Origin: a virus
Direction: 5' to 3' (one strand)
Virus record (IMG/VR): IMGVR_UViG_3300046007_008143
Span: 1-32,402 of that record
DNA: 32,402 nucleotides
Shown here: piece by piece, positions 1 through 32,402 of the stretch
Layout of the letters: each line of letters starts with the position of its first letter
How positions within the stretch are numbered: the stretch's first letter is position 1
Notes under the pieces: model-generated
Database searches by the model: none
Told to the model about the DNA's origin: nothing
The model's input: the letters and a program-made list of their open reading frames with translations, nothing else
Position numbers and translations under genes: made by a program

Positions 1-503
1 TCCTGGAGCTGCTCCAGGTACTCTACCTGATCCGCCGCGTTGCCCGCCTGAGAGGCCTGCAACAGCTTCATCTTTGCGTACTCTACGCGGGTTGCCTCGT
101 CTTCAATCGCCTTATCTAGCTGTGCAAACTGGTAAGACGCGGCTGTGTTCTCTACCGCAGCAAGTCTTCGAGCAAGTTCTTCATTTTTACGCTCAAGCGC
201 GCTGATTTTATGTTTAGCAGAGGCCTCTCGCTGTTTTGCGAGCTCTTTTTTAAGCCTGCGCTCTTCTCTACGAGCCTCGCGAATTCGTTGCCGATCTTCG
301 TCGGTCTCATCATCCTCGTCGTCATCGCCGTCAGCCTCCCGGGACTCGCTTTCTTCAGCGTCACCAGAGGCTTCAACGTCAGCGTCGGCATCCTTCTCCT
401 CGTTTTTCTTATCTTCAACGAAGGGATCCTCTTCTGTCTCCACGGCCGCCACTACGCTGCCGTCTTCCAGTTCCTTGACCGGAATATTTTTTTCTTCTGC
501 CAT
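1..503 (-). CDS. Scaffolding-protein-like acidic coiled-coil protein, N-terminal part (runs off window)
   Basis: The ATG at 503-501 opens a frame that stays open to the window edge, giving about 167 residues. It starts MAEEKNIPVKELEDG. Residues about 25-70 are extremely acidic (runs of D/E such as DGDDDEDDETDEDR). From about residue 70 there is a charged helical, coiled-coil-like stretch (ERRLKKELAKQREASAKHK, then ALERKNEELARRLAAVE). An acidic disordered N-terminus followed by coiled coil, encoded downstream of the portal gene, is typical of podovirus scaffolding proteins, which guide capsid assembly and are then lost. GGAG lies about 10 nt upstream of the ATG, and the gene begins 17 nt after the GroES-like gene, so they probably share a transcript. 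The scaffold role is inferred from composition and gene order; no family-specific motif is visible. Confidence 0.7.
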   Translation of the reverse strand, partial: MAEEKNIPVKELEDGSVVAAVETEEDPFVEDKKNEEKDADADVEASGDAEESESREADGDDDEDDETDEDRQRIREARREERRLKKELAKQREASAKHKISALERKNEELARRLAAVENTAASYQFAQLDKAIEDEATRVEYAKMKLLQASQAGNAADQVEYLEQLQ

Positions 504-520
504 CTAAACTTTCTCCAAAG

Positions 521-961
521 TTAATCAACAAAGGCTTTCATGCGCTGCGCATGTTCAAAGCTGCGGATTCGGCTGATGATTTCGCGGGCCTGGATCGTGA
601 TAAATATCACGGGGGCCCCCTCATCGTCGGGGCTAACCACAAATCGGTCGCCGCCGTACTTAATCGTCCGCACCAGGTCACCGACTTTACACCAGGGCCC
701 CTCGGGCCACGGCTCCAGCGTGTCTGGGCTCATGTATGCCAGCGGTCCGATCTGTATAACCTTGGCAACGGTTTCGTTGTACCGCAATGTTGCCTTGGTC
801 TCGTCGACCAGAATAATTCCGCCCTTGCTTGTGGTCTTCTCCCGGCGCAGTTGAACCAGCACCCGGTCTCCGGCCACGTCAATGCCTGGGTCAATGTCCG
901 GAAAACATTCTTTTTCCGTTCTAAGGTCAGGCTCGTGTTTGTGTGAAACGTCAATCGCCAT
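521..961 (-). CDS. GroES-like phage co-chaperonin
   Basis: A 146-residue protein with a central Cpn10 (GroES) beta-barrel pattern. It has AGDRVLVQLRREKTTSKGG, where the TTSKGGIIL stretch corresponds to the GroES mobile loop that binds GroEL, then VAKVIQIGP, and later VGDLVRTIKYGGDRFVV, the usual G-D-x-V strand. N- and C-terminal extensions of about 35 residues each make it longer than host GroES (about 97 residues). The ATG at 961 is preferred over the upstream in-frame ATG at 997 because AAGGAG sits 8 nt before it; the upstream start would overlap the previous gene. Its position between portal and scaffold suggests it adapts host GroEL for folding capsid protein, as T4 gp31 does. Family assignment is fairly secure; the capsid-client role is inferred. 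Confidence 0.75.
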   Translation of the reverse strand: MAIDVSHKHEPDLRTEKECFPDIDPGIDVAGDRVLVQLRREKTTSKGGIILVDETKATLRYNETVAKVIQIGPLAYMSPDTLEPWPEGPWCKVGDLVRTIKYGGDRFVVSPDDEGAPVIFITIQAREIISRIRSFEHAQRMKAFVD

Positions 962-980
962 TCGGCAAGCTCCTTCTAGG

Positions 981-1172
981 CTATACAGCCTCGTCATCCT
1001 CCGTGAGGATCTCGTCTATCAACAACAAGGCTCGAGAGAGCCCCTCTCCTTTGCCCACAAGTCTTTGGTACTGCTCAAAGTTGTGAACATTCGTGCCAGA
1101 CGCCAGGGTGGCGTCTAGTATCATCTTTTCTTCTTTGACTCGGCGAATTACCTCGCCAACAATATCTTGCAT
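981..1172 (-). CDS. Small conserved-looking hypothetical protein (63 aa)
   Basis: A 63-residue, probably helical protein starting MQDIVGEVIRRVKEEKM and ending in the acidic tail ILTEDDEAV. No family is recognised. It lies in the structural operon between a 72-residue ORF and the GroES-like gene, with the same direction and tight spacing. No strong Shine-Dalgarno is visible upstream of the ATG at 1172 (the leader reads TACGTTGTTTT), so its expression may depend on translation coupled to neighbours. The coding call rests on operon context and the absence of any better frame. Confidence 0.6.
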   Translation of the reverse strand: MQDIVGEVIRRVKEEKMILDATLASGTNVHNFEQYQRLVGKGEGLSRALLLIDEILTEDDEAV

Positions 1173-1207
1173 AAAACAACGTATGCAAGACTAGAGAAAA
1201 TGCCGCC

Positions 1208-1426
1208 CTAGTACAGCGAGCCGCTTGTGCCGCGAAGGTTGTTCTCGGGGCCGATTTGGGTTGCGTTTCTCATCTTGGCCTGTGCCGCGCCTTTTTTCCA
1301 GTTGTTATCGCGGTGGCTGCCTGACGGGCCTGGGTCAATGTTGCCGCCGTTACCGCCGCCATAGCCGGGCTTGCCGGTCTCTTGATAGGTCTGGCGGAAG
1401 CCTTTGAGTTGCTGCTCTGTTGCCAT
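1208..1426 (-). CDS. Small Gly/Asn-rich hypothetical protein (72 aa)
   Basis: A 72-residue polar protein containing the low-complexity stretch GYGGGNGGNIDPGPSG, likely disordered, ending LRGTSGSLY. Its ATG (1426-1424) overlaps the portal stop codon by one base (TAATG), a typical translational-coupling arrangement, with GGAG just upstream inside the portal gene. No family is recognised. It could be a minor structural or assembly protein, but that is only positional. Confidence 0.6.
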   Translation of the reverse strand: MATEQQLKGFRQTYQETGKPGYGGGNGGNIDPGPSGSHRDNNWKKGAAQAKMRNATQIGPENNLRGTSGSLY

Positions 1427-4176
1427 TAGATTGCTCCTTGTGGTGGTTGTTGTTGTGCGTCGATTGCGGCCTGTACCGCCGCAGCCTGCTGCCGAAAGGC
1501 TTCTTGCTCTACCGCGATGCCGTGCTTCCTGATGTCTGCGTCCGCCGTGTTGATCGCGTCGATTGCCGACATTGCCTGCTCGTGCTCTAGCTGGCGCTGC
1601 ATTCCGTCTAACTCTGACCCTACCTGCATAGCCGCAATTCTTTCTCGCGATGCGTTGTTGATGTTGGCCATCGCGATGTTGGTCGCGTTTTTCTGGCTGT
1701 CGATCTGGCTCTGGGTCCGATACTTGGTCATAAGCTCGGCGACTTGTTGCTCGAGCTCGGCAACCTTTAGCTGGTAATTTTGCTGGTCGCGTTGGTTCTC
1801 CAGCTGCAGTCGCTGCACGGCCTCCTGGGTCTTGCGCTGAGTCTCCGCCATCTGTGTCTTCATCAACACATTTGCGGTTGGATCCATGGCCGCCATTTGC
1901 TCCATGGCCGACTGCTTGGCCTGCTGAACCTTTTGCACCAGGCCCATAATCGCAGGCTGTGCGCCTTGGAATGTGACCGCGGCGTCTTGTGACACCATCT
2001 CCGCCGCCAGTGCCAGGGCCTTTTGATCCTCCAGGGACAGCGGCTTTTCTTCGTGCAGTCGTAGAACGTCCTGCCCGCCCGCCGCCTCCGCGATGTACCC
2101 GCGCATAGACTGCAGGTAGTGCAGCGTGAGGTGTTGCTTAATGTGCTCCAGTGCAAGCGGCGCAAACTGGGGCCCGATTAGGGGGCTGCCACCATAATTG
2201 GGGTCCTGAGCATACGCCAAGTGAACCTTGATGTGCGCCAAATGGTCCTGATCCGGGTAGGCCGCCGCGGGGCGGCCCATGGACATTGCTACGTTCTCCA
2301 GCGCCGGGTTGGCCTCTTTAATTCCATCCGGATCGGGCAATATCTCACTAATTGCAGGCACTTTTAGCTGCTTCAGAACGCGCCGGTGCGCAGCGCGAAG
2401 GTCGTACAACTGCGGCGCGGAGTTAGCCATCTGTAAAATGGCCTGCGCCTGTGCCAGTCGCTGGGTTTCCGAAAAAATATTCGGGTCAGAGACGGGCCTG
2501 ATGTCGTTGTTTGATGCAAAGTCGCGCACCTCAATCTCGGTGCCCGACTGGTTGTCCATGTCTTCCAGGTACCAGTGATTGATACGGGACAGGATCTTGA
2601 ATGACTTGGCCTGTGAGCGGTGCAGCCTTGCGTGAATGCTTGAGAACACCTTAGCGCCCTGCTCAATCAACGCCTGGGTGGTGCCCACCGGCGTATTGGC
2701 GTTTGCGTCACCGATTTTTTCCTCGGCCGTCGTCACCACGCCCTTTGCGGCTGTGGTTAGCCAACCGAGGAGGTTGTATAAAACACTCGAGGGTTGGTTG
2801 AACGGCAACGGCATAGCCAATTTGCGGACGTCGTCCACGCCGGGAGCACCTTCGATCTCTAGAACCTGCGTCGGCTCAATCCGGTCACTCTGTCCAGAAA
2901 TGCGGCCGCCTTTAAGCTTAAGCATTGTCTGGCTGTTGTTAATGTGTGCTGAATCCAAAAGAGCGCGAAGAGCGCCAGTAAGGGCGGCAGACAAACCACC
3001 AATAAGATGAGGAAGCCCAATGGCGTACGCACCACGCCATGGAATAAACTTGAACTCCACCATCCAATCAAGCTTCGTAAAGAGCTCATCCCCGGACTCC
3101 CAGTTGCGGTAAAGTGATAGTACCTTGCTGGAGCTGTCATCGATTGTCAAAATGTACGGGGCCCGCTTGCCTTGTGTAATCGGGTCGTCTTCCAGCCTTA
3201 AGAAACACGTAATCTCGTACACGCGACGAACGCCGTCGACGTTCTTTTGCGGCACGTTTTTGCCCTCAATTTTATCGTTGGCTTTTTGCGACCTTGTTTG
3301 CTCATCCAGCTCAATTGCAGAGACCGTGATGATGTTAATGTCGCGGTACAGCCCGGACTCGATGCGTTGCTTAAACGCGTCTTCCGTAATATCCTGCTGC
3401 TCCGTAACCCGCGGCGATGTGTAGAAGTTTGTCGTGGAGTAGGGCAGGAAAATATTGTCGATTGGGATCCACTCGCACACCGGACGGAGCTGTTCCTGAT
3501 CCCAGCGCCATTTAAAGTACTGAGACCCGCCAAGTGGCAGCTGTGTTAGGATCTGCTCCATCTCATCGCGGTACTCCTCAACCTGCTCCGTGAGCTGCCA
3601 GTTAAGGAACTGCGACTTGCGCTCGGCTACTTCCGCGCGCTTGCGGTCTGCCTCTCCCTTTATTTCCGACTTAACAATCCCTTCAGGCGGGAGTAACTCT
3701 CGCGAGCTAGACGCCGCGAAGTCGACACAAGCCTCTGCCATAACTGGATGCACAACTTTGGAAGCCCCGTCAAACGTTGCCCCACCTGGCGCATCTTTGC
3801 CAAGACCTGTCCTGCGTAGTCCTTCTTCATATTGTTTGTCCCTTTCTTTTCTAGCCTCTCGGTCAACGTCGATGTACTCCAGGTACTCGGTCGCCAAAGA
3901 GTCAAGCAGGCCCTCCTCAAACGTCTCCGCCAGGTTTACGTAAAACTCTGGGTTCTGCGAGGGTCCCTCTTTTGGTGTGTAGTTGATAACCACCGAGCCG
4001 TCATCGAGTTCAATTACCTCCTCGTCGGACTCGCCCGGCTCAAGGCCAAGCGCGTCCTCGATAAGCTCGATTTCATTTTCCTGCATGACAGACTGCTGAA
4101 AGTCCTCGTTCTTTTCCAAATCAAGGCTTCCAAGGTTTGCACCCTGCTGCATTGGCATCATCGGTAGTTGTGGCAT
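1426..4176 (-). CDS. Portal protein
   Basis: A 916-residue protein encoded downstream of TerL in the head module, the usual place of the portal (dodecameric head-to-tail connector and DNA channel). The first ~110 residues are acidic and Met/Gln-rich. Residues about 110-330 carry the portal-like stretch LGKDAPGGATFDGASKVV followed by helical and strand segments. The middle has IGDANANTPVGTTQALIEQG. The C-terminal ~200 residues are a long Gln-rich coiled coil (ETQRKTQEAVQRLQLENQR, then VAELEQQVAELMTKY) ending QQQPPQGAI. It is longer than T7 (about 535) or P22 (725) portals, largely through this helical tail, which would form an extended barrel-like region. The start codon overlaps the upstream stop by one base. 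The assignment rests on length, order and overall resemblance to podovirus portals. Confidence 0.8.
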   Translation of the reverse strand: MPQLPMMPMQQGANLGSLDLEKNEDFQQSVMQENEIELIEDALGLEPGESDEEVIELDDGSVVINYTPKEGPSQNPEFYVNLAETFEEGLLDSLATEYLEYIDVDREARKERDKQYEEGLRRTGLGKDAPGGATFDGASKVVHPVMAEACVDFAASSSRELLPPEGIVKSEIKGEADRKRAEVAERKSQFLNWQLTEQVEEYRDEMEQILTQLPLGGSQYFKWRWDQEQLRPVCEWIPIDNIFLPYSTTNFYTSPRVTEQQDITEDAFKQRIESGLYRDINIITVSAIELDEQTRSQKANDKIEGKNVPQKNVDGVRRVYEITCFLRLEDDPITQGKRAPYILTIDDSSSKVLSLYRNWESGDELFTKLDWMVEFKFIPWRGAYAIGLPHLIGGLSAALTGALRALLDSAHINNSQTMLKLKGGRISGQSDRIEPTQVLEIEGAPGVDDVRKLAMPLPFNQPSSVLYNLLGWLTTAAKGVVTTAEEKIGDANANTPVGTTQALIEQGAKVFSSIHARLHRSQAKSFKILSRINHWYLEDMDNQSGTEIEVRDFASNNDIRPVSDPNIFSETQRLAQAQAILQMANSAPQLYDLRAAHRRVLKQLKVPAISEILPDPDGIKEANPALENVAMSMGRPAAAYPDQDHLAHIKVHLAYAQDPNYGGSPLIGPQFAPLALEHIKQHLTLHYLQSMRGYIAEAAGGQDVLRLHEEKPLSLEDQKALALAAEMVSQDAAVTFQGAQPAIMGLVQKVQQAKQSAMEQMAAMDPTANVLMKTQMAETQRKTQEAVQRLQLENQRDQQNYQLKVAELEQQVAELMTKYRTQSQIDSQKNATNIAMANINNASRERIAAMQVGSELDGMQRQLEHEQAMSAIDAINTADADIRKHGIAVEQEAFRQQAAAVQAAIDAQQQPPQGAI

Positions 4177-5471
4177 TATTTGTAATCTTCCATCACGGAT
4201 CTGTAGCCCGACGGCGTGTCGCCCGCGGCGGCTGGTGCCGCGGCCATGCCCGCGCCCACTGCCATGGGTCGAGTCCTCGCCGCCTGTAGCGCGCCCTTAG
4301 TCGCACGTCTGTAGGGCAGAGCAAAAAGATAATTCATCGGGTCGCCGATTAAATTTGCTAACGTGGCGCCTGTTTGGTACGCGCCACTTTGAGTGTCAGA
4401 GTACGGCACAAAACGACCCTGTGGCACACTCATGTACGTCTCATCCGCGAGCGTGGGCTGATACATGCCAAGTTTTTGGCCCATCTCCATGTACCCGCGG
4501 GCTGTATCTATCGGCGCGTTACGCGCGCCCATCATAAAATCTCTCATTGACTTTGCCGTCTGCTCATACCCGCGCATGCGCTGCGGCGTGCGGTTTGACA
4601 CGGCGAGCTCCGCCTCCATGTCTCGCGCAGACTTCATCTGCCCGCCGTCTTTTTTAGCCGGCGTGATGCCCCTAGAAATGTCTAGCTCGTGCTGGAGGTA
4701 TTGCGGGTACTCTGACGGCGGCCGCTCGAGGTATCTTTCCTCGACGCCTTCCGTGCGCGCCCGGTTTCTCCAGTCGGCCATGCCGCGAGCAGTGCTGGGA
4801 CGCTCCCCCACGATGGCGGCTCCGACCTCACCGTATTGGTGCCTGGCCGGGTTAAATTCTGCGATGATAATATCGAGCTCTTCATCTGTCGGGTAGCGCT
4901 TGTTGCGCGCAAAAAATTCCGCCTTTAGCTTGTCGATCAAGGGCGTCTTGCCGGACGATAACTTAGCGTTTTCAATCGCGGTCGACATCCTCGCCATGTA
5001 GTCCGCGGATGGCGTAATCGAGGACTGCATCTCTTGCGGAATAGACTCAAGGGTCCCAGCCTCTTGAGCCTTCTCAATATTTTTTACAACGTTCGGGTCG
5101 TTGATGTCCTGCACCTTAGGCCGCAGGTACGTCCCCTTTACGCCACGTCCAAGCATTGCCTGCGACAAAAACTGATCCGGCACGTTTGGGTTTATTAAAT
5201 TTGGATCTGTGGCCAGCTCGTAACGAGCCCGCGGCGCCGCCGAGATTCCGGTCCTTAACCCGCCGGTCGGTTTGCTTAACGACTGGATGTGATCCTTAAG
5301 CGCCTGCACCTCTTCAGCCGGCGGCTCCTTGCCGTACAGTTTTTTGTACCTGGCGATCGCGTTTGCAATTTGTTTGGTAAACTGCTCTACAGCTACCTGC
5401 TTGCCCCCGGCCATGGCCGGCACGCCTGACATCTCCAGTAACATCTCGCGCGGTGATTTAATCGGGTTCAT
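4176..5471 (-). CDS. Unknown head-module protein (431 aa) between TerL and portal
   Basis: A 431-residue protein with no recognised family. It begins MNPIKSPREMLLEMSGV. A helical segment AIARYKKLYGKEPPAEE (about 35-55) resembles the short helix-turn seen again at about 205 (FFARNKRYPTDEELDIII). The protein is otherwise polar and Pro/Gly/Arg-rich, and ends with an Ala-rich stretch (GAGMAAAPAAAGDTPSGY). Only weak GGGAGA lies before the ATG. It starts 52 nt after the TerL stop, and its stop overlaps the portal start (position 4176), so it is in the late operon. The composition suggests a flexible virion or packaging accessory protein; this is inference. Confidence 0.65.
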   Translation of the reverse strand: MNPIKSPREMLLEMSGVPAMAGGKQVAVEQFTKQIANAIARYKKLYGKEPPAEEVQALKDHIQSLSKPTGGLRTGISAAPRARYELATDPNLINPNVPDQFLSQAMLGRGVKGTYLRPKVQDINDPNVVKNIEKAQEAGTLESIPQEMQSSITPSADYMARMSTAIENAKLSSGKTPLIDKLKAEFFARNKRYPTDEELDIIIAEFNPARHQYGEVGAAIVGERPSTARGMADWRNRARTEGVEERYLERPPSEYPQYLQHELDISRGITPAKKDGGQMKSARDMEAELAVSNRTPQRMRGYEQTAKSMRDFMMGARNAPIDTARGYMEMGQKLGMYQPTLADETYMSVPQGRFVPYSDTQSGAYQTGATLANLIGDPMNYLFALPYRRATKGALQAARTRPMAVGAGMAAAPAAAGDTPSGYRSVMEDYK

Positions 5472-5523
5472 TATTGTGGTGTCTCCCTAGCACCACTTAT
5501 GCACAAAGACGACAATGCTCGCC

Positions 5524-6963
5524 CTAGACCGCGTATGGGTTGTAACGCTGCCGTCCACGGTCGTCCGCGTAGTCGTAGTCCCTAACCGGCAGCGGGTCTA
5601 GCTGGATCCACCCCGAGTCGCGCAAGACTCTTAGGGACTGAGACAGCGCGTCCACGTAGTCGTCGTGCCCGCCGGACTCGGGGAACGCGCAGACCTGGCG
5701 CAAGAATCGCTTGGCCCACTCGGCAAACTCTCCCTGCTTTTTTGTATCCTCCGGTATGTAGACCTTACCCTTGGCGATCAGCGGCGCCACGATGTTGATA
5801 CGCTGCACCTTATCCGCGCGGCCTGGGTTGTACGCGCGCACCGGCACACCCGCCCCCTGTAGCTCCTGAATTAGCGATATGCCGGCCGACTTATCCTCCA
5901 TGAGAATCAGGTCCGCCTTCCTCCCCTTGGCGAACGTATTGTCCGCGCCGTACACGACCTCCTTAAAGTCGGCGATTACCTTCTTTCGCAGCTCGGGGTA
6001 TGACAGGTGCGCGTCCCACGCGTCCAATAAAATAATGCACGTGCCCTTGTCCTGGTTCTCAAACACGCCCCACACCTCGCACGCCGTCGGGTCGTTGTGA
6101 GTCTTCTCTGAGGTGGCCGGGTCGTATGACGCGATCACGTACTCCAGGGTCGGCGTTTCCTTTTTGGACGGCCACATCTTAAACCACTTGCGCTTTATAA
6201 TGCCGGCATCTTCTGGGTTTAGGATCTCCCCGTAGATCTCCTGCTTTCCAAGGTCGGTGCCCTCGTACGTCTCCAGCTGCTTAAAAAACGTGGCCGATAG
6301 GTTTTGCTTGTTGTCATACGACGACGCGTTCACCACGTACACGTCCCCGCCGACCTTGCCCTCGTTTAGGTCGACGATTAACTCTTTTGGTTTTGGCGTG
6401 GTGGTAACGATCTGCTGCACGCGCTCGATGTCGTTGTGCCGCAAACGCAGCGTAAACTGCACCTGGTCATACGCGTCGTCGATGTACTCAAACGCGCAGA
6501 GCTCGTCGAACCAGGCGCCGTGAAACTGCTTGCCTCGGTACCGCTCTGGCTCGGAGCCCGGTATGCCCTGTATGAGCGAGCCGTTTATCAGCGTAATTTC
6601 AAAGAGCGACTTATTGTAGTCCTGGATTAGCGAGTGTGGGATCACGTTTAGAAGCCCCGAGTCGCCCTCAAAGCACGTCGCCCGGATGTCGTTTGAGGTC
6701 GGCGCCGTGACAAGCCAGCGCGTGCCAGGAAATTTCCACGCCCTGAGCCCGATCCAGTGACTCGCCGTGTACGTCTTACCCGATCCACGGCCGGCGAGCA
6801 TTAAAAACGTGTCGTAGTTGCCATCTTCCGGCTCTCTTTGGTGGGCGAGCGCCGAGATCTCCCACTTTACCTGCCACAAAGCCGCGTCTAGCTGCGGCTT
6901 TGGCCAGTGCTTGTTGTTTTTTGCAAAATCCGCGAGGATTTTTTCTTGTTTTTTGCTCAACAT
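5524..6963 (-). CDS. Terminase large subunit
   Basis: A 479-residue ATP-driven DNA packaging motor with nuclease. Visible motifs in order: Walker A LAGRGSGKT (about residue 56); Walker B with catalytic Glu in HGAWFDEL (about 150); coupling motif IVTTTPKP (about 190); and an RNase H-like nuclease with acidic residues in ASYDPATSEK (about 285), LILMEDKSAG (about 355) and GGHDDYVDALSQ (about 430). All catalytic positions look intact, and the length is normal for TerL. The ATG at 6963 overlaps the stop of the upstream Hint-domain frame (ATGTTGA), with GAGGG about 13 nt upstream. The protein itself contains no intein, although an intein-like gene ends exactly at its start. Confidence 0.95.
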   Translation of the reverse strand: MLSKKQEKILADFAKNNKHWPKPQLDAALWQVKWEISALAHQREPEDGNYDTFLMLAGRGSGKTYTASHWIGLRAWKFPGTRWLVTAPTSNDIRATCFEGDSGLLNVIPHSLIQDYNKSLFEITLINGSLIQGIPGSEPERYRGKQFHGAWFDELCAFEYIDDAYDQVQFTLRLRHNDIERVQQIVTTTPKPKELIVDLNEGKVGGDVYVVNASSYDNKQNLSATFFKQLETYEGTDLGKQEIYGEILNPEDAGIIKRKWFKMWPSKKETPTLEYVIASYDPATSEKTHNDPTACEVWGVFENQDKGTCIILLDAWDAHLSYPELRKKVIADFKEVVYGADNTFAKGRKADLILMEDKSAGISLIQELQGAGVPVRAYNPGRADKVQRINIVAPLIAKGKVYIPEDTKKQGEFAEWAKRFLRQVCAFPESGGHDDYVDALSQSLRVLRDSGWIQLDPLPVRDYDYADDRGRQRYNPYAV

Positions 6964-8084
6964 ACTGAGATAAATCCCTCACCGGCTAAAAATTGCTCGT
7001 TTGTGATGATGTGCGCGCACTGTCGGGGCTTAATTTTGTCAATCCCGACCAAATATCGCCTAGAAAACGCCGTATTTTTGTTTGTGTACGAAAAACTAAG
7101 CCTAAACCCCGGCTTGTCGTCCCTCTTTTCCATCTTTGTCTTGTACCCCAGCGACTCAACCAACATCTGTGCGCGCCTTGCCGTGCCCCAGTGGCTCCGT
7201 GTCACGCTAAATCTGTCCACGCCGGGAGATTTTTTAAAAAAACCCGAGTCGATCAGCCCCTCCAGCAGCTCGATCCTCTGCTCCGGCGCGCTTTCGATGT
7301 AGTAAAACGGCAGATCGTTTGGTATCAAGGCGTCGGCAAACAGAAACGAGTCCTTAACCGAGGGCCGAAACTCGATGTAGTTCCTCCCCTTGCCGAACAC
7401 CTTGCCCGCCACGACCAGGAAACCATGCTGCCTGAGCCGCTTGTTTATTTTCTGCACGTTTTCCTTGGCCACCACGTGCCTCTTAGTCCGGGTCATGGAC
7501 CCAAACCACGCGCCGAATACGTACGGCTGGACCGGCAGGTCTCGCCAGGGGTACGCAACGGGCGAGCAGTTCTGCACCGACCATATCTTGCGGTTGTTCT
7601 CAAACACCAGGGGCTTGTTGTGCAGGTCCTTCACACGCCGCATCCTAAGCGGGCTTCGGTTTGGCTTGGCGTACTTCTTGCCGCGGTTCTTTAGCCACTC
7701 CGATAGGTTGTCCCTGTATACCTTGTCCTGCAGCGGCAGGGTCATGTGCCTGTCCCCATCCAGGGACAGCCCATCGTCAAAGTGTACCCGAAAGCATGGG
7801 TCGGCCATGTAGGCCTGCACCGACTTGACCTCTTGGGGCGTCCCTAATTGCGTGAACACCAGGTCGCCCTCCCGCAGGTCAATCGCCCGCCTCCAGCCGT
7901 CAGGGGTTGGTACCGGTGTCTGTGCCGCTATGCCCATGCCGCCTGACTCGTTTTCTTTTCCGGTCGCCCTCCAACGCTCGACCCGACGCCTCGGGCGAGA
8001 GCCAGATCTCCTTGAAGTACCCGTCAAGCTTCTTTTTGTTTGTGTAGGCAAAAAAGATAAACCCATCCAGCCTGGCATCTCCAC
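6957..8084 (-). pseudogene. Degenerate Hint (intein-like) / LAGLIDADG protein
   Basis: Residues from about 50 onward form a Hint fold: block A-like GIAAQTPVPTPDGW, IDLREGDLVF, then block B-like LDGDRHMTL with its His. Two LAGLIDADG-like helices follow (YVFGAWFGSM, ELLEGLIDSGF), and a C-terminal block F-like end QFLAGEGFISVC. Key residues are missing. The position expected for the intein first residue is Gly, not Cys/Ser/Ala. The acidic residue of both LAGLIDADG motifs is replaced (Ser and Gly). The final His-Asn is absent because the frame stops there. So splicing and cleavage activity look lost. The first ~40 residues of this frame (MEMPGWMG...) are Arg/Ser-rich shadow sequence. The real N-terminus is probably the overlapping frame that starts at 8124, joined by a frameshift near 7975-7985. 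Confidence 0.65.
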
Positions 8085-8124
8085 GCCGGAAGTGTTTCCC
8101 CGTCGCCGGATTTACTCTTCGCAT
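7900..8124 (-). pseudogene. True N-terminus of the Hint gene, frameshifted after about 47 residues
   Basis: The ATG at 8124 has a strong GGAGG 6 nt upstream, unlike the ATG at 8084 of the other frame. The first ~47 residues look like real protein: MRRVNPATGKHFRRGDARL, then a hydrophobic stretch and KEIWLSPEAS. This N-P-A-T-G-K...RGD...W-L-S-P-E pattern resembles a short domain that opens many phage HNH-type proteins (from memory, not searched). After SPEAS the frame becomes a basic tail, while the other frame continues sensibly as ERWRATGKENESGG. Removing one base near the GTCGGGTCGAG run (about 7975-7985) would join them. This could be true decay, a programmed shift or a sequencing error. 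Confidence 0.6.
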
Positions 8125-8180
8125 CTCTATCCTCCATATACCAACTGATGCAAATTCCAGTCTCTATCCGCCTCTCCAGC

Positions 8181-8400
8181 TGTCAAGGGTGGCAAGGGTG
8201 GCAAGGGTCTAAGTGAGGTCGCTTCCAGGTTTTTATTTTTATTTTTTAAAAAATAAAAAATAAATGAGATAGACCCTTGCCACCCTTGCCACCCTTGACA
8301 CTTAGGACAAAAAAGTTAATAAAATCAAGCACTTAACACTTTCGTCTCTATACCGATTTCTTTATACTTGACCCTTGACAGACCCTTGACACCCTTGACA
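8181..8400. repeat. 220-bp iteron / inverted-repeat element, copy 1
   Basis: The left arm 8181-8211 (starts TGTCAAGGGTGGCAAGGG) and right arm 8270-8300 are perfect 31-nt reverse complements. They flank an AT-rich core with its own inverted symmetry (ATTTTTTAAAAAAT). Each arm is three 9-10-bp units of CCCTTGMCA. A 52-nt block, 8349-8400, then carries three further CCCTTGACA units (8372-8380, 8383-8391, 8392-8400). An element of identical length and plan lies at 15892-16111; the arms and the 52-nt block are the same, while the core is diverged. Iterons plus an AT-rich segment next to DnaA boxes fit an origin. The TTGACA ends could also act as -35 boxes facing outward. Function is inferred. Confidence 0.8.
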
Positions 8401-8421
8401 CTTTTGCATAAAAACAACAAG

Positions 8422-8441
8422 TTATCCACAGGTTATCCACA
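8422..8441 (+). promoter_or_regulatory. Two consensus DnaA boxes
   Basis: TTATCCACA occurs twice, at 8422-8430 and 8433-8441, separated by two bases. Both match the strict E. coli-type DnaA box. A one-mismatch copy (ATATCCACA) lies at 8960-8968. They sit 21 bp after the iterons of the 220-bp element, which supports host DnaA recruitment to a phage origin or a regulatory role. Activity is not shown by sequence alone. Confidence 0.65.
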
Positions 8442-8633
8442 GATTTGCATTCTGTCTCTATCCGGTATCTGTCCCTAATTAATCTGTCTCTATACCTCTT
8501 TATGTAGAAAAAAATAAAAAATTGGCGACTTAAAAAACTCGGGATCTGGCTGGGGCCCACCCCCGCCCCTCTCGACAGGACCCTAATTGGGGTGTCCCTA
8601 TTTAGCGAAGACCCCGTCATGTTGCACTGCACG

Positions 8634-8650
8634 ATGAGAATGATTCTCAT
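8634..8650. promoter_or_regulatory. Fur-box-like palindrome
   Basis: A perfect 17-nt palindrome, ATGAGAAT-G-ATTCTCAT, followed by TTGCAATTAG. It closely resembles ferric uptake regulator operators of gammaproteobacteria, which are built from GATAAT/GAGAAT hexamers. No gene starts close by on either strand, so the regulated promoter is unclear. It could be chance or the operator of another repressor. Confidence 0.35.
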
Positions 8651-8674
8651 TTGCAATTAGGCTCACAGCCCGAT

Positions 8675-8886
8675 GTGAGCGCTCACTAACATGTTGCAGT
8701 GCAGCAGCCCCCAGTGTGCGCTCACTAACATGTTGCGGTGCAGCACCCCCCAGTGTGCGCTCACTAACATGTTGCGGCGCGGCAAATAGGTTAGTGTGCG
8801 CTCACTAACATAGAGGCAGGCCGGCAAGTGTGCGCTCACTAACATGTTGCGGCGCGGCAAATAGGTCAGTGTGCGCACACTAACAT
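8675..8886. repeat. Six operator-like direct repeats (core GTGTGCGCTCACTAACAT)
   Basis: Units begin at 8675, 8714, 8753, 8794, 8828 and 8869 (spacings 39, 39, 41, 34, 41). Four share GTGTGCGCTCACTAACAT. The first unit has the perfect palindrome GTGAGCGCTCAC and the last has GTGTGCGCACAC, also a perfect palindrome; the middle four are imperfect. Units 3-4 and 5-6 form a 75-bp tandem duplication. The symmetric GCGC-centred core looks like a LacI/GalR-style operator. Arrays like this can be repressor, partition or replication-initiator sites. Spacing and unit content do not fit CRISPR. Confidence 0.75.
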
Positions 8887-9089
8887 AGAGGCATGCAAGA
8901 ATCGTGCCGAAGCAAGAAACGTGCCAGAATGCAGGCCCGCCAAAATGGCCTACAAGGGGATATCCACAGGGGCCGAATAGTAACGTAAGCAATTAAGAGG
9001 GAAGGGCACCATGGGCCCATGCGCACGCGACAAATAGGGGACGGGGTAAAGCGGATTTTTAGAATTGTGCCCAAAACGGACACGCCAAA

Positions 9090-9133
9090 AAAGTACCCTC
9101 AAAAAACCAGTATAGTGAGACAACACAACGGAG
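9090..9133 (+). promoter_or_regulatory. Repeated leader element E1 (candidate promoter)
   Basis: AAAAGTACCCTCAAAAAACC, then AG, then TATAGT (9111-9116, one mismatch from a -10 box), then GAGACAACACAACGGAGG leading to the first early gene. Four related copies occur at about 10737, 12385, 12861 and 14256. The conserved upstream AAAAG-ACCCTCAAAAAACC does not match a sigma70 -35 box, so a phage-specific promoter is possible. This copy has the best -10 box. Confidence 0.45.
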
Positions 9134-9142
9134 GATCTCACC

Positions 9143-9391
9143 ATGCGCATCACCACCAAGCAGGCCACGGCCATCATCAAGCAGGTAGCAGACGAGCACA
9201 ATATCCAAGACGCATTCGACCTATTCGACGCGAGCTACATCGAGCACCTTGTAACCCGCATCAATCAGCGACCAATGCCGGCCGGCTATACCCGCGACGA
9301 AATATTCGCAATGTGGGTCTGCGACGACCTCGGCGTGCTCGATTGTTGGGATTCGACACAGCGTCGCCAACAGCAGATGGACGCGCGCTGA
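9143..9391 (+). CDS. Small hypothetical protein (82 aa), first early gene
   Basis: An 82-residue protein MRITTKQATAIIKQVADEHN... with a mostly helical pattern, a Y-T-R-D-E-I-F segment and a polar QQQMDAR tail. No family is recognised. ACGGAGG lies 8-9 nt before the ATG, within the leader shared by this gene block. Its stop (9389-9391) precedes the first hammerhead ribozyme by four bases. As the first gene downstream of the control region, it may be expressed early. Confidence 0.7.
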   Translation: MRITTKQATAIIKQVADEHNIQDAFDLFDASYIEHLVTRINQRPMPAGYTRDEIFAMWVCDDLGVLDCWDSTQRRQQQMDAR

Positions 9392-9395
9392 TTCA

Positions 9396-9447
9396 GCATC
9401 ACTGACGAGGCCTCAATGGCCGAAACCCCGGCGACGGGGTCTGATGC
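9396..9447 (+). ncRNA. Hammerhead ribozyme 1 (type I)
   Basis: Stem I is GCATCA (9396-9401) with TGATGC (9442-9447). The core CTGACGA is 9402-9408. Stem II is GGCC/GGCC with loop TCAAT. Core GAAA is 9422-9425. Stem III is CCCCG/CGGGG closed by GCGA, followed by TC. Every catalytic-core position of the hammerhead is present, with predicted cleavage after the GTC, between 9441 and 9442. Stem I differs from the other three copies on both strands yet still pairs perfectly, which is strong covariation support. The downstream product would begin 27 nt before the ATG at 9469. Confidence 0.92.
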
Positions 9448-9468
9448 AACAACACGGAGCAAAACACC

Positions 9469-10239
9469 ATGCACAAAAAACCCAAAACCCTGCTGTCGAT
9501 CGACACGAATGCCAAGACCGTTAAGGGCCAGACCCTCGGGTTTCTGACCGGCATTCTGTACTTAGCGCCGGCCGACCTATCCGGCCACAACGTATGCGCG
9601 ACGGCCGAATTGGCCGGCTGCAAGGCAGCGTGCCTGTTCACGTCCGGGCGCGGCGCCATGTCATCAGTGCAGGCAGCGCGCCTTAATCGCACGCATTTTT
9701 TCTTCGAGGACCGCGCGGGCTTTATGTCGCTGCTGGTCGAAGACATCGAGCGCCTGATTCGTCGCGCTGCGCGTCTCAATATGACGCCACTGGTGCGCTT
9801 AAACGGCACGTCAGACATTCGCTGGGAGACGATCCGCTTCGACCATACGTTCGCGAATGGCAAGGCGCGTGGCGTGACACTGTTCGAGCTATTCCCCGAG
9901 GTGCAGTTTTACGATTACACGAAGCTCAACAATCGGCGCGACGTACCGGCGAATTATGACCTCACGTTTTCATACTCCGGCGTCGCAGCGTTTCGCGAGT
10001 ATGCGCAGCGGGCCATTGATAACGGCATGCGCGTGGCCGTCGTTTTCCGCACGCGTGAATCGATCCCCGAGACGTTTCAGGGCATGCGCTGCATTGGCGG
10101 AGACGATTCCGACGTGCGCCACCTCGAGCCCAAGGGTGTCGTCGTCGCGCTCTACGCCAAGGGCCAAGCGAAACGCGACGGCAGCGGATTCGTGATCGAC
10201 ACGGCGCAGCGCGTGATCCCGATCAAGCTCGCGGCATAA
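9469..10239 (+). CDS. Phage gene product 88-like protein
   Basis: A 256-residue protein with the pattern of the phage gp88 family: VKGQTLGFLTGILYLAPA near the N-terminus, a Cys cluster NVCATAELAGCKAAC followed by GRGAM (about residues 42-62), VRLNGTSDIRWE (about 107-118), FPEVQFYDYTK (about 142-152), and late GVVVALYAKGQAKRDGSGFV. The repeated Cys suggest a metal site, but the biochemical role of this family is not established. It starts at ATG 9469 after the shared leader CAACAACACGGAG, 27 nt downstream of the predicted ribozyme-1 cleavage site, and ends five bases before ribozyme 2 begins. Family recognition is from memory of its pattern. Confidence 0.8.
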   Translation: MHKKPKTLLSIDTNAKTVKGQTLGFLTGILYLAPADLSGHNVCATAELAGCKAACLFTSGRGAMSSVQAARLNRTHFFFEDRAGFMSLLVEDIERLIRRAARLNMTPLVRLNGTSDIRWETIRFDHTFANGKARGVTLFELFPEVQFYDYTKLNNRRDVPANYDLTFSYSGVAAFREYAQRAIDNGMRVAVVFRTRESIPETFQGMRCIGGDDSDVRHLEPKGVVVALYAKGQAKRDGSGFVIDTAQRVIPIKLAA

Positions 10240-10243
10240 TTGA

Positions 10244-10295
10244 GCACTGCTGATGAGGCCTCAATGGCCGAAACCCCGGCGACGGGGTCCAGTGC
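10244..10295 (+). ncRNA. Hammerhead ribozyme 2 (type I)
   Basis: Stem I is GCACTG (10244-10249) with CAGTGC (10290-10295). Core CTGATGA is 10250-10256. Stem II GGCC/GGCC has loop TCAAT, GAAA is 10270-10273, and stem III CCCCG/CGGGG is closed by GCGA. Cleavage is predicted after 10289. The product 5' end lies 28 nt before the ATG at 10318. It sits just after the stop of the gp88-like gene. Confidence 0.93.
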
Positions 10296-10317
10296 AACAA
10301 CACAGGAGCAAAACACC

Positions 10318-10761
10318 ATGGCACAGAAAATTATATGGCCGGAGTCTAAGGGCCAATCGTCAGAGAGCGAGGCAAACGATTGCACCGTGAGGGCCCTCGC
10401 CAATGCAGCCGGCTGGGCATACTCGGAGGCACACGCGCTGCTGTCGAAACACGGCCGTCGATTCAAAAAAGGCGCGCCGTTTTCGGTCTACCATAGGGCC
10501 TACCTCGAGGCAGGCATGTGCCTGCTGGGATTGTACGGCTGCACGAGACGGGCACGAGGCGCGGCCGGCGTCGCGGCACAGACCCCGGGCCCGGGCATGA
10601 CCCTCGAGACGGCCCTGCGCCGCATGCAGGCCGGCCGGTACGTCGTGCTGATCACGGGCCACGCGCTCGCGGTCGTCGACGGTAAAATCGTGGACCGTGG
10701 AGGCACGCGCGCCGGGTCTCGGGTCTTCGCGATATATAAAGCACCCTCAAAAAACCAGTAA
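10318..10761 (+). CDS. Papain-fold cysteine-peptidase-like phage protein (147 aa)
   Basis: The ATG at 10318 follows the shared ACAGGAG leader; an earlier in-frame start would translate the ribozyme and is rejected. The pattern NDCTVRALANAAGWAY (about residues 20-35) with a helix after Cys, and ITGHALAVVDGKIVDRG (about 113-129), gives a Cys...His...Asp arrangement typical of papain-like/C39-like folds found in small phage proteins. Substrate is unknown; it may be a peptidase, amidase or inactive relative acting on host proteins. The last residues, KAPSKNQ, are encoded by the repeated leader element E2, so the gene end and the regulatory element overlap. Confidence 0.75.
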   Translation: MAQKIIWPESKGQSSESEANDCTVRALANAAGWAYSEAHALLSKHGRRFKKGAPFSVYHRAYLEAGMCLLGLYGCTRRARGAAGVAAQTPGPGMTLETALRRMQAGRYVVLITGHALAVVDGKIVDRGGTRAGSRVFAIYKAPSKNQ

Positions 10762-10779
10762 GATACCAACAACACGGAG
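10737..10779 (+). promoter_or_regulatory. Repeated leader element E2 (candidate promoter)
   Basis: AAAGCACCCTCAAAAAACC, AG, TAAGAT, ACCAACAACACGGAG. It is nearly identical to E4 at about 12861. The first half is the coding end (KAPSKNQ-stop) of the upstream gene; the second half is the leader of the next gene. TAAGAT may be a -10 box. Confidence 0.45.
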
Positions 10780-10785
10780 CGCACC

Positions 10786-10956
10786 ATGGACTATAAAACG
10801 ATCGCATTCGCAGTGACAAACGGCAATTATTCGCACGACAGCATCGCGCTGGCCATCCGGGCCCTCGAGATCCTCGACTGCCCGGCCGAGACGATCCAAG
10901 AGATTGACGACATGCTGTACCGGCTGCGGCCGGCCAGCACTGCTGATGAGGCCTGA
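10786..10956 (+). CDS. Small hypothetical protein (56 aa) ending inside ribozyme 3
   Basis: The ATG at 10786 follows CAACAACACGGAGCGCACC. The 56-residue product begins MDYKTIAFAVTNGNYSHDSI and contains a helical LAIRALEILDCPAETIQEID segment. No family is recognised. Its last residues, STADEA, are translated from the ribozyme itself, and its TGA stop (10954-10956) is exactly the first three bases of loop II of ribozyme 3. Ribosomes finishing this gene would therefore occupy the ribozyme core. Confidence 0.7.
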   Translation: MDYKTIAFAVTNGNYSHDSIALAIRALEILDCPAETIQEIDDMLYRLRPASTADEA

Positions 10957-10988
10957 GTGGCCGAAACCCCGGAGACGGGGTCCAGTGC
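10937..10988 (+). ncRNA. Hammerhead ribozyme 3 (type I), overlapping the end of a gene
   Basis: Stem I is GCACTG (10937-10942) with CAGTGC (10983-10988). Core CTGATGA is 10943-10949, stem II GGCC/GGCC has loop TGAGT, GAAA is 10963-10966, and stem III CCCCG/CGGGG is closed by GAGA. The GCGA-to-GAGA change keeps a GNRA tetraloop. Loop II carries the TGA stop codon of the upstream gene. Cleavage is predicted after 10982, 28 nt before the next ATG at 11011. Confidence 0.93.
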
Positions 10989-11010
10989 AAAACAACACGG
11001 AGAAACCGCC

Positions 11011-11616
11011 ATGGGTCAGGCAATGTACAGCGAAAGCGCTTACGCCGACGCTATTAAGCGCAACATCATGCGCAACGCGTTCACCACCTTTAAGCGCACT
11101 TTTGAGCGCGCCGAAGAGGTGGCAAACTTTTTGGAATCCTACCTGCCGGAGCGCGGCCACGAGCCGTCGAAATTTTTAGAGTCGATGGCCTGCGCCCTGC
11201 TGCGCGACTATGGCAAGCTGACCCCAAAGCAGTACGAGGCGGTCTGCCGATCCATCGACACGCAGGCAGAGCGAAAAGCAGCGCGCGTAGCAGCGATCGA
11301 AGAGCAACGCGCACGCTCGCAGCACCTTGGCGTCCCGGCCGAGCGCCGCGAGTTTACGCTCCACGTCGATAAGATCATCGAGGTGGCCGTCAAACAGTTT
11401 TCATACTACAGCCCCAGCACCGCGCTGCTATACCTGATGCGCGACGCCGACGGCAACCGAGTGGTGTATAAAACCACTGGCAACATGCTGCTCGACGATC
11501 GTTTCCCCGCCGAGGGCGACACCATCACCCTCAAGGCCACGATCAAGTGCCACGAGGAATACAAGGGCGAAAAGCAGACGATTATACAGCGCGCCAAGCT
11601 GCTGTCGTTTGCCTGA
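11011..11616 (+). CDS. Hypothetical protein with OB-fold-like C-terminal domain (201 aa)
   Basis: The ATG at 11011 follows ACAACACGGAG; the upstream in-frame GTG lies within ribozyme 3 and is rejected. The N-terminal ~115 residues are helical and charged (MGQAMYSESAYADAIKRN, AERKAARVAAIEEQRAR). The C-terminal ~75 residues (YYSPSTALLYLMRDADGN through GDTITLKATIKCHEEYKG to IIQRAKLL) follow a beta-rich pattern often found at the ends of phage and plasmid proteins that is thought to be OB-like. A nucleic-acid-binding role is possible but unproven. Confidence 0.72.
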   Translation: MGQAMYSESAYADAIKRNIMRNAFTTFKRTFERAEEVANFLESYLPERGHEPSKFLESMACALLRDYGKLTPKQYEAVCRSIDTQAERKAARVAAIEEQRARSQHLGVPAERREFTLHVDKIIEVAVKQFSYYSPSTALLYLMRDADGNRVVYKTTGNMLLDDRFPAEGDTITLKATIKCHEEYKGEKQTIIQRAKLLSFA

Positions 11617-11617
11617 G

Positions 11618-11653
11618 AGTGCAGCGGCCAGGGTTCGCCCTGGCCAGTACACT
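11618..11653 (+). other. UUCG-capped intergenic RNA hairpin in the ribozyme position
   Basis: GGCCAGGG-TTCG-CCCTGGCC (11626-11645) is a perfect 8-bp stem with a UUCG tetraloop. It is extended by AGTG/CACT pairing (11618-11621 with 11650-11653) around an internal loop. No T-run follows, so it is not a classical terminator. It lies two bases after a stop and just before the shared CAACAACACGGAG leader, the position occupied elsewhere by hammerhead ribozymes. It may be an RNA-processing or stability element. Confidence 0.6.
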
Positions 11654-11676
11654 TTCAACAACACGGAGAAAACACC

Positions 11677-11907
11677 ATGCAATCAAGACCCCTATACACC
11701 ATCGCGGCAGAGATACGGCGCTCGTGGCCTAAGGTTTACTTCGGCGCCGCGCCGTACCTCGAGGCCATGGGCTCGCTCAATAGCATCGAGGACCGCTACG
11801 TGCTCGACGACGCGCGCTCGATCGTGCGGTATTTCTTGGCGAATGCCTCGACGTACCGCGGCGAGCAGGCCAAGGCAATTAAGGCAGAATTAAAGGCAAT
11901 GCTGTAA
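11677..11907 (+). CDS. Conserved small phage/plasmid-type protein (76 aa)
   Basis: A 76-residue protein: MQSRPLYTIAAEIRRSWPKV, FGAAPYLEAMGSLNSIED, then a C-terminal stretch of the type YFLANASTYRGEQAKAIK ending AELKAML. I recall this Y-x-I-A-x-E-I ... YFL-NA-(T/S)-(W/Y)-RG pattern from small proteins of phages and plasmids of Proteobacteria; the function is unknown. It starts after the shared ACACGGAGAAAACACC leader. Confidence 0.75.
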   Translation: MQSRPLYTIAAEIRRSWPKVYFGAAPYLEAMGSLNSIEDRYVLDDARSIVRYFLANASTYRGEQAKAIKAELKAML

Positions 11908-11933
11908 ACCACAACACAACAGGAGCACACACC

Positions 11934-12134
11934 ATGTGGACGTTAGTAGATAGCCAAAACAATCCAGTGAAACCCGGCGCGACGGTTACGTCATTTCGCG
12001 GCGAATCCGCAACGTTAAAAGGAGGGCAGCCACCACACCATGCTGGATCGACCGGACGTGTGTGGACAACGGCGGGTGAATATTTTCCCTCTGTTTACAA
12101 TTTGAAATGGATCAGCACTGCTGATGAGGCCTAA
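11934..12134 (+). CDS. Small conserved phage protein (66 aa) ending inside ribozyme 4
   Basis: The ATG at 11934 follows ACAACAGGAGCACACACC. The 66-residue product has VTSFRGESATLKGGQPP followed by GSTGRVW and YFPSVYNLKW, a beta-rich pattern seen in small phage proteins of unknown function. The last residues STADEA are translated from ribozyme 4, and the TAA stop (12132-12134) is the first three bases of its loop II, the same arrangement as at ribozyme 3. Confidence 0.75.
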   Translation: MWTLVDSQNNPVKPGATVTSFRGESATLKGGQPPHHAGSTGRVWTTAGEYFPSVYNLKWISTADEA

Positions 12135-12166
12135 GTGGCCGAAACCCCGGCGACGGGGTCCAGTGC
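12115..12166 (+). ncRNA. Hammerhead ribozyme 4 (type I), overlapping the end of a gene
   Basis: Stem I is GCACTG (12115-12120) with CAGTGC (12161-12166). Core CTGATGA is 12121-12127, stem II GGCC/GGCC has loop TAAGT, GAAA is 12141-12144, and stem III CCCCG/CGGGG is closed by GCGA. The TAA in loop II is the stop of the upstream gene. Cleavage is predicted after 12160, 27 nt before the ATG at 12188. Confidence 0.93.
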
Positions 12167-12187
12167 AACAACACGGAGAAAATCACC

Positions 12188-12409
12188 ATGTACACAATTC
12201 ACCCCTACCGCAAAACGAGCGACGGAAAACTCGAGCGCTGCGACCATTGCCTGTCAGACTTTTTTAGAATCTGCCGCGTCGAAAAAGACGGCACCGAGAC
12301 GGCACTGATTGACTATGATTTCGATGATTCGGTCGAAATGGTCGCGCAGTGGGCCAATGCCTCGCGGGAGCTAGCGCGCCTGCAAAAAGCACCCTCGAAA
12401 AACCAGTAA
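12188..12409 (+). CDS. Small hypothetical protein (73 aa) with CxxC
   Basis: A 73-residue acidic protein: MYTIHPYRKTSDGKLERCDH, with a CDHC pair and FRICRVEKDGTETALIDYDF. No family is recognised; CDHC plus a later Cys might bind a metal. It follows ribozyme 4 with the CAACAACACGGAG leader. Its C-terminal KAPSKNQ is encoded by leader element E3, the same tail as the unrelated protein ending at 10761. Confidence 0.7.
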   Translation: MYTIHPYRKTSDGKLERCDHCLSDFFRICRVEKDGTETALIDYDFDDSVEMVAQWANASRELARLQKAPSKNQ

Positions 12410-12426
12410 GACACCACAACACGGAG
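12385..12426 (+). promoter_or_regulatory. Repeated leader element E3 (candidate promoter)
   Basis: AAAAGCACCCTCGAAAAACC, AG, TAAGAC, ACCACAACACGGAG. It overlaps the coding end and stop of the upstream gene, as E2 does. The -10-like TAAGAC is the weakest of the five. Confidence 0.4.
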
Positions 12427-12435
12427 AACGACACC

Positions 12436-12627
12436 ATGCAATATCTAATCATCAGCACCAAGGGGCCCGAGGGCTGGGCCCGGTCCAAGATCACCCCGAC
12501 AAACAGCCCGCTGCTGAACGCATTCGAGCGCGACTGGCTGCAGTGGATGCGCCAACACGGCGAAGACGTGGTGACCGTCGGCGATACAATCGTCCAATTG
12601 AAGACACTCGAGGGGAGCGTAGCATGA
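12436..12627 (+). CDS. Small hypothetical protein (63 aa)
   Basis: The ATG at 12436 follows CACAACACGGAGAACGACACC; longer in-frame starts would read through the previous gene and leader. The product MQYLIISTKGPEGWARSKIT ... VTVGDTIVQLKTLEGSVA looks like a small beta-rich fold. No family is recognised. It overlaps the next start codon (GCATGATGA). Confidence 0.68.
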   Translation: MQYLIISTKGPEGWARSKITPTNSPLLNAFERDWLQWMRQHGEDVVTVGDTIVQLKTLEGSVA

Positions 12628-12797
12628 TGACACCATACAGAGCGGTAGCCCTCGCGGAGGGCTTCGAGGAGGGCAGCGAGGAGGAGATCATCGCGGCCTG
12701 GCAGCACCTGATCGACACCGGGCTCGCGTGGTCCCTGCAGGGCTCATTCGGCCGGCAGGCCCGGGCCCTGATCGAGGAGGGGATCTGCCATGGGTGA
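12624..12797 (+). CDS. Conserved small phage protein (57 aa)
   Basis: Starts at ATG 12624 (a second ATG follows directly) with GAGGGGAG upstream, overlapping the previous stop. The product contains EEEIIAAWQHLIDTGLAW, LQGSFGRQA and ALIEEGIC. I recall this A-W-Q-x-L-I-D-T-G...G-R-x-A...L-I-x-x-G-x-C pattern from many phage genomes; the function is unknown. Confidence 0.75.
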   Translation: MMTPYRAVALAEGFEEGSEEEIIAAWQHLIDTGLAWSLQGSFGRQARALIEEGICHG

Positions 12798-12861
12798 GTC
12801 GCTGCTATTAATTGGTCTGACCCTCATTGTGCTGATCATGCGGCCGTGGGACCTAGACTAA
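12790..12861 (+). CDS. Tiny membrane peptide (23 aa)
   Basis: ATG 12790 overlaps the end of the previous gene by 8 nt and has GAGGAGG upstream. The peptide MGESLLLIGLTLIVLIMRPW ends DLD and is essentially one transmembrane segment with a short charged tail. A strong ribosome site and tight overlap support translation despite the length. Role unknown. Confidence 0.55.
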   Translation: MGESLLLIGLTLIVLIMRPWDLD

Positions 12862-12903
12862 AAAGCACCCTCAAAAAACCAGTAAGATACCAACAACACG
12901 GAG
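12861..12903 (+). promoter_or_regulatory. Repeated leader element E4 (candidate promoter)
   Basis: AAAAGCACCCTCAAAAAACC, AG, TAAGAT, ACCAACAACACGGAG. Identical to E2 over the core but here intergenic, directly after the TAA of the tiny membrane peptide. Conservation outside a coding context shows that the element, not the KAPSKNQ peptide, is what is selected. Confidence 0.5.
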
Positions 12904-12909
12904 CACGCC

Positions 12910-13125
12910 ATGCAATCAATCAACGACATTTTCGACTCGTACTTTGCCGATCAGGCCAAGCTGGCCCGGGAGTGGCACGCTCGCGCCGAGGCCCGTAAGC
13001 AGGCACGCGCCGAGCACGACGCCGGCCTGCACACGTGCGGCTACCCGCCGCCGGCCAAAACCGACGGCTGGTACAGCGTCGAGCAGTACGCAAAAGACAG
13101 CGCCGCCGGCCTGTCGACCGAATAA
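12910..13125 (+). CDS. Small hypothetical protein (71 aa)
   Basis: A 71-residue protein: the N-terminal half is a charged Ala/Arg-rich helix (AREWHARAEARKQARAEHDA), followed by LHTCGYPPPAKTDGWYSVE. No family is recognised. It starts after leader E4 with ACGGAGCACGCC. Confidence 0.65.
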   Translation: MQSINDIFDSYFADQAKLAREWHARAEARKQARAEHDAGLHTCGYPPPAKTDGWYSVEQYAKDSAAGLSTE

Positions 13126-13143
13126 TTACAACAGGAGCACACC

Positions 13144-13377
13144 ATGACAACAGACTTTTACACACGCGCGCTCGGGCTGTCGCTCGAGGAGATGCAGGCC
13201 CAGTTTAACTATCGCGTCGAGCAGGGCGAGGACCCGCTGATGATCGCGGCGTCGATCCTATCCGACGCGCAGGAGCTTATCGACGTGCGGGACAAGACCC
13301 GCACCAAACAGGCGATCAACAGAGCAAAGTGGGTACTATTTGAACTTCAAGACAGTAAACGTGAGACGGAGGCATGA
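13144..13377 (+). CDS. Small hypothetical protein (77 aa)
   Basis: A 77-residue helical protein, MTTDFYTRALGLSLEEMQAQ ... QAINRAKWVLFELQD. ACAACAGGAGCACACC precedes the ATG, a shortened form of the shared leader. No family is recognised. The stop overlaps the next ATG (ATGA at 13374). Confidence 0.66.
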   Translation: MTTDFYTRALGLSLEEMQAQFNYRVEQGEDPLMIAASILSDAQELIDVRDKTRTKQAINRAKWVLFELQDSKRETEA

Positions 13378-13652
13378 CCATGACACAGAAAGTAAAACCA
13401 ATCAGCATCTCGGTAATCGCCGAGATCAACCTGACCGCCGACGACTGGTCGCTGTACGGAGAGCCGGGTCGCGAAGAGATCGCGGCCAAGATGAACCGCG
13501 AGGTCGAGCGCCTGCTGGCCGAGGGCAAGATTGGCGGCCTCTACAAGGCCCTCAGCATCGGCCGGAAGTGGGGCGCCACGGACAGCGAGGGATACCACGC
13601 CCTGGCCTACATCGTCGAGTCCCTGGGCTTTGAATACGACAAGGTGATCTGA
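13374..13652 (+). CDS. Small hypothetical protein (92 aa)
   Basis: A 92-residue protein MTMTQKVKPISISVIAEINL with a helical middle (EEIAAKMNREVERLLAEG) and YHALAYIVESLGFEYDKVI at the end. ACGGAGGC precedes the overlapping ATGA start. A second ATG 6 nt on is equally possible. No family is recognised. Confidence 0.68.
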   Translation: MTMTQKVKPISISVIAEINLTADDWSLYGEPGREEIAAKMNREVERLLAEGKIGGLYKALSIGRKWGATDSEGYHALAYIVESLGFEYDKVI

Positions 13653-13653
13653 C

Positions 13654-13842
13654 ATGAGCAGAAACAGAATCAAGGCCCTCGAGCAGACGCTCGAGATGCT
13701 TTACCACGGGCAGCGGGTTCTCGAGTCCCTGCCCGGCGAGTTATCCCCCGAGCAATCCGCACAGTGGGATAAACTCGAGGAGCGCATCAACGAGATGAAG
13801 CACAGGATCGACATGGCTTACTACGAGGAGACAACACCATGA
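13654..13842 (+). CDS. Small coiled-coil-like protein (62 aa)
   Basis: A 62-residue, very charged helical protein (MSRNRIKALEQTLEMLYHGQ, WDKLEERINEMKHRID). It is likely a short helical hairpin. Spacing to the previous stop is one base, and the ATG at 13839 of the next gene overlaps its end. No family is recognised. Confidence 0.66.
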   Translation: MSRNRIKALEQTLEMLYHGQRVLESLPGELSPEQSAQWDKLEERINEMKHRIDMAYYEETTP

Positions 13843-13997
13843 AAATTATGATCAAGCTTAAGTACAACGAGGACATCGACCCGCAGGACGACGAGGGCCG
13901 GTCGATCGTGGAGTACTATTTCCCGCCGCACGTGCTCGAGTCCCTGGCCATAATGCTAGGCGCCGATCGCATAGAGATGGAGGTCGAGCCAGAATGA
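13839..13997 (+). CDS. Small acidic hypothetical protein (52 aa)
   Basis: Starts at ATG 13839, overlapping the previous stop; upstream GAGGAGACAACACC is a good ribosome site in the style of this block. The product is MKIMIKLKYNEDIDPQDDEG ... ADRIEMEVEPE. The stop overlaps the next ATG (ATGA at 13994). No family is recognised. Confidence 0.6.
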   Translation: MKIMIKLKYNEDIDPQDDEGRSIVEYYFPPHVLESLAIMLGADRIEMEVEPE

Positions 13998-14257
13998 CCG
14001 CAATCGCCACAAAATTCGTCTCAGCGGGGCTCGGACAGCCCGGCCGTATCGTTGCCTATAACCCAGTCACCGGAGCCTCTGTAAGCCTGCCGTATGAGGC
14101 CAACGCGGAGCTCTTCTCATCGTGCGCAGCGGCGGCCAACAAGTACGCCAAAAACCACGGCCTGCAGGGTAAGTATGTGAGCGCTCACTTAACTAACCCG
14201 AGCGGCTACCTGTTTACCAAGATCGACGGCGCGACAGACGTGGTAAGCTTCGGATAA
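13994..14257 (+). CDS. Small hypothetical protein (87 aa) carrying an operator-like palindrome
   Basis: An 87-residue protein, MTAIATKFVSAGLGQPGRIV ... LFTKIDGATDVVSFG, with an Ala/Ser/Cys stretch (FSSCAAAANKYAKNHG). No family is recognised. Its coding sequence contains GTGAGCGCTCAC (14177-14188), the same palindrome as repeat unit 1 in the control region. Confidence 0.66.
   Translation: MTAIATKFVSAGLGQPGRIVAYNPVTGASVSLPYEANAELFSSCAAAANKYAKNHGLQGKYVSAHLTNPSGYLFTKIDGATDVVSFG
14177..14188. promoter_or_regulatory. Isolated copy of the GTGAGCGCTCAC palindrome
   Basis: Reads TATGTGAGCGCTCACTTAAC, matching the first unit at 8675 (GATGTGAGCGCTCACTAAC) including part of the flank. It lies inside a coding gene 5.5 kb from the array; if the array binds a protein, this could be a looping or roadblock site. 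A 12-bp match can also be chance. Confidence 0.35.
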
Positions 14258-14302
14258 AACCACCCTGAAAAAACCATTAGATTACCAACCATAAAAAAGG
14301 AG
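14256..14302 (+). promoter_or_regulatory. Repeated leader element E5, diverged (candidate promoter)
   Basis: AAAACCACCCTGAAAAAACC, AT, TAGATT, ACCAACC, then AAAAAAGGAG. It is intergenic and more diverged than E1-E4, but the CACCCTxAAAAAACCA core is retained. It marks the last gene of the small-gene block that has its own leader. Confidence 0.4.
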
Positions 14303-14309
14303 CATCACC

Positions 14310-14549
14310 ATGAAAACATCACGCGAGCTAGCACAAGAGATCGAGCAGTCGACGGGGTTCGTAACCGTCACGTTTCGCAAGAAGGACGGCACCGTCCGCA
14401 AGATGAACGCGCGGGTCGGCGTCACGAAGCACTTAAAGGGCGGCGTCTCGCTGCTGGACCCAAACCAGTACGTCACGGTCTGGGACGTGCAGAAAGAGGG
14501 CTACCGCGCAATCAACCGCGACACCATCATCGAAGTGAAGGGGGTCTAA
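14310..14549 (+). CDS. WYL_2/DUF2693-like SH3-barrel protein (79 aa)
   Basis: A 79-residue protein. Its pattern VTFRKKDGTVRKMNARVGV followed by KHLKGG and YVTVWDVQKEGYRAINRD is characteristic of the DUF2693 (WYL_2, Sm-like SH3 beta-barrel) family common in phages. Family function is unknown; the fold suggests nucleic-acid or ligand binding. AAAAAGGAG lies before the ATG. Confidence 0.8.
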   Translation: MKTSRELAQEIEQSTGFVTVTFRKKDGTVRKMNARVGVTKHLKGGVSLLDPNQYVTVWDVQKEGYRAINRDTIIEVKGV

Positions 14550-14550
14550 C

Positions 14551-14730
14551 GTGGATAACGTAGAGATTTTATACGACCCCGTCGATGGCTTCTTGGTGGA
14601 GTACGGCACAAGCTCGGAGCACTTCACCATCGAGGACTTCGGCACCACGTCAGCGGCACGACGCGCGGCTAGTGAATACGCCGAGGATCTAGCCAGGCGC
14701 TACAATGCGCAAATAGTGAGCGAGGAGTAA
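14551..14730 (+). CDS. Small hypothetical protein with GTG start (59 aa)
   Basis: A GTG at 14551, one base after the previous stop, is preceded by GAAGGGGG. The frame encodes 59 residues (VDNVEILYDPVDGFLVEYGT ... ARRYNAQIVSEE), with a helical Ala/Arg-rich second half. No family is recognised. The non-ATG start probably explains why it is easy to miss. Confidence 0.6.
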   Translation: MDNVEILYDPVDGFLVEYGTSSEHFTIEDFGTTSAARRAASEYAEDLARRYNAQIVSEE

Positions 14731-14733
14731 GCC

Positions 14734-14826
14734 ATGAACGAAAAAGTCGAGCTTGTGATTTACACGGCCGTCATTGTGATCGTCGGGTGCCTCGGCACCA
14801 TCTCCGTGATTAGGCTATTCCAATGA
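14734..14826 (+). CDS. Tiny membrane peptide (30 aa)
   Basis: ATG 14734 with GAGGAG 7-8 nt upstream encodes MNEKVELVIYTAVIVIVGCL ending GTISVIRLFQ, a single transmembrane helix. The stop overlaps the next ATG (AATGATG). Role unknown; several such peptides occur in this genome. Confidence 0.55.
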   Translation: MNEKVELVIYTAVIVIVGCLGTISVIRLFQ

Positions 14827-14960
14827 TGCAGGCACTCGGAGGTTTTTTAATGCTGGTGGGGTTCCTGGCGCAGGACCAGGGCACATCGTGGGAGGGCATA
14901 AAGATGATATTTCTAGGCGCGATTTTATTCGCGGGAGGGATCTGGTTTGCGAGGAGATAA
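14823..14960 (+). CDS. Small membrane protein (45 aa, two TM segments)
   Basis: ATG 14823 overlaps the previous stop. The product MMQALGGFLMLVGFLAQDQG, then a short loop, then MIFLGAILFAGGIWFARR has two hydrophobic segments around a polar turn. Its size and plan would also fit a tiny holin, but there is no lysis gene nearby. Its end overlaps the start of the sigma factor gene. Confidence 0.55.
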   Translation: MMQALGGFLMLVGFLAQDQGTSWEGIKMIFLGAILFAGGIWFARR

Positions 14961-15519
14961 GACGGCGCTGTCAGACTTTATCCGGGGCCTGTATCGCTAC
15001 CCTGTCCTGTCCAAGGAGGAAGAGGCGCGCCTCTCCAAGATGGTGCAGGCCGGGGACAGGGCCGCGCTCGATAAACTTGTACGGCACAACCTTAGGTTTG
15101 TGGTGTCGGTCGTGAAAGAGATGCCATCGTGGCACCATGGGGGCGTGCCGTTCGAGGACCTGCTGGCCATGGGAAACGAGGCGCTGCTGCAGGCGGCCAG
15201 GCGATGGGTGCCGCGTAACGGCGCGCGTTTCGCGTCATACGCGCGGCCGTTCATCGTCAAGGGGGTCAGGAGGGCCCTTGACAATGAGGGGCTGATGATC
15301 AGGATCCCGGTGAACATGGCCGAGGAGATCCGGCGCATGAAGTACACGGAGCGCGTGCTCACCCAGGATTTAAAGCGAGAGCCGAGCGCCCAGGAGGTGG
15401 CGGACAGGATGAAGATACACGCCGGCAGGGTGTCGGAGCTTAGGGAGGTGATGTCCCGGGAGCCGTCGTCCCTAGAGGCGTACAACCAGGAAAAATTTAA
15501 AGAGGAGAGCGAGGAATGA
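14947..15519 (+). CDS. Sigma-70-type RNA polymerase sigma factor lacking region 4
   Basis: A 190-residue protein with sigma-70 region 1.2/2 (LSKEEEARLSKMVQAGDRAA, LDKLVRHNLRFVVSVVKEM), a core-binding and -10 recognition part (FEDLLAMGNEALLQAARRW, FASYARPFIVKGVRRAL) and region 3 (REPSAQEVADRMKI). It ends at SLEAYNQEKFKEESEE where region 4 (-35 recognition) would follow. The best start is TTG 14947, preceded by GGGAGG. The stop overlaps the next ATG. It may redirect host RNA polymerase to promoters that need no -35 contact, or may act with a separate region-4-like protein (23310-23612). Region 4 loss is visible; the partnership is inference. Confidence 0.85.
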   Translation: MRGDKTALSDFIRGLYRYPVLSKEEEARLSKMVQAGDRAALDKLVRHNLRFVVSVVKEMPSWHHGGVPFEDLLAMGNEALLQAARRWVPRNGARFASYARPFIVKGVRRALDNEGLMIRIPVNMAEEIRRMKYTERVLTQDLKREPSAQEVADRMKIHAGRVSELREVMSREPSSLEAYNQEKFKEESEE

Positions 15520-15719
15520 AGGCCATCCAAAAGGAGATACACGACGACATGGGAAATTTAAAGGTTATCGAGGTCACCGACGCCGAGACCGGCGGGCACG
15601 TGGCAGATTTTTTGTGGGACCGCCGGGACGAGCAGACCCCGGAGAACAGGACCAAATTTAGGGAGTGGGTGCAGATGTGGATTGACCAACGACTTGAAAG
15701 GAAGAACCGTGCAGACTAG
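15516..15719 (+). CDS. Small hypothetical protein (67 aa)
   Basis: A 67-residue charged protein, MKAIQKEIHDDMGNLKVIEV ... WVQMWIDQRLERKNRAD, starting on the ATGA overlap with the sigma factor stop; GAGAGCGAGG provides the ribosome site. No family is recognised; coupling to the sigma gene suggests co-expression. Confidence 0.65.
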   Translation: MKAIQKEIHDDMGNLKVIEVTDAETGGHVADFLWDRRDEQTPENRTKFREWVQMWIDQRLERKNRAD

Positions 15720-15870
15720 ACAGGAGCTGATACTCGACTTTATGAAAATCCTGGCGGGCAGCCAGGTGTACAAGGAGCTGCATGACGAGCTCGATGAGAG
15801 CCTCGCCGCCAGGAAGATTTATCTCGTAGCGGCAAAACTTGCCGACACTTTTCTTGAATTCCAGGGCTAA
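15709..15870 (+). CDS. Small helical hypothetical protein with GTG start (53 aa)
   Basis: GTG 15709 is chosen over an upstream TTG at 15682 because GAAAGGAAG lies 6-7 nt before it. The product MQTRQELILDFMKILAGSQV ... AKLADTFLEFQG is mostly helical. It overlaps the previous gene by 11 nt and is the last gene before the second 220-bp element. Confidence 0.6.
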   Translation: MQTRQELILDFMKILAGSQVYKELHDELDESLAARKIYLVAAKLADTFLEFQG

Positions 15871-15891
15871 ACCCCAACTTGTACGGACAAT

Positions 15892-16111
15892 TGTCAAGGG
15901 TGGCAAGGGTGGCAAGGGTCTAAGTGAGGTCAGTACCAGATATTATTTTTTATTTTTTATTTTTAAAAAAATAAATAGAATAGACCCTTGCCACCCTTGC
16001 CACCCTTGACACTTGGAAGAAAAAACTCAATGAAATCAATGACTTACGTGTTTCGTCTTTATACCGATTTCTTTATACTTGACCCTTGACAGACCCTTGA
16101 CACCCTTGACA
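15892..16111. repeat. 220-bp iteron / inverted-repeat element, copy 2
   Basis: Same plan and exactly the same length as 8181-8400. The arms 15892-15922 and 15981-16011 are perfect 31-nt reverse complements around an AT-rich core. The 52-nt block 16060-16111 is identical to 8349-8400, with CCCTTGACA at 16083, 16094 and 16103. The two copies are in direct orientation and bracket 7,491 bp. This copy ends 36 nt before the primase-helicase ATG, so it may act as origin, operator or promoter (TTGACA 16106-16111 as a -35 box) for the replication gene. Confidence 0.8.
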
Positions 16112-16147
16112 ACGTGACAAACTACTTTAACTTCACTTGCTAACTAT

Positions 16148-18454
16148 ATGACAACAAAGCCAAATTCTATTCCGGTGTGTTTTGAGGACATACCAATGAC
16201 CCTAAAGATGATCCCGCGGTGGGTCATGTGGCGCTTCGTCGAGGTGGGCGACGAGGAGAACCGCCGCTGGTCCAAGCTGCCACTACAGACAAACGGACAG
16301 TCCGCCTCGTCCACCAACCCCAAGACCTGGACGGACTTCCTGACCGCCCAGAATGCCTACCAGAGCGGCCGATTCGACGGCGTCGGGTTCGTATTCGACG
16401 GAAGCGACGACCTGGTGGGTATCGACCTGGACGACTGCATGGACCCGGCCACGGGGCTATTTACCAACCCGGCGCTCGAGTCCATATTCACATCCACCGA
16501 GGGCTACAAGGAGATCAGCCCGTCCGGGACGGGCGTGAAGATATTCACGCGCACCGACCTGCAGTCGGCCCACGTAGACCACGACAAGGGGCTGGAGGTC
16601 TACCCACGCGGCCGATACTTTACGGTAACGGGCCGCGTTCTGTCCGGCGCCATACCCGACCATAAAATTGATCTGTCCCCATTTATCCCCGAGCGCACCA
16701 TCCGCAAGTCGGGGGACGACTTCGCGGACTACAGCCCGCCGGTGGAGGGCTACGACCTCGCCAGGGTGGAGGGCGAGATTCTCACGCAGATAGACCCGGA
16801 CTGCGGGTACACGGACTGGCTGCGCGTGGGCATGGCCCTGCACCACCAGTTTAAGGGCGACGTGGAGGCGCTCGAGCTCTGGGACAGGTGGTCGTACCAG
16901 GACGGGAACTGCGCGGCGTACACGGCCAATGCGTGCGACCGTAAGTGGCAGACGTTCTCGGGCGGCGGGGCGACGCTGCGCACGCTGATCTACCAGGTCA
17001 ACCTGACAAAAAAGCAAGAGGCGCTGGAGCGTGGCGAGATCATTCTCGACCCGGCGCCGATGACCCACGCGCGGCAGTTTCTTGACTCGCTGTTCACCAG
17101 CGAGGAGGGCGTGCAGCTGGTGCACTACGCCGAGGACTGGTACCAGCACAAGGGCACGCACTACGAGATGATGGAGGAGGCCACGATCAGGGCGGCTCTG
17201 TATAAATTCTTGGACATGTGCAAGAAGACGGACCGCAGGGGTAACCTGATCCCGTTCGCGCCGACGCCGGCGTCTGTCTCGGCCGCGCTCGACGCGACCA
17301 AGGCGCTCGTGCACCTGGAGAATCACCCGAACACCAAGCCGCCGGTGTGGCTGTCGGGGTACGCGCAGAATAAGCCCGAGGCCTCCAAGCTTATCAGCGT
17401 GGCCAACGGGCTGTTTCACCTCGAGGAGTCGGTGCTGCTGCCGCACACGCTGGGGTTTTTCACGCAGAACAGCCTACCGTTCTCGTACGACCAGAACGCG
17501 CTGTGCCCGGTGTGGGAGGAGTTTTTGCAGCAGCTCTGGGGCCACGATCAGCAGTCGATCGACTGCCTGCAGGAGATGTTCGGGTACATACTGTCCGGGG
17601 ACACACGGCAGCAAAAGTTTTTTAATATCATAGGCCCGCGCCGATCAGGCAAGGGGACGATCAACAAGGTGCTGGTGGCGCTGCTGGGGCAGCACAACAC
17701 CGTCGCGCCGGAACTGGGAGAGCTCTGTGACACGTTCGGACTACAACCGTGGCTTAATAAATTACTTGCGTCGTTTACGGACGCGAGGGCTCCTGAGCGA
17801 AATCGCAATGCTGTTGTTTCTCAGCTACTGCGTATTGTTGGCGGGGATACTGTTACTGTAAACCGCAAAAACAAGGAGGCGTGGAATGGGTACCTACCGA
17901 CCAGGATCGTGATCTACTCCAACGAGGTGCTGCAGCTCACGGAGAACTCGAACGCGCTCACCGGCCGCATGGTGGTGTTGCGGATGACCAAATCGTTTTA
18001 CGGAAAGGAGGACACGGATCTTGCCGATAAACTTATGGCCGAGCTCTCGGGGATCTTTAACTGGTCAATGGTGGGCCTGCACAGGCGCCTCGCGCGCGGC
18101 GGTAGGTTCCTGCAGCCGGAGAGCGCGCTGGAGCTGCTGCACGTCATGGAGGAGCTATCCAACCCGATCGGGGCGTTTTTTGAGGACGTGCTGGTGCTCG
18201 ACCCCGAGGGTGAGGTGGACAAGGACGACCTGTTCACCGTGTTTAAGAAGTGGTCGCACGCCAAGAACATAAACTACGGCACCGACCTGACGTTCAAGCG
18301 CCGGTTCCTGGCCGCCACGCAGGACAAGCCGATCACCGCGGCGCAGTCCAGGGCAGATGGAAGGCGCACAAATGTGTACAGAGGCATTAAACTAACCGAC
18401 AAGGCGCAGGCCTACGTCGACAGCTTGGGTGAATTTAAAGAGGAGATATTCTGA
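16148..18454 (+). CDS. Primase-helicase (AEP-like primase/polymerase + SF3 helicase, D5-type)
   Basis: A 768-residue replication protein. The N-terminal ~190 residues follow the bifunctional primase-polymerase pattern (PRWVMWRFVE, VGFVFDGSDDLVGIDLDDC with an acidic D-x-D, EISPSGTGVKI, VYPRGRYFTVTG). A PriCT-like linker follows (LRVGMALHHQFKGD). The D5_N-like part leads into an SF3 helicase with Walker A IIGPRRSGKGT (about residue 495), LLASFTDAR and an arginine-finger region VLRMTKSF. It unwinds the fork and probably makes primers. There is no clear ribosome site at ATG 16148; a downstream ATG (16196) has GAGGA, but the earlier residues are family-typical, so 16148 is kept. Confidence 0.9.
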   Translation: MTTKPNSIPVCFEDIPMTLKMIPRWVMWRFVEVGDEENRRWSKLPLQTNGQSASSTNPKTWTDFLTAQNAYQSGRFDGVGFVFDGSDDLVGIDLDDCMDPATGLFTNPALESIFTSTEGYKEISPSGTGVKIFTRTDLQSAHVDHDKGLEVYPRGRYFTVTGRVLSGAIPDHKIDLSPFIPERTIRKSGDDFADYSPPVEGYDLARVEGEILTQIDPDCGYTDWLRVGMALHHQFKGDVEALELWDRWSYQDGNCAAYTANACDRKWQTFSGGGATLRTLIYQVNLTKKQEALERGEIILDPAPMTHARQFLDSLFTSEEGVQLVHYAEDWYQHKGTHYEMMEEATIRAALYKFLDMCKKTDRRGNLIPFAPTPASVSAALDATKALVHLENHPNTKPPVWLSGYAQNKPEASKLISVANGLFHLEESVLLPHTLGFFTQNSLPFSYDQNALCPVWEEFLQQLWGHDQQSIDCLQEMFGYILSGDTRQQKFFNIIGPRRSGKGTINKVLVALLGQHNTVAPELGELCDTFGLQPWLNKLLASFTDARAPERNRNAVVSQLLRIVGGDTVTVNRKNKEAWNGYLPTRIVIYSNEVLQLTENSNALTGRMVVLRMTKSFYGKEDTDLADKLMAELSGIFNWSMVGLHRRLARGGRFLQPESALELLHVMEELSNPIGAFFEDVLVLDPEGEVDKDDLFTVFKKWSHAKNINYGTDLTFKRRFLAATQDKPITAAQSRADGRRTNVYRGIKLTDKAQAYVDSLGEFKEEIF

Positions 18455-18687
18455 TGAGACGCAAAGACTGGGAACCAAAGGTAGATGACTGGGTGTACAA
18501 CACGCACACGAAAGACACCGGGTGCGTACGTAGCGTGCAAAACGGCAGGGTAAAGATGGTGGTGCCCCGCCCAGAGTGGCCATTTCCAACGTGGCTGGTG
18601 TGCGACATCGACGTGCTGATCCCGGCCAAGATGCCAAAGCCGCCAAAAACCGACGCTATGAAAGAAGTGGGAGAGGCGCTGCTATGA
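18454..18687 (+). CDS. Small SH3-like hypothetical protein (77 aa)
   Basis: A 77-residue beta-rich protein (WEPKVDDWVYNTHTKDTGCV, GRVKMVVP, WLVCDIDVLIP), resembling small SH3/KOW-like barrels. It starts one base into the primase stop with GAGGAG upstream, so it is translationally coupled. No family is certain. Confidence 0.65.
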   Translation: MRRKDWEPKVDDWVYNTHTKDTGCVRSVQNGRVKMVVPRPEWPFPTWLVCDIDVLIPAKMPKPPKTDAMKEVGEALL

Positions 18688-18890
18688 AAGAAATAAAACT
18701 GTTAGTAGACTACGAAAGTCTGACGGAGCTTGTGTACGAAAATTTGAAAGAGGCGCGAAAGTGGCTCAAGAAAGATTTAAAGAATTACGAGCGCGTTCCT
18801 GTCTTTTCGCAAGACCAGGAAGAAGACGCGCGGGAGATTAAAAAGTACATAGAGGCGCTAACCATCTCAATGAAGTACTTCGGCAAATGA
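18684..18890 (+). CDS. Small charged helical protein (68 aa)
   Basis: The ATG at 18684 overlaps the previous stop (ATGA) with GGGAGAGG upstream; longer in-frame versions run through the previous gene. The product MKEIKLLVDYESLTELVYEN ... ALTISMKYFGK is mostly helical. No family is recognised. Confidence 0.62.
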   Translation: MKEIKLLVDYESLTELVYENLKEARKWLKKDLKNYERVPVFSQDQEEDAREIKKYIEALTISMKYFGK

Positions 18891-18901
18891 AAGGAAAAAC
18901 C

Positions 18902-19096
18902 ATGCACGCAGAAATCGAGCAAATCAAGAAGGCAATTAACGGGCTGTGGGCCAAGTCGCTGGCATTCGTGCTGGCCCTTGTGCTGGGCTTTCTGGCCGGC
19001 AAGCTGACCACGCAGTGGGACATCATGGACGACTGCAAGTACATCAACAGCTTTCGGATCAGCACCCAGGCATTCTCATGCCAGCGGAGGATGTGA
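18902..19096 (+). CDS. Small membrane protein (64 aa)
   Basis: ATG 18902 is preferred because AAAGGA lies 6 nt upstream; an overlapping ATGA at 18887 would add MKGKT. It has an N-terminal amphipathic segment, one transmembrane helix (SLAFVLALVLGFLAGKL) and a Cys-containing soluble tail. Role unknown. Confidence 0.6.
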   Translation: MHAEIEQIKKAINGLWAKSLAFVLALVLGFLAGKLTTQWDIMDDCKYINSFRISTQAFSCQRRM

Positions 19097-19572
19097 TGAC
19101 AGACCGTGAACTAATGCAGATGGCGTTAAGAGCACTTAAAAATGCCTATTCGTTTATTCCAATGAAAATGATGGAAAAACACTTACAAGCGGAAACTGCC
19201 CTGCGTGACCGACTAGCGCAGCCTGAACCGGAGCCTGTGGCGATTGGTGAAGAATGGAAGCCATGTGTAAAGTTGCCAATTGTTGTTCATGTACGAGAAC
19301 AGCGCAAAGGAGAAACCCACGTCAGCACACGGGAAGGTATTACGCCAGTCAGAGAAGATGATTTGATTATGCGTGGTGTGGCTGGAGAGGAATATCCAAT
19401 CGGTCGTGAACTATTTAATCGCACTTACACATTTGACACCTTACCACCAAAGCGTGAATGGGTTGGGCTGACGGATGAGGAAATAGATACCGCTGTGAAG
19501 TCGTGCAACACGGTAGATACCTACAAGTATTTTCGTGCCATCGAAGCTAAATTAAAGGAGAAGAACACATGA
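19096..19572 (+). CDS. Hypothetical protein with PGDYG-like middle domain (158 aa)
   Basis: ATG 19096 has GGAGG 5 nt upstream (GTG 19093 is an alternative); the longer frame upstream is a shadow of the membrane protein. The N-terminus (MTDRELMQMALRALKNAYSF ... LRDRLAQPEPEPVA) and C-terminal GLTDEEI are typical of a widespread phage protein architecture. The middle (ITPVREDDLIMRGVAGEEYP, GRELFNRTY) resembles the PGDYG-type phage domain. It has more A/T at third positions than its neighbours, suggesting recent acquisition. Function unknown. Confidence 0.7.
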   Translation: MTDRELMQMALRALKNAYSFIPMKMMEKHLQAETALRDRLAQPEPEPVAIGEEWKPCVKLPIVVHVREQRKGETHVSTREGITPVREDDLIMRGVAGEEYPIGRELFNRTYTFDTLPPKREWVGLTDEEIDTAVKSCNTVDTYKYFRAIEAKLKEKNT

Positions 19573-19796
19573 AAATAATACTTGCATGTGGCGCCTTGAT
19601 CGCGTTGCTGTGGATCGTGATCGACGGCAAGATAGAGAAGGCACACGCCGAGGGCTTTACGGTCGGCATGCGATACGCGCTTAACACCAACCCGCCGTCT
19701 AATGAGCTTGAGAGCGCCTGCCTGAGCCTGTGGGCCACGCAGCAGAACAAAAAACTTATGGAGAAAAACAAATGGAAATTATCAACTTCCTGGTAA
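19569..19796 (+). CDS. Small protein with N-terminal membrane anchor (75 aa)
   Basis: MKIILACGALIALLWIVIDG is a signal-anchor or signal peptide-like segment, followed by a polar domain with one Cys (LESACLSLW). AAAGGAGAAGAACAC precedes the ATGA overlap start. Possibly exposed to the periplasm; function unknown. Confidence 0.62.
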   Translation: MKIILACGALIALLWIVIDGKIEKAHAEGFTVGMRYALNTNPPSNELESACLSLWATQQNKKLMEKNKWKLSTSW

Positions 19797-19876
19797 TCAT
19801 CTCGGTCGTTGTTGTGCTAACCATTATGCGGGGGATGCATGAAGATAAAAGTCAGCGGCGTTCCGTACGAGGTTAA
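19772..19876 (+). CDS. Tiny membrane protein (34 aa)
   Basis: ATG 19772 lies inside the end of the previous gene with GGAGA upstream. It encodes MEIINFLVIISVVVVLTIMR followed by a polar tail ending RRSVRG. One transmembrane helix. It overlaps both neighbours, so it is plausible but not certain. Confidence 0.45.
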   Translation: MEIINFLVIISVVVVLTIMRGMHEDKSQRRSVRG

Positions 19877-20150
19877 TATGAACCACGAAATCGAGGCATA
19901 CGAGGGCGAGCTCAGGGAGCTCAGGGCCAAGAACGATATCGTCAACCACCCGCCGCACTATAAATCAGGCGGCGTCGAGACCATCGACTTTATAGAAGCC
20001 AAGCGCTTGGGTTATCACCTGGGCAACGTGGTCAAGTACATATCCCGGGCCGGCATCAAGTCACACTGCCCGCTCGAGGATCTTAAAAAGGCGCGGTGGT
20101 ACCTGGACCGCTACATAACCAAAATGGAGGAGCACAATGAGCGCGTTTGA
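19839..20150 (+). CDS. DUF3310 protein (103 aa)
   Basis: The signature VNHPPHYKSGGVETIDFIEA, then LGNVVKYISRAGIK and DLKKARWYLDR, is that of the DUF3310 family, widespread in phages and often next to nucleotide-metabolism or replication genes; exact activity unknown. ATG 19839 overlaps the tiny membrane protein; GGGGG lies upstream. Confidence 0.88.
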   Translation: MKIKVSGVPYEVNMNHEIEAYEGELRELRAKNDIVNHPPHYKSGGVETIDFIEAKRLGYHLGNVVKYISRAGIKSHCPLEDLKKARWYLDRYITKMEEHNERV

Positions 20151-20715
20151 TAAAGTATTGGAGGACATCACCCCGCGGTGCGTGGACATGCACCAGCACT
20201 TCCCCACGCTGCGCCGGCTCGCAAGCGAGTGCCAGTCGTTTATTGAGATGGGCGTGCGCGGCGCCTGCTCCGTGTGGGCGCTGTCGGCCGGGCTGGCGGA
20301 CTCCGAGGCGCCGGATAGGTGGATGATCTACATCGACATCGGGCCGTGTCAGAGCCACGCGCTCGAGAAGATGTGCGAGGAGCACGGCATCAAGCCGCTG
20401 TGGATCCAGGAAGACAGCCGCACCGTCTCAACCCCGCCGACCGACCTGTTGATGCTAGATACTTTGCACACGTATAATCAGCTCACTGACGAGTTAACCC
20501 GACACCATCAGTGGACCAACAAGTACATAGTCATGCACGACACGGAGGCGCCCTGGGGCATGCAGAACGAGGCAAACGACGGGTCACAAAAGCAGGGGCT
20601 GCGGCACGCGGTGCTCGATTTCTTGCTGGCGCACCACGACGAGTGGAGGGTCAAGGAACATCACGCCTATAGCCACGGTCTAACAATACTGGAGAGGATC
20701 AAACACCATGAGTGA
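20137..20715 (+). CDS. Class I SAM-dependent methyltransferase-like protein (192 aa)
   Basis: Rossmann-like pattern: FIEMGVRGACSVWALSAG (glycine-rich SAM loop, about residues 34-51), WMIYIDIG (strand with acidic end), TDLLMLDTLHTYNQLTDEL and KYIVMHDT (catalytic-face strands). It resembles methyltransferase/cephalosporin-hydroxylase-like proteins encoded by many phages. Target unknown; sugar or small-molecule methylation is as likely as DNA. GGAGGAG precedes the ATG. Confidence 0.75.
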   Translation: MSAFDKVLEDITPRCVDMHQHFPTLRRLASECQSFIEMGVRGACSVWALSAGLADSEAPDRWMIYIDIGPCQSHALEKMCEEHGIKPLWIQEDSRTVSTPPTDLLMLDTLHTYNQLTDELTRHHQWTNKYIVMHDTEAPWGMQNEANDGSQKQGLRHAVLDFLLAHHDEWRVKEHHAYSHGLTILERIKHHE

Positions 20716-20950
20716 CGGCGGCAAGGGGTCGGCGCAGAGGTTCATAGAGGACTGGGCGAGGTTTGAGAAAAACTGGGATGAGATTTTTAGGCCGAAGATG
20801 AAGTCGCCGTGCGTGGAGTACTGCATGCTCGACTTTGAAAAACAGCGCTGCGATGGGTGTAAACGCACGCTCGAGGAAATAGAAAACTGGCGTGAAATGC
20901 CTGACGATAAAAAACTGGCACTTATAGAAGAGCTAAAAACAAGGGAGTAG
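20708..20950 (+). CDS. DUF1289-family Cys-rich protein (80 aa)
   Basis: SPCVEYCMLDFEKQRCDGCK followed by RTLEEIENWREM is the DUF1289 signature: four Cys likely bind a metal. The family is usually bacterial; the function is unknown. The first ~28 residues (GSAQRFIEDWARFEKNW) are an extension. Start overlaps the methyltransferase-like gene. Confidence 0.85.
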   Translation: MSDGGKGSAQRFIEDWARFEKNWDEIFRPKMKSPCVEYCMLDFEKQRCDGCKRTLEEIENWREMPDDKKLALIEELKTRE

Positions 20951-20952
20951 GG

Positions 20953-21543
20953 ATGGGCAAAAACTGGGGCTATTACCACGTCGACTGCGGGCACTTCCCC
21001 GCGGAAATAAAGCTGTGCTTCTCAAACGAAATGTTTCAGCGGGTGCTAAAAGATCATGGCATCACGTACAAGGCCACCGCGCTAGACGAGGGCATAGCCG
21101 AGACGCATTACGTCACGGACGGCAAGATGGGCGTCATCGTGATGGTGTTTGACCTAAAAGAATGTGTGGACGAGGACCCGGCGTACTTGGCCGGGGTCAT
21201 CGCGCACGAGGCGACGCACTGCGTGTGCCGCGTGTTTGAACACATCGGAGAAGAACCCGACGAGATCGGGGAAGAATCAAGGGCGTACCTCACCGAGCAT
21301 ATCGTAAAACAATTAACAACCGGTATTCGGATGGAGATGGAAAAGGATGCTCGAAAAGAAAATAGAACAACATCTAAACAAAAGGGTAAAGGAGCTCGGG
21401 GGGCTGACGTACAAGTGGATCAGCACGGTGACGGGGGTGCCGGACAGAATAGTGATAATCAACAAACGCCTGCACCTGGTGGAGCTAAAAACAAAGACGG
21501 GAATGTTGTCCGCAAGACAAAAGATAGTGTTTCAGGAGCTTGA
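20953..21543 (+). CDS. Zincin-like metalloprotease-type protein (196 aa, C-terminal tail doubtful)
   Basis: The HExxH motif in GVIAHEATHCVCRVFEH (about residues 82-98) is followed by EESRAYLTEHIVKQL, giving a plausible third Glu ligand. This HEATH...E pattern recurs in small phage zincin-like proteins. After about residue 130 the sequence turns into polar low-complexity residues (GGAGQNSDNQQTPAPGG) and overlaps the VRR-NUC gene by 197 nt in another frame. The stop probably used to lie near 21340, so the tail may be read-through translation. AGGGAGTAGGG precedes the ATG. Confidence 0.72.
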   Translation: MGKNWGYYHVDCGHFPAEIKLCFSNEMFQRVLKDHGITYKATALDEGIAETHYVTDGKMGVIVMVFDLKECVDEDPAYLAGVIAHEATHCVCRVFEHIGEEPDEIGEESRAYLTEHIVKQLTTGIRMEMEKDARKENRTTSKQKGKGARGADVQVDQHGDGGAGQNSDNQQTPAPGGAKNKDGNVVRKTKDSVSGA

Positions 21544-21613
21544 GCGCCATGGATATCCAGTCACAATCCTTAAATCAAAAGAAGAAATAGATGAATTTAT
21601 TTCAAAAATATAA
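21347..21613 (+). CDS. VRR-NUC domain nuclease (88 aa)
   Basis: An 88-residue stand-alone VRR-NUC fold (PD-(D/E)xK superfamily): GVPDRIVIINKRLHLVELKT holds the catalytic D and E-x-K (VELKTKTG), with a following S-A-R-Q helix. Such phage nucleases are structure-selective and typically sit next to the replicative helicase, as here. Length is normal for the minimal form. Confidence 0.9.
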   Translation: MLEKKIEQHLNKRVKELGGLTYKWISTVTGVPDRIVIINKRLHLVELKTKTGMLSARQKIVFQELERHGYPVTILKSKEEIDEFISKI

Positions 21614-22004
21614 ATATGGGATCACGCACAAAAAGTATTGGCAAACTAAGCGCGGACATATGTCTAGATTTATGGCAAAAGTGAGGGAAAGAGCTAAAGA
21701 AAAAAATCTTCCAAATGATTTAGACATAGATTTTTTGGAAAGCATAGCTACGGAAAAGTGTCCGGTGTTCGGAATAACTTTTGTGTGGGGCCAAACTGGA
21801 AACGGAAGGGACGATAAATGGGGCCCCTCTCTTGATAGAGTGATTCCTGAGTTGGGATATGTAAAAGGCAACGTGGTTTTTATTTCTGTTCTTGCAAATA
21901 ATATAAAACAAAACGTAACGGAAAAAGAATTGTACGCGGTGGCCGACTGGCTGCACGACAAACGAAAGGAAGTATTAAATGCTCTCAAGGACAAACATAC
22001 ATAG
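21591..22004 (+). CDS. HNH-like endonuclease-type protein (137 aa), AT-rich
   Basis: The pattern EKCPVFGITFVWG followed by GPSLDRVIPELGYVKGNVVF and LANNIKQNVT recalls a family of small phage HNH-like proteins (P-S-L-D-R...G-Y-V-x-G-N-V). A full catalytic His set is not evident. Base composition is clearly more AT-rich than neighbours, suggesting a recent insertion by a homing-type gene between nuclease and helicase. It overlaps both neighbours by 22-26 nt. Confidence 0.72.
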   Translation: MNLFQKYKYGITHKKYWQTKRGHMSRFMAKVRERAKEKNLPNDLDIDFLESIATEKCPVFGITFVWGQTGNGRDDKWGPSLDRVIPELGYVKGNVVFISVLANNIKQNVTEKELYAVADWLHDKRKEVLNALKDKHT

Positions 22005-23313
22005 CTACCAGGAGCGGGCAATACAGCTGTCAAAGACTACGCCGCACGTTGGCCTGTTCATGGAGCCGGGCCTGGGTAAAAGTGTTACAGCTCTGACTAT
22101 TATCAGGGAGAGCTCGTCTGGGCCGACCCTAATAATTGCGCCTAAGCGAGTGGCCGAGTCGGTGTGGGCGCAGGAGTGCCAAAAGTGGGAGCACCTAAAA
22201 GACCTAAGCGTCGCCAAGATCATGGGCAAGCCAAAGGATCGGCTCATGGCGCTGTATGAAGACCACGACGTGTACATCATAAACGTGGACAACGTGCCGT
22301 GGCTCGTTGATAACTGGGTGGACGGGCGTTTTGACAACCTGATCGTGGACGAAAGCTCGAGGTTCAAAGACCCCAGCACAAAACGTTTTAAGGCGATCAA
22401 GACAAAGCTCAAAACGTTTAAGCGCCGCCTGATACTGACCGGCACGCCCACGCCGCAGGGGCTCGGAGATCTATGGTCGCAGGTCGGCATACTTGACCTG
22501 GGAGAGCGCCTAGAAACGTCGCTGACGAAGTTTCGCGACAAGTACATGTTCGCGGCGGAAAGGAACCGGCACACCCACGTTGTGTACCGGTGGGACGTAC
22601 GGCCCGGCATGGACAAAGTAATTAAAGAGAAGATCGGCGACATCTGTTTTAGCATGAAGGCGGACGATTACCTACAGCTTCCGCAGATGACAAAGATCTA
22701 CCACGAGATAGAGCTAGAGCCTGATCTCATGGCCAAATACAAAGAACTTAAAAAGGAGATGGTGAGTGAGATCGATGGCCGACAAGTTACGGCGGTTACG
22801 GCGGCGGCCCTGGCGAATAAGCTTTTACAGTTTACCAGTGGCACCCTTTACACCGAGGACCATAGTAGTGCATACGCGCACTCGACGAAGGTCGAGTTTC
22901 TTGAATCTATTATGGAAGAAAACAGCGGCCCGGCTTTGGTCTTCTATCACTACAAAACGGCGCTAGAAAAATTAAAGGAGGCATTCCCATACGCGGAAAT
23001 GCTAACCGACGAAAACATAGAAAGGTGGAGAGATGGAAAAATAAAGATGATGCTCGCACACCCGCAATCGGGCGGTATTGGACTAAACCTGCAGTGCAAC
23101 GCGGGCAACGTGGCGCAGTGCGTGTGGTACGACCTACCGTGGAGCTCGGAGAATTATATCCAGGCAAACGCTAGGATTTACCGCCAGGGTCAAACCAAGC
23201 CCGTTTTGATACACCACCTGATTGCAAAGAAAACAATCGACGAAAAAGTCGTGCAGGTACTAGAGGGGAAGATAGACCTGCAGGATGCCCTGATGGAATC
23301 TTTAAGTCTATGA
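21979..23313 (+). CDS. SNF2/SF2-type DNA helicase
   Basis: A 444-residue SF2 ATPase of the SNF2-like type common in phages: motif I MEPGLGKSVTAL (about residue 28), motif Ia LIIAPKRV, motif II LIVDESSRFK (DES rather than DEAH), motif III LILTGTPTP, motif V-like PQSGGIGLNLQ and motif VI ANARIYRQGQTKPV. It probably remodels DNA or protein-DNA complexes during replication or recombination with the VRR-NUC nuclease just upstream. Confidence 0.93.
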   Translation: MLSRTNIHSYQERAIQLSKTTPHVGLFMEPGLGKSVTALTIIRESSSGPTLIIAPKRVAESVWAQECQKWEHLKDLSVAKIMGKPKDRLMALYEDHDVYIINVDNVPWLVDNWVDGRFDNLIVDESSRFKDPSTKRFKAIKTKLKTFKRRLILTGTPTPQGLGDLWSQVGILDLGERLETSLTKFRDKYMFAAERNRHTHVVYRWDVRPGMDKVIKEKIGDICFSMKADDYLQLPQMTKIYHEIELEPDLMAKYKELKKEMVSEIDGRQVTAVTAAALANKLLQFTSGTLYTEDHSSAYAHSTKVEFLESIMEENSGPALVFYHYKTALEKLKEAFPYAEMLTDENIERWRDGKIKMMLAHPQSGGIGLNLQCNAGNVAQCVWYDLPWSSENYIQANARIYRQGQTKPVLIHHLIAKKTIDEKVVQVLEGKIDLQDALMESLSL

Positions 23314-23612
23314 TAATTTATAAAAAGAACTGCGCCGCTCCTCGACTGTCTGACGAGGAGCCGGATTTAATGGAGCAAGAAGACGCCGAGGCAATATCCA
23401 GCCTTAGCGAAGGGGGGTGGCTGCCGTGGACACAGGACGACCTGATCGACATCCGTCGCATCATGGAGAGTCGAATGTCGGCCAAGCAGCGGGAGGTCTT
23501 AGAAACTTTTTTAATGGGCGGCAACGCCAAGGACTTGGGGGTGACCGAGAAGTATTGGCGGTACCACTTTAAGCGCGGCATTGAATTTATTAAAAAGGAG
23601 ATGGGGATATGA
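23310..23612 (+). CDS. Sigma-region-4-like HTH protein (100 aa)
   Basis: The C-terminal 45 residues (MSAKQREVLETFLMGGNAKD then LGVTEKYWRYHFKRGIEFIK) look like a sigma-70 region 4 / LuxR-type helix-turn-helix. The N-terminal half is acidic and polar. It could supply the -35-binding function missing from the sigma factor at 14947-15519, or be a simple transcription regulator. Starts on the ATGA overlap with the helicase stop; no strong ribosome site. Confidence 0.7.
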   Translation: MIIYKKNCAAPRLSDEEPDLMEQEDAEAISSLSEGGWLPWTQDDLIDIRRIMESRMSAKQREVLETFLMGGNAKDLGVTEKYWRYHFKRGIEFIKKEMGI

Positions 23613-23983
23613 CACGGCTACATGACCTAGAGCAGCAAATCATGGTCGCGTGGGGCACGGCGGAGGATATTGACCTACTGCATAAAATGTTGCTCGACCG
23701 CCCAAAGCCAATGTCGGAGGACGAGATCAGTAACGCGCTTCTAGGCATCTGGTCGTTACATCAAATGCGCTGTGAGCAATTATTTCAAACCTATGAACAA
23801 CTGCTACGACAAGGAGCACACCGTGAAGATACCGAAGCATCTATTGCAGCCCTTACGAAATCCATTTTCGGAGGCCAAGCGCCAGGAGATGGCGGTGGCG
23901 ATGACAAAGAAGATGATCAACGAGGCGATAAAGGAAAGAAAAAGCTTCGAGGAGCAAAAGAAAAAGGACGAAAACGGGCCTAA
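23609..23983 (+). CDS. Phage helical protein (124 aa, C-terminal tail doubtful)
   Basis: The first ~70 residues (MTRLHDLEQQIMVAWGTAED ... SEDEISNALLGIWSLHQMRC) follow a pattern known from small phage proteins. After about residue 72 the frame becomes low-complexity (GGQAPGDGGGDDKED, GKKKLRGAKEKGRKRA) and overlaps the next gene by 161 nt, so the original stop may have been lost. GGAGATGGGG precedes the ATGA overlap start. Function unknown. Confidence 0.65.
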   Translation: MTRLHDLEQQIMVAWGTAEDIDLLHKMLLDRPKPMSEDEISNALLGIWSLHQMRCEQLFQTYEQLLRQGAHREDTEASIAALTKSIFGGQAPGDGGGDDKEDDQRGDKGKKKLRGAKEKGRKRA

Positions 23984-23993
23984 ATCTGCATAA
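23823..23993 (+). CDS. Small helical hypothetical protein (56 aa, GTG start)
   Basis: GTG 23823 has AAGGAG 5 nt upstream. The product MKIPKHLLQPLRNPFSEAKR ... is a charged helix that ends in KKKDENGPKSA. An upstream in-frame ATG (23793) would add MNNCYDKEHT, but it lacks a ribosome site. Its last codons are part of the repeated TGCATAAGTAG motif. Confidence 0.62.
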   Translation: MKIPKHLLQPLRNPFSEAKRQEMAVAMTKKMINEAIKERKSFEEQKKKDENGPKSA

Positions 23994-23998
23994 GTAGA
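23988..23998 (+). promoter_or_regulatory. TGCATAAGTAG motif, copy 1
   Basis: Identical 11-mers occur at 26059-26069 and 27687-27697. Here and at 26059 the TAA within the motif is the stop codon of the upstream gene (GCA-TAA). Each copy precedes an intergenic stretch with structured RNA or a new gene. TG-C-ATAAG may be an extended -10-type promoter element for a sigma factor that lacks region 4; this is speculation. Confidence 0.4.
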
Positions 23999-24000
23999 AG

Positions 24001-24089
24001 TAGGCACGTCGTGAGACGCCCCACGGAGCCCCGGACTCGCGGGCTATAAAACGAGGAGGGAGCCGGGTGGAAGCCCCGGCACGAATTCG
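24001..24089 (+). other. Structured intergenic RNA region upstream of the tRNA-like RNA
   Basis: CGTC-GTGA-GACG (24008-24019) is a GNRA hairpin. GCCGGG/CCCGGC (24063-24068 with 24076-24081) forms a 6-bp stem with a 7-nt loop. Other GC-rich complementary runs are present. No gene is visible. It may be the leader or a processed part of the same transcript as the 81-nt RNA. Confidence 0.45.
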
Positions 24090-24170
24090 GGGTCGGAATA
24101 GTTTCGACGTGGGCCAAGGCCTAAGCGGCAACCTTGCGGACCTGGGTGCGACTCCCAGCGACTCCACCAT
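24090..24170 (+). ncRNA. tmRNA-like tRNA-like RNA (81 nt) without mRNA-like domain
   Basis: The acceptor stem GGGGTCG (24090-24096) pairs with CGACTCC (24160-24166), followed by encoded ACCA. The T arm is CTGGG (24143-24147), a 7-nt loop TGCGACT, and CCCAG (24155-24159), directly joined to the acceptor as in tRNA. The 5' side reads GAATAGTTTCGACGTGGG, matching the D-arm-less start of tmRNA (GGATTCGACGGG in E. coli), and GGAC precedes the T stem as in tmRNA. The middle is only a short stem (CCAAGG/CCTTG) instead of tag ORF and pseudoknots. A run of eight T follows ACCA and can terminate transcription. No normal anticodon arm is seen. Confidence 0.6.
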
Positions 24171-24192
24171 TTTTTTTATACGGAGGTTATAG

Positions 24193-24474
24193 ATGGATAA
24201 AGATTTTTTAGACCTGACCGGCGACGGCAAGGTTACCCGGGCCGACGTGCTGAAGGGCCGCGGCGTGTTTAAGCAAGGCGGCGGCGTGGACGGCTTCAAG
24301 ACCATGCCAAAAATGGCCGCAGGCGGCTCCGCAAAGCCCGGCCTGTACGAGAACATCCACCGCAAGCGCGAGCGAATTGAGAAGGGCTCAGGCGAGCGTA
24401 TGCGCAAACCTGGTGACGCAGGCGCCCCCACGGCTAAGGCATTCCGGGAGTCGGCCAAGACCGCCAAGAAGTGA
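24193..24474 (+). CDS. Small phage protein with EF-hand-like loop (93 aa)
   Basis: The N-terminus DLTGDGKVTRAD matches an EF-hand/dockerin-type calcium loop (D-x-T-x-D-G-x-V-T-x-x-D). The C-terminal part (KPGLYENIHRKRERIEKGSG, then RMRKPGDAGAPTA) is a basic motif I recall in phage structural-region proteins. Strong GGAGG upstream. Function unknown; calcium binding is a motif-based inference. Confidence 0.72.
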   Translation: MDKDFLDLTGDGKVTRADVLKGRGVFKQGGGVDGFKTMPKMAAGGSAKPGLYENIHRKRERIEKGSGERMRKPGDAGAPTAKAFRESAKTAKK

Positions 24475-25139
24475 CCGCGATAGCAATCGCCAGCGCCAGG
24501 GGCGTATGCCTGCCGGTGCTGCTGAAGTCTATTGAATGTTATGTCCCCAATGACGTAGACGTTTATCTATCGTCGAGCTTCGACGTTAAGATGCCGGACC
24601 GTCGGGTGGTGTGCATGCCGAACGAGGCGACCAATTTTGGGGACGCATACAACCGGGTGGTTAACGAGGCGTTCAAAGAGCACGACGTGGTGATCGTATC
24701 AAACGATGACGTGGTGCTGACGCCGACGAGCTACGACAAATTGATGGAAGACTACCGGGTGCTGTCCGAACAGAACCGGGTCGGCTGGGTGGCGGCAAAG
24801 TGCGACTACTCTAGGCCCAGCCAAAATATACGTTTTTACAAAAACCTGACGGGGCCTCGGTATCAGGAAGAGGATTGGATATACGAGTGCCCGGTTGTCG
24901 CCCCGATATTTGGGGTTATTAATAAATCGGCCTGGATGGACTACGACCCCATCGACTGGTTTAGTGACGACGTGCAGTGCTACGAGATCGTTAAGCGCGG
25001 CTTTAAGAATTTCGTGTCACGCTCGTACGTGCACCACGTGGGCAGCCAGACTGTAGGAGAAGATTTCTCGGCGTGTAGAGAAAAAGCGGCGCCTTGGTTA
25101 AAGGCGAATAGACCGGAATATTATAAACTTTGGTATTAA
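24471..25139 (+). CDS. Glycosyltransferase GT-A-like protein (222 aa)
   Basis: A GTG start overlaps the previous stop (GTGA). Pattern of a family-2-like GT-A fold: short N-terminal strand (IAIASARGVCLPVLLKSI), ATNFGDAYNRVVNEAF helix, and VVIVSNDDVVLTP, where N-D-D-V is the DxD-like metal/nucleotide-sugar site. Later VVAPIFGVINKSAW and the DWFSDDVQ acidic segment fit the acceptor region. It might glycosylate phage DNA, virion or host envelope components; the target is unknown. Confidence 0.75.
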   Translation: MTAIAIASARGVCLPVLLKSIECYVPNDVDVYLSSSFDVKMPDRRVVCMPNEATNFGDAYNRVVNEAFKEHDVVIVSNDDVVLTPTSYDKLMEDYRVLSEQNRVGWVAAKCDYSRPSQNIRFYKNLTGPRYQEEDWIYECPVVAPIFGVINKSAWMDYDPIDWFSDDVQCYEIVKRGFKNFVSRSYVHHVGSQTVGEDFSACREKAAPWLKANRPEYYKLWY

Positions 25140-25141
25140 AC

Positions 25142-25531
25142 ATGGGAAAAGTAAAACATATATTTAAACCCGAAATGTGCGAGCAGTTAATTGAGCTCGG
25201 TAAACAGGGCGCATCCCAGAAGATGATGTTTTCTGAGCTCGGCATCGGGCGCAACACGGCCGAGATGTGGAAAAAGAAGCACCCAGAGTTTGCGGAGGCC
25301 ATGGACGTCGCGCTCGTGCACAGCCAGGCCTTCTGGGAGCGTGAGATGCTGACCAACGTGGGCAACAAGGCATTTAACTCACGCGTCGCTGAAATAGCGT
25401 TGAGGGGCCAGTTCCCACAGGACTATAAGGACACGCGCGAGCAGAAGCTCGAGGTCAAGGCGGACGTGGTGGTGGACTTCTCGGGCGCCGTTAACGATTT
25501 AATCAAGCAGCTGAAGTCAGCAAAAGACTAA
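25142..25531 (+). CDS. Terminase small subunit-like protein (129 aa)
   Basis: ATG 25142 (a TTG 12 nt upstream is less likely). The N-terminal HTH-type pattern FKPEMCEQLIELGKQGASQK followed by LGIGRNTAEMWKKKHPEFAE, then a central helix (VALVHSQAFWEREMLTNVG) and LRGQFPQDYKDTREQK, is typical of phage small terminases, which bind the packaging site and stimulate TerL. It lies 18 kb from TerL and on the opposite strand, which is unusual. A simple regulator is the alternative. Confidence 0.7.
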   Translation: MGKVKHIFKPEMCEQLIELGKQGASQKMMFSELGIGRNTAEMWKKKHPEFAEAMDVALVHSQAFWEREMLTNVGNKAFNSRVAEIALRGQFPQDYKDTREQKLEVKADVVVDFSGAVNDLIKQLKSAKD

Positions 25532-25545
25532 TGTAACTAATTTAA

Positions 25546-25570
25546 GTACGATCGTACCCAATTTGGGTAC
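25546..25570. promoter_or_regulatory. Overlapping GTAC-based palindromes
   Basis: GTACGATCGTAC (25546-25557) is a perfect 12-bp palindrome. It overlaps the hairpin GTACCCA-ATT-TGGGTAC (25554-25570), giving two mutually exclusive structures 15 nt after the TerS-like gene. No T-run follows, so an operator or RNA switch is more likely than a terminator. Confidence 0.45.
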
Positions 25571-25578
25571 ACCATCAA

Positions 25579-25626
25579 TGGACGAAAAGGGTAGCTCCCC
25601 TGCCGGAACCCTTACCGGCTAGTCCA
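25579..25626 (+). ncRNA. Pseudoknotted RNA leader upstream of the endonuclease VII-like gene
   Basis: The outer stem TGGAC (25579-25583) pairs with GTCCA (25622-25626). Inside it, the hairpin GCCGG/CCGGC (25602-25606 with 25615-25619) has a loop whose ACCCTT (25608-25613) pairs with AAGGGT (25587-25592), making a 6-bp pseudoknot. It lies 25 nt before the ribosome site of the endonuclease gene. It may be a regulatory RNA or riboswitch-like element; ligand unknown. Confidence 0.45.
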
Positions 25627-25651
25627 CCAAACCGCCAAAAGGGAGGCGCGC

Positions 25652-26065
25652 ATGAAAACTTGCAGTAAGTGTGGTATTCAACAACCACTTAAAAATTTTC
25701 ACAAAGATTCAAAAAGACCAGATGGCGTTAGAGCTAGCTGTAAAGCTTGCTATTCTCTTTTTCATAAAAATTATTATAAGAACAACACAGAAAAAGTAAA
25801 AGCCAAAAATAAAAAAATGTGGCTTGAAAGAAAATATAATATGTCAATTGAACAATACGAAAAAATGAAAAAAGAACAAAATGGAAAATGCGCTATTTGT
25901 TTTTCCACACTGAAAGAAGGGTTTTTAACTCATGTCGATCACGACCATAACAACGGAAAAATACGAGGGCTTTTATGCCGTTGGTGCAACACAGCCCTAG
26001 GAAATTTTAAAGATTCAATATTAAATTTAAAGAATGCGGTCGAATATTTGAAAAAGTTTGCATAA
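25652..26065 (+). CDS. Endonuclease VII-like HNH endonuclease (137 aa), AT-rich
   Basis: The pattern CSKCGIQQPLKNFHKDSKRP with a second pair CKAC, then CAICFSTLKEGFLTHVDHDH and GLLCRWCNTALGNFKDSI, is a recombination endonuclease VII-type fold: two CxxC pairs hold zinc and H-V-D-H-D-H...N forms the active site. In T4 the enzyme resolves DNA junctions, but this form is common as a mobile homing endonuclease. Its strong AT bias against GC-rich neighbours supports recent insertion. GGGAGG precedes the ATG; its final GCA-TAA belongs to the TGCATAAGTAG motif. Confidence 0.88.
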   Translation: MKTCSKCGIQQPLKNFHKDSKRPDGVRASCKACYSLFHKNYYKNNTEKVKAKNKKMWLERKYNMSIEQYEKMKKEQNGKCAICFSTLKEGFLTHVDHDHNNGKIRGLLCRWCNTALGNFKDSILNLKNAVEYLKKFA

Positions 26066-26069
26066 GTAG
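26059..26069 (+). promoter_or_regulatory. TGCATAAGTAG motif, copy 2
   Basis: The TAA of the motif is the stop of the endonuclease VII-like gene. It precedes the DUF2800 nuclease gene by 36 nt. Same candidate promoter role as copy 1. Confidence 0.4.
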
Positions 26070-26104
26070 TTACATACCTAACCCGCCTAAACAGGAGAAC
26101 CGCC

Positions 26105-27238
26105 TTGACCGCTCACGCCGTTTTATCAGCTTCTGCTTCCTATAGATGGCTCCGATGCACCCCAAGTGCCAGACTAGAAGCCACACTCCCCGAACCCCCC
26201 AAAAGATCCGGTGACTTTGACTACAGCCAAGAGGGCACCATGGCCCACACCCTGGCGGAGGTCAAGCTTCGCCACCACTTCAACGAGATTGGAATTGATG
26301 AATATGAGCGCGAGTACGAGATCATCAAAAACACGCCGTACTTTAACGAAGAGTTTGAGCGGCACGTCGACGACTATGTCCTCTACGTTCGCAGCCAGAT
26401 CGGTGAGGGCGATCGCGCATACTTTGAGCAGCGCGTGGATTTTTCTGACTTCGTACCTGACGGATTTGGTACTGCTGATGTCATCATACTATCCAAGCAC
26501 TCAATCCGAGTCATCGACCTTAAATTCGGCCGCGGCGTCCAGGTCGAGGCGAAAGACAACAGCCAGCTAAGGCTGTACGCGCTCGGCGCGTACTCTAAAT
26601 TTAAGGAAGAGTACCCGGACCTAAAAGAGGTCCAGTACACCATCTACCAGCCCAGGACGGAGAACATCTCAACCGACGGCACGACGGTTACGAGGCTTTT
26701 GGACTGGGCCAACTACTTTGTCAAGCCGAAGGCTAAGCGCGCGTGGGCCGGCACCGGCGAGTTTATTCCAGGTGATCACTGTCAATTCTGCCGCGCCAAG
26801 GCCACGTGCAGGGCACGCAGCGACTTCGTTACCGAGCTGGCCAAGCTAGACTTCCGCGAGCCGGCCCTGCTCACCGACGAGGAGCTTGAGATGGTACTCG
26901 CCCGGGCTGGTCAGCTAAGGTCATACGTGAGCGACCTGGAGTCGTACTTCACAGAGCGCGCGATAAAAGACGGCGTTGCACCCAAGGGCTACAAGCTCGT
27001 CACCACCAAGACACACCGGCGCATCACGGACCCGGCCCTGGCCGCGCAGGTGCTGATAGAGAACAACTTTAAGGAGGACGAGATCTGGGAGCCGCGATCG
27101 CTTCGTTCGATTGCGCAGCTTGAAAAGCTTGCAAAAAAGGGTTATGTTGCCTCCTTGCTAAACCAACTCATCGCCAGGCCAGAGGGACAGCCCAAGCTGG
27201 TAAAGGACGAGAACAGCGCGCAGGAGGATTTTAAATGA
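26105..27238 (+). CDS. DUF2800 Cas4/RecB-like nuclease (377 aa, TTG start)
   Basis: TTG 26105 is preceded by CAGGAGAACCGCC. The N-terminus HAVLSASASYRWLRCTPSAR, then GTADVIILSKHSIRVIDLKFGRG (PD-(D/E)xK core D...D-x-K), LRLYALGAYSKF and the C-terminal cluster GDHCQFCRAKATCRAR (four Cys with one N-terminal Cys, Fe-S type) is the DUF2800 pattern. It is a predicted exonuclease that works with the DUF2815 ssDNA-binding protein in phage recombination/replication modules. Intact, normal length. Confidence 0.9.
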   Translation: MTAHAVLSASASYRWLRCTPSARLEATLPEPPKRSGDFDYSQEGTMAHTLAEVKLRHHFNEIGIDEYEREYEIIKNTPYFNEEFERHVDDYVLYVRSQIGEGDRAYFEQRVDFSDFVPDGFGTADVIILSKHSIRVIDLKFGRGVQVEAKDNSQLRLYALGAYSKFKEEYPDLKEVQYTIYQPRTENISTDGTTVTRLLDWANYFVKPKAKRAWAGTGEFIPGDHCQFCRAKATCRARSDFVTELAKLDFREPALLTDEELEMVLARAGQLRSYVSDLESYFTERAIKDGVAPKGYKLVTTKTHRRITDPALAAQVLIENNFKEDEIWEPRSLRSIAQLEKLAKKGYVASLLNQLIARPEGQPKLVKDENSAQEDFK

Positions 27239-27408
27239 GCCCGCAACTTTTTCTTAGCGTCGTCGGGTTGATGTACATCGTCACCTGCTTTTCATACTTT
27301 AGGATCCGCCGCGTAGGGATGGCCATAGCGTTTATAGGGTACACCGTCGGCCAGATCGGGCTTATAATTGACGCCTATGAAATGGGAAGCGGAAGTGATA
27401 GTTCGTGA
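27235..27408 (+). CDS. Small membrane protein (57 aa)
   Basis: ATG 27235 overlaps the nuclease stop (ATGA). It encodes MSPQLFLSVVGLMYIVTCFS, a basic turn (FRIRRVG), a second hydrophobic segment (MAIAFIGYTVGQIGLII) and a polar tail ending GSGSDSS: two transmembrane helices. AGGAGG lies upstream. Role unknown. Confidence 0.6.
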   Translation: MSPQLFLSVVGLMYIVTCFSYFRIRRVGMAIAFIGYTVGQIGLIIDAYEMGSGSDSS

Positions 27409-27652
27409 AGCCGGCCGGGCGTTTTCGATTCCGGACAATATAATCGAACAGTTTAAACAAGATTTTGATGATGTTAGAAAACGGGACGACAGGGATTACC
27501 TAATCTTCTTGCGAAACTCAATCATTATCATCATCAACATGATTAGGCGTGATCCGTCCCTATTAAACGATCAGGAAGTTGTTCAGGATATGATAAAGGC
27601 TCTCGCAATGCGGGAGGCTTTGAAACAAAATAAGATGTTGCACGATGCATAA
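27377..27652 (+). CDS. Small helical hypothetical protein (91 aa)
   Basis: ATG 27377 is preferred to the TTG 9 nt earlier; both overlap the preceding membrane protein gene. The product MKWEAEVIVREAGRAFSIPD ... INMIRRDPSLLND is helical, with the run of Ile at SIIIIINMI. Its coding end forms half of an 11-bp inverted repeat. No family is recognised. Confidence 0.65.
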   Translation: MKWEAEVIVREAGRAFSIPDNIIEQFKQDFDDVRKRDDRDYLIFLRNSIIIIINMIRRDPSLLNDQEVVQDMIKALAMREALKQNKMLHDA

Positions 27653-27668
27653 TTTTACATCGTGCAAC
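27637..27668. repeat. Perfect 11-bp inverted repeat spanning a stop codon
   Basis: GTTGCACGATG (27637-27647) and CATCGTGCAAC (27658-27668) with a 10-nt loop that contains the TAA stop (27650-27652). A-run rather than T-run follows, so it is not a rho-independent terminator on the plus strand. It could be an mRNA 3'-end stabiliser, processing site or protein-binding site. Confidence 0.6.
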
Positions 27669-27686
27669 AAAAAAGTATGCGATTTT

Positions 27687-27697
27687 TGCATAAGTAG
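27687..27697 (+). promoter_or_regulatory. TGCATAAGTAG motif, copy 3
   Basis: Fully intergenic here, 59 nt before the DUF2815 start, which argues that the 11-mer is conserved for itself and not for coding. Followed immediately by the H-type pseudoknot. Confidence 0.45.
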
Positions 27698-27701
27698 TAG
27701 T

Positions 27702-27733
27702 ACGGGATTAAAGTCCGCCCGTTAATCGGACTT
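27702..27733 (+). ncRNA. H-type pseudoknot leader upstream of the ssDNA-binding protein
   Basis: Stem 1 ACGGG (27702-27706) with CCCGT (27718-27722). The loop segment AAGTCCG (27711-27717) pairs with CGGACTT (27727-27733), giving 7 bp of stem 2. It sits 11 nt before the AAAAAGGAAG ribosome site. Such pseudoknots act as translational operators (for example for autoregulated ssDNA-binding proteins such as T4 gp32) or as small riboswitches. Autoregulation by the downstream protein is a reasonable but untested idea. Confidence 0.5.
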
Positions 27734-27756
27734 AAACGTCTAAAAAGGAAGCCAAG

Positions 27757-28269
27757 ATGGCAAAAGCAACTAAAGTCGTAACCGGTAAGGTCCGTTTCTC
27801 CTACGCCAACGTGTTTCAGCCAAAGTCGGCAATGGAGGGACAGCCCCCAAAGTACTCCGTGTCAATTATCGTCTCAAAAAACGATAAAGAAACCATCGAC
27901 AAGATCAACAAGGCAATCGAAGAGGCGAAGAAAGAGTACGCGTCTCTATGGGGCGGATCCGTCCCCAAGGGCCTAAAGGGCGGTCTGCGTGATGGTGACG
28001 CGGAGAAGGATGACCCGGCATACGCCAATTCATACTTCATCAACGCAAACTCTCAGCAAAAGCCGAACGTGGTCGACGCGGAGATGAACGCGATCCTGGA
28101 CCCGTCGGAGTTTTATTCCGGCTGCTTCGGTCGCGCCTCGTTAAGCTTTTATGGATACAACACAAGCGGCTCGAAGGGTATTGGCTGCGGACTGAACAAC
28201 CTGCAAAAGCTTGAAGAGGGCGAGCGTCTCGGCGGTGCCACCACCGCGGCTGAAGACTTTGCGGTATAA
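27757..28269 (+). CDS. DUF2815 ssDNA-binding protein (170 aa)
   Basis: The pattern TGKVRFSYANVFQPK, PPKYSVSIIVSKNDKETID, PAYANSYFINANSQQKPNVV and GCFGRASLSFYGYNTSGSKG is the DUF2815 family, related to T7 gp2.5-like OB-fold ssDNA-binding proteins; the acidic C-terminal tail (AAEDFAV) also fits. It coats single-stranded DNA during replication and partners with the DUF2800 nuclease upstream. AAAAAGGAAG precedes the ATG. Confidence 0.88.
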   Translation: MAKATKVVTGKVRFSYANVFQPKSAMEGQPPKYSVSIIVSKNDKETIDKINKAIEEAKKEYASLWGGSVPKGLKGGLRDGDAEKDDPAYANSYFINANSQQKPNVVDAEMNAILDPSEFYSGCFGRASLSFYGYNTSGSKGIGCGLNNLQKLEEGERLGGATTAAEDFAV

Positions 28270-28291
28270 CTTTTGTAAAAAAGGAATTTAA

Positions 28292-28645
28292 ATGAAAGAA
28301 AAAATTATGGAGCGGGTGAGCTTCTCTAAGTTCTTCCCCCGCAACCAAAACTTTATCGTAATCTCCGGCGAGGCGAAGGCACCGGATGACTTCTGGCTTA
28401 ACGTCGACATTGGCGACGGTAACGACAAGGCATCGTTCACCTTTACCGACTGGAATCAAAAAAACTCCATGGACCTCCTGCGCAGCATGCAGGAAGCCAT
28501 GCAAGAGGCGCTTAAGTTCTACGAGAAGGCTCTCAACCTTCCCTCGAACCCTTCTTTAAAGTCTAATCCTTTCGAGGTGTTTGCCGGCAAAAAGGCGGAA
28601 GCTGTTGCCAAGAAGCCCGCGGCAAAAAAGGCTAAAAAGAAGTAG
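28292..28645 (+). CDS. Hypothetical protein with Lys/Ala-rich tail (117 aa)
   Basis: A 117-residue protein: beta-rich beginning (MERVSFSKFFPRNQNFIVIS, FWLNVDIGDGNDKASFTF), a helical middle and a basic C-terminus AVAKKPAAKKAKKK typical of DNA or RNA binding. AAAGGA lies before the ATG, 22 nt after the DUF2815 stop. Its location in the recombination module suggests an accessory to ssDNA binding. Confidence 0.68.
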   Translation: MKEKIMERVSFSKFFPRNQNFIVISGEAKAPDDFWLNVDIGDGNDKASFTFTDWNQKNSMDLLRSMQEAMQEALKFYEKALNLPSNPSLKSNPFEVFAGKKAEAVAKKPAAKKAKKK

Positions 28646-28669
28646 TTTTTCCCCGACCGTCTTCCTCTA

Positions 28670-28735
28670 ATATTTAAGACTCCCGGCATAGCCGGGTGAA
28701 TGTGGCGTGAAAATCCCACAGATGGTCCCCTTTTC
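28670..28735 (+). promoter_or_regulatory. Cobalamin-riboswitch-like leader of the B12-dependent ribonucleotide reductase
   Basis: A hairpin CCCGGC-ATA-GCCGGG is followed by TGAA, a stem TGTGG/CCACA around CGTGAAAATC, then GATGGTCCCC. This resembles the conserved P3-P4 core of adenosylcobalamin riboswitches (GGGAA..GG-TGAAAA-TCC..CTGGCCCC). The remaining parts of a full cobalamin riboswitch are not visible, so it may be a short variant. The gene that follows uses adenosylcobalamin, which makes the match more credible. No strong ribosome site is seen before the ATG. Confidence 0.45.
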
Positions 28736-28760
28736 ACTTTAATCAGAAAAACAAATCACC

Positions 28761-30635
28761 ATGGATCAGTACCAGGAATACATAGCCGCCAGCCGCTACG
28801 CACGCTACATCGACGCCGACGGCCGTCGTGAGCATTGGAGCGAGACGGTGTGGAGATACGTCGACTATATCTTTAATCGCACGGAGGCAATTAAAGACAA
28901 TCAAGAGCTCAAGGACAAAATTTACGAAGCAATCTATAACTTAAAAGTTATGCCGTCCATGCGCGCCATGATGACGGCAGGAAAGAGCGCCGACCGTGAT
29001 AACACCTGTGTCTACAATTGTTCGTATCTCCCCGTCGACGACCCGAAGTCTTTCGATGAAGCTATGTTCATCCTGCTCTGCGGTACTGGCGTCGGATTCA
29101 GCGTTGAGTCTAAATACACTTCTCAGCTGCCCGAAGTGCCGGAGCAACTTTTTGAAAGCGAACATGTTATCGCTGTCCACGACTCCAAAGAAGGCTGGGC
29201 AAAAGCCCTGAGGCTTTTAATCGCGCACCTGTATGCCGGCGAGGTTCCGAAGTGGGACGTTAGCAAAGTGCGGCCGGCGGGCGCCAGGTTAAAGACATTT
29301 GGAGGCCGTGCAAGCGGCCCAGAGCCTTTGGTAGATTTGTTTCAATTTACCGTCAACACGTTTAAACACGCCAAGGGTCGACGACTAAACTCATTGGAGT
29401 GTCACGACTTGATGTGTAAGATTGGTGAGGTGGTGGTCGTGGGCGGCGTGCGTCGCTCGGCCATGATCTCTTTGTCCGACCTAGATGATGAAAGGATCCG
29501 TCATGCCAAAGCTGGTCCTTGGTGGGAAACCGCTCCCCATCGCGCCCTGGCCAATAACAGCGCGGTCTATAACGAGACTCCGCCGGTTGGAAAGTTTATG
29601 GAAGAGTGGCTGTCCCTATACAACTCTCATTCTGGAGAGCGCGGGATTTTTAATCGTGAGGCCGCGCGCAAGACTGTTGCAAAATATGGGCATCGCGATC
29701 CCGATTACGAGTTCGGAACCAACCCCTGCTCCGAGATCATTCTCCGCCCGTATCAATTCTGCAATCTCACAGAGGTTGTGGTACGACACGACGATACCCT
29801 TGATACGCTTAAAGACAAGGTTGAGATTGCTACGATTCTGGGGACGATTCAAGCAACTTTTACAAAGTTTCCGTACCTAAGAAAAGTGTGGCAGAAGAAC
29901 ACCGAAGAGGAGCGCTTGCTTGGTGTGTCTCTGACGGGCATCTATGACAATACGGAGATGTGCAAAAATGATCAAATTCTCGCCGGAATCCTTGGACAGC
30001 TTCGGGAGCACGCCCGTGGAACGAATAAACATTGGGCCTCCGTTTTCGGAATCTCTGAAAGCGCAGCTATTACTTGTGTTAAACCATCGGGAACAGTATC
30101 GCAGCTCGTTAATAGCGCTTCAGGAATACATCCGCGACACTCCAAATATTACATCCGACGAGTCAGAGGCGATAAAAAAGATCCTCTCAGCGCTTTCCTC
30201 GTCAGCCAGGGGGTACCAGCAGAGGACTGCGTTTACAAGCCGACTCAAACGACTGTTTTCAGTTTTCCACAAAAAGCCCCGGCGGGCCTCGTCCGAGACG
30301 ACGTGTCCCCTGTCAGTCATCTCGAGCTCTGGCTCCGATACCAGCGAGACTGGTGCGAGCACAAGCCCTCGGTGACAATCTCCGTCGAGGAGAAAGACTG
30401 GCCCGAGGTTGGCGCGTGGGTCTGGAAGCACTTTGACGAAATTAGCGGCGTATCATTCCTGCCATACGATGGGGGCACGTACCGCCAGGCCCCCTACGAG
30501 GAGTGCACCGAAGAGCAGTACAATGCGTTACTATCCAAGATGCCGAAGCTTGACTGGGGTAAGTTTAAGGAAGAGACGGACAACGTGGAGGGCGCGCAGA
30601 TGCTTGCGTGTGTTTCCGGGGTGTGCGAAATTTGA
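28761..30635 (+). CDS. Class II (adenosylcobalamin-dependent) ribonucleotide reductase
   Basis: A 624-residue reductase that makes deoxynucleotides for phage DNA. Visible: NCSYLPVDDPKSFDEAMF with a redox Cys, LLCGTGVGFSVE, SGERGIFNREAA, and the active-site GTNPCSEIILRPYQFCNLTE (thiyl Cys, Glu and Asn). Further on come CVKPSGTVSQLVNSASGIHP with the phosphate-binding P-S-G-T, and a C-terminal Cys pair ACVSGVCEI that re-reduces the site. The single-chain form without an NrdB partner and the pattern indicate class II. A cobalamin-riboswitch-like leader precedes it. Confidence 0.93.
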   Translation: MDQYQEYIAASRYARYIDADGRREHWSETVWRYVDYIFNRTEAIKDNQELKDKIYEAIYNLKVMPSMRAMMTAGKSADRDNTCVYNCSYLPVDDPKSFDEAMFILLCGTGVGFSVESKYTSQLPEVPEQLFESEHVIAVHDSKEGWAKALRLLIAHLYAGEVPKWDVSKVRPAGARLKTFGGRASGPEPLVDLFQFTVNTFKHAKGRRLNSLECHDLMCKIGEVVVVGGVRRSAMISLSDLDDERIRHAKAGPWWETAPHRALANNSAVYNETPPVGKFMEEWLSLYNSHSGERGIFNREAARKTVAKYGHRDPDYEFGTNPCSEIILRPYQFCNLTEVVVRHDDTLDTLKDKVEIATILGTIQATFTKFPYLRKVWQKNTEEERLLGVSLTGIYDNTEMCKNDQILAGILGQLREHARGTNKHWASVFGISESAAITCVKPSGTVSQLVNSASGIHPRHSKYYIRRVRGDKKDPLSAFLVSQGVPAEDCVYKPTQTTVFSFPQKAPAGLVRDDVSPVSHLELWLRYQRDWCEHKPSVTISVEEKDWPEVGAWVWKHFDEISGVSFLPYDGGTYRQAPYEECTEEQYNALLSKMPKLDWGKFKEETDNVEGAQMLACVSGVCEI

Positions 30636-30662
30636 TGGGTGTTGCATGGTGAAGTAGCTTGG

Positions 30663-30755
30663 AGGGGGCGTCAGGCAGGCCTCGAGAGGATGTGGCAAGC
30701 GGTGTATTTTCCTGCCTTCATAACCGCGTGTTGTAGCCACCAAATCTGGCCCCCT
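30663..30755 (+). ncRNA. Pseudoknotted structured RNA upstream of the DNA polymerase
   Basis: P1 AGGGGGC (30663-30669) with GCCCCCT (30749-30755); P2 GTGGC (30692-30696) with GCCAC (30736-30740); P3 GCGGT (30699-30703) with ACCGC (30723-30727). GGCAGG (30674-30679) pairs with CCTGCC (30711-30716) in the P3 loop, closing a pseudoknot. All helices are compatible with one another. This nested design is typical of riboswitches or catalytic RNAs, but no known class is recognised. Confidence 0.5.
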
Positions 30756-30762
30756 ACTTTTT

Positions 30763-30823
30763 TGTCGGAGAATGTTTATAATTGCCGACATTTCCGTATC
30801 AACCGCCGATTCGTCGGCCTGCC
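30763..30823 (+). promoter_or_regulatory. TATAAT-containing stem and UUCG hairpin before the polymerase start
   Basis: TGTCGG (30763-30768) pairs with CCGACA (30785-30790) around a loop that contains a perfect TATAAT (30777-30782). GCCGA-TTCG-TCGGC (30805-30818) is a UUCG hairpin 5 nt before TTAGGAG. A second CCTGCC (30818-30823) could compete for GGCAGG of the upstream pseudoknot, which would couple that RNA to the ribosome site. Confidence 0.4.
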
Positions 30824-30836
30824 TTAGGAGCACAAA

Positions 30837-32402
30837 ATGTCAGTACACGCATCAATAGACTTTGAAACCCGCAGCGCCGTAGACTTGCCAACCTACGGGC
30901 TGGACAAGTACGCCAAAGACCCAAGCACCGAGGTTATATGCATGGCCTACAGCGTGGACGGCTCGCACGTCCAGCTCTGGGTGCCGGACATGCCACTGCC
31001 GGAGTGGGTGCTGGACTACGACACCAGATTCTCGGCGTGGAACGCGGCGTTTGAGTACAACATCCTGCGCCACGTATTAAAGATAAAGGTCGAGTGGGAG
31101 CAGTTCACCGACACCATGGCCATGGCCGCGGCCAATAACCTCCCGCAGTCCCTGGAAGACTGCGCGATTGCGCTCAGTGTCACCGAACAAAAAGACCCCA
31201 CCGGCAAGAGGCTTATTCAGAAGCTATCCAAGCCCAAGCGCAACGGAGAGTTTGAGCGCGACCCCCTGCTACTCGCCCAGATGTACGAGTACTGTAAGCA
31301 GGACGTCAGGACCGAGATGGCGATCGCTAAGACGCTGCGGGCCCTGAGCGACCAGGAGCAGGCGGTGTGGGTGATGACGCAGAAGATAAACGACCGCGGC
31401 GTGCCGGTAGACCCAAGCGAGCTGGCCAACGCGATTGCGGCGGTGGCTACCAACAAGGCGCAGATCGAGTCCGAGATTACCGTCTTGACCGGCGGCATTA
31501 CCGCCAATCAGCCGGCCAAGCTGCTCGAGTTACTTCGAGTCGCCGGGATCCTTGTCGAGGACCTCACCGCCGAGACCGTCGCCAAGCTCCTTGCAGAGGC
31601 TCAGATACCAGACAAGGTCAGGCGGATTCTTGAGCTCCGGAGGCAGGGTTCTCTCACCAGCGTAGCCAAGTACGAAAAGATGCTTGAGGTCCAGGTCGGC
31701 GGCCGTATCAGGAACACGCTCGTCTACCACGGAGCCTCCACCGGGCGCTTCGCCTCCAGGGGCGGGCTGAACCTTCAAAACCTGGCCCGGCCTAGCATAG
31801 AAGGAGACGCCCTAAATGAGGCCATAGAGCGGACGCTGGTGCTTGGGAAGGGCGGCACCATGGACGATCTGTCCAGCCTCGTCAGGAGCGCAATTAAAGC
31901 CCCTGGCGGGTATGTTTTTGTCGACGCCGACTTCTCCAGTATAGAGAACAGGGTCGCGTCCTGGATCGCGGGCCAAAAGGACAAGGTGGAGATGTTCAGG
32001 GCGGGCCTGGATGAGTACAAGACCTTCGCCTCAAAGAGCCTGTACAAGGTGCCCTACGAGGGGGTGACCAAAGACATGCGGCAGATCGCAAAGTCGGCCG
32101 TCCTCGGGTGTATGTTTGGGCAGGGATCCAAGGGGCTGGTCGACTACGCCGACGGCATGGGCGTGAAGATGACCCAGGCCGAAAGTGAGCGGGCCGTGCA
32201 GGCCTACCGCAGCGAGTACCACCGCGTTAAGTCCGCGTGGGGTGAGTTTGAGCAGGCAGCCATTCAGGCCATTGAGGTGCCGGGTACGGCAGTCCGTTCA
32301 GGCAAGGTCGCCTTTAAGGTCGCCCGAGGAGCCCTCTGGATGCAGCTCCCCAGCGGCAGGCTTATTTGCTGGCAGCGGCCCCAGGTCGAGCTCCAGCTGA
32401 TC
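30837..32402 (+). CDS. DNA polymerase A with 3'-5' exonuclease (C-terminus beyond window)
   Basis: 522 residues to the window edge in an open frame. The exonuclease domain has SIDFETRS (Exo I D-x-E), WNAAFEYNIL (Exo II) and EYCKQDVRTE (Exo III Y-x-x-x-D). The polymerase domain has YHGASTGRFASRGGLNLQNL, motif A YVFVDADFSSIENRVASW and motif B DMRQIAKSAVLGCMFGQG. All are intact, so it is a proofreading replicative polymerase. Motif C would lie just beyond the window. TTAGGAG lies 6 nt upstream of the ATG. Confidence 0.95.
   Translation, partial: MSVHASIDFETRSAVDLPTYGLDKYAKDPSTEVICMAYSVDGSHVQLWVPDMPLPEWVLDYDTRFSAWNAAFEYNILRHVLKIKVEWEQFTDTMAMAAANNLPQSLEDCAIALSVTEQKDPTGKRLIQKLSKPKRNGEFERDPLLLAQMYEYCKQDVRTEMAIAKTLRALSDQEQAVWVMTQKINDRGVPVDPSELANAIAAVATNKAQIESEITVLTGGITANQPAKLLELLRVAGILVEDLTAETVAKLLAEAQIPDKVRRILELRRQGSLTSVAKYEKMLEVQVGGRIRNTLVYHGASTGRFASRGGLNLQNLARPSIEGDALNEAIERTLVLGKGGTMDDLSSLVRSAIKAPGGYVFVDADFSSIENRVASWIAGQKDKVEMFRAGLDEYKTFASKSLYKVPYEGVTKDMRQIAKSAVLGCMFGQGSKGLVDYADGMGVKMTQAESERAVQAYRSEYHRVKSAWGEFEQAAIQAIEVPGTAVRSGKVAFKVARGALWMQLPSGRLICWQRPQVELQLI

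Follow-up and report, generated by a model that had tools for sequence, protein, structure and literature searches.

A free-standing, intein-derived Hint gene fixed upstream of the large terminase gene in a phage clade, and its possible domestication for DNA packaging

Organization of the terL locus

The window, that is, the whole stretch of DNA analysed here, is a 32.4-kb virus record with the following genes on its late strand: a portal gene, a gene encoding a 431-aa protein, the large terminase gene terL, a Hint gene and a small gene of 74 codons. TerL (5524–6963, minus strand) retains complete ATPase and nuclease domains (Pfam Terminase_6N, E 5e-19; Terminase_6C, E 1e-9). Directly upstream lies a free-standing Hint–LAGLIDADG gene (6957–7937, minus strand) whose 326-aa product (P0005) was defined by translation, with a start codon that is backed by relatives. 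The initial annotation, made from the sequence alone, had correctly recognized a Hint/LAGLIDADG gene directly upstream of terL but had extended it over 6957–8124; the true coding sequence runs from 7937 to 6957, while 8124 is the start of the 74-aa gene. The TGA stop codon of the Hint gene (6957–6959) and the ATG start codon of terL (6961–6963) share the heptamer ATGTTGA (6957–6963, minus strand), as had been read from the letters, and an overlap of the same kind is kept through most of the clade, in nearly all relatives.

The Hint gene is the first or second gene of the late operon. The small gene (7900–8124, minus strand) overlaps it in another frame, and its similarity to a family of HNH homing endonucleases is confined to the N-terminal part. 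This HNH-family N-terminal part comes and goes upstream of the Hint gene, being present in 66–67 of 109 loci, and may itself be a retained DNA-binding fragment. A GroES-like co-chaperonin gene is also found on the late strand (521–997), and co-chaperonins are likewise annotated near the portal region in two sister phages, MW202545 and Caulobacter phage RW.

Upstream of the late operon, the window contains a perfect 31-nt inverted repeat (8181–8300; strand not applicable), the arms of which (8181–8211 and 8270–8300) are 58 nt apart and consist of three 9-bp iterons each. This element could be a cos/pac site, an operator or a replication origin. Farther on, between the late-strand and early-strand genes, lie DnaA-box-like TTATCCACA repeats together with 39-bp direct repeats that contain palindromes of the GTGAGCGCTCAC type (8414–8443 and 8666–8896), and this region could also serve as a replication origin.

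Fold and intein ancestry of the Hint protein

Pfam matches of the window protein are weak (Hint_2, E 0.006; Hom_end, E 0.05), and its best match in BFVD, only 26% identical, is named a homing endonuclease. The Hint fold proposed in the initial annotation is nevertheless clear from structural comparison: the AlphaFold2 model, built with 37 relatives, has a pLDDT of 91.7 and predicts a complete intein, composed of a Hint domain and a two-repeat LAGLIDADG domain. Foldseek matched the model to PI-SceI at 4.5e-14, and VIA-align superposed residues 2–326 on residues 1–453 of the PI-SceI intein with Z scores of 22–23.4 and about 300 aligned residues, as compared with a Z score of 18.9 for the MchDnaB-1 intein. 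According to the PI-SceI alignment, residue 2 takes the place of intein residue 1, and the stop codon takes the place of the terminal Asn. In profile searches, the PHROG TerL profile that includes inteins matched the window protein at 1e-14, TerL profiles of this kind were matched by all 22 family members scanned (best E 1e-23), and the family profile led to structures of class 3 DnaB inteins. The N-terminal part of the Hint domain (residues 1–135; 7533–7937, minus strand) matched the class 3 DnaB intein 6bs8 (E 3e-8), the endonuclease-like part (residues 136–290; 7068–7532, minus strand) was delimited by fold and alignment, and the C-terminal part of the Hint domain (residues 291–326; 6960–7067, minus strand), with which the protein terminates, stops short of His-Asn and is not followed by a zinc finger. 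The two-repeat fold is partly eroded, though still predicted with confidence (pLDDT 89), in locus L293 (2623–3501); in this sublineage, which includes L297 (1646–2530), the first LAGLIDADG repeat is shorter by approximately 35 residues that have been lost, indicating that a complete DNA-binding saddle is not required in every member.

The loss of both LAGLIDADG acids, already pointed out for the window, was confirmed on the minus strand as Ser147 (7497–7499) and Gly232 (7242–7244), and it extends to the family. Among 93 distinct proteins, the first acid is present in none and the second in four (L011, L012, L236 and L238), the latter position being occupied by Lys or Arg in 70. Likewise, the window protein ends, as had been noted, with the FLAGEGFIS motif and without His-Asn (FLAGEGFISVC, then the stop codon), and a terminal His-Asn was found in none of the 93, nor a terminal Asn in any family member examined. 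The second residue is Ala in 86 of these proteins and Gly in 7. The initial annotation was thus right that no nucleophile stands at the first position, but this absence is not a sign of decay. Of eight related phage inteins compared, seven have a residue other than Cys at position 1, and the same seven bear the marks of class 3 inteins, namely Trp B:12, Cys F:4 and a Thr before the final His/Arg-Asn; since a non-Cys position 1 is common to class 3 phage inteins, the missing first nucleophile is ancestral. The WCT triplet (Trp B:12, Cys F:4, Thr G:5) is the mark of this class, which was described by Kelley et al. 2016 (PMC5050341). In the window protein its positions are occupied by Leu67, Cys307 (7017–7019, minus strand) and Val325; the block F Cys is kept in 66 of the 93 proteins, whereas Trp and Thr have been lost from the family.

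The Hint proteins therefore resemble the class 3 inteins of phage TerL and DnaB proteins (e.g. that of Brevibacterium phage Rousseau DnaB) in whole-length sequence and fold, in the non-Cys first residue and, for most members, in the block F Cys, and their closest active relatives are inteins located in TerL and DnaB P-loops. They differ in being free-standing, without exteins, and, as judged from sequence, in the loss of two WCT residues (Trp and Thr), of the final His-Asn pair and of the LAGLIDADG acids, both of which are Asp in all eight related phage inteins. In all relatives examined, the gene has its own start and stop codons and is not an in-frame insertion flanked by exteins. On the basis of these residues, the Hint protein is predicted to be dead for both splicing and DNA cutting.

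Distribution among related phages

Where TerL identity is 70% or more and the contig extends far enough upstream, the Hint gene lies directly upstream of 140 terL genes and near one more, and none is without it; as some contigs are near-duplicates, only non-identical terL genes were counted. The single non-adjacent case is L244, in which a full-length HNH gene (about 1990–2600) sits between the Hint gene and terL. In contrast, none of the 56 non-identical terL genes of the sister group (about 50–58% identical) is accompanied by the Hint gene, and the two groups are separate in the TerL tree. Loci chosen by the presence of Hint are not independent evidence of fixation, but those selected via TerL only (80 loci and a deeper TerL query) are, and they showed the same distribution. 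The gene is single-copy in 17 of 17 long clade contigs (reported as two pieces in one of them), and in the relatives it begins at equivalent ATG, GTG or TTG codons, with many intact frames, which contradicts the view of the window gene as a singular dead copy. All clade members are metagenomic. When genome contigs were scanned with TerL, the only matches were on two contigs from a single beta-proteobacterial MAG, each of which carries the Hint gene, and a scan with the divergent Hint protein of L237 returned nothing beyond L237 itself. The presence of a Hint/LAGLIDADG gene upstream of terL is far beyond chance, and the suggestion of a free-standing Hint protein with another role, which had been offered as one of two possibilities, is stronger than could be known from the window alone because the gene is fixed across the whole clade.

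An intein-bearing terL was never met in the Hint clade, nor in the sister clades, with the possible exception of a broken sister-clade terL in L118 (774–2716), the two parts of which are separated by approximately 500 additional bases and a disrupted frame. A frameshift fusion of Hint and TerL was considered and rejected, as no slippery site was seen by eye at the junctions inspected.

The Hint gene in the terS slot of sister clades

An unrelated gene does occupy the junction upstream of terL in relatives outside the clade, where it is terS, but in none inside. In the sister clades, terL is complete and TerS is encoded within about 0.75 kb upstream of it, often in an overlapping arrangement (in 77 of 80 loci, and throughout L324–L344). 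In the Hint clade, a different TerS family is encoded in the early module; in the window, this gene (25130–25531, plus strand; phrog_309 TerS, E 2e-13) is unlinked from terL, and homologues were found in 14 of 17 long contigs, the three misses being fragments of 35–47 kb. When the window protein was used as the query, TerS of the phrog_309 type was detected in 0 of 10 sister records. The window terS lies on the strand opposite to terL and has an endonuclease VII gene and replication genes as its neighbours. The Hint gene has thus taken the terS slot, yet the phages that carry it are not without TerS, and a strict replacement of TerS by the Hint protein is ruled out by the TerS of another family in the window and in most long relatives. 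The folds of TerS and Hint are unrelated, and no TerS profile was found among the matches of the Hint protein.

Selection on the Hint family

The median dN/dS, obtained by simple counting (Nei–Gojobori type) over 118 pairs that are not independent, was 0.15 for Hint as compared with 0.05 for TerL. Constraint is equal in the Hint and endonuclease parts, with values of about 0.2 in both (0.21 for the N-terminal Hint part), and values of 0.15–0.2 indicate purifying selection on the family. The Hint protein evolves approximately three times faster than TerL, and its distances follow those of TerL closely (Mantel r 0.80, reached by 0 of 999 permutations). Together, the dN/dS values and the tracking of distances are consistent with the vertical descent of a functional protein. 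The 93 distinct proteins carry a mean net charge of +16, +12 of which is located in the endonuclease part; this basic charge, combined with the lost acids, would suit nucleic-acid binding without cutting.

The domestication of the Hint protein is strongly supported by these observations, and the protein is very probably functional. Should it be domesticated, a role with TerL or in packaging is slightly favoured over other roles.

A possible terminase cofactor and its alternatives

The best reading, to which we assign a probability of approximately 0.5, is that the Hint protein is a domesticated, non-catalytic intein that acts as a terminase cofactor. A class 3 LAGLIDADG intein of the type residing in phage TerL and DnaB P-loops became a stand-alone gene, which settled ahead of terL, after the late-operon start, where sister phages have terS. 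The intein gained its own start codon, with its end now lying about one residue before the position of the terminal Asn, and the splicing and cutting residues were lost while the whole fold was kept under purifying selection. The overlapping stop and start codons may allow Hint and TerL to be co-produced, although the overlap could reflect only a compact genome layout, and the Hint protein may bind TerL and/or the packaging start region and thereby aid the initiation of packaging beside the unlinked TerS. The fact that TerS is still encoded argues against a cofactor, since the recognition subunit is not missing. The faster evolution of the Hint protein relative to TerL, the shortened LAGLIDADG repeat in one sublineage and the lack of extra synonymous conservation at the terL P-loop also count against it. 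In a more specific and more tentative version, a mobile intein was recruited to the packaging motor, either as a dedicated subunit or as a cofactor for DNA recognition, and took over the ancestral terS slot while TerS was replaced by an unlinked gene; this would be an intein devoid of splicing and homing that is kept for a non-catalytic role.

The main rival to a terminase cofactor is a DNA-binding regulator comparable to WhiA, which would bind the iteron repeat upstream of the late operon and control the transcription of its own gene and terL. The place of the gene at or near the head of that operon and the basic character of its product would fit such a regulator, as would the precedent of WhiA (DUF199), cited in PMC7282813 as a LAGLIDADG-derived transcription regulator kept after cutting was lost. 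A fast-changing repeat is situated just upstream: similar but diverged inverted repeats, with the geometry kept and the iteron sequence varying, occur in 47 of 93 Hint-clade loci and in 0 of 48 others within the stretch searched, outside which the operon start of the loci without Hint may fall. However, the repeat is absent from half of the Hint loci in that stretch, an arm made up of three short direct repeats differs from the typical target of a LAGLIDADG protein, and iteron divergence follows TerL (partial r 0.36) about as well as Hint (0.39; n=14). The repeat could equally have one of the other functions mentioned above. Regulation by the Hint protein is considered rather unlikely.

Slightly less probable still is an immunity function, whereby the Hint protein would occupy homing sites in terL and keep out related active inteins or homing endonucleases. 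The residence of its closest active relatives in TerL and DnaB P-loops and the lack of intein-bearing terL genes in the clade would agree with such protection. Yet no intein was seen in the sister clades either, with the possible exception noted above, and one sublineage has lost part of the DNA-binding domain. Moreover, a hidden binding site in the terL P-loop was sought and rejected, as no extra synonymous conservation was found there, only the first 20 codons of terL being slightly elevated (z about 2.5).

It is improbable that the gene codes for a free-standing homing endonuclease that has an unusual active site and is maintained by its own spread. Free-standing intein-derived endonucleases do exist (HO and WHO; PMC7282813), and the locus attracts HNH homing genes. 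However, the first acid is missing throughout the family, and whereas homing genes spread patchily, the Hint gene sits at a single position in every clade member, is absent outside the clade and diverges in step with TerL. Finally, although the Hint gene ends where an intein would be expected to end, adjoining the TerL start, the proposal that it is a decaying relic of an intein that formerly joined an upstream domain to TerL is refuted as a general account and very improbable overall, as decay is excluded by purifying selection and by frames that are intact for 93 distinct proteins, no fusion of an upstream domain, intein and TerL was found among about 200 loci, the small upstream gene is inconstant, and sister phages have a complete terL with terS in this slot.

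Comparison with known systems and implications

The nearest working analogies for the Hint family are HO/WHO and WhiA. The yeast HO and WHO endonucleases are intein-derived stand-alone genes, of which HO is domesticated (PMC7282813); the Hint family resembles them in lacking exteins and the C-terminal block G, but HO and WHO are DNA-cutting enzymes with a zinc finger, whereas the Hint proteins have neither the nuclease acids nor a zinc finger and are encoded in a phage packaging operon. With WhiA, they share a LAGLIDADG origin and retention after the loss of cutting, a loss that is predicted for the Hint proteins. WhiA, for its part, is a cellular regulator with an HTH domain and no Hint domain. 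HNH proteins have been described as parts of phage packaging machines (e.g. PMC5304195), and these are also endonuclease-family proteins tied to the terminase, but they are active nucleases of another fold. A description of a phage family such as the present one was not found in the open-access literature. Automatic annotation is likely to label Hint genes as homing endonucleases, a name that the absent acids do not support.

Inteins are commonly regarded as selfish elements whose fate is splicing, homing or decay. In the phages analysed here, a whole intein fold without splicing or cutting residues is fixed, single-copy and under purifying selection in a broad clade, where its gene overlaps that of the packaging motor. 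This would be a clear case of intein domestication without catalysis, and it raises the testable question of how packaging motors acquire and swap their accessory and recognition subunits.
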